Below, piece after piece: positions 1 to 64,000 of a stretch of 64,000 nt of DNA. The notes under the pieces were generated by a model. That model did no database searches. It worked only from the letters and a program-made list of their open reading frames with translations, and was not told the origin of the DNA. This DNA comes from Kineococcus xinjiangensis (lineage in GTDB: Bacteria > Actinomycetota > Actinomycetes > Actinomycetales > Kineococcaceae): the NCBI RefSeq assembly GCF_002934625.1, contig NZ_PTJD01000008.1:124001-188000 (forward strand). Direction: 5' to 3'. Each line of letters starts with the position of its first letter. Positions within the stretch are counted from its first letter, which is position 1. The position numbers were made by a program, and so were the translations under genes.

Positions 1-2
1 TG

Positions 3-1565
3 GAGCTGACGTCGACCGCCGCCGCGACCGGGCCGCACGTGACGTCCGCGGCACCGCCGGTGGCCGCGGTCGGCGCCGCCTACTCGCACCGGTTCACGGC
101 GACGGGCTTCCCCACCCCGTCGTGGACGGTGCTGGGGACGCTTCCCGCGGGCATGGTGTTCAACGGCAGCACCGGCGTCCTCTCCGGCGCACCCACCACC
201 AAGGGCAGCACGACGTTCACGGTGCGCGCCACCAACTCCACCGGGCACGACGACCAGATCGTGACGCTCGTCGTCGGCACCCCCCCGGGCGCGCCGGCGA
301 AGCCCACGGCGGTCGACGCCCCTGCCGGCGTGACGCTCACCTGGACCGCACCGACCGCCGCGGGCGACTCCCCCGTCACCGGGTACTCCGTCATCCCGCA
401 CCGCGCGGGCACGGCGGGCACCCCGGTGGTGTTCACGAGCACCGCCACCACCCAGAAGGTGACGGGGCTGGAGGCAGGCGCCTCGTACACGTTCACCGTC
501 GCGGCGGTGAACTCCTTCGGTACCGGTGCGGCCTCGCCCGCCTCGGACGCGGTCGTGCCCGCACCCTCCGGCGGCGCGGTCGTGCCCCCGGCCGCGGGGC
601 TGCACCGCTTCGACGGGGCGGACCGGGTGGCGACGTCGGTGCGGGTCTCGAAGGCGCTCTTCCCCGCGGCCGGCTCGGCGAGGGCCGTGGTCGTGGCGAC
701 CTCCACCAGCTACGCGGACGCCCTCGGGGGGGCTCGGCTGGCCTCGGCGTCCGCCGCCCCGCTCCTGCTGACGGGCACCGGCACGCTGCAGGCGGACGTC
801 GCGGCGGAGGTGAAGCGCCTGCTGGCGGAGGACGGCACCGTCTACGTCCTCGGCGGCCCGGGCGCCCTCTCGGCTCCGGTGGAGTCCGCCCTGAAGGCGC
901 TGTCGGCGAAGTACGTCGTCAAGCGGCTCTCGGGTGGCGACCGGTACGCGACGAGCATCGCCATCGCCGACGCGGTGGCCGCACCGGCGACCGCCCCGAT
1001 CTACCTGGCCAGCGGCACCGCCTACCCGGACGGGCTGGCCGTCTCCGCACTGGCCGCCCGCACGGGCGGGGTGGTGGTCCTCACGGAGGGCCCGGTGATG
1101 CCGACGGCGACGCGGGCGTACCTGGAGAAGCACGACCCGACCGGGGCGCGCACGGTGCCCGTCGGTGGCCCGGCGGCCGCAGCGGCGGCGCAGCTGCCGA
1201 CCGCGGCGGCGATCGCGCCGCGCGCCCTCGTGGGTGCGGACCGCTACGACACCGCCCGTCTCGTGGCGGAGCGCTTCGTCACGGCGCCCGCGCCGGGTTC
1301 CCCGACTCCCGCGCCCGTGAAGGTCGTCGGCCTGGCCCCGGGCCAGAACTGGCCGGACGCCCTGGTGGGTTCCGCCGCGATGGGCAACCTCGCCGGCCCC
1401 CTGCTGCTCAACATCGGCGACACGCTGCAGCCGGCGACGAAGACGGCCCTGACGACGCTGACGAAGGGCGGCGCGGTGAGCACGGGCGTCGTCTTCGGCG
1501 GGCGCGACGCGCTCAACGAGGGCGCGGCGACCGCCTTCGACGCGATGGTGCCGGACCCCAAGTAG
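3..1565 (+). CDS. Cell-surface protein with cell-wall-binding repeats (5' end outside window)
   Basis: The frame is open from base 3, so the true N-terminus lies off the window. The first ~90 visible residues look like an Ig-fold putative-Ig (He_PIG) domain, with LPAGMVFNGSTGVLSG typical of it. A fibronectin type III-like domain follows up to about residue 175. The rest is three cell wall binding repeat 2 units (PF04122), each opening with the hallmark: RFDGADRVATS, RLSGGDRYATS and LVGADRYDTA. Such repeats anchor secreted proteins non-covalently to the envelope. The catalytic or adhesive part, if any, must be in the missing 5' portion, so the function is unknown. A long hairpin follows the stop codon. 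Confidence 0.8.
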   Translation, partial: ELTSTAAATGPHVTSAAPPVAAVGAAYSHRFTATGFPTPSWTVLGTLPAGMVFNGSTGVLSGAPTTKGSTTFTVRATNSTGHDDQIVTLVVGTPPGAPAKPTAVDAPAGVTLTWTAPTAAGDSPVTGYSVIPHRAGTAGTPVVFTSTATTQKVTGLEAGASYTFTVAAVNSFGTGAASPASDAVVPAPSGGAVVPPAAGLHRFDGADRVATSVRVSKALFPAAGSARAVVVATSTSYADALGGARLASASAAPLLLTGTGTLQADVAAEVKRLLAEDGTVYVLGGPGALSAPVESALKALSAKYVVKRLSGGDRYATSIAIADAVAAPATAPIYLASGTAYPDGLAVSALAARTGGVVVLTEGPVMPTATRAYLEKHDPTGARTVPVGGPAAAAAAQLPTAAAIAPRALVGADRYDTARLVAERFVTAPAPGSPTPAPVKVVGLAPGQNWPDALVGSAAMGNLAGPLLLNIGDTLQPATKTALTTLTKGGAVSTGVVFGGRDALNEGAATAFDAMVPDPK

Positions 1566-1590
1566 GCCCGCTGCCACCCGCTCCCCCCGG

Positions 1591-1648
1591 CGGCGGTGAC
1601 GTCCTGCCGCGCGACACGCCCGTGTCGCGCGGTGGGACGTCACCGCCG
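1591..1648. terminator. Long hairpin between convergent genes
   Basis: Arms 1591-1618 and 1621-1648 pair over 28 bp with two mismatches around a 2-base loop. The hairpin lies between the surface-protein gene (+) and the RamB-like gene (-), both of which read into it, so it probably stops transcription from both sides. There is no clear U-tract, as is common for actinobacterial terminators. Confidence 0.6.
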
Positions 1649-1684
1649 CCGCGTCCTCGCCGTCACTCGCGGGTGGCGTGCTCC

Positions 1685-3199
1685 TCAGTCGCGGGGTGCG
1701 TGCTTCTCCAGGAAGGCGTACACCTCGGCGTCGTCGACGCCGGGGAACGTGCCGGCGGGCAGCGGCGCGAGGATCTGCGCGTGCAGGGCGGCGCTGGGCC
1801 AGGCCCTCCCCTCCCACTGCCGCGTCAGGTCCACCGGGGGGCGACGGCAGCAGGACTCGTCGGGGCAGCGCGACACCTGCCGCACGCTGGTGTCGCGGCC
1901 GCGGAACCACTTCGCGTGCAGGTAGGGCACGCCGACGGTGATGGAGAACTGCCCCGCGGTCTGGGTGCCCGTCTGGCTGGAGCACCAGTACGTCCCGGCG
2001 GGGGTGTCGGTGTACTGGTAGTTCTCCGTGGTGCGGTCCTGCAGGCCGAAGACGGTGCGCGCGGTCCAGCGCCTGCACACCGGCTGGCCCTCGATGGCAC
2101 CGGTGGCGTCCTGCACGAACGGCGCGCCGTCGTTCTCGTAGCCGCGGTACAGGGCGCCGTCGTCGCCGACGCGCAGGAAGTGCACGGGGATGTCGAGGTG
2201 GGACGTGGCGAGGTTCGTCAGGCGCTGGGCGGCGGCCTCGTGGGTGACGCCGAACGCGTCGCGGAAGTCCTCCACCGCGAGGTCCTTGGCGTTCTTGGCG
2301 GTGGAGAGGAACTCGACGGCGACGCCGCGGGGCATGAGGCAGGCGGCGGCGAAGTAGTTGATCTCCAGGCGCTGTCGGAGGAAGTCGGCGTAGCTGGCGG
2401 GGTGCTCGTGGCCGAGGATCCGGTGCGCGATGGCCTGCAGCGCCAGGGATCGCAGGCCGTGCCCGCCGGGGATCGAGGCGGGCGGCAGGTAGATGCGGCC
2501 GTTGGCGAGGTCGGTGACCGTGCGGGTGGAGTGCGGCAGGTCGTCGACGTGGATGATGCGGAACCCGAGCAGTTCGGCCATGCGCGCCACCGTGCGGTGG
2601 GTGAGCGCGCCGACGGTGTACCCGGCCTCGCGCACCATGGTCTCCGCGAGCTCCTCCAGCTCGGGCAGGTGGTTGTCGACCGTGCGCATCACCAGGCGGA
2701 TCTCGGTGTTGGCGCGACGGGCCTCCTCCGGGGTGGCGTGGGAGGCGTTGTGCCGGCGTGCCAGTTCCGCGTGCAGTGCGACAAGGGACTCGAGCGCGTC
2801 CATGGGCAGGGTCCGGCCGGGGCGGACGGGTTTGATCCCGAGTCCGGCGAAGAGGGGGCTGCGCTGGGCGCGGTCGAGCTCGATCTCCAGTGCGGCGCGG
2901 CGGTCGGGCGGCGGCTCGGGGCTGACGAGGTCGGCGACCGGCACCGAGAGGGCCCCGGCGAGGGCGGTGAGCAGCGACAGCCGCGGCTCGCGCCTGCCGT
3001 TCTCGACGAGCGACAGCTGGCTGGGGGTGGCGCCGGCCCGGGCTCCGAGGTCGGCCAGGGTCAGCCCGCGCTGGGTGCGGAAGTGGCGGATGCGCCGCCC
3101 GAGGGTGACGGGGTCGACCGTCTCGGGCGCCGGAGGCGGTGCGGCGCTCTCCTGGGGGGCGCCGATGTGTTCGAGGGCTGCGACGCGGACTCGGGCCAT
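1685..3199 (-). CDS. ramB: RamB-like / short-chain fatty acyl transcriptional regulator
   Basis: 504-residue XRE-family regulator. Residues ~33-85 form an HTH (LGRRIRHFRTQRG...LTLADLG). The middle carries the IrrE/M78-like region (ALQAIAHRILGHEHP, then RLEINYFAAACLMP), in which the HExxH metalloprotease motif is degenerate. The C-terminal third is the cysteine-containing short-chain fatty acyl regulator domain. RamB of Corynebacterium controls acetate and glyoxylate genes; the same kind of role is inferred here. The start ATG at 3199 is chosen because the protein then begins just before the HTH; longer in-frame starts would run into the shared promoter. It is divergent from pckG, and an imperfect palindrome lies between the two. 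Confidence 0.8.
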   Translation of the reverse strand: MARVRVAALEHIGAPQESAAPPPAPETVDPVTLGRRIRHFRTQRGLTLADLGARAGATPSQLSLVENGRREPRLSLLTALAGALSVPVADLVSPEPPPDRRAALEIELDRAQRSPLFAGLGIKPVRPGRTLPMDALESLVALHAELARRHNASHATPEEARRANTEIRLVMRTVDNHLPELEELAETMVREAGYTVGALTHRTVARMAELLGFRIIHVDDLPHSTRTVTDLANGRIYLPPASIPGGHGLRSLALQAIAHRILGHEHPASYADFLRQRLEINYFAAACLMPRGVAVEFLSTAKNAKDLAVEDFRDAFGVTHEAAAQRLTNLATSHLDIPVHFLRVGDDGALYRGYENDGAPFVQDATGAIEGQPVCRRWTARTVFGLQDRTTENYQYTDTPAGTYWCSSQTGTQTAGQFSITVGVPYLHAKWFRGRDTSVRQVSRCPDESCCRRPPVDLTRQWEGRAWPSAALHAQILAPLPAGTFPGVDDAEVYAFLEKHAPRD

Positions 3200-3213
3200 A
3201 GGAGTTGACCGTA

Positions 3214-3227
3214 GCGAAACTTTGGCG
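3214..3227. promoter_or_regulatory. Candidate RamB operator between ramB-like gene and pckG
   Basis: GCGAAACTTTGGCG is an imperfect palindrome (GCGAAA against TTTGGC). Its complement contains AAAGTTTCGC, close to the RamB consensus AAAGTTTGCAAA known from Corynebacterium. It is AT-rich for this genome and sits 15 bases from the regulator start, between the divergent genes. Autoregulation and control of pckG are inferred. Confidence 0.4.
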
Positions 3228-3312
3228 ATTCTTACACCCGTCCGGGTTTGAAGACGGCACCTCAGGCCGCCAGGATCGAAGAACACCGATCACCCAGCGA
3301 CCGGAGGATCCC

Positions 3313-5187
3313 GTGACCGCGACCGTGACCAGCACCGCCCCCGACACCGCCGTCCGCACCGCCGGGAGCGACCTGCAGGTCTCCCTCCCCACCCGCAACC
3401 GCCGCCTCGCGGAGTGGGTGGGCCGCATCGCCGCGCTCACCCAGCCGGACCGGGTGGTGTGGTGCGACGGCTCGGAGGAGGAGTGGGAGCGGCTGACGTC
3501 GCAGATGGTGGACTCCGGCACCCTCATCCGCCTCGACCCGGCCAAGCGGCCGAACAGCTTCCTCGCCCGCTCCGCGCCGAGCGACGTGGCCCGGGTGGAG
3601 GACCGCACGTTCATCGCCTCCCGCCGCAAGGAGGACGCCGGTCCGACGAACAACTGGCGCGAGCCCACCGCCCTGCGCGAGGAGCTCGACGCGGTGTTCG
3701 AGGGCTGCATGCGCGGGCGCACCATGTACGTGGTGCCCTTCTCGATGGGCCCCCTCGGCGGCCCCATGTCGCAGCTCGGGGTGCAGTTGACCGACTCCCC
3801 CTACGTCGTCGTGAGCATGCGCACGATGACGCGCATGGGCGAGGGCGTCCTCGACCTCATCGACGAGGACACCGAGTTCGTGCCGGCCGTGCACAGCGTC
3901 GGGTACCCGCTGGTGGACGTCCTCGGCCGCGCCCGCCCCGACGTGCCGTGGCCGTGCAGCGACCTGAAGTACATCGCGCACTTCCCCGAGACGCGGGAGA
4001 TCTGGTCCTACGGCTCCGGTTACGGCGGCAACGCCCTCCTGGGCAAGAAGTGCTTCGCGCTGCGCATCGCCTCGGTCATGGGCCGCGACGAGGGCTGGCT
4101 CGCCGAGCACATGCTCATCCTCCGCATCACCTCCCCCGAGGGGCGCCGCTTCCACCTCGCCGCAGCGTTCCCCTCGGCGTGCGGGAAGACGAACCTCGCC
4201 ATGCTGCAGTCGAAGCTGCCGGGCTGGCAGGTGGAGACCATCGGCGACGACATCGCCTGGATGCGCCCCGGCCCGGACGGGCGCCTGCGCGCCATCAACC
4301 CGGAGGCGGGGTTCTTCGGCGTGGCGCCCGGCACGGGTGAGTCCACCAACCCCGTCGCCGTGGAGATGCTGCGGGAGAACACCATCTTCACCAACGTCGC
4401 CCTGACCGACGACGGGGACGTGTGGTGGGAGGGGCTCACGGACGAGGTTCCCGAGCACCTGACCGACTGGCGCGGGCAGGACTGGACGCCGCGGTCCGCC
4501 ACTCCGGCGGCGCACCCGAACTCGCGTTTCACGGTCTCCGCAGCCCAGTGCCCGTCCATGGCCGCGGACTGGGAGGACCCCGCCGGCGTGCCGATCGACG
4601 CGATCCTCTTCGGTGGCCGCCGCGCGAGCAACGTGCCCCTGGTGACCGAGGCGCTCAGCTGGGACCACGGCGTGTTCCTCGGCGCGACGGTCTCCTCCGA
4701 GCGCACCGCCGCCGCGGAGGGCACCGTCGGGGAGCTGCGCCGCGACCCGTTCGCGATGCTGCCCTTCGCCGGCTACCACATGGGCGACCACTGGCGGCAC
4801 TGGCTGCGCGTGGGCCGTGACCTGCCTGCGCAGACCCGGCCGAAGATGTTCGCCGTGAACTGGTTCCGCAAGGGCGCCGACGGCCGCTTCCTGTGGCCGG
4901 GTTTCGGCGAGAACGCCCGCGTGCTGGCGTGGATCTGCCGGCGCGTCGAGGGCAGCGCCGCCGCGGCCGCGTCCCCGATCGGCTGGGTCCCGGCGCGCGA
5001 CGCCCTCGACCTGGACGGGCTGGACCTGCCCGAGGACGACCTGGCGCAGCTGTTCGCGGTCGACGGCGACAGCTGGCGCGCGGAGTGCGACGACACGGAG
5101 ACGTGGCTGGAGCAGTTCGGCCCGCGGGTTCCCGTGGAGGTCTGCGACCAGCTCGAGGCGCTGCGCTACCGCCTCTCGGCGCTGTAG
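3313..5187 (+). CDS. pckG: Phosphoenolpyruvate carboxykinase (GTP)
   Basis: 624 residues, usual for GTP-dependent PEPCK. The enzyme interconverts oxaloacetate + GTP and PEP + GDP + CO2, the entry step of gluconeogenesis. The kinase-1 loop with the reactive cysteine, FPSACGKTN, is at residues 286-294. [14 protein letters not shown] near residue 100 and the FGGRR loop ([12 protein letters not shown]) are family signatures. The start is GTG at 3313 because GGAGG lies 5 bases before it; an upstream in-frame extension would cover the divergent promoter. A RamB-like regulator next door fits control by acetate or fatty-acid supply (inference). Confidence 0.95.
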
Positions 5188-5203
5188 GAGCGCCGCCCGA
5201 ACG

Positions 5204-5254
5204 CGCCCCCGCGGCGGCCGGTGTCCCGGGCAGGGACCGGCGGCCGCGGGGGCG
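5204..5254 (+). terminator. Terminator hairpin after pckG
   Basis: Arms 5204-5222 and 5236-5254 are 19 bases each with one mismatch, enclosing a 13-base loop. The hairpin begins 16 bases after the pckG stop codon and precedes the alpha-glucosidase promoter. Confidence 0.65.
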
Positions 5255-5327
5255 TTCCCGTGCGGGGAGACCTGAGTCCGCGAGCCGGGAGGTCTGAGCG
5301 GCGGCCGGCCTCGGGCAGGATGTCGCG

Positions 5328-6986
5328 GTGACCTCCGCGAACCGCTCCCCGGCAGTGCAGGCGCCCTGGTGGCACGACGCCGTCATCTACCAGGTGTACC
5401 CGCGCTCGTTCGCGGACGCCGACGGGGACGGGGTGGGGGACCTGCCGGGCATCACCTCCCGGCTGGACCACCTCGCCGCCCTCGGGGTCGACGCGGTGTG
5501 GTTGTCGCCGTTCTACCGCTCCCCTCAGCGCGACGCCGGCTACGACGTCAGCGACTACCGGGACGTGGACCCGGTGTTCGGAACCCTCGAGGACGCCGAC
5601 GCGCTGCTCACCCGCGCGCGCGAACTCGGCCTGCGGGTGGTGGTGGACCTCGTCCCCAACCACACGTCCTCCGACCACCCCTGGTTCGGCGCGGCCCTGG
5701 CCGCAGGCCCCGGGTCCCGGGAGCGGGCCCGCTACGTGTTCCGCGACGGCCGCGGACCGCGCGGCGAGCAGCCCCCGAACAACTGGCGCTCGGTGTTCGG
5801 CGGGTCGGCGTGGACGCGGGTGGTGGAGCCCGACGGTCGCCCGGGGCAGTGGTACCTGCACCTCTTCGACAGCAGCCAGCCCGACCTCGACTGGACCGAC
5901 CCCGAGGTCGCCGACGAGTTCGACGCCGTGCTGCGGTTCTGGCTGGACCGCGGTGTCGACGGGTTCCGGGTCGACGTCGCGCACGGCATGGTCAAGGCGG
6001 AGGGCCTGCCCGACTGGGACCACGAGCAGGCGCTGCTGCAGGGCAGCACCCCCAGCGGGGAGCGCCCGCCCATGTGGGACCAGGAGGGCGTGCACGACAT
6101 CTACCGTCGCTGGCGCCAGGTGCTGGACTCCTACCCGGGCGACCGCATGATGGTCGCCGAGGCGTGGGTGGCGCCCCAGGAGCGCCTGACGCGCTACCTG
6201 CGGGGCGACGAGATGCACCAGGCCTTCAACTTCGACCACCTCAAGGCGCGCTGGGGGGCGCGGGAACTGCGGGAGGTGGTCGACTCGACGCTCGCGGCGC
6301 ACGCGGTGGTGGGTGCTCCCGCGACGTGGGTGCTGTCCAACCACGACGTCCTGCGCCACACCAGCCGCTTCGGGTACCCCCCCGAGCGCATGCCCGCCGG
6401 GGGCGTGGGCCCCGACGACCCCCAGCCCGACGCCGACCTGGGGCTGCGGCGGGCGCGGGCGGCGACGCTGCTGATGCTGGCACTGCCCGGGGGCGCCTAC
6501 CTGTACCAGGGCGAGGAGCTGGGGCTTCCCGACCACACCACGCTGCCCGACGAGGTGCGGCAGGACCCGCAGTTCGCCCGCACCGGCGGTGCGGACGTCG
6601 GCCGGGACGGCTGCCGGGTGCCGATCCCGTGGTCGGGGACGGCGCCCTCCTACGGGTTCGGCCCCGCTCCGGCGGCGTGGCTGCCGCAGCCGCCGTCGTG
6701 GGCGGAGCTGTCCGTCGCCGCGCAGGAGGGGCGGGAGGGCTCGACCCTCGAGCTGTACCGCGGCGCGCTGCGGCTGCGCCGGGAGCTGCGGCTCGGCCTG
6801 GGCGGGGTGCGCTGGCTCGGTCCGCGCGAGGACGTGCTGGAGTTCGCCAACGGCAGCACGACGGTCGTCGCCAACCTCTCGGGGGAATCCGTGGACCTGC
6901 CCGCCGGGGAGGTGCTGCTGGCGAGCGCACCCCTGGTGGGCGGGCGCCTGCCGGTCGACGCGACCGCCTGGATCGCGGCGGGCTGA
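5328..6986 (+). CDS. Alpha-glucosidase, GH13 family
   Basis: 552-residue cytoplasmic GH13 enzyme of the oligo-1,6-glucosidase/alpha-glucosidase type, releasing glucose from short alpha-glucosides. The (beta/alpha)8 motifs are present: DLVPNHTS (region I), GFRVDVAHG with the nucleophile Asp216, VAEAWV with the acid/base Glu278, and LSNHDV with Asp340. No signal peptide is visible. GTG at 5328 lies 6 bases after CAGGAT, consistent with a leaderless transcript. No regulator or sugar transporter adjoins it, so the natural substrate cannot be told from context; trehalose- or sucrose-type activity is possible but not indicated. Confidence 0.9.
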   Translation: MTSANRSPAVQAPWWHDAVIYQVYPRSFADADGDGVGDLPGITSRLDHLAALGVDAVWLSPFYRSPQRDAGYDVSDYRDVDPVFGTLEDADALLTRARELGLRVVVDLVPNHTSSDHPWFGAALAAGPGSRERARYVFRDGRGPRGEQPPNNWRSVFGGSAWTRVVEPDGRPGQWYLHLFDSSQPDLDWTDPEVADEFDAVLRFWLDRGVDGFRVDVAHGMVKAEGLPDWDHEQALLQGSTPSGERPPMWDQEGVHDIYRRWRQVLDSYPGDRMMVAEAWVAPQERLTRYLRGDEMHQAFNFDHLKARWGARELREVVDSTLAAHAVVGAPATWVLSNHDVLRHTSRFGYPPERMPAGGVGPDDPQPDADLGLRRARAATLLMLALPGGAYLYQGEELGLPDHTTLPDEVRQDPQFARTGGADVGRDGCRVPIPWSGTAPSYGFGPAPAAWLPQPPSWAELSVAAQEGREGSTLELYRGALRLRRELRLGLGGVRWLGPREDVLEFANGSTTVVANLSGESVDLPAGEVLLASAPLVGGRLPVDATAWIAAG

Positions 6987-6995
6987 TCCGTGCCC

Positions 6996-7033
6996 ACCGC
7001 CGCCTTCCGCGCACCTGGCGCGGGAGGCGGCGG
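6996..7033. terminator. Bidirectional terminator
   Basis: ACCGCCGCCTTCCGCGC (6996-7012) pairs with GCGCGGGAGGCGGCGGT (from 7017) with an intervening ACCTG-type loop. The hairpin lies between the stop codons of the convergent alpha-glucosidase and rhamnogalacturonan lyase genes. Confidence 0.65.
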
Positions 7034-7052
7034 TTCGTCGGGACCGGACCTG

Positions 7053-8960
7053 CTAGGGGACGAGGCGGATCGGCGGGGTCGGGGCGGCGGCCATACCGAA
7101 GCCCAGGAAGTAGCTCGTGTGCGGGGGCTGGTTGTACCCGACGTTCTGCCAGGCGATGCCGAGCCGGTACACCGGGTCGTGCAGCAGGGTCGGCATCCGG
7201 TGCTGGGTCCTGTAGGGCGTGCTGTACAACCGCAGGGCCCTGCTGTCGGACGTGCGCCAGATGACCTCCTCGCGCCAGTCGCCGAACAGGTCCGCCTGCA
7301 GCACCGGGCTGCCCTTGGTGTCGTTGTTGGACTGCGTGCCCGTGGCGGTCAGCAGGTTCGTCACGGTCGACGTGGCCGGGTTCCACTCGTCGATGCGCCC
7401 GACACCCGTGCGCGTGGCATCGTCGAAGTCGTGGTCGAGGATCTCGTAGCCGAGGTCGCCGTCCCACTGCACGACGAAGTTCGCGGCGGGGATGGCGTTG
7501 GACAGCAGCTGCCCCCGAGCGGTGAACAGCCAGCCGACGCGGCTGTTCCACGGCCCGTCGACCGCCCACGCCTCCGCGCCCGGGTGCCCCGGGTCGATGT
7601 CGGCGGCCACACCGCGGCCCGTGTCCTGCCCGGTGCGCCGGCCCCAGAGGATCTGCCCCGTCCGGGCGTCGCGCATCTCCAGGCCGTAGGCGGCGTCCTT
7701 GCTCTCGTGGACGGAGAAGACCTCCAGACCGGGGCGGGCCGGGTCGTGGTCGGAGAGGTGCTGCGCATCGCCGTGCCCGAGGCCGGTCGTGTGCAGTCCG
7801 CGCCCGTCGTCGTCGACGACCATCGACCCGTACGTGATCTCGTCGCGGCCGTCGGCGTCGACGTCGGCCACGGAGAGGGCGTGGTTGCCCTGACCGGCCC
7901 AGGCGGGACCGTTGGTGCTGCTGTTGGAGTCGAACGTCCAGCGCCTCGTCAGCGCACCGCCCCGGTAGTCGAACGCGGCGAGCACGGTGCGGGTGTAGTA
8001 GCCGCGGGCCATGACGATGCTGGGGCGCTCCCCGTCGAGGTAGGCGACCCCGGCGAGGAACCGGTCGACGCGGTTGCCGTAGCAGTCACCCCAGCTGCAG
8101 ACGTCCCCGCGGGGCGGGACGTAGGACTGCGTGGCCAGGGCGGCACCGGTGACGCCGTTGAACACCGTCAGGAACTCGGGGCCGGTGAGCACGTAGCCCG
8201 AACTGTTGCGGTAGTCGGCGTTCGGATCGCCGATGACGCGCCCCGTCCCGTCGCGGGTTCCGTCGGCGGTCTTGGCGACGACCTCCGCCCGGCCGTCGCC
8301 GTCGAGGTCGTAGACGAGGAACTGGGTGTAGTGGGCGCCCGCGCGGATGTTGCGCCCCATGGAGATCCGCCACTTGCGGGTGCCGTCGAACTCGTAGGCG
8401 TCGAGGAACACCTCACCCGTGTAGCCGGCCTTGGAGCTGTCCTGGGAGTTGCTGGGATCCCACTTGAGGACGATCTCGAGCTGCCCGTCGCGGTCGAGGT
8501 CCGCGACGCTGGCGTCGTTGGCCCGGTAGGTGTACCTGCTGCCGTCGGGGTTCGTCCCGTCGGCGGGCTTGGTCAGCGGGATGTCGCGATGGGTGCCGGA
8601 CCACGCGGTGACGGCCGTGCTGCGCGCCTGCTCCACGCCGTTGACGACGGCGCTCACCTGGTAGGACGCCCCGGCGGTTCCGGAGGCGTCGAGGTGGTTG
8701 GTGCTCGCGGTGATCGGCTGGGACGTCAGGCGGGTGCCGTTGCGGTACACGTGGAAGCCGACGGTGCGGGCCTCGGTGCCGAGGAGGCGCCAGCTCACGA
8801 GCACGCCGGCGGTCGTGGTGACGGCCACCGTCCCCCGGTCGAGGCGCTCGGCCTGGCGCAGCAGCGGGGCGGCCTCCGCCGGGGCCGCGCCACCGGCCGC
8901 CAGGAGCGAGGCGGCGAGCGCGAGGGGGACGAACGGGGCGGTGCGACGTCGTCGGCGCAC
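7053..8960 (-). CDS. Secreted rhamnogalacturonan lyase, PL11 family
   Basis: 635 residues. The N-terminus VRRRRRTAPFV followed by a hydrophobic stretch and AAPAEA is a signal peptide. The mature protein starts with an FN3-like domain and then the eight-bladed propeller of PL11 lyases, with Asp-rich calcium loops: DLDRDGQLE, DLDGDGRAEVV, DVDADGRDE and similar. GDCYGNRVDRFLAGVAYLDG and RGYYTRTVLAA are family-typical. It cleaves the rhamnose-galacturonate backbone of pectin outside the cell. GTG at 8960 is preceded by GGAGG at 4 bases' spacing. Family resemblance is to YesW/YesX-type enzymes. A LacI-like operator lies just upstream. Confidence 0.9.
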   Translation of the reverse strand: MRRRRRTAPFVPLALAASLLAAGGAAPAEAAPLLRQAERLDRGTVAVTTTAGVLVSWRLLGTEARTVGFHVYRNGTRLTSQPITASTNHLDASGTAGASYQVSAVVNGVEQARSTAVTAWSGTHRDIPLTKPADGTNPDGSRYTYRANDASVADLDRDGQLEIVLKWDPSNSQDSSKAGYTGEVFLDAYEFDGTRKWRISMGRNIRAGAHYTQFLVYDLDGDGRAEVVAKTADGTRDGTGRVIGDPNADYRNSSGYVLTGPEFLTVFNGVTGAALATQSYVPPRGDVCSWGDCYGNRVDRFLAGVAYLDGERPSIVMARGYYTRTVLAAFDYRGGALTRRWTFDSNSSTNGPAWAGQGNHALSVADVDADGRDEITYGSMVVDDDGRGLHTTGLGHGDAQHLSDHDPARPGLEVFSVHESKDAAYGLEMRDARTGQILWGRRTGQDTGRGVAADIDPGHPGAEAWAVDGPWNSRVGWLFTARGQLLSNAIPAANFVVQWDGDLGYEILDHDFDDATRTGVGRIDEWNPATSTVTNLLTATGTQSNNDTKGSPVLQADLFGDWREEVIWRTSDSRALRLYSTPYRTQHRMPTLLHDPVYRLGIAWQNVGYNQPPHTSYFLGFGMAAAPTPPIRLVP

Positions 8961-8980
8961 GGTTCCTCCAGCATCAGCGG

Positions 8981-8994
8981 GGAAAGCGATTGCC
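8981..8994. promoter_or_regulatory. Candidate LacI-family operator for the PL11 lyase
   Basis: GGAAAGCGATTGCC lies 20 bases upstream of the lyase start and fits the cre/LacI pattern (AANCG core) except at the two outer positions. Carbohydrate-inducible control is inferred; no LacI gene is adjacent. Confidence 0.35.
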
Positions 8995-9084
8995 GAGACA
9001 TTGACAGAGAGTGAACTCTGATCGCAAGAGTTCGGCTGAGGGGTTCCGCCCCCGCCGCAGGGGAATCTCCTCGCGGGACTCCGC

Positions 9085-10050
9085 TCAGACCGTGACGACG
9101 ACCTTGCCGCGCGCCTGCCCGCTCTCCAGCCGCTCGAACGCCGCGCGGGCCTCGGGAAGGGGGTGCACGGAGTCGACGGCGGGGGCGAGGTCGCGCAGCT
9201 CGCAGAAGCGCACCATGCGCTGGAACTCCTCCAGGGTCCCCATGGTGGAGCCCAGCACCCGCAGCTGGCGGAAGAAGACGTGCTCCAGCTGCGCGGGGGC
9301 GTCCCCCCCGGTGGTGGCACCGCAGACGACGATCGTGCCGCCGGGGCGCAGGGCGCGCACGGAGTGCTGCCAGGTGGCCTTGCCCACGGACTCCATGACG
9401 GCGTCGACCTTCTCCGGCAGCCGCTCCCCCGCCGCGAAGCCCCGGTCGGCGCCCCACGCCACGGCCTGCTCCACCCGCTCGGGATCGCGGCCGGTGACCC
9501 ACATCCGCAGGCCGGCGGCGGAGCCGAGCGCCACCAGCGCGCTGGACACGCCCCCTGCGGCGCCCTGGACGAGGACCGTCTGCCCGGGGGTGGCCTGCGC
9601 CTGGGTGAACAGCATCCGGTAGGCGGTCAGCCACGCCGTGCCCAGGGACGCCGCGCGCTCGAACGTCCAGGAAGCCGGCTTGGCGACGAGGTTGCGGGCG
9701 GGGACGAAGACCTCCTCGGCCAGCGTGCCCGGGTGCAGCTCCGAGAGCAGGGTGCGGCCGGGGTCGAGGGTCTCGTCACCGCGCCAGTCGTCGGAGGAGA
9801 CCACGGCGTGGACGAGCACCTCGCGGCCGTCGTCGGTGACGCCGGCCGCGTCGCAGCCGAGGACCATCGGGAGCAGCTTCGCGGGCAGGCCCGCCCCGCG
9901 CAGGCTCCACAGGTCGTGGTGGTTGAGGGCCGCGGTGCGCACCCGCACCCGCACCCAGCCCTCGGGCACGGCACCGGGCGGGCCGTCGGCGACCTCGAGG
10001 CCGGACAGCGGTTCCTCGGCGGACTGGCGGACTGCACGGGCGGCGAGCAC
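9085..10050 (-). CDS. Zinc-binding-type alcohol dehydrogenase / quinone oxidoreductase (MDR family)
   Basis: 321 residues, medium-chain dehydrogenase/reductase fold. The N-terminal GroES-like domain contains ALNHHDLWSLRG and GCDAAGVT. The Rossmann domain has VLVQGAAGGVSSALVALGSAAG and then GGTIVVCGAT. The cysteine-rich structural zinc loop of classical ADHs is absent, so it is closer to NADPH-dependent quinone or enoyl reductases; the substrate is unknown. GTG at 10050 follows TAGCGT by 6 bases, indicating a leaderless mRNA. It is divergent from tesB, which has the same TAGCGT -10 box. Confidence 0.8.
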   Translation of the reverse strand: MLAARAVRQSAEEPLSGLEVADGPPGAVPEGWVRVRVRTAALNHHDLWSLRGAGLPAKLLPMVLGCDAAGVTDDGREVLVHAVVSSDDWRGDETLDPGRTLLSELHPGTLAEEVFVPARNLVAKPASWTFERAASLGTAWLTAYRMLFTQAQATPGQTVLVQGAAGGVSSALVALGSAAGLRMWVTGRDPERVEQAVAWGADRGFAAGERLPEKVDAVMESVGKATWQHSVRALRPGGTIVVCGATTGGDAPAQLEHVFFRQLRVLGSTMGTLEEFQRMVRFCELRDLAPAVDSVHPLPEARAAFERLESGQARGKVVVTV

Positions 10051-10183
10051 GGACCGACGCTAGCCCAGCGGTGCCCGCCGCGCCGCCGAGGACGCCGGCC
10101 GCGGCGACGCGACGGTGCGCGGTGGCGGGGGTCACGTCCGCCCGCACACCCCCGCCCCGGTGCCCGCGGGTAGCGTCGGCTCC

Positions 10184-11098
10184 ATGGCCAGCACCCCGGA
10201 AGCGACGCCCCCGAACGGCTCGAGCGACCCCGCCGCGGAGGCCGAGGGCAAGCTGCGCCGCCTGCTGTCCGTCGTGGAGCTGGAGCCGGTGCAGGGCCGG
10301 CCCGACGTCTTCCTGGGGCAGAACCTGCCGCAGCCGCACGGGCGCGTCTTCGGCGGGCAGGTGGTCTGCCAGGTGGCGCTGGCGGCGGGGCGCACGGTCG
10401 AGCCGGACCGGGTGCTGCACTCGATGCACGGGTACTTCCTGCGCCCGGGCGACGTCTCCGAGCCGGTGGAGCTGTCGGTGGAGCGGCTGCGCGACGGCCG
10501 GTCCTTCAGCGCCCGCCGCGTCCAGGCGCTGCAGAGGGGCGAGCCGATCTTCTCGATGATCGCCTCGTTCCAGACGCCGGCCGGGGGGCTGGAGCACTCG
10601 GAGGAGATGCCGGACGTGCCCGGCCCGGACGAGCTGCCCTCCGACGACGAGCTGCTGGCGGACATCGACCACCCGCTGGCGAGGCAGTGGCGGGAGGGGC
10701 GGCCGGTGGAGGTCCGCCACGTCCAGGCCCCGCCGTACCTGCCCGCACCGCCCGCGGCCCCCGGGGAGACGCGGGCGGTCTGGATGCGGGTGCCCGGCCG
10801 GCTGCCCGACGACGACCTGCTGCACCGCGGCGTCCTGGGCTTCGTCTCCGACTACGTCCTCTTCGAGCCGGTGCTGCGCCGCCACGGCCTGATCTGGGCC
10901 ACCCGCGGGATGAGCGTGGCGAGCCTGGACCACGCGCTGTGGTGGCACCGGCCCGCGCGCGTCGACGAGTGGCTGCTGTACGTCGTGGAGAGCCCGGCGG
11001 CCACGGGCGCCCGCAGCCTGATGACGGGCCGGTTCTTCAGCGCGGACGGCACCCACGTGGCCAGCGTCGCCCAGGAGGGCATGATCCGGCTGCCGTGA
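10184..11098 (+). CDS. tesB: Acyl-CoA thioesterase II
   Basis: 304-residue double-hotdog thioesterase hydrolysing acyl-CoA to free fatty acid and CoA. The first hotdog contains GRVFGGQVVCQ and LHSMHGYFLRPGD. The second contains LGFVSDYVL with the catalytic Asp, SLDHALWWHRP, and VAQEGMIR with the catalytic Gln near the C-terminus, matching the Asp/Thr/Gln set of E. coli TesB. ATG at 10184 follows TAGCGT by 7 bases (leaderless). Family length is normal. The role in fatty-acid turnover is inferred from family only. Confidence 0.92.
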   Translation: MASTPEATPPNGSSDPAAEAEGKLRRLLSVVELEPVQGRPDVFLGQNLPQPHGRVFGGQVVCQVALAAGRTVEPDRVLHSMHGYFLRPGDVSEPVELSVERLRDGRSFSARRVQALQRGEPIFSMIASFQTPAGGLEHSEEMPDVPGPDELPSDDELLADIDHPLARQWREGRPVEVRHVQAPPYLPAPPAAPGETRAVWMRVPGRLPDDDLLHRGVLGFVSDYVLFEPVLRRHGLIWATRGMSVASLDHALWWHRPARVDEWLLYVVESPAATGARSLMTGRFFSADGTHVASVAQEGMIRLP

Positions 11099-11117
11099 GC
11101 GGGCGCCCGCCCGGGGC

Positions 11118-12980
11118 TCAGTCCCGGGCGGGCGCCTCGAGCAGCGGGTGCCCGGCGAGGGCGGCGAGGACGCGCTCGGCGACCTCCTCCGCACTGCCCG
11201 CCCCGGCGTGCACGTGCACGTCCGCGGCGTGCTCGCCCACGGCCGTCCCCGTCCGCTCGCCCGAGAGGTCCACCACGGCGCAAGGCAGCCCGGCGGCGGC
11301 GTGCAGGGCACGCGCCGTGGACGGGGACCCGGCGGCACCGGCGACGGCGACCGCGCCGGCGTCGGCGAAGAGCCGGGCGAGGTCCGCGACGCGGCGAGTG
11401 CGCTCGATGCCGTCGCCGGGCCCGTCGCCGAGGTCCTGCAGCAGCCCGTGCCGCACCGCGGGCGCGTCCACGACGTACGCGAGGCGCCCCGCGGCCAGCA
11501 GGGCCCGCTCCAGCGCCGTGGCGACGGTGGCGGCCGGGCCCGCGGGCAGGCCTGTCAGCCACAGGGTGCCGCCGCGCTGGCCGGTAGCGGCGGCGCGCTG
11601 CTCCCGGCTCACGGCGGAGGGGTGCCAGACCGCGTCGGCGGCGGCCGCCGCGACGGTGGCTGCGTCGCGGGCCTCCAGCACGGTGCCGGCGCCGACGGTG
11701 TCGTTCGACGTCTCGTCGATGAGGATGAAGGCGCCGGTCTCGCGGTTGCGCGCGTACGGGTCGGCGAGGACGACGGCGCTCGTGCGCAGGGTGACGGTGC
11801 CGATGTCGTTGAGCGCCAGCTCTGCCGGGTCGGCGGAGGTGTCCAGCGTCTCCGGGTCGAGGCGGTCGTGGAGGCGCTGCACGATGGCGCGCACGGTCCT
11901 GCTCGTGTGCTTCAGCGCCACGCGGTCGCCGACGCGCAGGGGCCGCTCGCTCATCCAGCAGATGCTCGTGACCAGCTCCCGGGCCGCCGGCGGGGTGTCG
12001 GCGGGCGAGACGAGCAGGTCGCCGCGGCCGACGTCGATGTCGTCGGCCAGCGCCACCGACACCGACAGCGGCGGGATCGCGACCTGCCGCTGCGCGTCGA
12101 GGGTGTCGAGGGCGGTGACCCGGCTGCGGGAGCCGGCGGGCAGGACCAGGACCTCGTCGCCGACGGCGAGGGTGCCCGCGGCCATCCGGCCGGTGTAGCG
12201 GCGCCGCTGCTGGCGCCCGTCGGGGCCGGCCTCGGGCCGCGAGACCCACTGCACCGGCAGCCGCAGCCCGCCGACGCCGTGGTCGGGCGGGGTGACCTCG
12301 ACGGACTCAAGGTGCTCCATCAGGGTGGGGCCGTCGTACCAGGGAGTGTTCGCCGAGCGGTGCACGACGTTGTCGCCGTGCTTGGCGGCGATCGGCACGA
12401 CGAGCAGCTCGACACCGCCGAGGCGCTCGGCCACGTCGTGCAGCTGGGCGGCGACCTCCTCGAAGCGGGCCCGGTCGAAGCCGACGAGGTCCATCTTGTT
12501 CACCGCCGCCACCAGGTGCGGCACGCCCAGCAGGGTGGCGATGCGCGCGTGGCGGCGCGTCTGGCGCAGCACGCCCGCGCGGGCGTCGACGAGGAGCACC
12601 GCGACGTGGGCGTTGGAGGCGCCGGTGAACATGTTGCGGGTGTAGCGCTCGTGGCCGGGGGTGTCGGCCAGGACGAAGTTGCGCTTCGGCGTGGAGAAGA
12701 ACCGGTACGCCACGTCGATGGTGATGCCCTGCTCCCGCTCGGCGCGCAGCCCGTCGGACAGCGCCGCCAGGTCGGGCACGCCCTCGGCGTCGCGCACGGA
12801 GTCCAGGTGGTCCAGCGGCAGGGAGTCGGTGTCGTGGAGGATCCGCCCGATGAGGGTGGACTTGCCGTCGTCCACGGAACCCGCGGTGGCCAGCCGCAGC
12901 AGCTCGCGCGGAGCGCGTTCCGCGACGGGAGCGGTGGCGGGAGCGGGGACCGCGCCGGGGGCGCCGAGCAGTTCGGTCAT
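11118..12980 (-). CDS. cysN: Sulfate adenylyltransferase large subunit fused to a degenerate APS kinase domain
   Basis: 620 residues. Residues 1 to ~430 are the GTPase subunit of ATP sulfurylase: G1 GSVDDGKST at ~33-41, REQGITIDVAYRFF, DTPGHERYTRNM (G3), NKMD (G4), then beta-barrel domains. From about 465 the chain aligns with CysC (GTLWLTGL..., VDAPAVRHGLLQDLG, RRVADLARLFADAGA), but the P-loop GLSGSGKS is replaced by GLPAGPAA and the GDN of DGDNVRHGL by APA. Kinase activity should therefore be lost. The start overlaps the cysD stop (TGATG), so translation is coupled. With CysD it makes APS from sulfate and ATP, driven by GTP hydrolysis. Confidence 0.93.
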   Translation of the reverse strand: MTELLGAPGAVPAPATAPVAERAPRELLRLATAGSVDDGKSTLIGRILHDTDSLPLDHLDSVRDAEGVPDLAALSDGLRAEREQGITIDVAYRFFSTPKRNFVLADTPGHERYTRNMFTGASNAHVAVLLVDARAGVLRQTRRHARIATLLGVPHLVAAVNKMDLVGFDRARFEEVAAQLHDVAERLGGVELLVVPIAAKHGDNVVHRSANTPWYDGPTLMEHLESVEVTPPDHGVGGLRLPVQWVSRPEAGPDGRQQRRRYTGRMAAGTLAVGDEVLVLPAGSRSRVTALDTLDAQRQVAIPPLSVSVALADDIDVGRGDLLVSPADTPPAARELVTSICWMSERPLRVGDRVALKHTSRTVRAIVQRLHDRLDPETLDTSADPAELALNDIGTVTLRTSAVVLADPYARNRETGAFILIDETSNDTVGAGTVLEARDAATVAAAAADAVWHPSAVSREQRAAATGQRGGTLWLTGLPAGPAATVATALERALLAAGRLAYVVDAPAVRHGLLQDLGDGPGDGIERTRRVADLARLFADAGAVAVAGAAGSPSTARALHAAAGLPCAVVDLSGERTGTAVGEHAADVHVHAGAGSAEEVAERVLAALAGHPLLEAPARD

Positions 12981-13891
12981 CAGAAGTACCCCTCGCGCTT
13001 GCGGTCCTCCATCGCGGAGGCGGACGTGCGGTCGTCGGCGCGGGTCTCGCCGCGCTCGGAGGTGGTGGCCCGGGAGATCTCCGCCATCACACCGGTGATG
13101 TCGGTGGCGGTGGAGCGCACCGCGCCGGTGATGGTGAGGTCGCCGACGGTGCGGTAGCGGACCATCGCCTCCTCGAGAACTTCTCCGGCGCGCGGCCGCA
13201 CGAACTCGGATTCCGCCAGCAGGATGCCGTCCCGCTCGAAGACCTTGCGGGAGTGGGCGAAGTAGATGGAGGGGAGTTCGAGCTGCTCCAGCTCGATGTA
13301 GCGCCAGACGTCGAGCTCGGTCCAGTTGCTCAGCGGGAAGACCCGGACCTGCTCCCCGCGGCGGATGCGGCCGTTGTAGAGCGACCACGGCTCCGGCCGC
13401 TGGGCCCGCGGGTCCCACTGGCCGAACTCGTCGCGGAAGCTGAGCACCCGCTCCTTGGCCCGCGCCCGCTCCTCGTCGCGACGGGCACCGCCGAACGCGG
13501 CGTCGAACCCGCCGGCGGCCAGCGCGTCCAGCAGCGTGCGGGTCTGCAGCCGGTTGCGCGAGGAGCCCGGGCCGCCCTCCTCGCGGACGCGGCCGGAGTC
13601 GATGGCCTCCTGGACCGACGCCACGATGAGGCGGTGACCCGCCTGCCCCAGCCGGCGGTCGCGGAACTCGATGACCTCGGGGAAGTTGTGGCCGGTGTCC
13701 ACGTGCATCATCGGCATGGGCGCGGGAGCGGGCGCGAACGCCTTCTCCGCCAGGCGCAGCAGCACGATGGAGTCCTTGCCGCCGGAGAACAGCAGCACGG
13801 GCCGCTCCAGCTCCGCGACGACCTCGCGGATGATGTGGACGGCCTCCGCCTCCAGCACGCGCAGCTCGTCGACGACGGTCGAGGAGGTCAT
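12980..13891 (-). CDS. cysD: Sulfate adenylyltransferase small subunit
   Basis: 303 residues, a PP-loop ATP sulfurylase subunit that adenylates sulfate to APS in the first step of assimilation. SGGKDS (residues 36-41), HVDTGHNFPEV, RNRLQTRTLL, FGGARRDEE and the C-terminal RKREGYF are diagnostic. ATG at 13891 is preferred: AAGGAG lies 9 bases upstream, and its ATGA overlaps the stop of a 38-codon leader ORF. The GTG two codons earlier is too close to the Shine-Dalgarno. cysN follows with a one-base overlap. Confidence 0.95.
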   Translation of the reverse strand: MTSSTVVDELRVLEAEAVHIIREVVAELERPVLLFSGGKDSIVLLRLAEKAFAPAPAPMPMMHVDTGHNFPEVIEFRDRRLGQAGHRLIVASVQEAIDSGRVREEGGPGSSRNRLQTRTLLDALAAGGFDAAFGGARRDEERARAKERVLSFRDEFGQWDPRAQRPEPWSLYNGRIRRGEQVRVFPLSNWTELDVWRYIELEQLELPSIYFAHSRKVFERDGILLAESEFVRPRAGEVLEEAMVRYRTVGDLTITGAVRSTATDITGVMAEISRATTSERGETRADDRTSASAMEDRKREGYF

Positions 13892-14004
13892 CGCCACCTG
13901 CTCCTTCCGGCCAGGTCCGCGGGCCCCGGCGTCCCGCCGGGGGCGGGGACGCCACCACCGCGGGAGGCGGTGGGCGCGCCGCAGCGGCGCGAGGGGATCG
14001 GCAT
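13888..14004 (-). CDS. Leader ORF of the cysDN operon (38 aa)
   Basis: Short ORF beginning MPIPSRRCGAPTASRG and ending AGRSRWR. Its ATG lies 7 bases after TACCCT (14012-14017, minus strand), so the transcript probably starts at this ATG. Its TGA overlaps the cysD ATG as ATGA, which would couple the two translations. It contains one Cys and a run of Gly/Pro codons. A regulatory role, sensing Cys supply or keeping Rho away, is inferred. No protein family is recognised, and it could be an untranslated leader that happens to be open. Confidence 0.5.
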   Translation of the reverse strand: MPIPSRRCGAPTASRGGGVPAPGGTPGPADLAGRSRWR

Positions 14005-14106
14005 GCGTTCAAGGGTATAGCGGCGCGGCGACGGGCCGGACCACCCGCGGAGTCCGCATGCTGAGACGGAGCGTCCACCATCCGTCTCGTCCAGCGCACG
14101 CCCGGA

Positions 14107-14135
14107 TTGACACCACTCCCCCGCATCGGCACTCT
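14107..14135 (+). promoter_or_regulatory. Promoter of the exporter leader peptide
   Basis: TTGACA (14107-14112), a 17-base spacer and CACTCT (14130-14135). Seven bases then lead to the ATG at 14143, the spacing expected for a leaderless mRNA. The -35 box is a perfect consensus. Confidence 0.7.
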
Positions 14136-14142
14136 TCGAGAC

Positions 14143-14247
14143 ATGCGCGCGACCGGGCTCCTCGTCGAGCTCCGTCTGACCGCTCGCCACCACGTCGACC
14201 TGCGACGGTGCGCGAGCGCGATCTGTTGCGCCCCCACTCCCCGCTGA
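14143..14247 (+). CDS. Cysteine attenuator-type leader peptide upstream of the sulfite exporter (34 aa)
   Basis: MRATGLLVELRLTARHHVDL followed by RRCASAICCAPTPR. The block (R)HHVDLRR..SAICC matches the small putative leader peptides that precede sulfur genes in Streptomyces and relatives. Three Cys codons, two adjacent, sit near the end. The transcript appears leaderless from the TTGACA/CACTCT promoter. Bases 14248-14340 downstream are C-rich and G-poor, like a Rho-loading region. A model is that scarce Cys-tRNA stalls ribosomes on the TGT TGC codons and keeps Rho off, allowing expression of the exporter. The family match is by eye and the mechanism is inference. Confidence 0.75.
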   Translation: MRATGLLVELRLTARHHVDLRRCASAICCAPTPR

Positions 14248-14373
14248 GGCGTTCCCCCGCACCTGACGGCCCCTGAGCCGAACCGCGCCGCCCCTCCCGG
14301 CCGCGCCCCGTGCCCCCGCCCCCACTGGCCGCCCGACCGCGCCCGGTGCACCCCCGCGGAGTGATCCCACCCC

Positions 14374-15345
14374 ATGCGCTCGCTCGTCCTCCTGGCCATC
14401 GTCGGACTCGCCGCCCAGCTCGTCGACGGCAGCCTCGGCATGGCTTACGGCGTGACCTCCACGACCCTGCTGCTCGCCATCGGCGCCAGCCCCGCCGCTG
14501 CCTCGGCCAGCGTGCACCTGGCCGAGATCGGCACCAGCCTGGCCTCGGGCGTGTCCCACTGGAAGTTCGGCAACGTCGACTGGAAGGTCGTCGCCAAGAT
14601 CGGCATCCCGGGTGCGCTGGGCGCCTTCCTGGGGGCGACGGTGCTCTCCAGCATCTCCACGGTGGCCGCGGCGCCCGTGATGGCGCTCATCCTCATCGCG
14701 CTGGGCAGCTACATCCTCATCCGGTTCACGGCCTTCGGGCTGCCGCGCCGCACCCTCGACAAGCCGCTGGGCAAGAGGTTCCTCAGCCCGCTGGGGCTGC
14801 TGGCCGGCTTCATCGACGCCACGGGCGGCGGCGGCTGGGGCCCGGTGGGCACGCCCGCCATCCTGGCCAGCGGCCGGCTGGAGCCGCGCAAGACGATCGG
14901 CTCCATCGACACCTCGGAGTTCCTCGTCGCCCTCGGCGCCAGCGCCGGATTCCTCCTGGCGCTGGGCTCGCAGGGCATCAACTTCGCCTGGGCGCTGGCG
15001 CTGCTGATCGGCGGCGTCATCGCCGCCCCCATCGCGGCGTGGCTGGTCCGCCACCTGCCGCCGCGCATCCTCGGCTCCGCGGTCGGCGGGATGATCATCC
15101 TGACGAACACCCGGTCGCTCATCCGCAGCGACTGGATCGACCAGGGCGACAACCCCGTCCGCTTCCTCGTCTACGGCCTGATCGTCGCCGTGTGGGTGGC
15201 GGCGTTCGCCCACTCCCTGCGCGAGCACCGCAAGACGCCGGCCGCCGACGCTCCCGTGGCCACCAGCCAGGCGGAGCAGCGGCAGGCCGAGCAGGACGAG
15301 CGCGCCGGGCAGGAGCAGCGGGGCACCCAGCCGGACCCCGTCTGA
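14374..15345 (+). CDS. Sulfite exporter TauE/SafE (TSUP) family protein
   Basis: 323 residues with about eight membrane helices: LVLLAIVGLAAQLVDG at the start, DATGGGGWGPVGTPA in the middle, and a C-terminal hydrophilic tail rich in Q/E/A. The paired motifs DGSLGMAYGVTS and DATGGGGWGPVG are the two inverted-repeat signatures of TSUP carriers. Family members move sulfite, sulfonates or other sulfur anions across the plasma membrane. The position opposite cysDN and behind a Cys-type leader peptide supports a sulfur role. A weak GGAG lies 12 bases before the ATG. Confidence 0.85.
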   Translation: MRSLVLLAIVGLAAQLVDGSLGMAYGVTSTTLLLAIGASPAAASASVHLAEIGTSLASGVSHWKFGNVDWKVVAKIGIPGALGAFLGATVLSSISTVAAAPVMALILIALGSYILIRFTAFGLPRRTLDKPLGKRFLSPLGLLAGFIDATGGGGWGPVGTPAILASGRLEPRKTIGSIDTSEFLVALGASAGFLLALGSQGINFAWALALLIGGVIAAPIAAWLVRHLPPRILGSAVGGMIILTNTRSLIRSDWIDQGDNPVRFLVYGLIVAVWVAAFAHSLREHRKTPAADAPVATSQAEQRQAEQDERAGQEQRGTQPDPV

Positions 15346-15424
15346 GGGGCGCGAGACCACCCGTTCGGAGGACCGCCCCGGCACTGCACGCGGACGTGAG
15401 CACCGGGGCAGGGACCCGAGGACG

Positions 15425-15470
15425 AGACGAGGAAGGGCCCCCGGGGATTCCCGGGGGCCCTTCCTCGTCT
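15425..15470. terminator. Perfect 21-bp bidirectional terminator
   Basis: Arms 15425-15445 and 15450-15470 are perfectly complementary over 21 bp with the 4-base loop GATT. They separate the convergent TSUP and ettA genes. The outer CTTCCTCGTCT side is pyrimidine-rich. Confidence 0.85.
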
Positions 15471-15484
15471 CCCGCCGGAGGCGG

Positions 15485-17161
<1,677 letters not shown>

Positions 17162-17200
17162 GGACCCAGGCTAGTCGCTCCGCCCCGCGGCGCCGCCGCC

Positions 17201-17236
17201 CCGCTCCCGCGGCCGGGGAAGCGGCCACGGGAGCGG
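17201..17236 (-). terminator. Terminator after ssb
   Basis: CCGCTCCCGCGGCC (17201-17214) pairs with GGCCACGGGAGCGG (17223-17236) with one non-Watson-Crick pair and an 8-base loop. It lies downstream of the leftward ssb gene and before ettA. Confidence 0.55.
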
Positions 17237-17260
17237 GACCGGCGCCCCGGCTCGCCCCGC

Positions 17261-17737
17261 TCAGCCCACGAGGACACGCGCGGGATCCGGCAGCGGCTCC
17301 CCCGGTGCCGCCGGGACCTCGTCGAAGCTGGCCGCGAGCGCGTCGGCCGCCTCCCGGTGCGCGGGCTCGGCCCGCTCCACCTTCGACACCCGCTGGAAGT
17401 CGCCCACGCCGTACTGCAGGTCGTGGCCCACGGACGCGGCCTCGATCTCCAGGCTCCAGCGGCGCACCCCCTCCACCTCGTACTCGCGCACCCGCAGCCG
17501 TCCCTGCACCGCCACCGGCTGGCCCTTGCGCAGCGAGCGGGCCGCGTTGAGGGCGAGGGAGCGGAAGCAGGTCACGGTGAACCACGTCGTCTCCGCGTCG
17601 TACCAGCGGCCCTCACCGTCGCGCCGGCGCAGCGTGGAGGCCAGCCGGAAGCTCGTGATGGGCGTCGTGTCGTTGACCACCACGTGGCGCACGTCCGTCG
17701 TCACGTTGCCCGTCACCGACACCTGGATCTCGTTCAC
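17261..17737 (-). CDS. ssb: Single-stranded DNA-binding protein (short, OB-fold)
   Basis: 158 residues. The OB-fold occupies about residues 1-110: NEIQVSVTGNVTTDV, TSFRLAST, WFTVTCFRSLALN, GQPVAVQGRLRV. The C-terminal tail is acidic and proline-rich but lacks the DDDIPF tip of the main SSB, so this is a second SSB paralogue (SsbB-like) rather than the replication SSB. GTG at 17737 has GGAGG 5 bases upstream. It binds ssDNA; a role in recombination or competence-like uptake is possible but not shown. Confidence 0.85.
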   Translation of the reverse strand: MNEIQVSVTGNVTTDVRHVVVNDTTPITSFRLASTLRRRDGEGRWYDAETTWFTVTCFRSLALNAARSLRKGQPVAVQGRLRVREYEVEGVRRWSLEIEAASVGHDLQYGVGDFQRVSKVERAEPAHREAADALAASFDEVPAAPGEPLPDPARVLVG

Positions 17738-17917
17738 GTCGTCCTCCCCTTCCCCGCACCCTGCGGGGTCGGTCCGAGGCTGCGGCCCGCGGCGCGGTCG
17801 CGGGGACGCCCCCGCTCCCGGTGTGGACCCCGGGGCCGATCCGACCGCTGTGGACGGCTCGGGAGTCGCCAACACGAGCGGTCCGGGCGGGGGTGCGGCG
17901 CTAGGCTCAGCGCCCTG

Positions 17918-17990
17918 GCGCCCGTAGCTCAGCGGATAGAGCACCCGACTTCTAATCGGACGGTCGAAGGTTCGAATCCTTCCGGGCGCG
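17918..17990 (+). tRNA. tRNA-Arg (anticodon TCT)
   Basis: 73-nt cloverleaf. Acceptor GCGCCCG pairs with CGGGCGC, the D arm is GCTC/GAGC, the anticodon loop CTTCTAA carries TCT, and the T arm is GAAGG-TTCGAAT-CCTTC. The first anticodon-stem pair is a C-A mismatch. CCA is not encoded. A tyrosine integrase gene lies about 100 bases beyond the 3' end, so this tRNA is the likely integration site. The gene is intact, as expected if the element carried a replacement 3' end. Confidence 0.93.
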
Positions 17991-18093
17991 CCCTCTCCCC
18001 CGGCCTGCGAGGCGCTGACCTGCAGGAACGCGCCCCAGGGAGGGCGCGGGCGGTGGGCTCGCCATCCGACCGGAGCCCCTTGTCAGCAGACTG

Positions 18094-19371
18094 TCAGCAG
18101 CGGTGCTGCGTGAGCAGCTTCGTCGCGGCCTCGACCTGCTCGGCCGCGGCCCTGCGGAGCATGTGGGCGTAGACCTGACGGGTCACGTTCGGTGAGGAGT
18201 GCCCCAGGATCATCTGGACCACCTCGATGGGCACCCCGCCTGCGATGAGCAGGGAGCACGCCCCGTGCCGGGCGTCGTGCAACCGGATCGGCGGGAGGCC
18301 GCACGCTGCCGCGTGCACGGTGAACGCCTCGGTGACGGCACCCGGCCGCAGCGGGGTGCCGTCCACCTCGCAGAACACGAGACCGTGATCGGAGTAGTCC
18401 GGCCCGAAGTCCGCCCGCTCTTGCTGCTGCGCCTCGTGGTGACCGCGCAGCGCCTTCTGCGCTGGACCAGCCAGGGGGACCCATCGCCGTCCGGCCTGGG
18501 ACTTCGGCCCCTTCACCAGCCGCCCTACGTGCTCGCGACTGCAGTGCGGGCAGACGCGGTCCTCGGGGCGGATGTCCTTGCTGGGCACCTCCACGATCGT
18601 CTGCCGCACCGTCAACCCGAGGTAGCCGGTGTCCAGGTCGCTCCAGCGCAGCCCGCACAGCTCTGCCCGGCGCAGCCCGGCGTAGGCGGCCAGTTCGTAG
18701 AGCGCGGCCAGGCGGTCTCGCGCGACATGGCCGAGGAAGGCGGCGGTGGACTCGGGCTCCCACAGGCGCAGCTCCCGGTGCTCGCGTTCCGGCAGGGCAT
18801 CCATCCGGCCCTGAGCCGGGTTCGCGAGGACGAGCCCTCGGCGTACGGCCATGGAGAGTGCGGCCCGCAGCGTGCGGCGGTAGCCATCCACCGTCGCAGC
18901 AGTCCGCACGGGCACCGGACGGCCACGCCGTCCGGTGCGAGCAGCCGTGATCGGCCGGCACAGATCCGCCAGGACGGCCTCGACGTGGCGCCGCTGGAGG
19001 TCGCGTAGCCGCATGTGCCCGACGCGGGGCTTCCAGACGTCGCGGACGTGGCCGCGGTAGTTGGCCATGGTCTTGGCCGAGCGGCGCTGGCTCAGTTCTC
19101 CGAGCCACTGGTCCAGCCACTCCCCCACGGTGGTGCGCTGGTCGTCGGTCCAGGTTCCCGAGTTGAGTCGCGACAGGACGTCGGTCAGCTCCGCTTCGGC
19201 CTCGCGGCGGGTGCGGAAGCCGGACTTGGCGACCTGCTTGCGCTTGCCGGTGACGGGGTCGGCGTCGAGGCGGACGAAGTAGGTCCAGGAGCCGTGCGCC
19301 TTGCGGCAGTCCTTGACCGTGCGTCCCTCGGCGTCGCGGCACTGGCACCGCTTATAGACGGCGCCCCTCAC
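18094..19371 (-). CDS. int: Tyrosine site-specific integrase
   Basis: 425 residues. The N-terminal arm-binding part (WTYFVRLDADPVTGKRKQ, an AP2-like DNA-binding fold) is followed by a SAM-like core domain and the catalytic domain. Catalytic residues are Arg ~232 (GLRRAELCGLRW), His-x-x-Arg ~366-369 (LHDARHG), LGHSS, and Tyr ~400 (RQVYAH). An insertion in the catalytic domain carries CPHCSREH, a possible metal-binding knuckle. The GTG start overlaps the xis stop as GTGA, with GGAGG 7 bases upstream. It should recombine at the adjacent tRNA-Arg. Confidence 0.92.
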   Translation of the reverse strand: MRGAVYKRCQCRDAEGRTVKDCRKAHGSWTYFVRLDADPVTGKRKQVAKSGFRTRREAEAELTDVLSRLNSGTWTDDQRTTVGEWLDQWLGELSQRRSAKTMANYRGHVRDVWKPRVGHMRLRDLQRRHVEAVLADLCRPITAARTGRRGRPVPVRTAATVDGYRRTLRAALSMAVRRGLVLANPAQGRMDALPEREHRELRLWEPESTAAFLGHVARDRLAALYELAAYAGLRRAELCGLRWSDLDTGYLGLTVRQTIVEVPSKDIRPEDRVCPHCSREHVGRLVKGPKSQAGRRWVPLAGPAQKALRGHHEAQQQERADFGPDYSDHGLVFCEVDGTPLRPGAVTEAFTVHAAACGLPPIRLHDARHGACSLLIAGGVPIEVVQMILGHSSPNVTRQVYAHMLRRAAAEQVEAATKLLTQHRC

Positions 19372-19652
19372 CAGCGCACCTCCGTCCCGGTGCTGCGCAG
19401 CGACGCGGGTTCGGGCGCCTCGTTGAGCCAGGTGTCGAAGCGGTGCCGGGCGATGATCCAGCGGCTCCCGACGCGGCGGGCGGGCAGCTCGCCAGCGCGC
19501 AGCAGGGCGTAGACGGTCGCGCGGGACAGGCCGAGCACGCCGCAGACCTCCGCGACGGTGTAGGTCGCGCGAGCGACCGAGACGGGAGTGGCTCGGTAGT
19601 TGCTGAGACGGGTGACAGACGCCAAGGCGAGGTTCGGGTGCGGGGCGCTCAA
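19368..19652 (-). CDS. xis: Excisionase-type helix-turn-helix protein
   Basis: 94 residues with one MerR-like/HTH_17 winged helix: TYTVAEVCGVLGLSRATVYA, then LLRAGELPARRVGSRWIIAR. Such small proteins bend att DNA and steer integrase toward excision. TTG at 19652 is chosen because GGAGG lies 9 bases upstream. The stop overlaps the int start by 4 bases, so the two are made together. It is the first gene after a repeat-rich gap of about 210 bases. Confidence 0.82.
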   Translation of the reverse strand: MSAPHPNLALASVTRLSNYRATPVSVARATYTVAEVCGVLGLSRATVYALLRAGELPARRVGSRWIIARHRFDTWLNEAPEPASLRSTGTEVRW

Positions 19653-19719
19653 GGGGGTGTTCCTCCGGTGTCGGTGGCGCGGGCGGTTGGGGGCGTGTCC
19701 GAAAGGCCGGGAGAACGGC

Positions 19720-19880
19720 GTCACTGCCGTCATCGCCGTCACATGCGGGTATTGGTGCAGGTCAGGGGCTCGCGGTCGGTGACGGCGGGGGTGACGGCGT
19801 GGTGACGGCATGGCGGGGTCGGTGACACCAGTGACGGGGCGGTGCCGTGACGGTGTCACCGCCCCGTCACCCGTCGCGGG
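19720..19880. repeat. GTGACGG repeat cluster between rep ATPase and xis
   Basis: GTGACGG occurs at 19779, 19791, 19802, 19831 and 19847, GTGAC at 19822, and inverted GTCAC at about 19720, 19738, 19855 and 19866. The first three direct copies are 12 and 11 bases apart, one per helical turn. A longer direct repeat ending GTGCAGGTCAGG appears near 19755 and 19889. The cluster lies in the only sizeable gap between rep and xis; it may bind Rep, Xis or Int. Confidence 0.6.
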
Positions 19881-21567
19881 GGTGTTTGTGCAGGTCAGGA
19901 CGCCGGGTGTCGGCAGTGACGGCGATGACGGCGGATTCCGGCCGTATCGGAAAGGTGGGGGTCTGCGCCTCCTCCCCCCGCCTGTTGACGTCGTCGGTGG
20001 GGGGCGTGCGGCGAAGGTTGAGGAAGCGACCGGCGCCGGTGCGCTGCTCGGTCACCTCGATGCCGGAGGCCCGTAGCGCGGGGGCGAGGCGTCGCAGGCT
20101 GCCGCCGAGGACGCTGGCGTTCTTCGGCCAGTTCCTCGGTCGCGGGTCGGGGGCGTGGTCGTTGAGGGTGGCCAGCAACTCCGTGGAAGTTCCGGACCAG
20201 CCGACCGCCTGCCGGTCGAGGAGGTCTCGGACCGCGGTGGCGAGGGGGTCGGCTTCCATGACGGCGCGGTTGGCTTCCTCCGCCCGCGCCAGGTACGCGG
20301 CCAGGGTGGTCCAGCCGGTGACGGCGTCGAGGGCTGCGAGCAGGCGGGCGAAGTCGGCCATGCGCGGCAGTTGGGGGAGGTGGACGTCGGGCAGGGCGGC
20401 GAGGACCTCGGCGAGCAGGTCCAGCAGCCCGGCCAGGGTCAGGGGTGCGGTGGCGCGGTAGTCCGTCTCCACGTCGGCGTCGGGGCGGCGCCGCTGCGGT
20501 GGGATGCGTTCCAGCTCGACGGGGATCATCCGCTCGGCGAGGTCCCCGGCAAGGGCGCCGGCGTCGATGCTCGTGAGTGCGATGACCCGGCGGAAGGACA
20601 GCACGGTGACGTCGTCGTCGGTGAAGAGGGAGCGGTCCACGATGCCGTCGCCGGTGACGGCCTTGCACAGGGTGTCGCTGAACCAGGCCGGGATGGTGGA
20701 GACGTTGTCCAGCGCCACCGTCCACGACGCTGCTGCCGTGACGGCCCAGGACTTCACGTCCTTCGGTGCGGAACGCAGGGGTGCGGGTGAGGGGTCGAGG
20801 ATGCGCACGCAGAACTTCGCCGCAGTCGACTTCGCCGTCCCCTGCTCCCCCAGCAGCGCCAGGATCGGATGCGGGATGTCGGGCACGAGGGCGGCCAGCA
20901 GCCAGCCGACGACGAGGGAGAACCCGGCGTCATCGACGTTGAGCAGCCCCCGGAACCCCGCCAACGCCGCGACTCCACGGGGGCGGTGCCCCATCGCGGG
21001 CACCGGGAGCGCAGAGGTCAACGCGGTGCGGCGGAACAGAACTGGCGAGGTGTCCTCGATGCCCCACCAGCCCGGCCCGATGACGACGACGCGGCCGGTG
21101 GGGTCGCCCAGGTCCAGGACCACCCCAGCACTGCCCGGCTGCCCCGACATCGAGCCGGTGTCGGGGCGGGGTGCGTAGGAGGCGACCCGCAGAGCGACCT
21201 CGACCGCGGGACGGCCGGCGGCCATGCCCTCCAGCACGCCCATCGCGTCGGTCAGGGCCGAGCCGCCGGGAGCGGTGCCGGTGTGGGCGTAGAACGTCCG
21301 CGCCAGGCGCTGGCGGAGCCCGTCACGGCCCCGCAGCGGCAGGGCGATCTCCGGGCCACCCCGGTCCACGGCGTACGCCTTGCCGTCGCTGCCCTGCACC
21401 AGGCGATAGGACTCCTCCGCGAGTCTGACGAGCTTGGTGGCCTGGGAGGGGGCGGCCTCCTTGTTCGCTGTGCCCTTGCCCGGCGCGCCGGCCTGCTGCG
21501 GTGCCTGCCGCTCCTCCTCGGCTGCCTGCGGGGGGCGCTGCTCCTGCTCGGGGGCGTGGGTGTTCAC
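19867..21567 (-). CDS. Element-encoded replication ATPase (phage/plasmid DUF927-like)
   Basis: 566 residues. After a Gln/Ala-rich N-terminal 45 residues there is a P-loop ATPase: Walker A GEQGTAKST at ~238-246, Walker B-like TVALDNVS, FTDDDVTVLSFRRVIALTS, and the SF3-like DLAERMIPVELERI. In AICEs such proteins sit next to a primase-polymerase and probably act as the initiator helicase of the excised circle. GTG at 21567 overlaps the prim-pol stop as GTGA. Replicative function is inferred from fold and neighbours; a dedicated helicase family is not certain. Confidence 0.75.
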   Translation of the reverse strand: MNTHAPEQEQRPPQAAEEERQAPQQAGAPGKGTANKEAAPSQATKLVRLAEESYRLVQGSDGKAYAVDRGGPEIALPLRGRDGLRQRLARTFYAHTGTAPGGSALTDAMGVLEGMAAGRPAVEVALRVASYAPRPDTGSMSGQPGSAGVVLDLGDPTGRVVVIGPGWWGIEDTSPVLFRRTALTSALPVPAMGHRPRGVAALAGFRGLLNVDDAGFSLVVGWLLAALVPDIPHPILALLGEQGTAKSTAAKFCVRILDPSPAPLRSAPKDVKSWAVTAAASWTVALDNVSTIPAWFSDTLCKAVTGDGIVDRSLFTDDDVTVLSFRRVIALTSIDAGALAGDLAERMIPVELERIPPQRRRPDADVETDYRATAPLTLAGLLDLLAEVLAALPDVHLPQLPRMADFARLLAALDAVTGWTTLAAYLARAEEANRAVMEADPLATAVRDLLDRQAVGWSGTSTELLATLNDHAPDPRPRNWPKNASVLGGSLRRLAPALRASGIEVTEQRTGAGRFLNLRRTPPTDDVNRRGEEAQTPTFPIRPESAVIAVTADTRRPDLHKHPRDG

Positions 21568-22493
21568 GCAGCGGCCCCGGGCAGGGAGCGGGGACGGCGG
21601 GCGCCGACGCGCAGACCCGACGTGATGGTCCGGTGGGCCTCGGCGGCGGTGAAGCCGTCGCGGCCGACGTGGACGGCGGCGGCCTGGTCCAGCACCTCAC
21701 GCACGTAGGCATCGCTCACCGCGCCGCCCGCGACGAGCTGGCCCAGCGCGATGGCGGCGACGAACAACGCGCGGTTGCGCTGCCCGCACGGCGCCTCCTC
21801 CACCCGCCGAACCTCCCGGGCGATGGCCGAGCGCAGGTAGGCCGCCTGGCGGCGAGAGACGACGCCTGGCCGCAGTCGGATCGCTGTGGGCTGGTTCACC
21901 GGGAGAGGCGCCGGGCGCAGTCGCTCGGACAGCCATGCAGGCAGCGGGACGGGTGGGCGGCGGTCGAGGACGACGTAAGGGTTGCCGTTCACGGCACTGC
22001 CTGGCGCGAGGACGTAGCCGCCTGCGGCGCGGGTGTCGATGTGCGGGGCGAGGCGCCCGGCGCTGTTGCGCAGTTCCTGCCTCTGGGGGACGAGGTGGTA
22101 GCGGTGGAACCCGCCCCGCCCGGTCAGGACGGTGAAGGTGTCGGGCACCTCGTGCCCGGCCTCGTGGGCGAGGTGGCGCAGTTCCCGCTCCCCGCTGCAG
22201 TCGGGGTCCTCGCCCTCCTTGGGGACGTCGAGATCCACGACGAGAAGGCCGGAGGGGCCGGTGGCGATGCCGATGTTGAACGGGATACGCGACCACCAGG
22301 TGATGAGCATGTCCGGGTCGAGCGTCGCCTTGGACTCCCACCCGCAGACGGACGGGACCTTCGTGCCGGGCAGGAGCGGGAAGACGTGCCAGCCCCGCCG
22401 GACGCAGCTCCTCGCAGCGGCCAGGAGGGCAGCGGGGGCGGGGTAGGTCTCGGCCCGGTTGGTGGCGGCAGGGTTCTCGGACGGCTGGACCAC
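21564..22493 (-). CDS. Bifunctional DNA primase/polymerase (prim-pol)
   Basis: 309 residues. The N-terminal archaeo-eukaryotic primase-like domain has GWHVFPLLPGTK, the metal-binding VVDLDVP near residue 84, the GRGGFHRYH strand and AAGGYVLAPGS. A C-terminal helical part follows (RNRALFVAAIALGQL). It would prime and extend DNA on the excised element. GTG at 22493 is preferred to the GTG at 22508 because GGAGG lies 8 bases before it, whereas for 22508 it falls inside the coding region. Translation is coupled to the ATPase downstream. Confidence 0.88.
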   Translation of the reverse strand: MVQPSENPAATNRAETYPAPAALLAAARSCVRRGWHVFPLLPGTKVPSVCGWESKATLDPDMLITWWSRIPFNIGIATGPSGLLVVDLDVPKEGEDPDCSGERELRHLAHEAGHEVPDTFTVLTGRGGFHRYHLVPQRQELRNSAGRLAPHIDTRAAGGYVLAPGSAVNGNPYVVLDRRPPVPLPAWLSERLRPAPLPVNQPTAIRLRPGVVSRRQAAYLRSAIAREVRRVEEAPCGQRNRALFVAAIALGQLVAGGAVSDAYVREVLDQAAAVHVGRDGFTAAEAHRTITSGLRVGARRPRSLPGAAA

Positions 22494-22644
22494 GGGGGGT
22501 TCCTCCACATCGAGTTCGTCACGGTGAGTAGCGAGCGGTGGGCATAGGAATGCCCGGGGACTGCAGGGTTAGAGGGTCGGGCGACGGCCCGGAAAGGTGT
22601 CCTGACCTGCGGTTTGATGCTTGCTGCGCCGTGGGGCGCTATCG

Positions 22645-22724
22645 CGCTAACGGGCAGCTCAGCGGCGGTGCTGGGGTGTTAGCGGGGTCGCTAACGCTAG
22701 CGGTGGGTGAGCCTCGTGTTAGCG
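22645..22724. repeat. GTTAGCG inverted/direct repeat array
   Basis: The 256-base gap between the prim-pol start and the translocase stop holds CGCTAAC at 22645-22651 and 22689-22695, GTTAGCG at 22678-22684 and 22718-22724, and a variant GCTAGCG at 22696-22702. Four perfect heptamers and one variant in 80 bases cannot be chance. Placed directly behind the transfer ATPase and before the replication genes, it could be a clt/TraB recognition site, a replication origin or an operator. Confidence 0.65.
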
Positions 22725-22749
22725 GCCCGGGCCGGGGCTGGCGCCGCCG

Positions 22750-24996
22750 TCAGGCGCCGCACTTCTCGTCACGCTCAGTGAGAGCAGCGCGAATGTCGGT
22801 GCGGGTGATGCCGCGCCGGTTGACGACCTTGCCGCCCTCGCGCCGGCCGATCTGGACGGTGTCGATGCCGAAGGGGGCGACGGCTCCGGCGAGGTCCCCG
22901 GCGTCCCAGCCGGTGTAGACGTCCGGGCGCAGCTCGGCGAGTTTCTCCACCAGGACCTCCGACCATTCCTTCTCCGGTCCGGTGACCATCACCTCGGCGA
23001 GATCGTCCAACACGGTGGGGACGGGGACGTTGTCGTCGGTGTCGGGGTCGAAACCGGCGGCGTGGCCGGTGAGGCGTCCGGCGGCGAGGCGGGCGGTGCG
23101 GGCGCGGGCGGTGATGGCGGCGGCGGCGGGGGCGTCGAGGTAGGCGGTCTTGACGATGACCGGCTCGCTCCCGTCGCCGATGAGGTAGCCGATGCCGAGG
23201 TCGGAGCGGGTGAAGGTGGTGGCCCGGATGCCGGCCTTGTACATCGAGGTGCCCAGCACCATGTCGTTCTCGGTCTGGCCCATGACCCGCAGGCAGAACC
23301 GCAAGGTGGCGTTGGCGCTGATGCCGGTGGGCAGGGACTTGGCGTCGGGGCGCTGGGTGGCAACCAGCACGACGATGCCGACGGCGGGGCCGCGCTTGAC
23401 GAGGTCGGTGACCAGGGTTTCGGCGTCCTTGCCGTGGACGGGGTGCTCGAAGAGGAACTGGCACTCGTCCAGCCCGAAGGCCACCGGGTGTAGGCCCAGC
23501 TCCTTGCGGGCGGCCAGGTCGGGGGTGACCTTGTTCTCCGGGCACTCGGTGCGGGGCAGGTTGCGGATCACGGTGTAGCGGCGGCGCATGTCGGCGACCA
23601 GGGCCCGCAGGTCGGCCATCAGGTACGCCAGGTCCTCCTCCTCATCCCCTGCCCGGTAGCGGTGCGCCACGGCCTCCAGGGCGGAGAGGTCCCCGGAGCC
23701 CTTGAGGTCGTAGACGTGCACCTCCGCCAGCGGGTCCAGGGCAGCGGCCAGCAGGAGCAGGCGCAGGGTGAAGGTCTTGCCCATCCGGGGCGTGGCGCCG
23801 ATGACCATGGAGGCGTACATCAGCGTGAGCGTCGCGGGCCGCCCTCGCTGGTCGACCCCGACCGGGAACGGGGCGAACAGCGACACGCGTCCGCTCTTGG
23901 TCAGCGGCCACGTCACGGGCTTGCCGGCGGACAGGGCGCGGTCGCCGACCCAGAGGACCAGGCGCCCGGCGTGCTGCTCGGAGTCCGGCTCCGGCCACAC
24001 ACACCCCAGCGGGCGGCGCAGGCCGGAGGCGAGGCGGTCGCGTCGCTCGATGACGTCCCCTGCCGTCACTCCGGGGGGTAGGTCGCAGTCGGCGCGCCAG
24101 CCCGGCCCGTCGCGGTGGATCGGGGCGACGAACCGCACCCCGTCCCCGGTGCGCAGGTGCTTGTTCAGCTCCGCCACCCCCAGCGACCCCAATGCCGTGA
24201 GGATGAGCTCGGACGTGAACCTGGGCACCGAGGCCGCACTGACAGCGGAGCCGGTGATCCGCTCGTCGGGCTTGCGGCCGAAGCCGCCGAGGCCGGCGAG
24301 TGCTGCCGCCGTGGCCGCGAGGGTTGCCCAAGCCGTCGCCGTCGTCAGGGCCACGTACACCGCGACGAGCACCGCTAGCAGGGCCGCGCCCAGCAGCGCC
24401 ACACGCCAGCGCACCCGGTCCCGGTGCTGCTCGCTCACCCGGTGGAAGGCGGTGGCCTCCGCTGAGCCCATCACCTGACCCAGCGCGATGGCTCGACGGA
24501 CCTGCCGGCCGTTGCCGTCACTGGCCCACCAGAACAGCGCGACCACGATGCGCCATGACCCGCGCGGGGACCGCTGGGCCAGGCGCAGCCAGTACAGCGG
24601 CAGGCGCAGCAGGTGGAACAGCAGCGTGCGTCCGGCCGCGTCGAGGCGATCGCGGACCAGTCCCGTCACGGCGTCGCGGTCGAACCACCACGAGGGCACG
24701 ACCTGCTTTCGCTGCCGCGTCCCCACGGCCGGGGCAGCGCGCACCGCCTCGTCGACGTCGAGGATGACGCCCTCGACCACCTCGCCGTATCCACCGGGTC
24801 CGGCATCCTCGTGCCGGTCCTCATCGAGGTGGCGGCGTGCCCGGGCGGCGCTCAGGTCCACCACCTGGCCCGCCGCCACGTCTCCATGGGTCCCGGTCCT
24901 CGTCGCCTGGTCGTCCTTGCGCAGGTCCACGGCCTCTCCCGCCTCCTCCTCGCGTGCCTGGTCGTCGCCTGCCTGCTCGTTGTGGTGCTGACTCAC
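22750..24996 (-). CDS. FtsK/SpoIIIE-type DNA translocase (TraB-like conjugal transfer protein)
   Basis: 748 residues. Two membrane helices lie near residues 205-255 (VALLGAALLAVLVAVYVAL...). The FtsK ATPase follows: Walker A GATPRMGKT at ~398-406, DLKGSGD, Walker B VAFGLDECQFLF, VLVATQRPD. The C-terminal ~70 residues (ITRTDIRAALTER) form a winged-helix-like end. In Streptomyces plasmids and AICEs a single such protein moves double-stranded DNA between mycelia. The N-terminal 120 residues are hydrophilic and charged. GTG at 24996 overlaps the preceding stop as GTGA. Confidence 0.88.
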   Translation of the reverse strand: MSQHHNEQAGDDQAREEEAGEAVDLRKDDQATRTGTHGDVAAGQVVDLSAARARRHLDEDRHEDAGPGGYGEVVEGVILDVDEAVRAAPAVGTRQRKQVVPSWWFDRDAVTGLVRDRLDAAGRTLLFHLLRLPLYWLRLAQRSPRGSWRIVVALFWWASDGNGRQVRRAIALGQVMGSAEATAFHRVSEQHRDRVRWRVALLGAALLAVLVAVYVALTTATAWATLAATAAALAGLGGFGRKPDERITGSAVSAASVPRFTSELILTALGSLGVAELNKHLRTGDGVRFVAPIHRDGPGWRADCDLPPGVTAGDVIERRDRLASGLRRPLGCVWPEPDSEQHAGRLVLWVGDRALSAGKPVTWPLTKSGRVSLFAPFPVGVDQRGRPATLTLMYASMVIGATPRMGKTFTLRLLLLAAALDPLAEVHVYDLKGSGDLSALEAVAHRYRAGDEEEDLAYLMADLRALVADMRRRYTVIRNLPRTECPENKVTPDLAARKELGLHPVAFGLDECQFLFEHPVHGKDAETLVTDLVKRGPAVGIVVLVATQRPDAKSLPTGISANATLRFCLRVMGQTENDMVLGTSMYKAGIRATTFTRSDLGIGYLIGDGSEPVIVKTAYLDAPAAAAITARARTARLAAGRLTGHAAGFDPDTDDNVPVPTVLDDLAEVMVTGPEKEWSEVLVEKLAELRPDVYTGWDAGDLAGAVAPFGIDTVQIGRREGGKVVNRRGITRTDIRAALTERDEKCGA

Positions 24997-25286
24997 GCCG
25001 CACCCCCGGTGTCCATCGGACCCAGCCGCCTCGGTGCGGCGACCGGCCGCGCGCCGTGGTGCAGCTCGTTGTGGACCCCGGCCAGGAACTCCGCCTCCGC
25101 CGCGCTGTCCAGCGCCCGCCCCTCCAGGCGGCACACCAGGCACACCACCGAGGCGGGCAGCGGCCTCGCCTCGCCTACCTGTGCGGTGCAGTCCAGGCGC
25201 AGCAGCCGTGCCGTGATGCCCACTGCGCAGGTGATGCTCAGGGCTGCCAGGACGCTCGTCGGATCGATGCTCGTCATCGCGCTCAC
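24993..25286 (-). CDS. Small membrane-associated protein of the transfer operon
   Basis: 97 residues, family not recognised. The N-terminus has one hydrophobic helix (SVLAALSITCAVGITARLL). Then CLVCRLEGRALD and HNELHHG give a C-x2-C plus His set that could bind a metal. GTG at 25286 overlaps the upstream stop (GTGA), and its own stop overlaps the translocase start, so it belongs to the same translational chain. A helper role in transfer, like Spd proteins, is inferred from position only. Confidence 0.65.
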   Translation of the reverse strand: MSAMTSIDPTSVLAALSITCAVGITARLLRLDCTAQVGEARPLPASVVCLVCRLEGRALDSAAEAEFLAGVHNELHHGARPVAAPRRLGPMDTGGAA

Positions 25287-25495
25287 GCCCCGAAGAAGCT
25301 GGCGCCGACGCTGTCCAGCCCCGTCCGCACACCGTCGACCAGCGACTGCGACACCCCAGCCAGCGCCCCGTCCGACCCCGCGATCGTCAGACCGAGCATC
25401 ACCGCCAGGACGGCGACGAAGGTCGCCCGTCCGTCCTTCCAGCAGGCAGCGACCAGCGCACCGAGCATGAAGAGTCCGAAGACGGCGAGGCTCAT
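25283..25495 (-). CDS. Small membrane protein of the transfer operon
   Basis: 70 residues: MSLAVFGLFMLGALVAAC, a short KDGR loop, a second helix TFVAVLAVMLGLTIAG, and an amphipathic tail. It looks like a two-helix inner-membrane protein. ATG at 25495 overlaps the stop of the DUF6284-like gene as ATGA. No family is recognised; similar small membrane genes accompany traB in pSAM2-like elements. Confidence 0.65.
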   Translation of the reverse strand: MSLAVFGLFMLGALVAACWKDGRATFVAVLAVMLGLTIAGSDGALAGVSQSLVDGVRTGLDSVGASFFGA

Positions 25496-25758
25496 GCCGC
25501 CGCCTCCGCCGTCATCCCCGCACGTCGGCCGGCCCACGAGCGGGCCTCCACCGCGACGCGAACCTCGGCCCGGCGCACCCGGCGCCGCGCCAGCTCCGAC
25601 ACCGCCGAGCCGGCCGCCAGAGCGGCGACCTCGGCGTCCACCAACGCCAGCTCGGCCGCGATGAGGGACCACTCCGCCTCGATGGCGGTCAGCTCGGCGC
25701 GGGTCGGTCCTGCGTTGTTCCTGAGTGCGGCACGTGGCCGCCGGTGCAGCTTGCTCAC
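25492..25758 (-). CDS. DUF6284-like small protein
   Basis: 88 residues. The core PTRAELTAIEAEWSLIAAEL, followed by ALVDAEVAAL, resembles the coiled DUF6284 proteins found beside transfer genes of actinobacterial elements. It is predicted to be a helical hairpin with a basic Arg-rich second half; function unknown. GTG at 25758 has AGGGG 7 bases upstream. It is the first gene of the leftward operon, reading away from the repressor-like gene at 25919. Confidence 0.65.
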   Translation of the reverse strand: MSKLHRRPRAALRNNAGPTRAELTAIEAEWSLIAAELALVDAEVAALAAGSAVSELARRRVRRAEVRVAVEARSWAGRRAGMTAEAAA

Positions 25759-25821
25759 ATCAGCCCCTTGGCGTGTCTGCCGGGCCCCGTTGACCCGTAG
25801 ATCCAGGCAAGCGGCAGGAGG

Positions 25822-25905
25822 GGGGACGTCCCCACCACGCATCGGGGACTTGTGGGGACGTTTGATCTCGTGCAAGTGTCCCTAGGTGACGTTCTGACGT
25901 CCCTA
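25822..25905. promoter_or_regulatory. Cluster of GTCCC/GGGAC operator-like sites
   Basis: GGGGACGTCCCC (25822-25833) is a perfect 12-bp palindrome. GGGGAC recurs at 25844 and 25854, and GTCCCTA at 25878 and 25899. Spacings of 22, 10 and 21 bases put them on nearly the same DNA face. They fill the divergent promoter between the transfer operon and the XRE-DUF5919 gene, which probably binds them. Confidence 0.6.
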
Positions 25906-25918
25906 CCGGAGGTCCTCG

Positions 25919-26659
25919 ATGGCGAACGACCGGCTCCGCAGCACCCTGCACAGCAACGGCTACAACGCGACCAAGCTCGGTGAGGAGCTGGGCGTGGACC
26001 CGAAGACGGTCCAGCGGTGGGTCACCAAGGACAGGAGTCCGCACCGCAACACCGCCAACCGGGCCGCGAAGCTGCTCGGCGTCCCGGCGAACTGGCTGTG
26101 GCCGGATCTGGAGAAGGCCGACAGCGCCGAGACGTCAGGCGAGGTGGTCAACTTCTACGCGCACCGCTCACAGGTGCCGAAGAACTGTTGGCTGGAGCAG
26201 GTCATCGGCGCGAAGGAGCGCATCGACTTCCTCACCTACGCCAGCCTCTTCCTCGGCGAGGCCAACCCCGAGGCCATCGACATCATCAAGCACAAGGCCG
26301 CCAACGGCGTGAAGGTCCGCATCGCCCTCGGCGACCCGGACAGCCCCGAGATCGCCCGCCGCGGCGAGGAGGAGGGCCTGGGCGAGGCCATCGCCGGACG
26401 CATCCGCATGGCACTGGCCTACTACCGCCCGCTGGTGGGGGCGCCCGGCGTGGAGTTCAGCCTGCACCGCACGACGCTCTACAACTCGATCTACCGCTTC
26501 GACGACCAGATGCTGGTCAACCAGCACATCCTCGGGACCTACGGCTACGTCGCACCGATCCTGCACCTGCGCAAGATCGAGGGCAGCGACCTCTTCGACA
26601 CCTACGCCAGGAGCCTCGACCTGGCGTGGTCCCAGGCGTACTCCTACGCCCCGGCCTGA
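25919..26659 (+). CDS. XRE-family regulator with DUF5919 (PLD-like) domain
   Basis: 246 residues. Residues 1-60 are an HTH (YNATKLGEELGVDPKTVQRW). Residues ~95-240 form the DUF5919 domain: RIDFLTYASLFLGE, VRIALGDPDSPEI, RTTLYNSIYRFDDQMLVN, APILHLR. The fold resembles phospholipase D, but no HKD motif is present. These proteins commonly control actinobacterial mobile elements, so it is the likely switch for the transfer operon. GGAGG lies 7 bases before the ATG. The 3' end overlaps the convergent HAD gene by 16 bases. Confidence 0.82.
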   Translation: MANDRLRSTLHSNGYNATKLGEELGVDPKTVQRWVTKDRSPHRNTANRAAKLLGVPANWLWPDLEKADSAETSGEVVNFYAHRSQVPKNCWLEQVIGAKERIDFLTYASLFLGEANPEAIDIIKHKAANGVKVRIALGDPDSPEIARRGEEEGLGEAIAGRIRMALAYYRPLVGAPGVEFSLHRTTLYNSIYRFDDQMLVNQHILGTYGYVAPILHLRKIEGSDLFDTYARSLDLAWSQAYSYAPA

Positions 26660-27387
26660 GCCCTCGGCGTCGCCGGGCCCAGCTCCCGAACGGTGCGCAG
26701 GGCGTCCATGAAGGCGTCAGCGTCCTCCAGGCCGGGCAGGACGGCATGGGCGCCCGCCTCGCGCAGCTCCTCCACGGAGGAGATGCCGGTGGCCACCGCG
26801 ATGACGCGGGCGCCGCCGTCGAGGCCGGCCTCGACGTCCAGTTCTGTGTCTCCCACGAGCACGGTGACGTCCTGATCCGGGGCGAAGCCGAACCGGTCGG
26901 CCGCCTTCCTCTGTGCCACGGGCACGAGGTGGGCTCGCACGGCGCTCTCCCAGCCGAAGCCACCGACGGTGAAGTCCAGCCAGCGGTCCAGGCCGAACGT
27001 GCCCAGCTTGATCCGCGCGTTCGGCTCGACGTTGCCCGTCAAGACCGCCTGGATGACGTCGGGCTCGTCCGCGACGCGGGCGAGCACCTCCTCAGCGCCG
27101 GGCATCGCGTGCCCGCGGGCAGCGAGGGCAGCCTGGTTGCGGGCGCCGGCCTCGATGAGGGCCTCCCACTGCCGCTCGGACGAGAAGGCCGCCGGGTCTT
27201 CGCCATTGGCCCTCAGCAGGTTGGTCATGATGCCGACGTCCGTGCGGCCGTCCGTGCGCGGCTGCGCCTGAGCTGGCCGGCTGGTCAGCAGCTCAAAGGC
27301 CAGGGCGTAGTTCTCCTTGCTGACCCCACCGTTCTCGATCAGCGTGTGATCGACGTCCCAGAGCAGCAGCGCAGAGCCCGTAGCCAT
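26644..27387 (-). CDS. HAD-superfamily phosphatase
   Basis: 247 residues, phosphoglycolate-phosphatase-like HAD hydrolase. Motif I DVDHT (nucleophile Asp), motif II VLTGN, Lys in AQRKAADRFGF, and motif IV VLVGDTELDVEAG are all present, with a helical cap between I and II. The substrate is not predictable. ATG at 27387 lies 6 bases after GACCAT, matching the leaderless pattern of this genome; an upstream ATG at 27432 lacks such support. It is accessory DNA beside the element, without evident partner genes. Confidence 0.8.
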   Translation of the reverse strand: MATGSALLLWDVDHTLIENGGVSKENYALAFELLTSRPAQAQPRTDGRTDVGIMTNLLRANGEDPAAFSSERQWEALIEAGARNQAALAARGHAMPGAEEVLARVADEPDVIQAVLTGNVEPNARIKLGTFGLDRWLDFTVGGFGWESAVRAHLVPVAQRKAADRFGFAPDQDVTVLVGDTELDVEAGLDGGARVIAVATGISSVEELREAGAHAVLPGLEDADAFMDALRTVRELGPATPRAQAGA

Positions 27388-27528
27388 GCGCGCATGGTCG
27401 CACCCCGGCCTCACGCGCCGAACAGTGCTCATGCCGAGGGGCAGAGCTGTCGCGGGTTCGTCCCGTGGGGTCTCCCGGGCTTGGCGATCTTACTCTCATG
27501 CCGATGAGCGAGTAGTCGGTGGGCTGGC

Positions 27529-28182
27529 TCACATCTCGTGCAGGCGCGGGGAGATCGTGCCCGACAGCTCCGAGTGGATGACCAGGGCAAGCTCCAACCA
27601 GTCGTGGAGGTTGACGCCTCCTGTGCTGCCGGGACCTTCCGCCGCGCTGGCGAGAGCGCGGTCCAGACGACCAACCACGTCCTCGCAGGCCGCCACGTTC
27701 CCGCTCGCCCGGGCGCGGGCCAGCGCAGCCAGCTCGGGGTACACCAGGTCCTCATGCGCTTCGCCGTCCGCAGCGGCGAGCTCACCCATCGCCACGGCCT
27801 GGTCATCGCGCCCCAGCAGGAGGAAGACACCGACCAGGATGTCCTCGGCGTCCTCGGGATCGTCCCGAAGGATCCTGTAGACCTCCAGCAGCAGCTCCCT
27901 CGCTCGGTCCTCCTCCCCGGCGAGCCGGAAGAGGTTCGCTGCGGTGAGCAAGGTGTGCGCGCTCCGACCACGCATCGTCCGCACGTAGGTCTCCGCGCTG
28001 CGGTGGAGTAGGTCTAGACCACCGCGGTCACCGGCGTAGCGCAGGAGCTTGCCGGCGCTGGCCACGGTCGACCAGCCGCCCGGGTTCAGCGCGTCCCGCC
28101 GCCTGGTCAACTGCAGTTCGGCTTCGATCAGCTCTTGCGGGACACGCAGCACCAGCATGGTCTCGCGCTTATCGAGCGTCAT
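27529..28182 (-). CDS. TPR-like helical protein of unknown function
   Basis: 217 residues, all helical, with repeat-like segments (LLTAANLFRLAGEEDRAREL, then ILVGVFLLLGRDDQAVAMGE) suggesting two or three tetratricopeptide-type repeats. No enzyme motif or signal peptide is seen. Its ATG overlaps the stop of the small upstream gene (ATGA), so the two form a translationally coupled pair. Function unknown; pairs of this kind in accessory DNA may act in stress or defence, but nothing here proves it. Confidence 0.65.
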   Translation of the reverse strand: MTLDKRETMLVLRVPQELIEAELQLTRRRDALNPGGWSTVASAGKLLRYAGDRGGLDLLHRSAETYVRTMRGRSAHTLLTAANLFRLAGEEDRARELLLEVYRILRDDPEDAEDILVGVFLLLGRDDQAVAMGELAAADGEAHEDLVYPELAALARARASGNVAACEDVVGRLDRALASAAEGPGSTGGVNLHDWLELALVIHSELSGTISPRLHEM

Positions 28183-28409
28183 GGCGGGGTCACCTCCACG
28201 GTGATGACTTCCGCACGGGCCCCGCTGTTGTGGAGCTTTTCAAGTGTCTTGTCGACTTGGCTCACCTTCGCCCCCTTGGCTGCACCGACGATGATCCCGT
28301 CGAGGTCGTCGACGTTGTCGATAATGCGCTGGAGGCGGCGTGCGGCTTCAAGCACGCCCCAGGACCAGCCCCACAGAGCTTGACGAAGAATTGATGATCT
28401 TCCGCTCAC
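28179..28409 (-). CDS. Small hypothetical protein, probably 5'-truncated by the IS110 element
   Basis: 76 residues (LWGWSWGVLEAARRLQRII, then DNVDDLDGIIVGAAKGAKVS). The start GTG at 28407-28409 lies inside the first base pairs of the 251-bp IS-derived repeat, with AGGAAGAG 8 bases upstream also inside it. The present start signals therefore come from the inserted DNA, and the original N-terminus is probably lost. The stop overlaps the TPR-like gene start. Family not recognised. Confidence 0.5.
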   Translation of the reverse strand: MSGRSSILRQALWGWSWGVLEAARRLQRIIDNVDDLDGIIVGAAKGAKVSQVDKTLEKLHNSGARAEVITVEVTPP

Positions 28410-28419
28410 TGGTCAGACT

Positions 28420-28640
28420 CTTCCTGCCGGCGAGTCCCTGAGGCACCGTTGCCGGTGCCGGCAGCACGGGGCTGCTGGTGCACCTGGTCCCACCGGGCCA
28501 CCGCCTATCATCCGCTGACCTTCGAGGTCCGGCATGAGATCCGCGGGGTCCGGTGGCCCCAGGCCGCGAGTGACTGGCGACAGGGCTACGCGCCGTTTGA
28601 GCGCCGATCAGTGAGCGACCGGCTTCGTGGCCCGAGACCA
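28420..28640 (+). ncRNA. Candidate bridge RNA, copy 1
   Basis: IS110 recombinases of the type with upstream non-coding ends use a bridge RNA from that region, with one loop pairing the target and one the donor. This copy holds strong hairpins near 28440-28480. The ends are approximate and transcription is not shown; the assignment rests on position and family knowledge. Confidence 0.4.
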
Positions 28641-28670
28641 CCGGGTGCCCACCTGCTCACTGGTCAGACT

Positions 28671-28905
28671 CTTCCTGCCGGCGAGTCCCTGAGGCACCGT
28701 TGCCGGTGCCGGCAGCACGGGGCTGCTGGTGCACCTGGTCCCACCGGGCCACCGCCTATCATCCGCTGACCTTCGAGGTCCGGCATGAGATCCGCGGGGT
28801 CCGGTGGCCCCAGGCCGCGAGTGACTGGCGACAGGGCTACGCGCCGTTTGAGCGCCGATCAGTGAGCGACCGGCTTCGTGGCCCGAGACCACCGGGTGCC
28901 CACCT
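28671..28905 (+). ncRNA. Candidate bridge RNA, copy 2
   Basis: Identical to copy 1 and contiguous with the transposase leader, so this is the copy expected to guide the element. Boundaries are approximate. Confidence 0.45.
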
Positions 28906-28931
28906 GCTGCAGCAACAGCACGGAGGACTCC

Positions 28932-30185
28932 ATGAGTGTCGAACAGCACCACAGCGGCCGTCGAGAGGCGACAGCGACGGCGGCGAAGCTGACCGCGGGA
29001 ATCGACTGGTCCAGCACCCACCACGCCATCGCACTGGTCGATGAGCACGGCGGTCAGGTCCAGCGCCTGGACGTCGAGCACACCGCCGCCGGGCTGCGCC
29101 GGCTGGTCCACTGCCTGCAGCAGGCCGCGGTCACCGGGGTCGGCATCGAACGCGGCGACGGACCGCTGGTCGACGTCCTCCTCGAGGCGGGCCTGACGGT
29201 CTTCGTCATCGCCCCCAACCAGGTCCGCAACCTGCGCCGCCGCTACGGCTCGGCGGGCAACAAGGACGACGCCTTCGACGCCTACGTGCTGGCCGACACC
29301 GTCCGCACCGACCGGCTGCGGCTGCGCCCACTGACTCCGGACTCCCCGGCGACGGTGACGTTGCGGATGAGCGTGCGGGCCCGGCAGGACTTCGTCGCCG
29401 CCCGCGTCGCGATGGCCAACCAGCTGCGGGCGCACCTGCAGCACGTTCTGCCCGGTGCCATCGGCTTGTTCAGCCACCTGGACTCCGCCGTCAGCCTGGC
29501 GTTCCTGACGCGCTTCCCCACCCAAGACAGAGCCGACTGGCTCTCCCCGCGTCGGCTGGAGAACTGGCTACGGACTCAGCGCTACTGCAACCCCCGCCGA
29601 GCCGACGTCCTGCACGCCCATCTGGTCGCGGCCGCCCGCGGGGCCACTGGCCCTGAGGCCGAGGCGCGAGCGGGCGTCACTGCGGCTTTGGTGGCTGGGC
29701 TGTCGTGCTTGCGGCAGCAGATCGCGGCACTGGATGAGGACATCGCCCAGCAGCTGGCGCGGCATCCCGACGCGGTGGTGTTCACCTCCCTGCCCAAGGC
29801 CGGCGTCGTCCGCGCGGCCCGGCTGCTGGCCGAGATGGGCGATGCCCGCGGCCGCTTCCCTACCCCGGAGTCCCTGGCCTGCCTGGCCGGCGCCACCCCT
29901 TCAACGAGGCAGTCGGGCAAGGTCAAGGTCGTCGCCTTCCGCTGGGCCGTCGACAAGCAGCTGCGCGGGGCGGTCATGGACTTCGCCGGAGACTCCCACC
30001 ACGCCAACACCTGGGCCGCCGACCTCTACCAACGAGCCCGCGCCAAGAACCACAGCCACTCCCACGCCACCCGCATCCTCGCCAGAGCCTGGCTGCACGT
30101 CATCTGGCGCTGCTGGCAAGACGGCGTCGCCTACGACCCCGCCCGCCACCGCGCCCTACAGGCGCTGGAGAAATCAGCTGCGTGA
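28932..30185 (+). CDS. IS110-family RNA-guided recombinase (transposase)
   Basis: 417 residues. The N-terminal RuvC-like DEDD domain has GIDWSSTHH (Asp25), GIERGDG (Glu73) and NKDDAFDAYVLAD (Asp112/113 and 116). The C-terminal Transposase_20 domain has SLPKAGVVRAARLLAEMGD and the serine motif ATPSTRQSGK near residue 324. All catalytic residues look intact, so it may be active. ATG at 28932 has GGAGG 5 bases upstream. It cuts and rejoins DNA by recognising sites through a bridge RNA. Confidence 0.93.
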   Translation: MSVEQHHSGRREATATAAKLTAGIDWSSTHHAIALVDEHGGQVQRLDVEHTAAGLRRLVHCLQQAAVTGVGIERGDGPLVDVLLEAGLTVFVIAPNQVRNLRRRYGSAGNKDDAFDAYVLADTVRTDRLRLRPLTPDSPATVTLRMSVRARQDFVAARVAMANQLRAHLQHVLPGAIGLFSHLDSAVSLAFLTRFPTQDRADWLSPRRLENWLRTQRYCNPRRADVLHAHLVAAARGATGPEAEARAGVTAALVAGLSCLRQQIAALDEDIAQQLARHPDAVVFTSLPKAGVVRAARLLAEMGDARGRFPTPESLACLAGATPSTRQSGKVKVVAFRWAVDKQLRGAVMDFAGDSHHANTWAADLYQRARAKNHSHSHATRILARAWLHVIWRCWQDGVAYDPARHRALQALEKSAA

Positions 30186-30255
30186 GGTAGGACGCCTGCT
30201 GACGCCGATCGCGCACGATCGAGTCGTCCTCGATGGCCTGTTGGACACTGCGTCG

Positions 30256-30711
30256 GTGAGTGATGACGAGCCGGAAGTGACGCGCCAGCAGGTTGAGCAG
30301 TGGTGGCGAGACGTCGCTGAAGGCCGCTGCAGCCGGCTCAGCGCCTCGCGCTGGGCCCAGAGCTGGCTGGACAGGGGCCCGTCCCGCATCGAGGAACTGG
30401 GCATCCAAGGTCTGCTCCACCTGCATGCTCTGCGGCATCAGCCCGCGGCGGGACTTCCCTCCACTTCCACCTTCGGCACGCCCGACGCCGAAGCGGCAGA
30501 CGCCTTTGAACACTGGCTCGCTGAGTGCCGACGCTACGACTCCGATCCCCAAGCTTGGGATCGGGCCTACTTCCGATCGATGATCACCAAATTTGCAGAG
30601 AAGCACGGCCAAGAGGCAGCAGACCGGTTCGGGCGAAAGCTCATGGCCAAGGACCTGTTCACTGAGTCGGACCTGATGGCTGCTCTGTCAGCGGCTGCGC
30701 ACCGGCCATGA
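30256..30711 (+). CDS. Hypothetical protein, possibly 5'-truncated by the IS
   Basis: 151 residues from a GTG; coding-like sequence already begins near 30186 directly after the IS transposase, so the gene may have lost its start to the insertion. Segments such as RQQVEQWWRDVAEG, AEAADAFEHWLAECRRYDSD and AEKHGQEAADRFGRKLMAKD look like a real soluble helical protein. GC content is lower than in the backbone. No family recognised, and no Shine-Dalgarno precedes the GTG. Confidence 0.5.
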   Translation: MSDDEPEVTRQQVEQWWRDVAEGRCSRLSASRWAQSWLDRGPSRIEELGIQGLLHLHALRHQPAAGLPSTSTFGTPDAEAADAFEHWLAECRRYDSDPQAWDRAYFRSMITKFAEKHGQEAADRFGRKLMAKDLFTESDLMAALSAAAHRP

Positions 30712-30805
30712 CCAACACCTTCCCAGACGGCAGCCGTTGACACAGGGCATCTCATGCCGCGCTGAGGGCGCGATCATGAGCGACCCGAGACGACCTGCGT
30801 CGCCG

Positions 30806-31384
30806 TCAGGTCGGGTAGTAGCCCGTCCAGGAGGCGCCCGTCCACAGCTCGTAGGCGCCCGGCCGCGCCGGTGAGGGGTAGAGGCCGGGCGGGTCGTAGC
30901 CGGGTTGCGGGGCGGACTTCACGCGCCCGTCCTGGTGGAGGACCCAGGTGCCGCTGTAGTCCCAGGGCGGGCCGGCGTCGGTGTCGCGCACGTGGCTGCC
31001 GCCGCCGAAGTGGAACTGACCGAACACCCGCACGTGCGTGGTGTAGCCGCGCTGGAGCTCCTCGATGTTGCGCCTGCCCACGGCAAAGCCCCACCGCCAC
31101 GCCAGGACGATAGGCGCCATCATCACCGGCAGCGCCCACCAGGGCAGGGTGTCACCGGATGGCCCCGGCTCGGCAATCAGGTTGATGACCACCAAAGTCA
31201 AGGGGAAGGCGATGGCGCCCTTGAGCAACGCACGCACGAACATCTGGTGCGCCGTCAGCCCCGGTAGCAGTGGTGGCGGCAGGAGCGGCACCTGCGGTGT
31301 CCGCCCCTGAGCCCGCGCCTCGGCATAGCCGGGCACCTCCCGGGGCCTGACGTAGCGCAGGCTCTGGAAGCTGCGCGCAGACAC
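30806..31384 (-). CDS. Membrane protein with DUF2510-like C-terminus
   Basis: 192 residues. Two membrane helices (LLKGAIAFPLTLVVINLIAE and LPWWALPVMMAPIVLAW) are followed by a cytoplasmic part. The last 25 residues, PPGLYPSPARPGAYELWTG then ASWTGYYPT, resemble the short actinobacterial DUF2510 motif. Function unknown. GTG at 31384 is chosen with GGTGGGG 6 bases upstream; a TTG at 31390 overlapping the preceding small ORF is an alternative. Confidence 0.65.
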   Translation of the reverse strand: MSARSFQSLRYVRPREVPGYAEARAQGRTPQVPLLPPPLLPGLTAHQMFVRALLKGAIAFPLTLVVINLIAEPGPSGDTLPWWALPVMMAPIVLAWRWGFAVGRRNIEELQRGYTTHVRVFGQFHFGGGSHVRDTDAGPPWDYSGTWVLHQDGRVKSAPQPGYDPPGLYPSPARPGAYELWTGASWTGYYPT

Positions 31385-31386
31385 CG

Positions 31387-31557
31387 TCAACCCCACCCGG
31401 CGCGCAGAGGAGCACCCGTCATACGGCCCCGCAGGGCGCCGTCGAGAAGGGCACCCGCCCGGCCGCAGCCCTCGCCGCCCGCGTCGGCGACCTCGATGTC
31501 CACGATGACCACCGTGCCCTGCGGCACCGGCATCGTGGACGACGACGGCGCCGACAT
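31387..31557 (-). pseudogene. Short remnant resembling the start of a cyclase-like regulator
   Basis: 56 codons. PQGTVVIVDIEVADAG resembles the conserved opening of actinobacterial nucleotide-cyclase-like proteins (GTVVxVDIE), but the frame then runs into unrelated sequence and stops. It ends on the start region of the DUF2510-like gene. Probably a 3'-truncated fragment; it may be chance. The rest of 31558-31738 shows no convincing gene. Confidence 0.3.
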
Positions 31558-31738
31558 CAGCCGATGAGACCAGCGCACATGCCAGCCTGATGCCCTTCGG
31601 TCTCAGCGGAGGCACGAGACTGCGTCGCTCCAACATCCGCCTACGCCGCCGTGCGGGCGCGATCATGGGTGACCGGCGGACGTCCGTCTTCGCCGCGAGT
31701 GGGGTGCGGTCGTCTCCTCGCGCGGCCTGCGAGGGGTG

Positions 31739-32155
31739 CTACGGCACGTCGCCGGCTTGGCGGATCCACCACTCGACGTCGGCGGCGCTCTGCGGCTCGG
31801 GCATGAGGGACCCGCCGGTGAGCCAGAGCCGCGCCCGCAGTTCACCCGCCAGCTCGTACAGGCCGGTGAACACCGCCCGGGCATCACCAGTGCTGGCGGC
31901 GGTGGGGCTGAGGTAGTTCATCGAGCCGTCCATCATCCGCAGCCGCCCGTCACTGCCCCGGCACAGCAGGAAGTCGTAGGCGACGCTGCCGCGCAGCCAG
32001 CATCCCTCGTTCTCCCCCTCCCCCAGCTCCGCGCCCAGCTGCGCCAGACGCGCCCGCAGCAACGCCTCGTCCAGCACCGGCAGCGAGTCCAGCTCCTGCC
32101 CGTCCTCGTCCACCCACTGCGCGGCGAAGATCCCGAAGTGCTCAGCCACCGTCAC
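31739..32155 (-). CDS. Hypothetical protein, second gene of a coupled pair
   Basis: 138 residues, acidic and soluble (EHFGIFAAQWVDEDGQELDS, CWLRGSVAYDFLLCRGSDGR, AADVEWWIRQAGDVP). No known domain. Its GTG at 32155 lies within the 3' end of the upstream gene (14-base overlap), indicating coupled translation. Size and acidity would fit an immunity-like protein, but no toxin gene is adjacent. Lower GC and isolation in accessory DNA suggest horizontal transfer. Confidence 0.6.
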   Translation of the reverse strand: MTVAEHFGIFAAQWVDEDGQELDSLPVLDEALLRARLAQLGAELGEGENEGCWLRGSVAYDFLLCRGSDGRLRMMDGSMNYLSPTAASTGDARAVFTGLYELAGELRARLWLTGGSLMPEPQSAADVEWWIRQAGDVP

Positions 32156-32705
32156 CGTCCCCGATCAGGTTGATCTTGCTGCTGGCCCAGCGGTGCAGGA
32201 TGCCCAGGTCCGGCGTCTGGCCACTGCTGATCGGCCCGATGGCCTGCTTGTAGACGACGGCGACAGGGTCGATCACCCCGAACGGGCCTTCCAGCACCGT
32301 GCGGTGCTGCTTGATGTCGCGGTACTTCGGGTCGCGCCGGTAGATGGTCCACTGCGCCTCTGGCACCGAGGCCTGCACGACGTGGGCCAGGTAGGCGGCC
32401 ACCTCATCGATCAGCCGGACCTGACGCAGGGACGGCGCGGGCTCTCCGAAGAAGCCCTTGCTGTTCTCCGCGCCCGGCTGCCACCACATCGGGTACTCCG
32501 ACAGTCCGTCCTCTGCGTCGGCCGCCAGCTGCTCGAAGAACCAGCCACCCAGCGGCTGCACGCTGTCCACGCCGCCATCCAGCACCGGCCCGCCCGTGCG
32601 CTCAGCCCGCCGCCGCAGCCGCTCCACCAATTCAGGCAATGCCGCCACGTACGCCTCGCGGTAAGCTTGCGCCTCGTCATAGCTCAGCAGGGAGAACGTG
32701 CGCAC
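32142..32705 (-). CDS. Hypothetical protein, first gene of a coupled pair
   Basis: 187 residues (FSLLSYDEAQAYREAYVAAL, QPLGGWFFEQLAADAEDGLS, EAQWTIYRRDPKYRDIKQHR). Soluble, no recognised family. GTG at 32705 lies 6 bases after TAGGCT, the leaderless pattern seen across the window, which supports both the start and expression. It overlaps the next gene by 14 bases. A role in immunity or regulation is only a guess. Confidence 0.65.
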   Translation of the reverse strand: MRTFSLLSYDEAQAYREAYVAALPELVERLRRRAERTGGPVLDGGVDSVQPLGGWFFEQLAADAEDGLSEYPMWWQPGAENSKGFFGEPAPSLRQVRLIDEVAAYLAHVVQASVPEAQWTIYRRDPKYRDIKQHRTVLEGPFGVIDPVAVVYKQAIGPISSGQTPDLGILHRWASSKINLIGDGDGG

Positions 32706-33217
32706 CTAGCGAGCCTAGGAGCGCCACCACCGGCACAGGACCGGACAGACGTGGCATCCCCCACTCGGCCCGGCCTCTACATCCACACATGACGCGAGTG
32801 GGGCGCGATCTTCGTCTCGGAAGCAGTCGATTGCGAGACCCAGTCCACGCTCGCGCGGGCGACCGGCCAGTGAGACCCGACCTGCCCTGGAGGCGGGCCT
32901 TGTGCAACAGGCTGTTGCACAAATGCCCGGGACTGCCCCGTGCTCAACGCCTGGGTGCCAGAGGCCACGGCGGCGGCAGACACCCCGTCGCAGGCCCTCG
33001 CGTCGTTCGCTCGGATCCTCCTGGGCGGCGAGGAGGTGACGCGTGCGACGAGAGTCGCGCACCTGGCACTCCTCGCGCGTTCCGCGGCCGACGAGTCCGT
33101 CGAAGAAGAGCTCCGCCGAGGCCGGGCGGAGCTGGGAGCGATCCACGACGGGGTCCTGCGTCGACCGGGTGGAGATCGCGGGCGCCCCGGGTTTCCGAGC
33201 CGCTTCCGCGGTTCGGG
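32706..33217. other. Degenerate accessory DNA without a convincing gene
   Basis: About 510 bases between the hypothetical pair and the phosphoesterase gene. A rightward frame from GTG 32940 (NAWVPEATAAADTPSQALAS) looks partly coding for ~80 codons and then runs through the stop region of the convergent gene, so it may be a gene remnant. The stretch contains a strong palindrome at 32900-32922 and may include the right edge of the accessory region. Confidence 0.4.
32900..32922. promoter_or_regulatory. Perfect 11-bp inverted repeat, TetR-type operator shape
   Basis: TTGTGCAACAG, one central G, then CTGTTGCACAA. The perfect symmetry, AT-richness and 23-bp length are those of a TetR or similar operator. 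It lies 18 bases before the GTG of a decayed rightward frame, so the gene it once served may be lost. Confidence 0.5.
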
Positions 33218-34075
33218 TCACGCGCTACCCCCCGCCGTGCCGTACTCCGCGGCGATCCGCGCGACGGTCTCCTCGTCGAGGACGAACAGCTCCTCCCCGT
33301 CGCCCGGCGCCGCGACGGTGAGGACCGTGGCGCGCACCCCGTCGGGGCCGACCTCCACCAGGCACGCGCCGCTGCCGCGGACCGCCCGCTCCAGCCCGTG
33401 CGGGACGAGGACGTCGGTGCGGTTGGCCACCCCGGGCGCGACGACGAGGGTCAGCCCGCCGGCGGTCGCCACGTACGGGTGGTGGTAGTGCCCGCTCAGC
33501 ACGGCGCGGACGTCCGTGCCCGCCACGGCCGCCAGCAGCGCGTCCGGCTCCTGCAGCCGCAGGGCCTCGTGCAGCACCGTGGGGGCGGGCAGCGGCGGGT
33601 GGTGGACGACGACGACGCTGCCGCGGGGTGCCGGTGCGGCCAGCACCTCGCGCAGCCGCGCCAGCTGGGCCGGGCGCAGCTCCCCGTAGCCGCGGCCGGG
33701 CACGGAGCTGTCCAGGACGACGACGCGGAGCCCGCCGACGTCGTGCACGGCGTCCAGGGGGCCGCCGGCGTCGGCGCCGTCCAGCAGCACCCGGGCGAAG
33801 GGGCCGCGCACGTCGTGGTTGCCGACCGCCCACACCACCTGGGCGCCCCGCTGCGCGGCGAAGCCGCCCACGAGGTCGCGCGCCGTCGCGTACGACTCGG
33901 GGGAGCCGTCGTCGGAGACGTCGCCGGAGACCACGACGGCGTCCAGCGGGCCGATCCCGGCGAGGGAGGCGAGCAGGCGGCGCAGCACGGCCGTGGTGTC
34001 GACGAGCCCCTGGTGCAGGGCCCCACCGCCGAGGAGGTGGGTGTCGGACAGGTGCAGCAGGCGCGCGGCGGTCAC
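33218..34075 (-). CDS. Metallophosphoesterase (calcineurin-like, cyclic-nucleotide phosphodiesterase type)
   Basis: 285 residues. Di-metal motifs: LHLSDTHL, VVVSGDVSDDG, VWAVGNHDVRG, VVVHHPPLP and LSGHYHHP. This set is that of the 3',5'-cAMP phosphodiesterase/CpdA-like class. Cytoplasmic. GTG at 34075 lies 6 bases after CAGGAT (leaderless). It is divergent from a sensor kinase gene with only 40 bases between. The substrate could be a cyclic nucleotide or another phosphodiester; this cannot be settled from sequence. Confidence 0.85.
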   Translation of the reverse strand: MTAARLLHLSDTHLLGGGALHQGLVDTTAVLRRLLASLAGIGPLDAVVVSGDVSDDGSPESYATARDLVGGFAAQRGAQVVWAVGNHDVRGPFARVLLDGADAGGPLDAVHDVGGLRVVVLDSSVPGRGYGELRPAQLARLREVLAAPAPRGSVVVVHHPPLPAPTVLHEALRLQEPDALLAAVAGTDVRAVLSGHYHHPYVATAGGLTLVVAPGVANRTDVLVPHGLERAVRGSGACLVEVGPDGVRATVLTVAAPGDGEELFVLDEETVARIAAEYGTAGGSA

Positions 34076-34115
34076 GGGCCGATCCTGCCCCAGCCCTGTC
34101 CCTAGGATCGTCGCC

Positions 34116-35405
34116 GTGCAGCGACGGGCACCCAGCCTGCCGGGCCTCGACGCGTGGGTGCGCGCCCGTCCCGGGCTCGTCGACGCCCTCTTCGCGGCGG
34201 CGCTCGCCCTCGTGGCGTTCCCGTCCGCGGTGGCCCTGGTGGGCGCCGCGCCGTGGCCGCCCGCCGCCCGCGCCGCCCTGCTCGGGGTCCTGCTCGCCGG
34301 GCACGTCGCCGTCGCGTTCCGCCGCAGCCGTCCCGTCGCCGCCTTCGCCGCCTGCTGCGCGGTGATGCTGGTGCTGGTCCTCACCCCGGACGTCACGGGT
34401 CCCGTGGCGGGTGACCTCGCGGGGGTGAGCGTCCCGCCGGTGCTGCTGCCCAGCTCCGCGGTGTTCCTCGTGGTGCTCTACGCGGTCGCCGCCCACGCCG
34501 CGCCGCCGTGGCCGTCGCTGTCCCTGGCGGGTGCGCTGGCGGGGGCGGCGGCGGTGACGGCACGGCTGTGGTCGGACCCGAGCTGGATCAGCGGCCAGCC
34601 CGTCCCCGCGGGCCCGGGCTGGCGGCTGTTCGTCGTCCTGGGGCTGGTCACGGCCGTCCTCGCCCCGTGGGGCCTGGGCCGCTTCCGCGCGGTGCGCGCC
34701 GCCTACGTGCAGGCGCTGGAGGAGCGGGCCCGGCGCGCGGAGGAGGAGCAGGAGCGGCGGGCGGAGCAGGCGGTGCTGGCCGAGCGGGCCCGCATCGCCC
34801 GCGAGATGCACGACGTGGTCGCCCACTCCCTGGCGGTGATGGTGCGGCAGGCGGAGGGCGGGCGCCTGGTCGCGGCGAAGGACCCGGCGCGCGCCGTGCA
34901 GGCGCTGACCGCCGTCGCGGGGGCGGGGCGGGAGGCGCTGGCGGACATGCGCACGGCCCTGGGTGCGCTGCGCCCGGACGAGCCCGCCGCGGCCGCCCCG
35001 CAGCCGGCGGTGCAGGACGTGCCGGCCCTCGTGGAGCGGGTGCGGGGTGCGGGGCTCGACGTGGAGCTGGTGGTGGTGGGGGAGCCGGTGGAGCTGGAGC
35101 GGGCGGTGTCGCTGGCGGCGTACCGGGTGGTGCAGGAGGCGCTGACGAACGTGGTGAAGCACGCCGGGGCGGGGGCCCGGGCCCGGGTGGAGCTGCGGTG
35201 GCGGCGCGACGGGCTGCGGGTCGCGGTGCGCGACGACGGTTCGGGCGGGGCCGGTTCGGGGCGGGAGCGAGTGGACGGGCAGGGCCTGGTGGGGATGCGG
35301 GAGCGGGTGGTGCTGGCCGGCGGGGAGCTGAGCGCCGGGCCGGGCGGGGATCGCGGCGGGTTCGCCGTGGCGGCGGAGCTGCCCGCGAGGGGAGCGCGCA
35401 GGTGA
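34116..35405 (+). CDS. NarL-type sensor histidine kinase
   Basis: 429 residues. Five or six membrane helices fill the first ~185 residues, then a coiled coil (VQALEERARRAEEEQERRAE) and the HisKA_3 dimerisation helix with the phospho-acceptor in ARIAREMHDVVAHSLAVM (His232). The ATPase domain is HATPase_c with VVQEALTNVVKHA and the G-box region GQGLVGMRERV. Membrane sensing with little extracellular domain. GTG at 34116 follows TAGGAT by 6 bases. The stop overlaps the response-regulator start (GTGA). Confidence 0.92.
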   Translation: MQRRAPSLPGLDAWVRARPGLVDALFAAALALVAFPSAVALVGAAPWPPAARAALLGVLLAGHVAVAFRRSRPVAAFAACCAVMLVLVLTPDVTGPVAGDLAGVSVPPVLLPSSAVFLVVLYAVAAHAAPPWPSLSLAGALAGAAAVTARLWSDPSWISGQPVPAGPGWRLFVVLGLVTAVLAPWGLGRFRAVRAAYVQALEERARRAEEEQERRAEQAVLAERARIAREMHDVVAHSLAVMVRQAEGGRLVAAKDPARAVQALTAVAGAGREALADMRTALGALRPDEPAAAAPQPAVQDVPALVERVRGAGLDVELVVVGEPVELERAVSLAAYRVVQEALTNVVKHAGAGARARVELRWRRDGLRVAVRDDGSGGAGSGRERVDGQGLVGMRERVVLAGGELSAGPGGDRGGFAVAAELPARGARR

Positions 35406-36064
35406 CGATCCGGGTGGTCCTCGTCGACGACCAGGAGCTGGTCCGCACGGGCCTGGCGATGGTGGTGGACTCCGCCGACGACATGCGCGTCGTGGGGGAG
35501 GCCGCCGACGGGGAGCGGGCGCTGGACGTGGTGGCGACCACCCCGGCGGACATCGTGCTGATGGACGTGCGGATGCCGAGGCTGGACGGGGTGGAGGCCA
35601 CCCGGCGCCTGCTCGCCCGCTACCCGGACGGCCCGAGGGTGGTGCTGCTGACGACGTTCGACCTCGACGAGCACGTCTTCGCGGCGCTGAAGGCCGGTGC
35701 CAGCGGCTTCCTGCTCAAGGACGCCACCGCCGAGGACGTCCTCTCGGCCGTGCGCGCGGTCCACGCCGGGGACGCGGTGCTGGCCCCGTCGGCGACGCGG
35801 CGGCTGCTGGCGCGGGTGGCGCGGGACCTGCCCGGTCCGCGCCCGGGCCCGGACCCGCTGGAGCGGCTCACCCCGCGGGAGCGCGAGATCCTCGCGGAGG
35901 TCGCGACCGGGGAGTCCAACGCCGAGATCGCCGCCCGGCTGCACCTGTCGGAGGCCACGGTGAAGACGCACGTGGGCCGGCTGCTGGCGAAGCTCGGCCT
36001 GCGGGACCGGGTGCAGGCGGTGGTCCTGGCCTACGAGAGCGGCGTGGTCCGGCCGGGGTCCTGA
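35402..36064 (+). CDS. NarL/FixJ-family response regulator
   Basis: 220 residues. Receiver domain: VVLVDDQELVRTGL, phospho-acceptor Asp55 in VLMDVRMPRLDG, TTFDLDEH, Lys in FLLKDATAED. LuxR-type HTH: LTPREREILAEVATGESNAE, then IAARLHLSEATVKTHVGRLL. Its GTG overlaps the kinase stop, so kinase and regulator are made together. Likely targets include the membrane protein gene 144 bases downstream (inference). Confidence 0.93.
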   Translation: MTIRVVLVDDQELVRTGLAMVVDSADDMRVVGEAADGERALDVVATTPADIVLMDVRMPRLDGVEATRRLLARYPDGPRVVLLTTFDLDEHVFAALKAGASGFLLKDATAEDVLSAVRAVHAGDAVLAPSATRRLLARVARDLPGPRPGPDPLERLTPREREILAEVATGESNAEIAARLHLSEATVKTHVGRLLAKLGLRDRVQAVVLAYESGVVRPGS

Positions 36065-36207
36065 GCGCGGGTGTGCGGCGCGGCGGCGGGCCGGGCGTCC
36101 TCCTGCAGGCGTACGCGCCTGCGCTCCCGGGGCGACGACCGCGCCCGCCGGCCCGAGGAGCCTCGGACCGGGTGCCGGCGCGGCGCCCGGGATGAGGGGA
36201 GAGCGCG

Positions 36208-37302
36208 ATGAGCGTCCTGCTGGAGCAGCCGACGAGGGTGACGGCCACCCGCTGGTGGCTGGTGCTGGTGCCCGCCGCGACGTGGTCCCTGGCGTACCTG
36301 GGGCTGGGTCTCGCGTGGTCGCTGGGTGCCGGCGGCAATCCGGCGGATCCGGCGGTCGACCCGGCGGTGCGGGAGCTGTCGCTGCTGGGCCTGCTGACCC
36401 CTGCGGGTGGCGCGGCGCTGCTCGCGGGGCTGGGGGCGCTGGGGGTGCTGCTGACGGCGGCGCTGCTGCTGGGCCGGCCGGGGGGCGGGCGCGCGGGATG
36501 GGCGTACCGGGCGGCGGCGGCGCTGGCGGGTGCCCTGGGGGTGGTGCTGGTGGTGCTGCTGCCCGACTACCGGCTGCTGGCGGCGGTGGGGTACACGCCG
36601 ATCGTGGGGGTGCTGAGGCTGGTCGGGGCGGCCCCGGCCGGGGTGCAGGTGTGGCCGTGGCCGGTGGTGAACATGGTGCTGCTGAGCACTGCGGGGCTGG
36701 CGTGGCAGGCGGTGGCGGTGCTGGCCGCGCGGCGGGCGGCGGGCGCCTGCCAGGTGTGCGGGCGCGACGGGGCGGCGGGGTCGTGGCGGTCGCCGGAGCG
36801 GGCCGCGCGCTGGGGGCGCTGGGCGGTGGCCGTGGCGGTGGCGGTGCCCGTGGGCTACGCGGTCACCCGCTTCGCGTGGGCGCTGGGGGTTCCGCTCGGG
36901 GTGTCGCAGGAGCTGCTGGACGAGCTCGGCAGCGGTGTCTGGGCGGGGGCGGGGCTGGCGGCGATGGCGGTGGGCGGGGCGGTGCTGACGCTGGGGCTGG
37001 TGCAGCGCTGGGGTGAGTTCTTCCCCCGGTGGATGCCGCGGGTGGGCGGACGGCGGGTGCCGGTGGCGCTGGCGGTGGTGCCGGCGCTGGCGGTGTCGGG
37101 GGTGGTGGCCTCCGCGGGGCTGATGTTCGTGCGGGTGACGGCGGCCGGGGAGTTCGCGGCGCAGTTCCCGGGGGACGGGGGCAACGTGGCGGCGTGGCTG
37201 CCGGAGCTGTTCTGGCCGCTGTGGGCGGTGGCGCTGGCGGTGGCGGCGTACGCGTACTGGCTGCGCCGGCGCACCGCCTGCCGCCGCTGCGGCCGGGGCT
37301 GA
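36208..37302 (+). CDS. Polytopic membrane protein with two CxxC motifs
   Basis: 364 residues, about eight to nine membrane helices. A cytoplasmic loop near residue 181 contains ACQVCGRDG and the extreme C-terminus ends RRTACRRCGRG, so two CxxC halves could join into one zinc ribbon. Family not recognised. GGGGAGA lies 5 bases before the ATG. It follows a two-component system and is followed by a strong terminator, so it may be an output of that system (inference). Confidence 0.7.
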   Translation: MSVLLEQPTRVTATRWWLVLVPAATWSLAYLGLGLAWSLGAGGNPADPAVDPAVRELSLLGLLTPAGGAALLAGLGALGVLLTAALLLGRPGGGRAGWAYRAAAALAGALGVVLVVLLPDYRLLAAVGYTPIVGVLRLVGAAPAGVQVWPWPVVNMVLLSTAGLAWQAVAVLAARRAAGACQVCGRDGAAGSWRSPERAARWGRWAVAVAVAVPVGYAVTRFAWALGVPLGVSQELLDELGSGVWAGAGLAAMAVGGAVLTLGLVQRWGEFFPRWMPRVGGRRVPVALAVVPALAVSGVVASAGLMFVRVTAAGEFAAQFPGDGGNVAAWLPELFWPLWAVALAVAAYAYWLRRRTACRRCGRG

Positions 37303-37310
37303 GCCTGCGT

Positions 37311-37346
37311 CCCCTCCCCCGGAAAGGACCCTTTCCGGGGGAGGGG
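37311..37346 (+). terminator. Perfect 16-bp terminator hairpin
   Basis: CCCCTCCCCCGGAAAG (37311-37326) and CTTTCCGGGGGAGGGG (37331-37346) are exact complements around GACC. It lies 9 bases after the membrane protein stop and directly before the EAL remnant. Confidence 0.75.
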
Positions 37347-37356
37347 TGGGGGGAGG

Positions 37357-37881
37357 ATGCTGATCGTTGCCGAGGTCCGGGCCGGGGAGCTGATCCACGA
37401 CCTGGGGCGGGCCGTCCTGCGCACCGCCCTGGACCAGGCGGCGCGGTGGCAGGCGCTGCACCCGGGCCCGGAGGTGGCGGTCGACGTCTCCCCGGCGCAG
37501 CTGCAGCGGCCGGGGTTCGCCGAGGAGGTCGCGGGGCTGCTCGCGCAGACCCGGGTGCGTGCCGGCGACCTGTGCCTGGAGGTCACCGAGGGCGTCCTGC
37601 TGGAGCCGCACGGGACCAGCAGCGCGAACCTGCGCGCCCTGCACGAGTCGGGGGTGCGGCTGGCGGTGGACGACGCGCTGATCCTGCGGGCGGTCGCCGA
37701 CCTCGGCAGGGCGCGGCAGTGCCAGGTGCTGGCGGAGGGCGTGGAGACGCCGGAGCAGCGGCGGGTGCTCGCCGAGCTGGGCTACCGGCAGGCGCAGGGC
37801 TTCCTGTGGTCGCGGCCGGCGGGGGCGGCGGCGATCACGGACCTGCTGCGCTCCGCGGGGGTGACCACGGGCAGCGCCTGA
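37357..37881 (+). pseudogene. Degenerate EAL-domain fragment, paralogue of the downstream GGDEF-EAL gene
   Basis: 174 codons, collinear with the EAL part of the gene at 38036 (ELIHDLGRAVLR, CLEVTEGVLLEPHG, LAEGVETPEQRRVLAELGY). It begins after the EAL motif itself, so the catalytic Glu is missing. It also lacks 28 residues that carry the DDFGAGYSS and DRSF motifs: LAVDD joins directly to ALILRAVADL. The missing 84 bases in the intact copy are bounded by GACGAC repeats, which suggests deletion between them. c-di-GMP hydrolysis should be impossible. The frame is still open, so a non-enzymatic role cannot be excluded. Confidence 0.75.
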
Positions 37882-38035
37882 CCTCCGGACGGACCCTCCG
37901 GCCTGCGCTCACCGACGGGGCGGGCTGCGGCTCTCTCTGGATCCTCCGGGCGGCACGCGCGATGCTGGGACGACCTCGGTGCCGGCGCCACCGCGCCCGG
38001 GGTGCCACCGTCCTCGAGCCCAGGGGGTCCTCGTC

Positions 38036-40039
38036 GTGCAGGAGACCGGCAGCGGGCTGCTCCGGCGCACCCGCCCCACCGAGGGCCGGCTGCCCGACCA
38101 GCTGCTCGCCGCGGCCCTGCTGGGCACCGCCGCGATCCAGGCCGGGGTCCTCCTCAACCCCGCGAGCCTCCTGTTCCCGGTGGTGCACACCCTCACGGTC
38201 CTCGGCCTGGCGTTCCGGGTGCTGGCCGGGAGCTGGCTGCTGCTCACGGTGGGCCGCCCCCGGCGCGCGGGGACGCGGCTGGCGGTGCTGCTCGTGGACT
38301 GCCTCCTCCTGGTCGGCGGGTTCGCCCTCATCCCCGCCACCGTCACCGGCATCCTCGTCCTGCTGCTGGCCCGGTTGCCGTTCGTCTGCTCGGTCCTGCC
38401 CCGGCGACAGGTGGTGGCCGCGCTCGCGCTCATCCTGCTCGGCCCCGCGGCGGTGCTGGTCCACCGGGCGGCGACCACCGACGTCTGGCAGCTGGCCACC
38501 CTGTGGCTGTACCTGGTGGCGGCCTTCCTCATCGGGGGCAGCACCCTGCGGGTGACGCGCGCCCTGGCCGCCGCGGAGGCCCGTGCCCTGCGGCTCGCGG
38601 TCCGGGCGCAGGCGTCGGAGGCGCAGGCGCAGGCGTCGGCGGCGGCAGCGCGGGAGCAGGCGGCGCGGGCGGAGGAGCTGGCCGCCCGCCGCGAGCACGA
38701 GGCGGTGCACGACACCCTCACCGGCCTGCCCAACCGCCTGCTGTACGCGGACCGCCTCGCCACCGCCGTCTCCCACGCGCAGCGCTCCGGCGGGGACGTG
38801 GCGGTGCTGCTGCTGGACCTGGACCGCTTCAAGCTCGTCAACGACAGCCGCGGTCACGCCGCCGGCGACGAGCTGCTCGTGGCCATCGGCGACCGCCTGC
38901 GCGAGCACCTGCGCTCCAGCGACACCCTCGCCCGCCTCGGCGGGGACGAGTTCGCGGTGATCGTGCAGGACGTCCGCGACCCGGACGACGCCCTCGTGGT
39001 GGCCGCGCACCTGCACCAGGCGCTGCGCGCCCCCTTCGTCCTGCGCGACGGCGGTGCCGGGGGCGCGGAGGGGGGGCCGGGCGGTCCCGGGTCGGTGTAC
39101 GTCACCGCCAGCTGCGGGGTCGCCTTCGCCCGTGGCCGCAGCGAGGACCTGGGCGTGGTGCTGCGGGAGGCCGACGCGGCGATGTACAAGGCCAAGGCGC
39201 GCGGGCGGGGGCTGGTGGAGGTGTTCGACGACAGCATGGGGGCGGTCGCCGAGCGCCGCCTGCACCTGGAGACCCAGCTGCGGCACGACCTCGAGACCGG
39301 CTCCGGTGCCCTGACGGTCGCGTTCCAGCCGGTGGTCGAGCCGGCGGGCGGCCGCATCGTCGGGGTGGAGGCGCTGGCCCGCTGGAGCTGCGCCCGCTAC
39401 GGCGCGGTGGGGCCGGACGAGTTCATCGCCGTCGCCGAGGACGCCGGCCTGATCCACGACCTCGGCCGGTCCGTCCTGCGCATCGCGCTGGAGCAGTCGG
39501 TGTGGTGGCACCGGCTGCGTCCCGACCTCGAGGTCGCCGTCAACGTCTCCCCGGTCCAGCTGCACCGCGCCGACCTCGCCGACGAGGTCGGGCACCTCCT
39601 GGCCCGGGCGGGCGTGTCCCCGCAGCTGCTGTGCCTGGAGGTCACCGAGGGGGTGCTGCTGGACCCGCACGGTGCGAGCGCGGCCAACCTGCGCGCCCTG
39701 CACGAGCTCGGCGTGAAGCTGGCCGTCGACGACTTCGGGGCCGGCTACTCCTCGCTGTCCCAGCTGCGCCGCTTCCCTCTGGACGTGCTGAAGGCGGACA
39801 GGTCGTTCGTGGACGACCCGCCGATCCTGCGCGCGGTCGCCGACCTGGCCACCGCCCTCGGCGCGCAGGCGCTGGCGGAGGGGGTGGAGACGCCGGAGCA
39901 GCGCCGCCAGCTCGTGGAGCTGGGCTACGCCCGGGCGCAGGGCTACCTGTGGGCGCGCCCGCAGCCCGCCGACGCCGTCACCGAGGCGCTCCGCGCGGCG
40001 GGGGGTGCGCTGCAGCCCTCGCCGGCCGGGCACCCGTGA
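38036..40039 (+). CDS. Membrane GGDEF-EAL c-di-GMP turnover protein
   Basis: 667 residues. Five or six membrane helices (~25-190) and an Ala/Gln-rich coiled linker precede the GGDEF domain (LTGLPNRLLYADRL, RLGGDEFAV at ~299-307). RSSD five residues before GGDEF is an inhibitory I-site. The EAL domain begins GVEALARW (Glu445) and keeps NVSPVQL, EVTEGVL, DDFGAGYSS and DRSF. Both activities look intact; the balance is unknown. GTG at 38036 is supported by AGGGGG upstream. A decayed partial copy lies just before it. Confidence 0.92.
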   Translation: MQETGSGLLRRTRPTEGRLPDQLLAAALLGTAAIQAGVLLNPASLLFPVVHTLTVLGLAFRVLAGSWLLLTVGRPRRAGTRLAVLLVDCLLLVGGFALIPATVTGILVLLLARLPFVCSVLPRRQVVAALALILLGPAAVLVHRAATTDVWQLATLWLYLVAAFLIGGSTLRVTRALAAAEARALRLAVRAQASEAQAQASAAAAREQAARAEELAARREHEAVHDTLTGLPNRLLYADRLATAVSHAQRSGGDVAVLLLDLDRFKLVNDSRGHAAGDELLVAIGDRLREHLRSSDTLARLGGDEFAVIVQDVRDPDDALVVAAHLHQALRAPFVLRDGGAGGAEGGPGGPGSVYVTASCGVAFARGRSEDLGVVLREADAAMYKAKARGRGLVEVFDDSMGAVAERRLHLETQLRHDLETGSGALTVAFQPVVEPAGGRIVGVEALARWSCARYGAVGPDEFIAVAEDAGLIHDLGRSVLRIALEQSVWWHRLRPDLEVAVNVSPVQLHRADLADEVGHLLARAGVSPQLLCLEVTEGVLLDPHGASAANLRALHELGVKLAVDDFGAGYSSLSQLRRFPLDVLKADRSFVDDPPILRAVADLATALGAQALAEGVETPEQRRQLVELGYARAQGYLWARPQPADAVTEALRAAGGALQPSPAGHP

Positions 40040-40112
40040 CGCGGCGTGGAGGGGTTGTGCGGGACTGCGGCGGGTCGCTCATGGTGGGCGTGCGGCTGCC
40101 GAACGGTCGCTT

Positions 40113-41717
40113 ATGGTGACGTCCGTGCCGAGATCCGAGTCGCCGACCGAGCGTCCGCCCGTGCAGGGCACCGCGCCGGTCACGGGCGTCCCGGGTGCCG
40201 GCCGCTCCGCGCGCGGCCGCCACGCCAGCCAGGAGCACGGCCTGGCCTACCGCCTGCTGCGCGCCGCCGGTGTCGGGGTGCTGGCGTTCTCCACGGTCGG
40301 CGCCGCGGGTGGGGCCTACGCCTGGTACCAGCTCGAGGGCAACATCAACACCCAGGACATCGACGCCTGGGTGGGCGAGGCACCGCCGGACGAGGCGGCC
40401 GCCGATCCGACGACCGGCCAGGAGCCGCTCAACATCCTCGTGATGGGCAGCGACACCCGGGACCTCGCGGACGGCACGGGCGGGCAGTACGGCGGCGAGT
40501 CCGCCGACCCGGGGGCGCGCTCGGACACGACGGTCCTCGTCCACCTGGCCGCGGACCGGGAGAGCGCCGCGTTCGTGAGCATCCCGCGCGACTCGATGGT
40601 GCAGATCCCCGACTGCACGCGGGAGGACGGCACGGTCGTCCCCGGCCGCCGCGGCATGTTCAACGACGCGTTCTCCGAGGCCGGCCCGGCCTGCACGATC
40701 AAGACCGTCCAGCGGCTGACCGGCGTCCCGGTCGACCACCACGCCGTCGTGGACTTCAGCGGCTTCCGCTCGATGGTCGACGCCCTGAACGGGGTGGAGA
40801 TCTGCCTGCCGAAGAAGATCGACGACAAGAAGGCCAACCTCCGCCTGCCCGCCGGGCGCCACCAGGTCGACGGCGAGACCGCCCTGGCCTACGCGCGGGT
40901 CCGCTACATCGGTGACGGCTCGGACATCAGCCGGATCGCCCGCCAGCAGGCGCTGATGTCGTCGATGGTGCAGAAGATCACCAGCTCCGAGACGCTGTTC
41001 CGCCCGGACCGGTTGTACTCGTTCCTGGACGCTGCGACGAGCTCCGTGACGACGGACCCCGACCTCGCGAAGCTGAACTACCTGCGCAAGCTCGCCATGG
41101 GCCTGAAGGACATCCCGGCCGACGGGGTGCAGTTCGTCACCGTGCCCAACGAGCCGGACCCGAAGGACCCGAACCGCCTGGTGTGGACGCCGGCGGCGGA
41201 CCTGCTGTGGAAGCAGATCCGCACCGACACCCGCGTCGGCGCGCCGCCGGCCCCCGCCCCCACGTCCAGCGCGGCCCCGTCGGCGTCCTCGGCGCTGACG
41301 GTGCCGCCGGCGAAGATCTCCGTGGAGGTCCTCAACGTCGGTGGGGTCAAGGGCGCCGCCCGCACGGCCGCCGAGGGGCTGACCGGGCAGGGGTTCACCG
41401 TCACGCGCACCGGCGACGCCGAGCCGACGGCCTCCGCCTCCGGGGTCCTCGTCCGCTACGGCCCCGACCGCAAGGACAGCGCCGCGACGGTGGCGGCCGC
41501 CTTCCCCGGCGCGAAGAGCAGGCTGGACCCGGCGCTGGGGAAGACGGTCGTCGTCGAGGTCGGCACGAAGGCCCCCGCAGTGGTCGACGTCCGGCTGCGC
41601 CTGGGGCAGGCGCCGGCGCCGTCCGCGGCCCCGGGCGCGAAGCCGTCGGCGGGCACCACCCCCGCGCCCGCGCCCACGATCGAGGCGCGCGTCGCCAGCG
41701 ACGACATCTGCGCCTGA
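40113..41717 (+). CDS. LytR-CpsA-Psr (LCP) family protein with LytR C-terminal domain
   Basis: 534 residues. A cytoplasmic N-terminus and one membrane helix (AGVGVLAFSTVGAAGGAYAW) are followed by the extracellular LCP domain: LNILVMGSDTR, ARSDTTVLVHLAADR, SIPRDSMV, GETALAYARVRY, DISRIARQQ. A LytR_C domain follows (ISVEVLNVGGVKGAART, then TVVVEVG). LCP enzymes attach undecaprenyl-linked glycopolymers to peptidoglycan. GTG at 40125, 7 bases after TATGGT, is an equally good leaderless start four codons downstream. A hairpin follows the stop. Confidence 0.9.
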   Translation: MVTSVPRSESPTERPPVQGTAPVTGVPGAGRSARGRHASQEHGLAYRLLRAAGVGVLAFSTVGAAGGAYAWYQLEGNINTQDIDAWVGEAPPDEAAADPTTGQEPLNILVMGSDTRDLADGTGGQYGGESADPGARSDTTVLVHLAADRESAAFVSIPRDSMVQIPDCTREDGTVVPGRRGMFNDAFSEAGPACTIKTVQRLTGVPVDHHAVVDFSGFRSMVDALNGVEICLPKKIDDKKANLRLPAGRHQVDGETALAYARVRYIGDGSDISRIARQQALMSSMVQKITSSETLFRPDRLYSFLDAATSSVTTDPDLAKLNYLRKLAMGLKDIPADGVQFVTVPNEPDPKDPNRLVWTPAADLLWKQIRTDTRVGAPPAPAPTSSAAPSASSALTVPPAKISVEVLNVGGVKGAARTAAEGLTGQGFTVTRTGDAEPTASASGVLVRYGPDRKDSAATVAAAFPGAKSRLDPALGKTVVVEVGTKAPAVVDVRLRLGQAPAPSAAPGAKPSAGTTPAPAPTIEARVASDDICA

Positions 41718-41735
41718 GGGGCGGGGTGGACGCCG

Positions 41736-41769
41736 TCGGGCGCCGCCCGAGTGCTCGGACGGCGCCCGA
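41736..41769. terminator. Bidirectional terminator after the LCP gene
   Basis: TCGGGCGCCG (41736-41745) pairs perfectly with CGGCGCCCGA (41760-41769). Inside, CCGA and TCGG form a second short stem. It lies between the convergent LCP gene and a leftward hypothetical gene. Confidence 0.6.
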
Positions 41770-41808
41770 GGGGACGCTGCGGGTTCCTGCGGCGCGGAGC
41801 GGCCGCCG

Positions 41809-42273
41809 TCAGGCGGGGAGCGCGATCCGAGCCGCCGGCCGGCCGGCCTCGGCCGGGCGGGGTGCGGACTGGGCGGGCCGGACCGGGGCCTGCTGCGCGA
41901 TCTGCACCTCGCGCCAGCGGACGTAGCGCAGGGCGTTGCCGAACTCCCCGGCGGTGAGGGCGAGGCCCCACACCTCCACCAGGTGGTGCAGGTAGCCCAG
42001 GCTCAGCGGCTGGCCGGGCGCCAGGGCGCGGCTGCGGCGGTCGCGGGCGACGTGGAAGGCCAGCGGCGGCAGGGGCCGGCCCTCCGCGACGGGCGCACCG
42101 GTGGTGGCGCGGAGGAACTCCCGGTCGCCGGGGGTGAGGGTGGCGAGGACGCGGCGGTCCTGCTCCTCGACGAGCGCCGGGCGCCGGCGCACCACGGCCG
42201 GGGGAGCGCCTGCCGGCCGGAGCGCGGGGCTGCTGGAGGCCGGGGTGCTGGGGGCCAGGACGTCGGTGCTCAT
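41809..42273 (-). CDS. Hypothetical protein with Ala/Pro-rich ends
   Basis: 154 residues. The N-terminal ~35 and C-terminal ~25 residues are low-complexity Ala/Pro. The central part (EEQDRRVLATLTPGDREFLR, PLSLGYLHHLVEVWGLALTA, FGNALRYVRWREVQIAQQ) looks like a compact helical domain. No family recognised, no signal peptide. ATG at 42273 has GGGAG upstream. Codon use matches the backbone, so it is probably a real lineage-specific gene. Confidence 0.6.
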   Translation of the reverse strand: MSTDVLAPSTPASSSPALRPAGAPPAVVRRRPALVEEQDRRVLATLTPGDREFLRATTGAPVAEGRPLPPLAFHVARDRRSRALAPGQPLSLGYLHHLVEVWGLALTAGEFGNALRYVRWREVQIAQQAPVRPAQSAPRPAEAGRPAARIALPA

Positions 42274-42384
42274 GGGTGCTCCCGGGTGCCGAGGGGGTCT
42301 CGCGCTGCTCATCGGCACGTTCCCCTCGGCACTTGAGCCCCGGTCCTGGATCGCCCGACCGGGTGATCCGCGGCGGCTCCCGGC

Positions 42385-43368
42385 TCAGCCCCCGACGGCG
42401 CCCGCTCCCCGGGTCCGCCGCTGCGCCCAGTCCACGACGAGCCGCACGACGCGCGGGTCGAGCGGGCCGCGGACCTCCTTGCGGTAGGCGCTGAGGGAGG
42501 CCGGGCCCGGCTGCGGGCGCAGCACGTGGGTGACGTCGGGCACCCGGTGGGCCTCGACGGGCGCGGGGACGAGCGCGGCGATCCGGTCGAGGTCCGCGGC
42601 GTCGACCTGGAGGTCCTTCTCCCCGGTGACGGCCAGGACGGGCACCCGGATGCGGGCGAGGTCGGCGGAGGGGTCGTACGCCATGAACTCCCGGTGCCAC
42701 CGGGCGTTGAAGCGGACGCCGCCGATGCGGGCGACGTCGGTGGTGGTGGCCTTGACGCGGGCGTGGTTCTTGCGGATCTTCGCGGTCAGGTCGGTGCGCA
42801 GGAGGCGCAGCAGGAGCCGCACGGGTGCGGGCAGGGTGGGGCCGAGCTGCTGCGCCTGCCAGATCAGCACGTCCTCGCCGCGGGTGGCGGTGCTGCTGAG
42901 GAGGGCGGCGCCGCAGGTGGGGGCGCCGTCGCCGGCGAGGATGGTGGCGAGCAGGGCGCCCTCGCTGTGCCCGACGAGCAGGACGCGGTCCGGGTCCACG
43001 CCGGGGGCGGCGCGCAGGGCGTCGAGGGCGGCGCGGGCGTCGGCGGCGTTGTCGGAGAAGCCCGCGGCCCGCCAGTCGCCGTCGCTGGCCCCGACGCCGC
43101 GCTTGTCGTAGCGCAGGGTGGCGATGCCGGCGGTGGAGAGGGCGGCGGCCAGTTCGCGGGTGACGCCGAGCCTGGCCCGCCGGTGGTCGGAGTCGCGGTC
43201 GAGGGGTCCGGAGCCGGGGATGAGCAGCGCGGCGGGGTGCGGCCCGGGGCCGGGCGGGACGGTGAGGGTGCCGCTCAGGGTCAGCGCCCCGGAGGGGAAG
43301 GTCAGGGTCGTCTCGGGCACGGGGCTCCTCGGGGGCGTCGGTGCCGGCGGGGCGGCGGGCGTCGTCAC
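42385..43368 (-). CDS. Alpha/beta hydrolase (serine aminopeptidase-like)
   Basis: 327 residues. After a Pro-rich N-terminus: LLIPGSGPLDRDSD (oxyanion region), ATLRYDKRGVGASDGD, nucleophile elbow LVGHSEGALLA, then VLAVTGEKDLQVD with the acidic residue and PDVTHVLRP with the catalytic His. It is probably an esterase acting on small molecules, cytoplasmic. GTG at 43368 follows an excellent promoter (TTGACA, 17 bases, AACCAT) by 7 bases, so it is leaderless. Divergent from an ArsR-like regulator that probably controls it. Confidence 0.85.
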   Translation of the reverse strand: MTTPAAPPAPTPPRSPVPETTLTFPSGALTLSGTLTVPPGPGPHPAALLIPGSGPLDRDSDHRRARLGVTRELAAALSTAGIATLRYDKRGVGASDGDWRAAGFSDNAADARAALDALRAAPGVDPDRVLLVGHSEGALLATILAGDGAPTCGAALLSSTATRGEDVLIWQAQQLGPTLPAPVRLLLRLLRTDLTAKIRKNHARVKATTTDVARIGGVRFNARWHREFMAYDPSADLARIRVPVLAVTGEKDLQVDAADLDRIAALVPAPVEAHRVPDVTHVLRPQPGPASLSAYRKEVRGPLDPRVVRLVVDWAQRRTRGAGAVGG

Positions 43369-43375
43369 GGTTGCG

Positions 43376-43418
43376 ATGGTTCTCGAATGGGAGAATGATG
43401 TCAACTGTGAGAACAGTT
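43376..43418. promoter_or_regulatory. Divergent promoter/operator of the hydrolase and ArsR-like genes
   Basis: On the minus strand TTGACA (43399-43404) and AACCAT (43376-43381) are 17 bases apart. TTCTC-N6-GAGAA (43380-43395) covers the spacer and -10, and AACTGT-GAGA-ACAGTT (43403-43418) touches the -35. GAGAA(C/T) occurs three times. The regulator next door is the likely binder. Confidence 0.55.
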
Positions 43419-43432
43419 AGGGTGGTCCGACC

Positions 43433-44032
43433 GTGAAGCTCGCCGAACTGCTGCTGCACCCGCTGCGGCTGCGCATCGTCCAGGCCTTCCTCGGCGACCG
43501 GACCCTCACCACGGCCGACCTGCGCGCCGAGCTTCCCGAGGCGGCCGCGGCGACGCTCTACCGGCAGGTGGCGCTCCTCGCCGACGCCGGCGTGCTCGAG
43601 GTCTGCGCGCAGCGCCGCGTGCGGGGGACCGTCGAGCGGACCTACCGCCTGCGCACCGGCGCCGCCTCGCTGGAGGCCGCGGACCTCGCCGGCATGAGCG
43701 TGGAGGAGCACCGGCAGGGCTTCCTCGCGTTCACCGCGAGCCTGCTCGCCGACTACGACCGCTACCTCGCGGGCGCGGACCCCGACCCGGGCCGCGACCT
43801 CGTCGGCTACCGGCAGGCGGCGCTGCACCTGTCGGACGAGGAGCTGGGAGACCTCGCGGCGGAGCTGCGCGAGGTCGTGCTCCGCCGCCTGGCCCTGGCC
43901 CCGGCCCCCGGGCGCCGCCGCCGGCTGCTGAGCACCGTGCTCATGCCCGCCGACGTCCCCGCCGACGTCCCCGGCGGTGGCACCGACGCGCAGGACGAGG
44001 ATGCGCCGCCCCCCGAGCCTCCCGGCGCGTGA
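43433..44032 (+). CDS. ArsR-like helix-turn-helix regulator
   Basis: 199 residues. The winged HTH occupies the first ~85 residues: LLLHPLRLRIVQAFLGDRTL, TTADLRAELPEAAAATLYRQ, then VALLADAGVLEV. It is followed by a helical domain (SVEEHRQGFLAFTASLLADY) and an acidic Pro-rich tail. No metal-binding cysteine pair is seen, so it is not a metal sensor. It most likely represses the divergent hydrolase gene. GTG at 43433 lies 9 bases after TAGGGT. Confidence 0.8.
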   Translation: MKLAELLLHPLRLRIVQAFLGDRTLTTADLRAELPEAAAATLYRQVALLADAGVLEVCAQRRVRGTVERTYRLRTGAASLEAADLAGMSVEEHRQGFLAFTASLLADYDRYLAGADPDPGRDLVGYRQAALHLSDEELGDLAAELREVVLRRLALAPAPGRRRRLLSTVLMPADVPADVPGGGTDAQDEDAPPPEPPGA

Positions 44033-44049
44033 CCTGCGACCCTGTGACT

Positions 44050-44658
44050 GTGAGCGACGAGACGCCGCAGCAGAGTGCAGGAACGGTGCTGGCCGGGGAG
44101 CCGGACCGGGCGGAGCCCGCGACGTGGGAGGAGCGGGTGGCCGCCCTGTGGGAGCGCGCCGAGGAGCTGCACGAGGAGGAGGTGCTCGCGGCGGTGGAGG
44201 AGCTCGCCGCCGAGCGTCCCGCCGGCGACCCCCTCGCGCTCTTCGAGCGGGCCGGCGCCCACGACTTCGCCGGGCGCGACGCGGAGGCGGCGCCGCTGTA
44301 CCGGGCCGCGCTCGACGCCGGCCTGGCGGGGGAGCTGCGCGCGCAGGCCCTCGTCCAGCTCGCCGCGTCGCTGCGCGCCGTCGGCCGCCCCGCCGACGCC
44401 CTCGACGTGCTGGGCTCCGAGGGGCCGGGTCCCGAGGTGCTGGACCCCGGGGCCGCCGACGACGCCGGGGACGACGGGTTCGCCGCCGCCTCCGAGGGCA
44501 TCGCCGCGCTCTGCCTGGCCGACCTCGGCCGCGACCGCGAGGGCCTCGTGCGGGCGCTGCTCGCACTCGCCCGCCACGCCGGCCCCTACGGCCCCGCCCT
44601 GGAGGCGTACGGGGCGGAGCTGCGGCAGGCCGGCGCCGAGGAGGTCGACGGCCCGTGA
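44050..44658 (+). CDS. Tetratricopeptide-repeat protein
   Basis: 202 residues. The central part is helical TPR-like (DPLALFERAGAHDFAGRDAE, then AAPLYRAALDAGLAGEL...LVQLAASLRAVGRPADAL) and matches small actinobacterial tetratrico-repeat proteins. An acidic loop (DDAGDDG) splits the repeats. Probably a scaffold; partner unknown. GTG at 44050 is preferred since GACCCT lies 6 bases upstream (leaderless); a GTG at 44029 overlapping the previous stop is possible. The stop overlaps the GNAT start. Confidence 0.75.
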   Translation: MSDETPQQSAGTVLAGEPDRAEPATWEERVAALWERAEELHEEEVLAAVEELAAERPAGDPLALFERAGAHDFAGRDAEAAPLYRAALDAGLAGELRAQALVQLAASLRAVGRPADALDVLGSEGPGPEVLDPGAADDAGDDGFAAASEGIAALCLADLGRDREGLVRALLALARHAGPYGPALEAYGAELRQAGAEEVDGP

Positions 44659-45098
44659 TCGTCAACCTGCGGCGGGCCGCCCCCTCCGACGCCGACGCGG
44701 TGACCCAGGTGCTGCTGCGCTCCCGCGAGGAGTCCGCCCTGGCGGTGGTCCACACCCCGGTGGAGGTGCGCCGGTGGGTGGGGGAGGACCTCATCCCCGG
44801 TCGCTGCACGTGGATCGCCCTGGTGGACGAGCGCATCGTGGGGGTGGCCGCCGTGGAGGACGACTGGCTGGTGCAGCACTACGTCGTCCCGGAGGCCCAG
44901 GAGCACGGGGTGGGCCGCGCGCTGCTGGACGTCGCCAAGGAGCACAGCGCCGGGGCGCTGCAGATCCACCTGTACCAGCGCAACGTGCGCGCGCAGCGCT
45001 TCTACGCCGCGGCCGGTTTCGTGGTGACGGCTGCGGGCAACGGAGAGGCCAACCCGGACGGCGAGCCGGACCTGGTGATGTCCTGGCGGCAGGAGTGA
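44655..45098 (+). CDS. GNAT-family N-acetyltransferase
   Basis: 147 residues. GNAT fold: LRRAAPSDADAVTQVLLRSR, WIALVDERIVGVAAVEDDWL, LVQHYVVPEAQEHGVGRALL (acetyl-CoA loop Q/H-G-V-G-R-A) and NVRAQRFYAAAGF. It transfers acetyl from acetyl-CoA to an unknown amine. GTG at 44655 overlaps the TPR stop as GTGA, so the two genes are coupled; the TPR protein may be its partner (inference). Confidence 0.87.
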   Translation: MIVNLRRAAPSDADAVTQVLLRSREESALAVVHTPVEVRRWVGEDLIPGRCTWIALVDERIVGVAAVEDDWLVQHYVVPEAQEHGVGRALLDVAKEHSAGALQIHLYQRNVRAQRFYAAAGFVVTAAGNGEANPDGEPDLVMSWRQE

Positions 45099-45181
45099 CA
45101 CTGAGGGCCCGCACTCCCCGGGGGGCGTGAGGCCGCCCCGGGGTGGATGCTGGGGGCGAAAGCCGGAGAAGGGGGCGGACG

Positions 45182-46381
45182 GTGGGCGACAGCCGGCCCG
45201 AGGACCCGCACGCGGTCGTGCTGGAGATGCTGAACCGTGCCCACACCCTGCCGCCGTGGCTGCTGGCCACGTGGGTGGAGCGGTACTCCCACCGCATCGG
45301 CGCCACGTCCGTGCGCATCTACCTCAACGACTACGAGCAGCGCGCGCTGATGCCGCTGACCGTCTCCGGGGAGGCGCCGGACGCCGTCCGCCCGGTGCCC
45401 GTCGACGGCACGCCCGCCGGCCGGGCCTTCGCGCACACCGAGCAGGTCGAGGCGCTGACCCCCGGCGACGGCCGGCTGTGGACGCCGATGATCGACGGCG
45501 CCGACCGGCTCGGAGTCGTGGAGCTGGGCTTCCCGGAGGTCGACGAGGACACCCGTGAGCTGGCCCGGCGCTTCACGGACGTCGTCACCGTCCTCCTGAT
45601 CAGCAAGGGCGGGCACACGGACGTCTACTTCCGCGCGCGCCGCAACCGCGCCATGACCCTGCCCGCGGAGATGCAGTGGCACCTGCTGCCGCCGCTGACC
45701 GTGGTCGATCCGCGCGTGGCCCTCACCGGGGTCGTCGAGCCGAGCTACGAGGTGGGCGGGGACGCCTTCGACTACGCCATCAACCACGGCACCGCCCACC
45801 TCGCCATCTTCGACGCGATGGGCCACGGGCTGAGCGCGAGCGTGATGTCGGCCGTGGCGGTCGGCGCCTACCGCCACGCCCGGCGGGCGGGGGTGCCCGT
45901 GGAGAAGATGTACTCCCTCATCGACGCCGAGTTCTCCCGGGAGTTCGGAGCGGAGCGGTTCGTCACGGCGCAGCTCGCCGACCTGGACCTGGCCACCGGC
46001 TGCCTGCGCCTCGTCAACGCCGGGCACCCCGCGCCGCTGCTGGTGCGCGGCTCGCGGGTGGTGGACCGGCTCTCCGGCCCCGCGACGCTCCCCATCGGCC
46101 TCGGCGGGACGGAACCGGACGCCACCGTCTGGGACCTGCAGCCGGGGGACATGGTGCTGCTCTACACCGACGGGGTCGTCGAGGCGCGCCGCCACGGCGA
46201 CGAGTTCGGCGAGGAGCGCTTCGTCGACCTCGTGGAGCAGGAGGTGCGGACGGGCCTGCCGCTGCCGGAGGTGCTGCGCCGCATCAACCTCGCGGCCCTG
46301 GACTGGGCGGGGTCGGAACTGCGGGACGACGCGACGATGCTGCTGGTCGAGTGGCGCTCCCCGGACCTGCCCCCGTACTGA
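45182..46381 (+). CDS. PP2C-family SpoIIE-type serine phosphatase with GAF-like sensor
   Basis: 399 residues. Residues ~20-145 look like a GAF-type sensor (VRIYLNDYEQRALMPL). The SpoIIE/RsbU phosphatase domain follows: LPAEMQWHLLPPLTV, GGDAFDYAIN (metal Asp), FDAMGHGLSASVMSA, NAGHPAPLLV, VLLYTDGVVEARR, RDDATMLLVEW. Such proteins dephosphorylate anti-sigma antagonists or similar proteins. AGGGGG lies 6 bases before GTG 45182. No sigma or anti-sigma gene adjoins, so the target is elsewhere. Confidence 0.88.
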   Translation: MGDSRPEDPHAVVLEMLNRAHTLPPWLLATWVERYSHRIGATSVRIYLNDYEQRALMPLTVSGEAPDAVRPVPVDGTPAGRAFAHTEQVEALTPGDGRLWTPMIDGADRLGVVELGFPEVDEDTRELARRFTDVVTVLLISKGGHTDVYFRARRNRAMTLPAEMQWHLLPPLTVVDPRVALTGVVEPSYEVGGDAFDYAINHGTAHLAIFDAMGHGLSASVMSAVAVGAYRHARRAGVPVEKMYSLIDAEFSREFGAERFVTAQLADLDLATGCLRLVNAGHPAPLLVRGSRVVDRLSGPATLPIGLGGTEPDATVWDLQPGDMVLLYTDGVVEARRHGDEFGEERFVDLVEQEVRTGLPLPEVLRRINLAALDWAGSELRDDATMLLVEWRSPDLPPY

Positions 46382-46411
46382 CCCGCCCCTGCCCGCCCGC
46401 GGGTCGGCCTC

Positions 46412-47134
46412 CTACCGGGCCGCCGCCAGCAGGATCCGGGCGAGGTCCTCCGGCCGCGACAGCATCGGCCAGTGCCCCGTGGGCAGGTCCACGTAGGTGG
46501 CGTCGAGGCCGCGCAGCTCGGTGAAGTACGGGTGCCCCGACGCGACGAGCTCCTCGACCTCCTCCGCGGGGAAGACGGAGCACACCACGGTCACGGGGAC
46601 CTGCCTGCGGCGGGGATCGCGCAGGTGCAGGACGTCGCGGGCCACACCCGCGGGCTGCGGCAGCGCGCGGGCTCGGAACTCCGCCAGGTCGGCGTCGGTG
46701 AGGCCGTCGGTGGCGGCGCCGCTCTCGGCCAGCTCCGCCCACGACGGCAGGGGGATCTCGGTCAGCTCCGCGGGCACGTCGGCGTCGAAGGCGCTGCCGT
46801 CGGGCATGGGGCCGCTGTCGACGTACACCGCCCGGTGCACGAGCTCCGGGACCCGGTCGGTGGCCCCGTACACCGGGCGCCCGGCGCCGCTGTGGCCGAC
46901 GAGGACGCCTCCGCCGGTGGAGCGCAGGGCCTCGACGACGGCCTCGACGTGGTCCTCCAGCCCGATGCGGGAGCGGTCCTCGCCGGCGGAGCCCAGGCCG
47001 GGCAGGTCGACGCGCGCGACGGGATGCCCGGCGGCTTCGAGGTGCGGGGCGACGCGGTCCCACGCCCAGCCGCCGAGCCAGAACCCCGGGACGAGGACGA
47101 AGGGGACAGCGGTTCCGCTCTGCGCACTGGTCAT
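46412..47134 (-). CDS. Alpha/beta hydrolase (esterase, methyl-esterase-like)
   Basis: 240 residues. VLVPGFWLGGWAWDRV (oxyanion hole), VLVGHSGAGRPVYG nucleophile elbow with Ser, and TGHWPMLSRPEDLARIL with the catalytic His are clear. The shape resembles plant salicylate/methyl-jasmonate esterase-type hydrolases found widely in actinobacteria. Cytoplasmic. The substrate is unknown. ATG at 47134 has GGAGGAGG 8 bases upstream. Confidence 0.85.
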   Translation of the reverse strand: MTSAQSGTAVPFVLVPGFWLGGWAWDRVAPHLEAAGHPVARVDLPGLGSAGEDRSRIGLEDHVEAVVEALRSTGGGVLVGHSGAGRPVYGATDRVPELVHRAVYVDSGPMPDGSAFDADVPAELTEIPLPSWAELAESGAATDGLTDADLAEFRARALPQPAGVARDVLHLRDPRRRQVPVTVVCSVFPAEEVEELVASGHPYFTELRGLDATYVDLPTGHWPMLSRPEDLARILLAAAR

Positions 47135-47204
47135 GGCCCGAGCCTCCTCCCCACCTCGGACAGCTCCACTGGCAGCCGGTCCCGGGCGCTGGAACGCTGG
47201 GCGC

Positions 47205-47345
47205 ATGACCTCCGTCCCGGACTTCTCGCAGGCCACCGCCGCCGCCGCCGTCGAGCGCGTCACGCCGGAGGGGGGCGAGCCGATCACCGCCGCCGACGCC
47301 GAGGCGGGTGCGGCCGGTCTCGCGGCCGACGACCAGCAGGACTGA
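47205..47345 (+). CDS. Small acidic protein (46 aa)
   Basis: 46 codons, MTSVPDFSQATAAAAVERVT at the start and LAADDQQD at the end. Third codon positions are almost all G or C, as in real genes here. ATG lies 6 bases after AACGCT, consistent with a leaderless mRNA. Acidic, Ala-rich, no cysteines, no membrane helix. No family recognised. Divergent from the esterase gene. Confidence 0.5.
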   Translation: MTSVPDFSQATAAAAVERVTPEGGEPITAADAEAGAAGLAADDQQD

Positions 47346-47354
47346 TCCCGCCTC

Positions 47355-47422
47355 GGTGATCCCCGCTCCGTCGACGGGTGCGACGCCGCACCGTCGTTCC
47401 CGTCGAGGAGCTGCGGATCACG
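47355..47422. repeat. Degenerate copy of a palindromic element; terminator of the LacI gene
   Basis: Left half 47355-47384 matches the left arm of the perfect palindrome at 49778 at 26 of 30 positions; right half 47393-47422 matches its right arm at about 21 of 30. The two halves still pair in part. It overlaps the last codon of the LacI gene and should terminate it. Confidence 0.6.
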
Positions 47423-48437
47423 CGCGCGGGGGTGCCGTGCTCTCCCGGACGACCAGGCTCGTGGCCAGTTCCACCCGGGGGTTGTCCGCGGTCTCGCCGG
47501 CGGCCATCGCCAGCACGGTGCGGGCGGCCAGCGCTCCCATCTCCGCCAGCGGCTGCCGCACGGTCGTCAGCGGCGGGGACGCCCAGGCCGCCAGCGCCAG
47601 GTCGTCGAAGCCGACGATGCTGACGTCGTCGGGCACGCGCAGCCCGCTGCGGCGGACGGCCTCGTACACCCCGAGGGCCATCTGGTCGCTGGCGGCGAAG
47701 ACGGCCGTGGGCGGCTGCGGCAGCGCCAGCAGCTCGGCCCCGAGGCGGTAGCCGGACTCCTGGTAGAAGTCGCCCTCCCGCACGAGGTCGGGGTCGAGTT
47801 CGAGCCCGGCCGACTCCAGCCCCGCCCGGTAGCCGTCCAGGCGGGCGCGGCTGCACAGCAGGCCGCGCGGGCCGCCGACGAGGGCGATGCGCCGGTGCCC
47901 GAGCTCCACGAGGTGCTCCGTGGCCGCGAGACCGCCCGCCCAGTTCGTCGCGCCCACGGTCGGCACGTCGTAGGGCGGGACGCCCGCCGGGTCGACGACC
48001 ACCACCGGCACGGCGAGCTGGCGCAGTTCCTCGGTGAGGGGCGGGTCGAGGTCGGAGGTGACGAGGATGACGCCGTCGCCGCCGCGGGCCTGGAGGTTGG
48101 ACAGCCACTGCCGCGCCGAGTCCGAGGTGCGGTGGACGGCGGAGACGACCGTCCCGGCGCCGGCGGCGTGCGCCACGTCCTCCACGCCGCGCAGGATCTC
48201 CACGGCCCACGGGGAGTCCAGGTCGTTGAAGACGAGGTCGAGCAGTCCCGCGCGGGTGCTGCGGGCCCGGGGCGGCGGGCGGTAGCCGTGCTCGCGCAGC
48301 AGCGCCTCGACGCGCTCGCGGGTGGCGGCTGCGACGTCGCCGCGGCCGTTGACGACGCGGGAGACGGTGGGCACGGAGACCCCGGCGGCGCGAGCGATCT
48401 CGGTGATCGTGACGCTGCGCCCGCGGACGTCGGACAT
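47418..48437 (-). CDS. LacI-family transcriptional regulator (xylan or xylo-oligosaccharide type)
   Basis: 339 residues. N-terminal HTH: VTITEIARAAGVSVPTVSRV followed by VNGRGDV; hinge helix region TRAGLLDLVFND. Then the periplasmic-binding-protein-like sensor: VPVVVVDPAGVPPYDVPTVG, HRRIALVGGP, VFAASDQMALG, VSIVGFDDLALAAWASPPLT. ATG at 48437 lies 6 bases after TAGGCT (leaderless). Directly downstream of the xylanase gene, it likely represses it through the TTCCGGAA sites at 49702-49720 and releases them on binding a xylose-type ligand (inference). Confidence 0.88.
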   Translation of the reverse strand: MSDVRGRSVTITEIARAAGVSVPTVSRVVNGRGDVAAATRERVEALLREHGYRPPPRARSTRAGLLDLVFNDLDSPWAVEILRGVEDVAHAAGAGTVVSAVHRTSDSARQWLSNLQARGGDGVILVTSDLDPPLTEELRQLAVPVVVVDPAGVPPYDVPTVGATNWAGGLAATEHLVELGHRRIALVGGPRGLLCSRARLDGYRAGLESAGLELDPDLVREGDFYQESGYRLGAELLALPQPPTAVFAASDQMALGVYEAVRRSGLRVPDDVSIVGFDDLALAAWASPPLTTVRQPLAEMGALAARTVLAMAAGETADNPRVELATSLVVRESTAPPRA

Positions 48438-48504
48438 GCCGTCAGCCTAGGGGGCGGGTGGGCGCCGCGACCGCGCCCACCCGCCCCGTTGCAGGGCCTC
48501 CTGC

Positions 48505-49674
48505 TCAGCCCCGGACCGTGCGGCCGCTCGCGGCGGCGAGGGTGTCGCGCAGCGCGTGGTAGGCGGGCTTGCGCTCGAGGTCTGCGGTCATGATCGTGGC
48601 GTGGCCCTCGCCGGAGAAGAAGACGGGGACCCAGGAGTACTCGTCGGTGAACCCCCAGACGGTGAAGGAGTTGCAGTCCTCGACGGCGAGGCAGGCCTCG
48701 AGGGCGCGGCGGTAGTCGCTGGCCTGGCGCTGCTCCTGGGCCGCGGTGGGCTGCTGGCCCTGCGGCACGTCCATGCGGACGTCGATCTCGGTGACGGCGG
48801 TCTCGAGGCCGAGGTCGTCGAAGCGCTGCAGGTTGGCCTGCAGGTCGCCGGGGAAGCCGTAGCGGGTGCTGAGGTGCCCCTGGACGGAGAAGCCGTGGAC
48901 GGGCACGCCCTGGGCGAGGAGGTCCTGGACGAGGGCGTAGTAGGCGTCGCTCTTGGCGTTGAGGCCCTCCACGCCGTAGTCGTTGACGAAGAGCTTCGCC
49001 TTCGGGTCGGCCTCGTGGGCCCAGCGGAAGGCGTCGGCGATGATGCCGGGGCCGAGTTCGCGGATCCAGATGTTGTCCGTGGTGCGCAGCGTGCCGTCGC
49101 CGTTGAAGATCTCGTTGGCGACGTCCCACTGGTCGATCCGTCCCGCGTAGCGGCCGACGACGGTGGTGATGTGCTCCTTGAGGATGGCGCGCAGCTCCTC
49201 GGCGGTGAAGTCGCCCTGCTCCAGCCACTCGGGGTTCTGGCTGTGCCACAGCAGGGTGTGGCCGCGGACGTCCTGCTTGTTGCGCTCGGCGAACTCGACG
49301 ACGGCGTCGGCGGGGCCGAAGTTCCACACGTCGCGCTCGGGCCGGAGGAACTCCCACTTCATCTGGTTCTCGGGGGAGAGGGAGCTGAACTCCGCGGCGA
49401 GGACGCGCCGGTACTCCTGGTCGGAGGTGAAGGGGTCGGGGTAGGGCTGGGCGAGGTGGTGGCCGCCGCCGGCGACGGCGGTGCCGATGACGAGGTCCTT
49501 CGGCGCGACCCAGCGGAGGGTGTCCTTCTTGGCCTGCCCGGGCGGGCGGGCGTCGGCGCCGGGGTGGGCGGGGGTGGGTGCCGCGCCGGCGGGCATCGCC
49601 GCGGCGAGGAGGAGGGGGGCGGCGGCCAGTCCGACGAGGGCGCGGGCGGCGTGGCGGCTGAGGGGGGTGCGCAT
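48505..49674 (-). CDS. Secreted endo-1,4-beta-xylanase, GH10
   Basis: 389 residues. A signal peptide (RHAARALVGLAAAPLLLAAA, cut near GAAPTPA) precedes a single GH10 barrel: FSSLSPENQMKWEFLRPERD, GHTLLWHSQNPEW, acid/base Glu ~188 in WDVANEIF, nucleophile Glu ~295 in VTEIDVRM, and FTVWGFTDEYSWVP. No carbohydrate-binding module. It hydrolyses xylan outside the cell. AGGAG lies 5-8 bases before the ATG. Its promoter carries two TTCCGGAA boxes. Confidence 0.94.
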   Translation of the reverse strand: MRTPLSRHAARALVGLAAAPLLLAAAMPAGAAPTPAHPGADARPPGQAKKDTLRWVAPKDLVIGTAVAGGGHHLAQPYPDPFTSDQEYRRVLAAEFSSLSPENQMKWEFLRPERDVWNFGPADAVVEFAERNKQDVRGHTLLWHSQNPEWLEQGDFTAEELRAILKEHITTVVGRYAGRIDQWDVANEIFNGDGTLRTTDNIWIRELGPGIIADAFRWAHEADPKAKLFVNDYGVEGLNAKSDAYYALVQDLLAQGVPVHGFSVQGHLSTRYGFPGDLQANLQRFDDLGLETAVTEIDVRMDVPQGQQPTAAQEQRQASDYRRALEACLAVEDCNSFTVWGFTDEYSWVPVFFSGEGHATIMTADLERKPAYHALRDTLAAASGRTVRG

Positions 49675-49701
49675 TCCGGCTCCTGAGGGCTCCGTTGCCA
49701 G

Positions 49702-49720
49702 TTCCGGAAGACTTCCGGAA
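49702..49720. promoter_or_regulatory. Tandem TTCCGGAA operator of the xylanase gene
   Basis: Two perfect 8-bp palindromes TTCCGGAA at 49702-49709 and 49713-49720, 11 bases apart (one helical turn), 28-46 bases upstream of the xylanase ATG. The adjacent LacI protein is the likely ligand-controlled binder. Confidence 0.55.
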
Positions 49721-49777
49721 GAGTTGCGGGAACCGTAGGTCCGTCCTGCCGGGCCGTCAAGTGCCGCCCCGGCCAGG

Positions 49778-49845
49778 GGTGATCCCCGCCCTCTCGACGG
49801 ATGCGACGGTCCCGTGTCGCATCCGTCGAGAGGGCGGGGATCACC
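49778..49845. terminator. Perfect 30-bp palindromic element / terminator
   Basis: Arms 49778-49807 and 49816-49845 are exact complements over 30 bp with an 8-base loop. It lies after the leftward DHA2 exporter gene and before the xylanase promoter. A diverged copy lies at 47355-47422, so this is a mobile-type palindromic repeat also serving as terminator. Confidence 0.8.
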
Positions 49846-49887
49846 GGCGGTGGCTCGGTCGGCCCGACCGGCCCGGCGCGCCGCGGG

Positions 49888-51372
49888 TCAGCCTCCGACG
49901 GGTTCCGGGGCGGGTTCGGGCGCGGCGGGTGCGGCGACCGCGCGCCGGGTCTGCAGCAGCATCGCGACGCCGAGGGCGGTGCCGAGCGCGCTGAGGGCGA
50001 CGACGACGGCGACGGCGGGCACCATCCCGGGCAGCAGGGCGCCGGGGACGGGCGCGACCGCGGTGCTGGTGATGGCGCTGATCGCGGCGAGGGTGACGGC
50101 GCCGCCGACCTGGATGCTGGTGTTCACCAGCCCCGAGGCCAGGCCCTGCTCGGAGTCGGCGACGCCGGCGGTCGCCTGGGCGTTGACCGCGGGGAAGGTG
50201 AGGGCGAACCCCACGCCCAGCAGGAGCATCGTGGGCAGGAGGAACGAGGCGTAGCCCGCCCCGGGCTGCACCCGCAGGAACAGGGCGTAGCCGAGGGTGA
50301 AGGCCGCCATCCCGGCCGTGATGAGCGGCAGGGTGCCGAAGCGGGCGAGCACCCGGTCGATCCTGGTGGCGCTGGCGACGACGAGGAGCCCGGCGGGCAG
50401 GAACCCGAGCGCCATCGCCAGCGGCGACCAGCCCAGGGAGTTCTGCAGGTACAGGGTGGCGACGAACTGGAAGGCGACGTAGCCGCCGAACATCACCGCG
50501 CCGCTGACGTTGGCGTGCACCAGGTGCCGCGAGCGCAGGATGCCGAGCCGGACGAGCGGCTGCGGGTGCCGGAGCTCGACGCGGACGAACAGCGCGCCGA
50601 GGGCCGCGGCGGCCAGCAGCGCCCCCCACGTGGCGGGGGAGGACCAGCCGCGCTCGGGCGCCTCCACGACGGCGTGCACGAGCAGCAGCAGGGCGGCGGT
50701 CACGGTGGTGGCCCCGAGGAGGTCGAGCTGCCGCAGCGAGACGCGCCGCCGCGGGGAGCGGGGGACGACGGACAGCCCGGCGAGGACGAGCAGCAGCGCG
50801 ACGGGGCCGGGGACGAGGAACGTGGCGCGCCAGCCCAGTTCGGTGAGGAGGCCGCCGGCGACCAGGCCGAAGGAGAACCCGCTCGCGCCGCAGACGGTGT
50901 AGATGCTGAGCGCGCGGTTGCGGGCGGGGCCCTCGGTGAACGTGGTGGTGATGATCGACAGCCCGGCGGGGACGGTGAAGGCGGCGGCGACGCCCTTGGC
51001 GAAGCGCAGCGCGATGAGGGCCACGTCGTCGGTGAGGAAGGCGCTGGCCACGGAGGCGAGGCCGAAGACGGTGACGGCGGTGAGGAAGACGGGGCGGCGC
51101 CCGAGCAGGTCCGCCGCCCGGCCACCGAGCAGGAGCAGGCCGCCGTAACCGAGCACGTACCCGCTGACGATCCACTGCAGCGCGGCGGGGGACATGTCGA
51201 GGTCGGCGCCGAGCGAGGGCAGCGCGACGCCGACCATCGAGATGTCGAGGCCGTCGAGGAAGAGCGCTCCGCAGAGGACCACGAGCAGGAGCCAGGTGCG
51301 TGCGGGCCAGTCGCCGGCGGTGGTGACGCGGACGGGACGGGTCTGCCCGTCCGGTGCGGTGTCGGAGGTCAT
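49888..51372 (-). CDS. DHA2-family drug/metabolite exporter (MFS, 14 TM)
   Basis: 494 residues, about 14 membrane helices, with FLDGLDISMVGVALPSLGAD in helix 1 and the loop motif GGRAADLLGRRPVFL between helices 2 and 3; VPAGLSIITTTFTEGPARNR is typical of the EmrB/QacA group. Proton-driven export of drugs or metabolites. ATG at 51372 follows TTGTGC, 17 bases, AAGACT by 7 bases. Two ATGCAC operator palindromes overlap this promoter, so the divergent MarR protein should repress it. Confidence 0.9.
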   Translation of the reverse strand: MTSDTAPDGQTRPVRVTTAGDWPARTWLLLVVLCGALFLDGLDISMVGVALPSLGADLDMSPAALQWIVSGYVLGYGGLLLLGGRAADLLGRRPVFLTAVTVFGLASVASAFLTDDVALIALRFAKGVAAAFTVPAGLSIITTTFTEGPARNRALSIYTVCGASGFSFGLVAGGLLTELGWRATFLVPGPVALLLVLAGLSVVPRSPRRRVSLRQLDLLGATTVTAALLLLVHAVVEAPERGWSSPATWGALLAAAALGALFVRVELRHPQPLVRLGILRSRHLVHANVSGAVMFGGYVAFQFVATLYLQNSLGWSPLAMALGFLPAGLLVVASATRIDRVLARFGTLPLITAGMAAFTLGYALFLRVQPGAGYASFLLPTMLLLGVGFALTFPAVNAQATAGVADSEQGLASGLVNTSIQVGGAVTLAAISAITSTAVAPVPGALLPGMVPAVAVVVALSALGTALGVAMLLQTRRAVAAPAAPEPAPEPVGG

Positions 51373-51385
51373 GGCCGGGAGTCTT

Positions 51386-51412
51386 ATGCACGTGCATCAA
51401 ATGCACAAGCAT
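51386..51412. promoter_or_regulatory. MarR operator pair in the exporter promoter
   Basis: ATGCACGTGCAT (51386-51397, perfect) and ATGCACAAGCAT (51401-51412, 10 of 12 symmetric) are 15 bases apart. The first lies in the spacer of the exporter promoter and the second covers its -35. Confidence 0.6.
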
Positions 51413-51457
51413 TAATTGCTCACGCATGCGAGCGGGGGTGCGGCGTAGACTGCGGGC

Positions 51458-51874
51458 GTGCCCGACGTGTCCGACGAGTCGCTCGCCCAGTCCTGGCACG
51501 ACCTCATGGGCCGCTACGCCCGCCTCACCTGCCGTCTCGACCGCGAACTCGAGGCCGCACACGGGTTGTCCTCCAGCGAGTTCGAGGTGCTGCAGCAGCT
51601 CCACGGCCCCGCCGGCCCCGGCAAGCTGCGCATGACGGAACTCGGCGAGCGCGCCCACCTCAGCCAGAGCGCCCTGTCGCGCTTGGTCGGCCGGCTCGAG
51701 CGCGACGGCCTGGTGCGGCGCGCCGCCTGCGAGGCCGACCGCCGCGCGGTGTGGATCCACATCACCGACGCCGGCCGCGCCCGCTACCAGGAGGCGCAGC
51801 CCACCCAGCGCGCGATCCTGCGCACCGAGACCTGGTGCGCGGCCGTGCCGCCCCCGGAGGAGCCGGCCGGCTGA
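51458..51874 (+). CDS. MarR-family transcriptional regulator
   Basis: 138 residues. The winged HTH has LSSSEFEVLQQLHGPAG, MTELGERAHLSQSALSRLVG, then RLERDGLVRRAACEADRRAV (wing with the D-x-R-x-x-x signature) and ITDAGRARY. GTG at 51458 lies 6 bases after TAGACT (leaderless). Divergent from the DHA2 exporter with two palindromes between, so it most likely represses the pump until a small ligand binds. Confidence 0.9.
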   Translation: MPDVSDESLAQSWHDLMGRYARLTCRLDRELEAAHGLSSSEFEVLQQLHGPAGPGKLRMTELGERAHLSQSALSRLVGRLERDGLVRRAACEADRRAVWIHITDAGRARYQEAQPTQRAILRTETWCAAVPPPEEPAG

Positions 51875-51926
51875 GCCGCCCCGCCACGCGCGCGCCGGTC
51901 CGTTCACCCGCTGGTACCGTCCGAAC

Positions 51927-52895
51927 ATGAGGGGCTTCGGTGAGCGCGGCAGCCAGGTGCTCGGGTTGGGCCACCACCAGCCCCCGCAGGTCCTGACGAA
52001 CGAGGATCTCAGCGCCCGCGTCGACACCAGCGACGAGTGGATCCGCACCCGCACCGGCATCAGCACCCGCCACGTCGCCGGCGACGGCGACACGGTGGCC
52101 TCCATGGGTGCCGCCGCGGCGCGCATGGCGCTGGCGGAGGCGGGCACCGACCCGCAGCGCGTCTCCATGGTCGTCCTCGCCACCATGACCGACGAGGACC
52201 GCAGCCCCAACTCCGCCGGCCGCGTCGCCGCCGAGCTCGGGCTGGCCGGCCCCGCCGTCCTCGACGTCAACACCGCCTGCTCGGGGTTCGAGTACGCCCT
52301 CGGCATCGCCGACCAGGCCGTGCGCGCCGGCACCGCCGACCACGTCCTCGTCATCGGCTCCGAGAAGATGACCGCCGTCACCGACTGGTCGGACCGCTCG
52401 ACCTGCGTGCTCACCGGCGACGGTGCCGGGGCGCTGCTCATCGGCCCGTCGGAGCCGGCGCTCCTCAGCTCCGTCGTGTGGGGCTCGGTGCCCCACCTGC
52501 TGGAGGCGGTGCGGGTGGAGGGCACGCCCTCGCGCTTCGCGCAGGAGGGTCGCAGCGTCTACCGCTGGGCCATCACCGAGGCCGCCACGCACGCCGAGCA
52601 CGTCCTCAAGGCCGCCGGGATGACCGCCGCGGACCTCGGGGTCCTCGCCTTCCACCAGGCCAACCTGCGCATCGTCGAGCCGCTGGCCCGCGCCCTCGGC
52701 GCCGAGAACGCCGTCGTCATCACCGACGTCACCGAGTCCGGCAACACCTCCGCGGCCAGCGTCCCCCTCGGCCTCTCGAAGGCGTGGCACCGCGGGGAGC
52801 TCCCGGCCGGTGCGCCCGCCCTGCTGTTCGGCTTCGGGGGCGGTTTCACCTACGCCGGTCTCGTCGCCCACCTGCCGGACCAGCTCCCCGGCTGA
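51927..52895 (+). CDS. 3-oxoacyl-ACP synthase III family protein (FabH-like)
   Basis: 322 residues, thiolase fold. Catalytic triad: Cys118 in VNTACSGFEYAL, His243 in FHQANLRI and Asn273 in ESGNTSAAS. KAS III condenses an acyl-CoA with malonyl-ACP to start a chain. It stands alone, not in a fab cluster, so it may prime a secondary or branched product instead of general fatty acids. ATG at 51927 lies 6 bases after TACCGT (leaderless). Confidence 0.88.
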   Translation: MRGFGERGSQVLGLGHHQPPQVLTNEDLSARVDTSDEWIRTRTGISTRHVAGDGDTVASMGAAAARMALAEAGTDPQRVSMVVLATMTDEDRSPNSAGRVAAELGLAGPAVLDVNTACSGFEYALGIADQAVRAGTADHVLVIGSEKMTAVTDWSDRSTCVLTGDGAGALLIGPSEPALLSSVVWGSVPHLLEAVRVEGTPSRFAQEGRSVYRWAITEAATHAEHVLKAAGMTAADLGVLAFHQANLRIVEPLARALGAENAVVITDVTESGNTSAASVPLGLSKAWHRGELPAGAPALLFGFGGGFTYAGLVAHLPDQLPG

Positions 52896-52951
52896 GGCGC
52901 GCGGGGGGCCGGGCGCGCAGTCGCCCGCACCGGGGGTTGCCGCAACGCCCC

Positions 52952-52980
52952 TTGCGTTCCGCGGGATGCCGTGTTCCACT
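52952..52980 (+). promoter_or_regulatory. Promoter of the terC riboswitch transcript
   Basis: TTGCGT (52952-52957), 17 bases, TCCACT (52975-52980). Transcription would begin near 52987, just before the conserved riboswitch segments. Confidence 0.45.
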
Positions 52981-52984
52981 GGAG

Positions 52985-53109
52985 GTGTTGGTGGAGGGGA
53001 GTATCCCCGTCGCGCCTCATCGTCAGTACGGCCTCCCGTGCGGGGCCCGGTGAGGCGGGCCCTTCTGGGGCTGGGAGAGACCTCCGGTCGGTTCGGCCTG
53101 ACCGGAGGT
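52985..53109 (+). promoter_or_regulatory. yybP-ykoY-type manganese riboswitch upstream of terC
   Basis: The leader has the conserved segments of this class: AGGGGAGTA near 52995, ATCGTCAGTACGG near 53029, and GGGAGAGACC near 53073. Then ACCTCCGGTC (53080-53089) pairs perfectly with GACCGGAGGT (53100-53109), which contains the terC Shine-Dalgarno GGAGGT. The hairpin would block translation unless the aptamer folds with metal. The class senses Mn2+ and often precedes TerC-family genes. The match is by eye. Confidence 0.72.
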
Positions 53110-53117
53110 GGGTTGTC

Positions 53118-54167
53118 GTGGACGTCCCGTTGTGGGGTTGGCTCGCGGTGCTGGGTGTGATCCTGGCGATGCTGGCGGTGGACCTGTTCGCGCACCGTCG
53201 TGCTCATGTCATCGGGGTGCGTGAGGCGGCGGCGTGGTCGGCGCTGTGGGTGGTGTGCGGTGTCTCGTTCGGGGCGCTGGTCTGGGCCCTGTACGGCGCG
53301 GAGTTCGGCCAGCAGTACTACGCCGGCTACCTGATCGAGAAGTCGCTGTCCGTGGACAACGTCTTCGTCTGGGCGATCATCTTCACCTTCTTCGCGGTGC
53401 CGCGGGAGCTGCAGCACCGGGTCCTGTTCTTCGGTGTGCTGGGTGCTCTGGTGCTGCGGGGGGCCTTCATCGCCGCCGGTGCCGCCCTGATCGCCAGTTT
53501 CAGCTGGGTGCTCTACGTCTTCGCCGCGTTCCTGCTCTACACCGGTTACCGGATGCTGCGTCAGCGCGAGGAGCACCTGGACCCGGAGTCCTCCCGCGCG
53601 CTGCGGTTGTTCCGCCGCTGGGTGCCGATGACCGACGCGTACCACGGGCAGCGCTTCCTCGTCCGCAGGGGCGGGGTCCTGCTGGCCACGCCGCTGCTGG
53701 CGGTGCTGGTGCTGGTGGAGGTCACCGACGTGGTCTTCGCGGTGGACTCCATCCCGGCGATCTTCGCGGTGACCAGCGAGCCGTTCCTGGTGTTCACCGC
53801 CAACGCCTTCGCGATCCTGGGTCTGCGGGCGATGTACTTCCTGCTGGCCGACCTCATCCACCGCTTCGTGTACCTGAAGGTCGGCCTCGCGCTGGTGCTG
53901 ATGTGGGTGGGGGTGAAGATGCTGCTGCAGGTCGACGTGGTCCACGTGCCCACCACGATCTCGCTGGCGGTCATCGTCACCATCCTCACCGCCGCCGTCG
54001 TCGCCAGCCTGCGCGCCACCCGCGGACAGGGACGACAGGCCCTGTCCGCACCCGCCGCAGCGCCCTTCCGCACCGCCACCGACGCGGAACTGGCTGCGCT
54101 GCAACCGCTGTGGCGCAGGACCGGCGCCTCCCGGGTGACGTCGAGCTCCTCGTCGGCCGATCGGTGA
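53118..54167 (+). CDS. TerC-family membrane protein (Alx/MeeY-type metal exporter)
   Basis: 349 residues, about nine helices. TerC hallmarks: AVDLFAHRRAHVIGVREAAA, EKSLSVDNVFVWAIIFTFF, EVTDVVFAVDSIPAIFAVTS, EPFLVFTANAFAILGLRAMYF. The acidic D residues in membrane helices fit cation transport; family members export Mn2+ or supply metal to secreted proteins. A polar C-terminal tail follows. GTG at 53118 has GGAGGT 8 bases upstream, which lies in the riboswitch hairpin. Manganese control fits efflux. Confidence 0.9.
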   Translation: MDVPLWGWLAVLGVILAMLAVDLFAHRRAHVIGVREAAAWSALWVVCGVSFGALVWALYGAEFGQQYYAGYLIEKSLSVDNVFVWAIIFTFFAVPRELQHRVLFFGVLGALVLRGAFIAAGAALIASFSWVLYVFAAFLLYTGYRMLRQREEHLDPESSRALRLFRRWVPMTDAYHGQRFLVRRGGVLLATPLLAVLVLVEVTDVVFAVDSIPAIFAVTSEPFLVFTANAFAILGLRAMYFLLADLIHRFVYLKVGLALVLMWVGVKMLLQVDVVHVPTTISLAVIVTILTAAVVASLRATRGQGRQALSAPAAAPFRTATDAELAALQPLWRRTGASRVTSSSSSADR

Positions 54168-54171
54168 ACCC

Positions 54172-54210
54172 GCCCCCGAACCCTGCCGCACCCTGGCAGG
54201 GTTCGGGGGC
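54172..54210 (+). terminator. Terminator after terC
   Basis: GCCCCCGAACCCTGCC (54172-54187) and GGCAGGGTTCGGGGGC (54195-54210) are exact 16-bp complements with a 7-base loop, 5 bases after the terC stop. Confidence 0.75.
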
Positions 54211-54222
54211 AGCGTGGACGGC

Positions 54223-55161
54223 ATGAGCACTTCCTCGCAGCACACGAGCACACCCCTGGCCGGTGCCGTGGCGGTGGTGGCCGGCGGCACCCGCGGGGCG
54301 AGCCGGGCCATCGCGGTCGAGCTGGGCCGGGCCGGGGCCACGGTCTACGTCACCGGCCGCTCCTCCCGCGGCCACCGCTCGGAGGTGGACCGGCCCGAGA
54401 CGATCGAGGGGACCGCCGACCTGGTCACCGCGGCCGGGGGCAGCGCGATCGCCGTGCAGGTCGACCACCTCGACCCCGCGCAGGTCGAGGGGTTCGCGAA
54501 GCGCGTCGACGCCGAGCACGGCCGCATCGACGTCCTCGTCGACGGGATCTGGGGCGGCGACCACCACCTGCAGTGGGGCCGGCCCGTGTGGGAGCACTCC
54601 CTCGAGGCGAGCCTGCGGATGATCCGCCTCGGCATCGACGCCCACGTCGTCACCGCCCACCACCTCCTGCCGCTGCTGGTCCGCCGCCCCGGAGGGCTCG
54701 TCGTGGAACTCACCGACGGCACCGCCGAGTACAACGCCACGTTCCGGGAGGGCACCTCGCTGGCGTTCTACGTCGCCAAGACCGCCGCCCACTCCCTCGC
54801 GATCGCGGAGGCCGCCGAGCTGCGTGCGCACGGCTGCACGGCGGTCGCCCTGACCCCGGGATGGTTGCGGTCGGAGGCGATGCTCGACACGTTCGGCGTG
54901 ACCGAGGAGAACTGGCGCGACGCCGTGGCGAAGGAACCGCACTTCGCGATCTCGGAGTCCCCGGCGTTCGTCGGCCGCGCCGTCGCCGCGCTGGCCGCCG
55001 ATCCGGAGCGGGCCCGGTTCTCCGGCCGGACGCTGGACAGCGGCGGGCTCGCGCGGATCTACGGCATCGACGACGTCGACGGCAGCCGGCCCGACGGCTG
55101 GCGCTACATGGTCGAGGTCGCCGCCACGGGGAAGCCGGCGGACACCACCGGCTACCGGTGA
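54223..55161 (+). CDS. Short-chain dehydrogenase/reductase with altered catalytic motif
   Basis: 312 residues. Rossmann motif VVAGGTRGASRAIAVELG; the chain continues with DVLVDGIWGGD and TPGWLRSEAMLDTFGVTEEN, typical of an actinobacterial SDR subgroup. Instead of the YxxxK catalytic pair there is LAFYVAKTAAH: Tyr183 and Lys186 are separated by two residues, one fewer than usual. Activity may be changed. ATG at 54223 lies 7 bases after CAGCGT, the outer edge of the terC terminator. It converges with the WYL gene, overlapping it by 10 bases. Confidence 0.82.
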   Translation: MSTSSQHTSTPLAGAVAVVAGGTRGASRAIAVELGRAGATVYVTGRSSRGHRSEVDRPETIEGTADLVTAAGGSAIAVQVDHLDPAQVEGFAKRVDAEHGRIDVLVDGIWGGDHHLQWGRPVWEHSLEASLRMIRLGIDAHVVTAHHLLPLLVRRPGGLVVELTDGTAEYNATFREGTSLAFYVAKTAAHSLAIAEAAELRAHGCTAVALTPGWLRSEAMLDTFGVTEENWRDAVAKEPHFAISESPAFVGRAVAALAADPERARFSGRTLDSGGLARIYGIDDVDGSRPDGWRYMVEVAATGKPADTTGYR

Positions 55162-56126
55162 CGCTCCACCATCCGCCGCGCGGCGTCCGCGAACGCGGCC
55201 CGTGCGGCGGGTGGCGCCACGACCTCCACCTCGGGGCCGAGCCCCAGGAGCTGCCCCGCGGCGACCACCGGGTCCTCCAGCCGCAGCTCCAGCTCCGTCC
55301 AGCCGTCACCGCCGGGCGGACCGGCGGCGGCCAGGGCGCCGGCGACGGCCTCCGCGTCGAGCACCGACGGCAGCGCCCGCACCCCGCGCGGGCTGAGCCG
55401 GACCCGCACCGCGACCCGCTGCAGGGAACGCTCGAACTCCGCCGAGGAACGCTGCCACCAGGACGCCAGGTCGAACCCGGCCGGGCGCTCGAAACCCTCG
55501 TCGAGCTCCGCCACGGCGCTCACCCGCGCGACGCGGTAGGTGCGCGCGCCGCCGGCGCCGTCCGCGGGGCGGGCCACGAGGTACCAGACGCCCGCCTTCA
55601 GGACGAGGCCCAGGGGGTCGAGGTCGCGTTCCACCTCCCCGTCGCCGCGCCGGTAGGTCACCCGGACCCGCCGCTGCCCCCACACCGCGCGGGCCAGCGG
55701 GCCGAGGCCCTGCACCTCCTCCTCGCGGCGGAACCACCCGGGCGCGTCGAGGTGGAAGCGCTGGGCCACCCGCTGCGCCTGCTCGCGCAGTTCCGCCGGC
55801 AGCGTCGCGGCGACCTTGGCGTGCGCGGCGGACACCGCGGTGCCCAGGCCCAGGTCGGCCAGCGCCCGCGGGACCCCCATCGCGAGCAGCGCGACGGCCT
55901 CGCGGGAGGTGAGCCCGTCCAGGTGCGAACGCCACCCGTCGACGAGGCGCACCCCGCCGTGCCGGCCCGGTTCCGTCCACAGCGGCACCCCGGCGTCCCG
56001 CAGGGCGGCGACGTCGCGGTGCATCGTGCGCTCCGAGACGCCCAGCTCCCGGGCGAGTTCCCCGACGGTGGCGGCGCGCCGCCGCTGCAGGAGGAACAGC
56101 AGGGCCACCAGCCGTTCCGCGCGCAC
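55152..56126 (-). CDS. WYL-domain transcriptional regulator
   Basis: 324 residues. HTH_11 at residues ~1-60: RLVALLFLLQRRRAATVGEL, ARELGVSERTMHRDVAALRD. The WYL domain spans ~130-200 (RVRVTYRRGDGEVERDLDPL, GLVLKAGVWYLVARPADGAG), followed by a WCX-like C-terminal domain. WYL proteins sense nucleic acids or small ligands. GTG at 56126 lies 6 bases after CAGGAT (leaderless). The overlap with the SDR gene suggests paired evolution; direct control is a guess. Confidence 0.9.
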   Translation of the reverse strand: MRAERLVALLFLLQRRRAATVGELARELGVSERTMHRDVAALRDAGVPLWTEPGRHGGVRLVDGWRSHLDGLTSREAVALLAMGVPRALADLGLGTAVSAAHAKVAATLPAELREQAQRVAQRFHLDAPGWFRREEEVQGLGPLARAVWGQRRVRVTYRRGDGEVERDLDPLGLVLKAGVWYLVARPADGAGGARTYRVARVSAVAELDEGFERPAGFDLASWWQRSSAEFERSLQRVAVRVRLSPRGVRALPSVLDAEAVAGALAAAGPPGGDGWTELELRLEDPVVAAGQLLGLGPEVEVVAPPAARAAFADAARRMVERHR

Positions 56127-56173
56127 CCCGCCATCCTGGCCCACCGTGCGGCGCCGCCTCGGGTGCCCGCCGG

Positions 56174-56512
56174 TTACGCGGCCCCTTCCGCGATATGGAA
56201 GCCCCGCGCCCGCAGCGCCTCCAGGAACGAACCCACCTCCGCCTCGGTGATGTCGCCGAACTCCTCGTCGAGCGCCGCGCGCACCGCCCCGCGGGCACCC
56301 CGGGCCTCCACGGCGGTGGCGGTGTAGGCGTCGACGCCCACGGGCTGGGCGAGGCCCTGGAAGGTGAGCCGCGCCAGGGCGGTGTGCATCGCCTCCTCGG
56401 AGACGGACAGGTACCGGGCGATCTGCTGCGCGGTCCAGGCGCCGCCACCGTGCAGCACGTCCAGCGCCAGGGATTCGAACGTGGCGAGGCCGGGAGAGGC
56501 CACTCTGCTCAC
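56174..56512 (-). CDS. Hypothetical winged-helix-like small protein
   Basis: 112 residues. The N-terminal half (LALDVLHGGGAWTAQQIARY, LSVSEEAMHTALARLTFQGL) looks like a winged HTH. The second half has an acidic helix (LDEEFGDITEAEVGSFLEAL). No family named. GTG at 56512 has AAGGAG 5 bases upstream. It may be a small regulator; it reads in the same direction as the WYL gene but with its own start region. Confidence 0.6.
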   Translation of the reverse strand: MSRVASPGLATFESLALDVLHGGGAWTAQQIARYLSVSEEAMHTALARLTFQGLAQPVGVDAYTATAVEARGARGAVRAALDEEFGDITEAEVGSFLEALRARGFHIAEGAA

Positions 56513-56818
56513 CGGAACTCCTTCTCGTCTGCAACGTCTCGAGAGCTGTCGCGGACGTGCCGTGCGCACCGCTCGCCGTCGAACGGGGCGCGGTCGCACG
56601 TCCACCGCGTCAGCGAGCCGCCACCAGGTCCGGCCGGTGGCGACCCGCAAGGTCACCGACTCGTCGTCCACGCCTGCGCAGCGCTGCGAGGCGTCACCTG
56701 TCGAGCATGCCACCGGCCGCCGCGCATCCCGCGGCACTGGGCGCGTGTCGGCCACCCGCGTGTCCCGCGCCGGGGAGCCCGCCCGCCGAGGGGCCGGCCG
56801 CCGGCGTGGACGCCCTCG
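56513..56818. other. Intergenic region without recognised features
   Basis: About 300 bases between the ggt stop and the small HTH gene start. The leftward frame through it has unnatural Arg/Pro-rich content and no start signal. No clear hairpin, repeat or operator was seen. It presumably holds the small gene's promoter and the ggt terminator. Confidence 0.4.
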
Positions 56819-58657
56819 TCAGTCCGCCAGCTGCGGCGCCAGGTCCAGCCCGTCGCGGCGCGGGCCCAGCACGTCGTGCACCACGCCGGCGCTGCCGCCG
56901 CCGCGGCGCTCGGGTTCCGCCGCCGCGAGGACGAGCCCGCCGGGGAGGAACTCGATGCCGGTCGCGGCGCCGATCTCCGGGGTGGGGTTGAACTCGTGCC
57001 CGAGCGCGGTGAGCGCCTCGCCGTGCGCCTCGAGGAAGGCGGGCTCGGCGTTGACCCGCGCGCCGTTGCGCGGCGTCGCCCGCGGGGCCGCGATGGCCTC
57101 GGCGAGGTTCATGTTGCGGTCCACCCGGTTCACCAGCGTCTGCAGGACCGTCGTGATGATCGTGCTGCCGCCGGGGGAGCCCATCGCCAGCCGCGGCTCG
57201 CCGTCGTCGAGGACGATGGTGGGGGCCATGCTGCTGCGCGGGCGCTTGCCGGGCGCGGGCAGGTTCGGCTCGGGGCGGGTGAGGTCGACCTGCTTGAACG
57301 TGAAGTCGGTGAGCTCGTTGTTCAGGATGAAGCCGCGGCCGGGCACGGTGATGCCGCTGCCGCCGGTGGCCTCGATGGTGAGGGTGTAGCTGGCGATGTT
57401 GCCCTCCGCGTCGGCGACGGTGAGGTGGGTCGTCGACAGGCCCTCCTCGGCCTCGGCGACCGTGGCGCCGGCCGCCGCCGGGCACGGCTCGTAGGTGCCG
57501 TCCGGAACCCCCGCCGGCACGGGCTTGGCCGCCGCCCGGGCCGGGTCGATGAGGCAGGAGCGCTCGCGGGCGAACTCCTCCGACAGCAGTTGCCGCAGCG
57601 GAACCTGCGTGTAGGCGGGGTCGCCGACGTAGGCGTTGCGGTCCGCGAACGCGAGCGCGCCGGCCTCGAGGTAGTGGTGCAGTGCGTGGGCGTCGGACAT
57701 GGAGCTGAGGCGGAACTGCTCCAGGATGTTGAGGGCCTCGCCGACCGTGGAACCGCCGCTGGAGGGCGGGGCCATTCCGTACACCTCCAGGCCGCGGTAG
57801 TCCACGCGCGTCGCCTCCCGCGTGGGCGCGGTGTAACCGGCGAGGTCCGCATCGGTGAGCAGCCCGCCGAACACCTCCGCCGCCCCGGGGGACTCCTGCG
57901 GATCCTGCGCGGCGGCCACGACGTCACGGGCGAGGGGTCCGGTGTAGAAGGCGTCGACGCCCCGGCGGGCGAGCAGCCGGTAGGTCGAGGCCAGGTCGGG
58001 GTTGCGGAACACCGAGCCGACCTCGGGCAGTTCCCCGCCGGGCAGGAACAGCTCGGTCGTCTCCGCGAACGTGCGGAACTTCTCCTCGTTCTCCGCGGTC
58101 TGCTGGCGGAAGGTCTCGTCGACGACGAAACCCTTGTCCGCCAGGCGGATCCCGCCGCGCAGGACCTGGCGCAGGCTCATGGTGCCGAACTCGTCGAGGG
58201 CGCGCTGCCAGGTGCGGGGGGTGCCGGGGGTCCCCACGGACAGGCCGCTGCGCACGACGGCGTCGAAGGGCAGTGCGTCACCCTGCTCGTCGAGGAAGGT
58301 GTCGGCGCGCATGGCCTGCGGTGCGGTCTCGCGGCCGTCGATGGTGGAGACGGTCCGGGTCTCGGCGTCGTAGTAGAGGAAGAACCCCCCGCCGCCGACG
58401 CCCGCGGAGTACGGCTCGGTGACCCCGAGCGCGGCGGCTGCCGCCACGGCGGCGTCGGCCGCGTTGCCGCCGCGGCGGAGGACGTCGAGGCCGACGGCGG
58501 TGGCGTCGGGGTCGACGGTGGCCACCGCCCCGCCCGTCCCGATGGCCAGGGGTGCCTTCGCCGGTGCGGGGACCGCTGCGCTCACCGGCCCCCCGGTCGC
58601 CACGGCGCCGGCGGTGAGACCGACGAGGGCCAGCAGTGTCGTCCCGCGGTGGCGCAT
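56819..58657 (-). CDS. ggt: Gamma-glutamyltransferase (secreted)
   Basis: 612 residues, Ntn-hydrolase precursor. A signal peptide (MRHRGTTLLALVGLTAGAVA, then TGGPVSAA) leads to the large subunit (GGNAADAAVAAAAALGV, GGGGFFLYYD). Autocleavage precedes the Thr of GLSTTHLTVADAEGN (~406), releasing the small subunit. GSPGGSTIITTVLQ is the second-domain loop that binds the gamma-glutamyl group. It transfers or hydrolyses gamma-glutamyl groups from glutathione-like peptides outside the cell. GGGAGAG lies 3-4 bases before the ATG. Confidence 0.94.
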   Translation of the reverse strand: MRHRGTTLLALVGLTAGAVATGGPVSAAVPAPAKAPLAIGTGGAVATVDPDATAVGLDVLRRGGNAADAAVAAAAALGVTEPYSAGVGGGGFFLYYDAETRTVSTIDGRETAPQAMRADTFLDEQGDALPFDAVVRSGLSVGTPGTPRTWQRALDEFGTMSLRQVLRGGIRLADKGFVVDETFRQQTAENEEKFRTFAETTELFLPGGELPEVGSVFRNPDLASTYRLLARRGVDAFYTGPLARDVVAAAQDPQESPGAAEVFGGLLTDADLAGYTAPTREATRVDYRGLEVYGMAPPSSGGSTVGEALNILEQFRLSSMSDAHALHHYLEAGALAFADRNAYVGDPAYTQVPLRQLLSEEFARERSCLIDPARAAAKPVPAGVPDGTYEPCPAAAGATVAEAEEGLSTTHLTVADAEGNIASYTLTIEATGGSGITVPGRGFILNNELTDFTFKQVDLTRPEPNLPAPGKRPRSSMAPTIVLDDGEPRLAMGSPGGSTIITTVLQTLVNRVDRNMNLAEAIAAPRATPRNGARVNAEPAFLEAHGEALTALGHEFNPTPEIGAATGIEFLPGGLVLAAAEPERRGGGSAGVVHDVLGPRRDGLDLAPQLAD

Positions 58658-58826
58658 GGACTCTCCCGGAGGGTTCGAGCGCGGATGGGCGGCCGTTCGT
58701 CTGGGGCGGCCGTCAGTCTGGTCCCGCGGCACCGCTCGCGTCCAGTAGTCGAACCGTGACAGCTCCGGTGGTTCCACGGCCGTGCGCCCTTGACCTCGAT
58801 CCCGGTTGAGGTTCCAGGGTTGCCGC

Positions 58827-59288
58827 ATGAGCGACGACCAGATCCTGGATCCCCCTTCCCGCCCCGCGTGGTGGCAGGCCGTCGGCGCCGGTGTCCTCGG
58901 CGCCGTCGCGGTCAACCTCGTGCTGTACCTGTTCGCGCGAGCCGCCGGCGCCTCCCTCGCCCTGCCCGACGGCTCCGGGACGCACGTCGTGGGCGTGCCC
59001 GACGTCGTGGGCGCCACGGTGGTGCCGCTGCTGGTGGGCACCGTCCTGGCGGTGCTGCTCTCGCGCCGGTGGCCCGTCCTGCTGCGGGTGGCGCAGGTCG
59101 GCGGCGCCGTGGTGGCGCTGGTGACGGTGGCCGGGCCGCTGACCGGTGACACGGACGCCGCGACCCGCCTCGTGCTCGCCGCGATGCACGTCGTCTCGGC
59201 GGTCGCCGTCGTGGCGATCCTGGAGGGCGTCCACCGCGGCCGGGCAGGGCGGCGACGGACCGGGACGGCGGTGCGCGCCGCCGCGTAG
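58827..59288 (+). CDS. DUF6069-family membrane protein
   Basis: 153 residues, four membrane helices: AVGAGVLGAVAVNLVLYLFA, VVGATVVPLLVGTVLAVLLS, VAQVGGAVVALVTVAG, LVLAAMHVVSAVAVVAILEG. The order fits the DUF6069 family, function unknown. ATG at 58827 lies 6 bases after CAGGGT (leaderless). The C-terminus is basic. Convergent with the P-loop kinase gene, only 8 bases apart. Confidence 0.75.
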   Translation: MSDDQILDPPSRPAWWQAVGAGVLGAVAVNLVLYLFARAAGASLALPDGSGTHVVGVPDVVGATVVPLLVGTVLAVLLSRRWPVLLRVAQVGGAVVALVTVAGPLTGDTDAATRLVLAAMHVVSAVAVVAILEGVHRGRAGRRRTGTAVRAAA

Positions 59289-59296
59289 TGCGGGGT

Positions 59297-59806
59297 TCAG
59301 GCCGCGCGCACCCGCTGCACGAGCTCCGCCGAGAGCTCGTGCAGCGGCCGGCGGGAGTCCAGCACGAGCCGGGGCTGCGGCCAGTCCGCGAACGCGTCCC
59401 GGCGCGGGCGCACCGACTCCCACGACGGCTCGGGGAACCCCTGGAGGTCGCGGCGGCGCCCCTCCAGGCGCCGGCGGTGCAGCTCCTCGTCGGGGCAGCG
59501 GACCTCCACGAAGTGCAGCGGTGCCGCGTGCTGCGCGGCGAGGTCGCGGAACGCGTCACGGGCCTCGGGCGCGTCGTTGACGGCGTCGACGAGCACCGGC
59601 TGACCCAGCGCGAGGAGTTCGCCCGCCAGGGCGTGGACCACGGAGTAGGCGGCCAGGCCGGTGCGCTGCCCGCGGTCGATCCCGGCCCGCCACAGGGCCG
59701 CCTCCACGGGATCGACGGAGAGGACCGCGGCGGGCAGGTCCCGGGCCGCGGCCTCGGCGACGGCGCTCTTGCCGGCACCGGGCGGCCCGCACATCACGAT
59801 CAGCAC
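59297..59806 (-). CDS. P-loop AAA/kinase-type ATPase
   Basis: 169 residues. Walker A MCGPPGAGKSAVAEA begins at residue ~5. VLVDAVNDAPEARDAFRDLA and VEVRCPDEELHRRRLEGRRR (lid Arg residues) place it with small-molecule or zeta-toxin-like kinases of the AAA_33 group. The phosphate acceptor is unknown. GTG at 59806 is chosen because GGGAGGG lies upstream; a GTG at 59869 would add a Pro/Arg-rich extension before the P-loop. Confidence 0.78.
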   Translation of the reverse strand: MLIVMCGPPGAGKSAVAEAAARDLPAAVLSVDPVEAALWRAGIDRGQRTGLAAYSVVHALAGELLALGQPVLVDAVNDAPEARDAFRDLAAQHAAPLHFVEVRCPDEELHRRRLEGRRRDLQGFPEPSWESVRPRRDAFADWPQPRLVLDSRRPLHELSAELVQRVRAA

Positions 59807-60012
59807 CCCCGCACCCTCCCCGGGACCGCGGATCGCCACAACCCCGTGGGCCCGGGGCCGGTTCGGCACGGACAGCGCGATCCAGGGTGATCACCCCTCG
59901 TGAGGGCGCGTGACTCAGAGCGGCACTACAGTGCGACTCCCCCGTGGCCGGCGCCCGGGTGAGCCCGTCATCAGTGCTGCCCGGCGGGCGACGGCCGCGA
60001 GAGGCAGGTGCG

Positions 60013-63000
60013 ATGCGCGAGACACCGGGGAACGCGACACCGAGCCGGGGGCTGCTCCTCGTCCTCCTCGCGGCGCTCGTCTTCGCCGCGCTGCTCCTGG
60101 CCCTCCCCGACGACTCCGCCGCCGCCGTCGTGGGCAGCAGCGCCGGGCTGGTCGCCGCCGCCGGCACCTTCGCCGCGCTGGCCGTCCAGCGGGCACGGCG
60201 GGAGGGGCCCCGTCGGGCGGCGGGACGACGGCGGTGGGGATGGCTGCTGCTGGCCGCCTCCGGCCTCGCCTTCGCCGCCGGGCAGTGCGCCTGGGCAGTC
60301 CAGCAGCTCACCGACGCCACGGTCTCCTTCCCGTCGTGGGCGGAGGCCCTGTTCCTGGCGCAGTTCCCCCTCACCGCCGCGGGCGTGCTCTGCCTGGCCG
60401 CGGGCTCCATGCCCGTCACCTCCGGCGCGAGGACGGTCCTCGACGCCCTCCTCACGGTGACCGCGCTCCTCCTGCTGTCGTGGGACCTCGCGCTGGAGCC
60501 CGCCTACCGGTCCCAGGCCGGCGCCGGGATCGCGGCGCTGGCCGTGGCGGTGGCCTACCCCCTCGCGCACGTCGCGGTGCTCAGCCTCATCGCGGCGGTC
60601 GCGGCGCACAGCGGCCGCTTCGGGCGCGAACTCGGGTTCCTCGGCGCCGGGATGGCCGTCTCGGCGGTGACGTACACCGCCTTCGGCTGGCTCGTCTACG
60701 GCGGCGCGTACTCCTCGGGTGCGCTCGTCGACGTCGGCTGGGTCCTCGCCTTCGGCCTCATGGCGCTGGCCGCCCGCGGAACCGTCCCCGCCGGGGACGC
60801 GCTCAGCGCCGGACGCACCTCCCCCCGGGCCGCCTGGCGAGCCCCCGCCGTCGTCCCGCTGTCCCTCGTGGCCCTCTCGATGCTCGTCTCGATGGTCGAG
60901 CTGCACCTGTCGTCACGGATCGACGTGCTCCAGGTCTGGCTGGGGGTGGCCGTGGTGGGGCTCCTGCTCGCCCGGCAGGGACTGTCGCTGCGGGAGAACG
61001 CCGCCCTCACCCGCCGGCTGGAGCAGCGGGTGGCCGAGCGCACCGCCGAGCTCCTCGCCAGCCGCCGGCGGTACCAGTCCGTCCTCGACAGCGTCCACGA
61101 GGTGATCGTCCAGGCGGACGCGCACGGGCGGGTGCTCTTCCTCAGCCGCGCCTGGGAGCACCTCACCGGCAGGCCCCTGGACGAGCCGGTGGGACGGCCG
61201 CTCGCCACCCTGGCCCACCCGGAGGACGCGGCGGTCCTCGAGGGGGCCGCCGCCCGCGCCCTGCGGACCGGGGCGCCCGCGCAGGCCCGGGTGCGCGTCG
61301 TCGACAGCGCCGGCTCCACCCGCTGGACGGAGGCGTCGCTGCACCCGGCGCGGGAGGCGCGGGGCGCCGAGGCCGCGCTGTCCGGCACCCTGCGCGACGT
61401 CACCGACCGCATCCGGGCCGAGGACGCCCTGCGGGAGAGCGAGGAGCGCTGCCGGCTGCTGCTGGAGTCCACCGGGGAGGGCATCTTCGGCCTCGACCTC
61501 GCCGGGCGCTGCACCTTCCTCAACGCCGCCGCCGCCACCATGATCGGGCGCCCGCCCGAGGAGGTGCTCGGCGTCCCGCTGCACTCCCTGGTGCACCACA
61601 CCCGCGCGGACGGGACCCCCCACCCCGAGGAGGAGTGCCCGGTCCTCCCCGAGGCGCGGGCGGGACGCGGCTGCCACCTCGCCGAGGAGCTGTTCTGGCG
61701 CTCCGACGGCACCTCCTTCCCCGTGGAGATCAACGCCCGGCCGGTGCTGAAGCACGGGGACGTCTCCGCGGTGGTGGTCACGTTCACGGACGTCACCGGC
61801 CGTCGCGCCGCGGAGGACGAGGTGCGCCGCCGCGCGCTGCACGACCCGCTGACGGACCTGCCCAACCGCACGCTGCTGGCCGACCGGCTGGAGCAGGCCC
61901 TCGCCGGGACCCGGCGCAGCCGCACCCCCACCGCGCTGATGGTCCTCGACCTCGACGGCTTCAAGGACGTCAACGACCGCCACGGGCACCCCACCGGTGA
62001 CGAGCTGCTACGGGAGGTCGCCGCGCGCCTCACCGCGCCCGGCCTGCTGCGCGCCCAGGACACCGTCGCCCGCCTCGGGGGCGACGAGTTCGCGGTGGTG
62101 CTCCCCGCCCTCGGCGGCGCCGAGGACGCCCAGCACGTCGCCGCGAAGGTCCTCGCAGCCATCACCGAACCCGTCCGCGTCGCCACCGGCCTGCTGCGCG
62201 TCGGGTGCAGCCTCGGCATCGCGGTGGCACCGGACGACGCGGCGGACCCGCAGAGCCTGCTCCAGCGCGCCGACGTGGCCATGTACCTCGCGAAGGCGCG
62301 CGGCGGCGGCGCGGCCCGCTACCACGCCGAGCACGACCGCGCCCGGCTGCACCGGCTGGAACTGGCGGACGAGCTGCGCGAGGCCATCGGCGAGGGGCGG
62401 CTCGACCTGCACTACCAGCCCATCGTCGACCTGCGCTCCGGCCGCACCGCCCACCTGGAGGCGCTGTGCCGCTGGCACAGCCCCGAGCGGGGCAGCGTGC
62501 CCGCGCAGACGTTCGTCGACGTCGCGGAGGAGGCGGGGCTGATGGGCGCCCTCACCGCCTACGTCCTCGGCGAGGCGCACCGGCAGAGCCAGGCGTGGCG
62601 CAGCGCCGGGCTGGAGGTCACCGTCGCCGTCAACCTCTCCGCCAGCACCCTGCACGAGCCGGACCTCCTCCGGCTCGCCCACGACTGGTGCACCAGCGAC
62701 CCGCCGGCGGGACCGCTGGAGATCGAGGTCACGGAGAGCGCCGTGATGGCCCACCCGGCCCTCGCCGTCGAGCAGCTGCAGCGGCTGGCCGACCTGGGCG
62801 TGCGCGTGTCCATCGACGACTTCGGCACCGGCTACTCCTCCCTCGCGCACCTGCGGGACATGCCCGTGCACGCGGTGAAGATCGACCGCAGCTTCCTCGC
62901 GGGCGCGCGCGGCGGCGCGCGGGAGGAGTCGATCGTGGAGTCGATCATCCAGCTCGGGCACACGCTGGACCTGACCGTCATCGCCGAGGGGGTGGAGACG

Positions 63001-63144
63001 GCGGAGACCGCCCGGCGGCTGTCGGAGCTCGGCTGCGACAAGGCGCAGGGCTGGCACTTCGGCCACCCGGAGCCCGCCGCCCGGCTCACCGCCCGCCTCC
63101 TGGAGGAGGACGTGGTGGTCCCGGACGGACACGGGGTGAGGTGA
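60013..63144 (+). CDS. Membrane PAS-GGDEF-EAL c-di-GMP protein
   Basis: 1043 residues. Nine or ten membrane helices (to ~330), a coiled coil (NAALTRRLEQRVAERTAELL), two PAS domains (~350-475 and ~480-600), GGDEF (RLGGDEFAV near 688, with RAQD as I-site) and EAL (HLEALCRW near 815; NLSASTL, EVTESAV, DDFGTGYSS, DRSF, EGVET). Both c-di-GMP synthesis and breakdown motifs are intact, so PAS signals probably set the balance. ATG 60013 has an AGG-rich stretch upstream. It is a single gene and differs from the other GGDEF-EAL by its PAS pair. Confidence 0.93.
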   Translation: MRETPGNATPSRGLLLVLLAALVFAALLLALPDDSAAAVVGSSAGLVAAAGTFAALAVQRARREGPRRAAGRRRWGWLLLAASGLAFAAGQCAWAVQQLTDATVSFPSWAEALFLAQFPLTAAGVLCLAAGSMPVTSGARTVLDALLTVTALLLLSWDLALEPAYRSQAGAGIAALAVAVAYPLAHVAVLSLIAAVAAHSGRFGRELGFLGAGMAVSAVTYTAFGWLVYGGAYSSGALVDVGWVLAFGLMALAARGTVPAGDALSAGRTSPRAAWRAPAVVPLSLVALSMLVSMVELHLSSRIDVLQVWLGVAVVGLLLARQGLSLRENAALTRRLEQRVAERTAELLASRRRYQSVLDSVHEVIVQADAHGRVLFLSRAWEHLTGRPLDEPVGRPLATLAHPEDAAVLEGAAARALRTGAPAQARVRVVDSAGSTRWTEASLHPAREARGAEAALSGTLRDVTDRIRAEDALRESEERCRLLLESTGEGIFGLDLAGRCTFLNAAAATMIGRPPEEVLGVPLHSLVHHTRADGTPHPEEECPVLPEARAGRGCHLAEELFWRSDGTSFPVEINARPVLKHGDVSAVVVTFTDVTGRRAAEDEVRRRALHDPLTDLPNRTLLADRLEQALAGTRRSRTPTALMVLDLDGFKDVNDRHGHPTGDELLREVAARLTAPGLLRAQDTVARLGGDEFAVVLPALGGAEDAQHVAAKVLAAITEPVRVATGLLRVGCSLGIAVAPDDAADPQSLLQRADVAMYLAKARGGGAARYHAEHDRARLHRLELADELREAIGEGRLDLHYQPIVDLRSGRTAHLEALCRWHSPERGSVPAQTFVDVAEEAGLMGALTAYVLGEAHRQSQAWRSAGLEVTVAVNLSASTLHEPDLLRLAHDWCTSDPPAGPLEIEVTESAVMAHPALAVEQLQRLADLGVRVSIDDFGTGYSSLAHLRDMPVHAVKIDRSFLAGARGGAREESIVESIIQLGHTLDLTVIAEGVETAETARRLSELGCDKAQGWHFGHPEPAARLTARLLEEDVVVPDGHGVR

Positions 63145-63232
63145 GGGACGGCCGGGGCCCGCGCGGGCCCGCGGACGATCCCCGGTCCCGCCACGAGGGG
63201 CGGGCTGCGACCGTCGTGGATACCGTCGCGGC

Positions 63233-63511
63233 ATGAACCGCACCGCACGCGCAGTCGACGCCGCCATCGGCATGTACCAGCGGCGGATCTCCCCGCGCAA
63301 GGGATGGTCCTGCGCCCACCGCGTCGCGCACGGCGGCCCGTCGTGCTCCGGCGCCGTCCGCGACGCCGTCCGCTCCCGGGGCGTCCTCGGCGGTGCGGGG
63401 TTCAGCGTGCTGCAGTTCCTCGCGTGCTACCGCGCGGCCTCGATGCTCATGGGGACCGAGGTGCGCGGGGTGTGCTGCTGCGGGCCGATCCCCATCCCGT
63501 TCCGGTTCTGA
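63233..63511 (+). CDS. Divergent YidD-like protein
   Basis: 92 residues. MYQRRISPRKGWSCAHRVAH then GGPSCSGAVRDAVRSRGVLG follows the YidD order (YqxxISPxxGxxC...SCS...A...G), but the usual RFYPTCS box is changed and the C-terminus ends GVCCCGPIPIPFRF with three consecutive Cys. YidD helps insert membrane proteins with YidC; no yidC, rnpA or rpmH lies here, so this is a paralogue, possibly with another job. ATG lies 6 bases after TACCGT (leaderless). Confidence 0.75.
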   Translation: MNRTARAVDAAIGMYQRRISPRKGWSCAHRVAHGGPSCSGAVRDAVRSRGVLGGAGFSVLQFLACYRAASMLMGTEVRGVCCCGPIPIPFRF

Positions 63512-63537
63512 GGGGCGGCTGCCGGCCGGGCCGCCCC
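63512..63537. terminator. Short hairpin between convergent genes
   Basis: GGGGCGGC (63512-63519) pairs with GCCGCCCC (63530-63537) across a 10-base loop, between the YidD-like and dhaL stops. Confidence 0.5.
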
Positions 63538-63545
63538 CGCGGCAC

Positions 63546-64000
63546 CTACCCCGCGACCGCCGCGAACACCCGCGCCACGGCCTCCGCGCCGGGGTCGGCC
63601 ACGCCGTCCAGGTGCGCCTCCCCGACGTAGGAGGAGCGCCCCGCGCGGGCCCGCCGCATCCCGGCCGTCGCGTCGGCGCCCTTCCGCGCGGCCTCCGCCG
63701 CCGCGGCAGGTCCGCCGTCGGCCAGGGACCGCAGCGCGGGCAGCAGCGCGTCGAGCATCGTCCGGTCACCCTCGCCCGCGCCGCCGTAGCGGGACATCGC
63801 CTCCGCCCCCGCGAGCAGCGCGGCGGCCACCCCGCCACCGCGGGCGGACTCCGCCGACGCCCCCGCGCACAGCACCGCCAGCAGCACCCCGCTGGAGCCG
63901 CCGACCGCCGTGGCCAGCACGTCGGACAGGCGGTCCAGCAGCGCCGCGCGGTCCGCCAGCGGCAGGGCGTCCAGCTCCGCCTCCACGCGGCGGGCCGCCC
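63546..64000 (-). CDS. dhaL: Dihydroxyacetone kinase subunit DhaL (N-terminus outside window)
   Basis: About 150 C-terminal residues are visible and the frame stays open to the window edge. VGGSSGVLLAVLCAGASAES, GEGDRTMLDALLPALRSLAD and RAGRSSYVGEAHLDGVADPG are DhaL signatures of the ADP-binding subunit, which phosphorylates dihydroxyacetone together with DhaK using a PEP-dependent DhaM or ATP. The GDADHG metal motif must lie beyond the edge. dhaK is expected upstream, outside the window. Confidence 0.85.
   Translation of the reverse strand, partial: AARRVEAELDALPLADRAALLDRLSDVLATAVGGSSGVLLAVLCAGASAESARGGGVAAALLAGAEAMSRYGGAGEGDRTMLDALLPALRSLADGGPAAAAEAARKGADATAGMRRARAGRSSYVGEAHLDGVADPGAEAVARVFAAVAG

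What the first reader, a model, noticed from the sequence alone, without database searches (positions are those of the whole stretch)
28404..28931. Tandem duplication of an IS110 left end, hence two bridge-RNA loci
The 251-bp unit before the recombinase is repeated head-to-tail without visible change. In IS110 elements with upstream non-coding ends this region encodes the bridge RNA and the left junction. Two copies could give two guide RNAs or an internal second left end that lets the recombinase resolve or re-excise the element.
Basis: partly seen in the sequence, partly recalled or inferred. Interest (0 to 1): 0.7.

Follow-up and report, generated by a model that had tools for sequence, protein, structure and literature searches.

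The report
IS110 element with doubled guide-RNA end
A jumping gene of the IS110 family in an actinobacterium carries, head to tail, two identical copies of the end that encodes its guide RNA; as assembled this is real and unusual, but it looks like a recent rearrangement that adds no new targeting rather than a new mechanism.

Summary
Confirmed: two letter-identical 251-bp units (28404-28654, 28655-28905) lie head to tail before an open IS110 recombinase gene (28932-30185). The unit is the element's whole left end; in relatives it occurs once and starts at the same base. Each unit encodes a complete predicted bridge RNA: fold supported by compensatory changes, donor loop resembling the element's ends, target loop fitting the insertion's flanks, guides covarying with flanks across relatives. 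So "two bridge-RNA loci" holds, but both carry the same guides. Only unit 1 can receive the promoter formed when the ends join in the circular form, and unit 2's left junction lacks the target half-site, so it should be a poor excision end. No other examined locus has two units. The repeat starts on the element's crossover dinucleotide, so I favour an aberrant recombinase event (nested or tandem copy, then loss of one gene); the acceptor site is not guide-like, so a microhomology duplication remains possible. The assembly is a short-read-type draft (k about 95) with another copy ending at a contig edge, so placement and unit number need long reads. Also found: a 551-bp passenger segment before the true right end, and a dispersed REP-like target.

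The parts
28395..28404 (+). Left target half-site TGATCTTCCG (host flank; its last base G is also the first base of unit 1)
   Evidence: Shared with the C9 insertion; the 14-mer TGATCTTCCGCTCA occurs uninterrupted by the element at two other places, L080 and L082
28404..28654 (+). Left-end unit 1; core CT at 28405-28406, -10-like CAGACT at 28414-28419
28655..28905 (+). Left-end unit 2, identical; -10-like CAGACT at 28665-28670
28480..28646 (+). Bridge-RNA core 1: target loop guides 28506-28516 and 28530-28538; donor loop guides about 28580-28589 and 28606-28617 (read by eye)
   Evidence: R1 hit 144.4 bits; for the target guides
28731..28897 (+). Bridge-RNA core 2, identical
   Evidence: R1 hit 144.4 bits
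28906..28908 (+). GCT at the far edge of unit 2: proposed acceptor site of the rearrangement (CCCACCTG-CT-GCAGCAAC)
   Evidence: guide score 6 of 16
28932..30185 (+). IS110 recombinase, 417 aa, open frame
30187..30711 (+). Passenger open frame (P0002, 174 codons plus stop; start codon not determined) in a 551-bp segment between recombinase stop and right end
30737..30752 (+). Right end TTGACACAGGGCATCT; -35-like TTGACA 30737-30742, core CT 30751-30752
30753..30779 (+). Right flank: copy of a dispersed 27-nt REP-like repeat
   Evidence: 17 copies at up to 3 mismatches, this one included; control 0

Best explanation
This is an IS110-group element inserted at a REP-like target, with core CT at 28405 and 30751, whose complete left end is duplicated. 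Shown: the exact repeat, its start at the element terminus, a full predicted bridge RNA in each unit, guides fitting the insertion site, single left ends in relatives. Inferred: the duplication arose when a left terminus (core CT plus right-donor sequence) was joined to another G-CT just upstream of the gene (28906-28908) of a second copy. That could be a nested insertion followed by homologous loss of one gene, or a head-to-tail dimer followed by cis excision between its inner right-left junction and this site. Inferred effect: in the circular form one promoter (TTGACA-17-CAGACT) would read through both units and give up to twice the same bridge RNA. The inner left end, lacking the left target half, would rarely serve for excision, and homologous recombination should readily delete one unit. 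So it is most likely a young, near-neutral variant.
For: Unit start equals the left-end start in relatives L031, L015 and L048, with both breakpoints at a G-CT. Bridge RNA: 36 pairs, 17 with compensatory changes, 0 of 500 shuffles reach the covariation score, slid controls fail. R1 hits the window twice. Guides fit own flanks better than shuffled flanks, P 0.00075 left and 0.0004 right. Joined empty site fits the guides at 14 of 16 and matches an uninterrupted repeat at 33 of 39. -35 of unit 2: 1 of 6. IS621 off-target sites mostly keep CT, 102 of 117 (PMC11208160, passage).
Against: The acceptor site scores 6 of 16 against the guides, as do or exceed 31% of 6235 CT sites, so it is not a guided target. 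The coincidence of breakpoint and terminus is one event, roughly 1% by chance on my own estimate, not a computed test. No second case in any relative examined. Draft assembly with a second copy at a contig end. A single base difference would have given the duplication an age; there is none.
Confidence: 0.48

Rival explanations
1. Ordinary tandem duplication by replication slippage or end joining at the 3-bp GCT microhomology, unrelated to the recombinase.
For: GCT is shared at both breakpoints; the acceptor is not guide-like; perfect tandem repeats arise this way commonly (general knowledge).
Against: Needs the left breakpoint to fall by chance on the element terminus.
Confidence: 0.27
2. Assembly collapse: the genome holds a full nested or head-to-tail second element, or the junction belongs to the C9 copy, and the assembler wrote a double left end here.
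For: Contig ends point to a k of 95; C9 ends 95 nt into the left end and its right side is absent from the readable contigs; C9's end shares no terminal stretch with the other 65 readable ends; nine contigs read as N and none under 1,050 bases was seen.
Against: The contig runs through both units without N, and the 3-nt overlap at the junction is too short for a spurious overlap join (inference).
Confidence: 0.17
3. One reading: two bridge-RNA loci or an inner left end that is used for re-excision.
For: Both units carry the complete RNA core and the donor sequence.
Against: Guides identical; unit 2 has no -35 (1 of 6) and its junction fits the left target guide at 4 of 8; no second case among relatives; flanking target bases are needed for circle formation in ISEc11 (PMC11187229).
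Confidence: 0.08

Closest known systems
IS621 and IS110-group elements with a bridge RNA (PMC11208160, PMC11208158; passages seen)
   Same: Recombinase domains, CT core, long left end encoding a two-loop RNA, -35 in the right end and -10 in the left end, target in a repetitive palindrome
   Different: Left end doubled; a 551-bp passenger segment before the right end; actinobacterial clade
Single-left-end relatives in Kineococcus rubinsiae (L031, L048) and Micromonospora sicca (L015)
   Same: 81-83% identity over the unit, same start, same RNA fold
   Different: One unit; right end directly after the gene (L031, L015); L048 has lost the right-end sequence
TIGR-Tas guide arrays (PMC12045711; passages seen)
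   Same: Proposed evolutionary kin of IS110; tandem guide units
   Different: Arrays of short processed units with varied spacers; here two identical full bridge RNAs. The paper describes IS110 bridge RNAs as a single two-stem unit

Membership tests
IS110 family, IS110 group | DEDD transposase domain plus Transposase_20 domain | tested here: met
   PF01548 and PF02371 over cut-off; NF033542 over cut-off
IS110 family, IS110 group | Catalytic residues intact | not tested
   Frame is open over 417 aa; residues were not aligned to IS621
IS110 family, IS110 group | CT core at both ends, with the flanks joining to an empty target | tested here: met
   Core at 28405 and 30751; joined flanks match uninterrupted repeat L087 at 33 of 39; L085 has an indel, 22 of 39 ungapped
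IS110 family, IS110 group | Long non-coding end upstream of the gene (not downstream as in IS1111) | tested here: met
   Unit upstream in the window and relatives
IS110 family, IS110 group | Bridge RNA with target and donor loops | tested here: met
   Fold and covariation, target guides against flanks; donor guides by eye, with a mismatch beside the core at the right end. No RNA was measured; no Rfam family matched here at gathering score
IS110 family, IS110 group | Promoter formed at the right-left junction of the circle | tested here: met
   TTGACA, 17 nt, CAGACT in the joined ends; activity not testable here
IS110 family, IS110 group | Circular intermediate and transposition | not testable with these tools
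   Second insertion at C9 with the same left half-site is indirect support
IS110 family, IS110 group | Single left end (usual anatomy, not a formal criterion) | tested here: not met
   Two units here; one in each of 23 other loci with a hit, of 36 sources, and one in each of 39 further loci; the two sets overlap

The most novel reading that the evidence does not exclude
A bridge-RNA element caught at the first step of building a guide array: a duplication of the whole bridge-RNA unit, made by its own recombinase, that yields a two-unit transcript and frees one target loop to diverge, giving one recombinase two target specificities; the inner left end could also let a single-unit circle leave and a solo bridge-RNA gene stay behind.
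Probability: 0.06. Interest if true: 0.72.

Novelty: new variant of a known kind. Interest (0 to 1): 0.36.

Why it matters
If the double left end is real and formed at the core CT, it shows that an IS110 recombinase can rearrange its own guide-RNA locus, a route to guide duplication and new target specificity, and it offers a natural test of whether an inner left end without its target half can excise. If it is a slip or an assembly collapse, it matters only as a caution for annotating IS110 ends. Better-supported by-products: a bridge RNA for this actinobacterial IS110 clade, its REP-like target, and an IS110 that carries a passenger segment.

Tried and rejected
Rfam at gathering score gave only a tRNA in the window, so I built R1 instead. 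Self-insertion programmed by the element's own guides: rejected, 6 of 16 at the acceptor and 31% of 6235 CT sites score as well or better. A 251-nt read-length artefact was considered and set aside because contig ends point to a k of 95. Integration via the tRNA-Arg at 17918: no 14-mer of it recurs in the window. The first listing of the 27-mer sites failed on a minus-strand locus and was repeated on both strands. For the alignment A1, 20 of the 23 left ends collected were used; L039, L027 and L020 were left out on inspection (truncated or with insertions). A regular expression for the target loops picked wrong places for five loci (L030, L023, L029, L051, L019); their guides were set by eye. 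In one search, L048 and L029 had no readable right flank and L020 (6-nt flank) was dropped from the right test; the shuffles do not correct for relatedness, and 6 of 17 elements match their left flank at 3 of 7 or fewer. Passenger protein: no plasmid hit, no viral-contig relative, no PADLOC or NCBIfam family, one sub-threshold Pfam match, E 0.068. Paper searches. No title or abstract start listed there is about a doubled IS110 left end, and (IS110 family, tandem duplication, recombinase) found 0 papers; this covers open PMC papers only.

Full report
Observation. The window holds two identical 251-bp units head to tail, 28404-28654 and 28655-28905 (letter identity rechecked). The three bases after unit 2 (GCT) equal the start of the unit; the bases before unit 1 (ATCTTCC) and before unit 2 (CCCACCT) differ. 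The array is followed by a 26-base leader (28906-28931) and a 417-aa open frame, 28932-30185, with both IS110 domains and an NCBIfam IS110 model over its cut-off.

Where the element ends. In relatives L031/L049 (one place, fetched twice), L015 and L048 the left-end homology starts at or within a few bases of the unit start and the unit occurs once. The right end TTGACACAGG lies within 45 nt of the aligned gene end in 20 of 22 relatives examined; L048 and L033 lack it. In the window it lies at 30737, 551 bp after the stop codon. The segment between holds a 174-codon open frame with no significant family in Pfam, PADLOC or NCBIfam. It has homologues (36% and 35%) at two places in one same-family genome and one weak match in each of three others: 5 of 396 genomes, this one included. 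Joining the two host flanks gives TGATCTTCCG-CT-CATGCCGCGCTGAGGGCGCGATCATGA. An uninterrupted repeat elsewhere in the genome (L087) matches it at 33 of 39 positions; another (L085) has an indel and matches at 22 of 39 without gaps. The right part occurs 17 times at up to 3 mismatches, this copy included, with 0 for the reversed control. The left 14-mer occurs uninterrupted at two other places (L080, L082). So unit 1 and the right end look like the two ends of one insertion into a REP-like repeat.

What the unit encodes. Twenty left-end cores (window plus 19 relatives; three of 23 collected were left out) give a consensus fold of 36 pairs, 17 with compensatory changes. 95.2% of cells pair, 0 of 500 shuffles reach the covariation score, and sliding the partner strand by 1 to 3 columns destroys it. 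Folded alone, the unit is more stable than all 200 shuffles (z -3.49). The covariance model R1 hits the window twice (144.4 bits each) and 23 other loci once each, of 36 sources searched; 19 of those 23 supplied the training sequences, and one (L049) is the same place as L031. Read by eye, the first loop holds TATCATCCGCT and CGGCATGAG, matching the left flank and, as reverse complement, the right flank of this insertion. The second loop holds ACAGGGCTAC and GATCAGTGAGCG, resembling the right end and, as reverse complement, the left end. The right-end match is imperfect beside the core (CAT against CTA). Across relatives, guides fit their own flanks better than others': left 74 of 119 against a shuffled mean of 59.9, P 0.00075, 17 elements; right 77 of 98 against 68.1, P 0.0004, 14 elements. 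Guides were partly set by eye, relatedness is not corrected, and 6 of 17 elements match their left flank at 3 of 7 or fewer. The joined empty site fits the window's guides at 14 of 16; the best of 6235 CT sites in the window scores 12.

Promoters. Joining right and left end gives TTGACA-17-CAGACT, the arrangement described for IS621 circles (PMC11208158 and PMC11208160, passages). At unit 2 the hexamer 17 nt upstream of CAGACT is CGGGTG (1 of 6); at unit 1 in the chromosome it is TTGATG (4 of 6). So unit 2 would depend on read-through from unit 1 (inference).

How rare. In 396 genomes of the order, 25 hits at E up to 1e-4 in 13 genomes; two are the window pair and none of the other 23 adjoins another. 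In 394 genomes of the class, a set that overlaps the first, 18 hits in 15 genomes, again only the window pair adjacent. Rescanning the 39 loci from these two searches found one hit each; some repeat earlier loci (L104, L111 are the Kineococcus copies). A self-comparison of 67 loci found no direct repeat of 80 nt or more spaced 80-1500 nt at E up to 1e-10. Both genome searches used stricter filters and scored few candidates per genome, and short-read drafts can hide perfect duplications, so this is a weak negative for drafts.

Is it an artefact? The genome is a 42-contig draft. Among 66 readable contig ends, 57 of 82 shared terminal stretches are exactly 95 nt and all 5 end-to-end overlaps are 95 nt, which points to a k of 95 (inference). 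Contig C9 ends exactly 95 nt into this left end, so there is a second insertion with the same left half-site. Its right side is not among the readable contig ends, and C9's end shares no terminal stretch with the other 65. The junction between the units is unlikely to be invented, but it could belong to the C9 copy, or be what is left of a nested or dimer element.

Mechanism. The repeat begins on the element's own crossover dinucleotide and its other breakpoint is another G-CT. That is what would be seen if a left terminus had been joined by the recombinase to a site just upstream of the gene, followed by loss of one gene. It is also compatible with a chance microhomology duplication; I put the coincidence at about 1% by a rough estimate, not a computed test. 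The acceptor is not guide-like (6 of 16; 31% of CT sites do as well or better), which argues against an ordinary guided insertion. IS621 does insert off target, 102 of 117 such sites keeping CT (PMC11208160, passage). The inner left end has CCCACCTG in place of the left target half, 4 of 8 against 7 of 8 at unit 1; replacing flanking target bases prevented circle formation in ISEc11, an IS1111-type element (PMC11187229, passage). I therefore expect excision from unit 1, no change of specificity while the copies are identical, some gain in RNA dosage, and early loss of one unit by homologous recombination.

Verdict. A true bridge-RNA-type element with a doubled left end: a variant worth a long read and a junction PCR, of modest interest, most likely a young by-product of transposition. 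Papers were seen as search listings and passages only, as cited.

Noticed in passing
30187-30711: Passenger open frame inside the IS110 element, between recombinase and right end; no known family, distant homologues in a same-family genome, one of them (L143) near a frame that looks like an IS3-type transposase by eye.
   Followed up: partly
30753-30779 and 16 other places in the genome: Dispersed 27-nt REP-like repeat, imperfectly palindromic with its left part; it seems to be the target of this IS110.
   Followed up: partly
L076, just before the repeat (minus strand of contig C17, about 92884-92950): A short fragment, about 34 nt, resembling the Kineococcus-type IS110 left end (GCTCACTGCGCAGACTCTTCC) abuts a copy of the REP-like repeat: perhaps a remnant of an older insertion (by eye).
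   Followed up: no
Contigs C27, C28, C33 of the same genome: Five other places match the IS110 domain PF01548; the loci holding them gave no R1 hit, so they belong to other IS110 types.
   Followed up: partly
22750-25332 (minus strand): 860-aa frame with an FtsK_SpoIIIE domain (PF01580, E 1e-7), possibly part of an integrated mobile element near the IS110.
   Followed up: partly
L051 (Rhodococcus plasmid pRWAY03), 2935-4166: An annotated IS3-family transposase gene lies between the bridge-RNA end and the recombinase gene of a related IS110.
   Followed up: no
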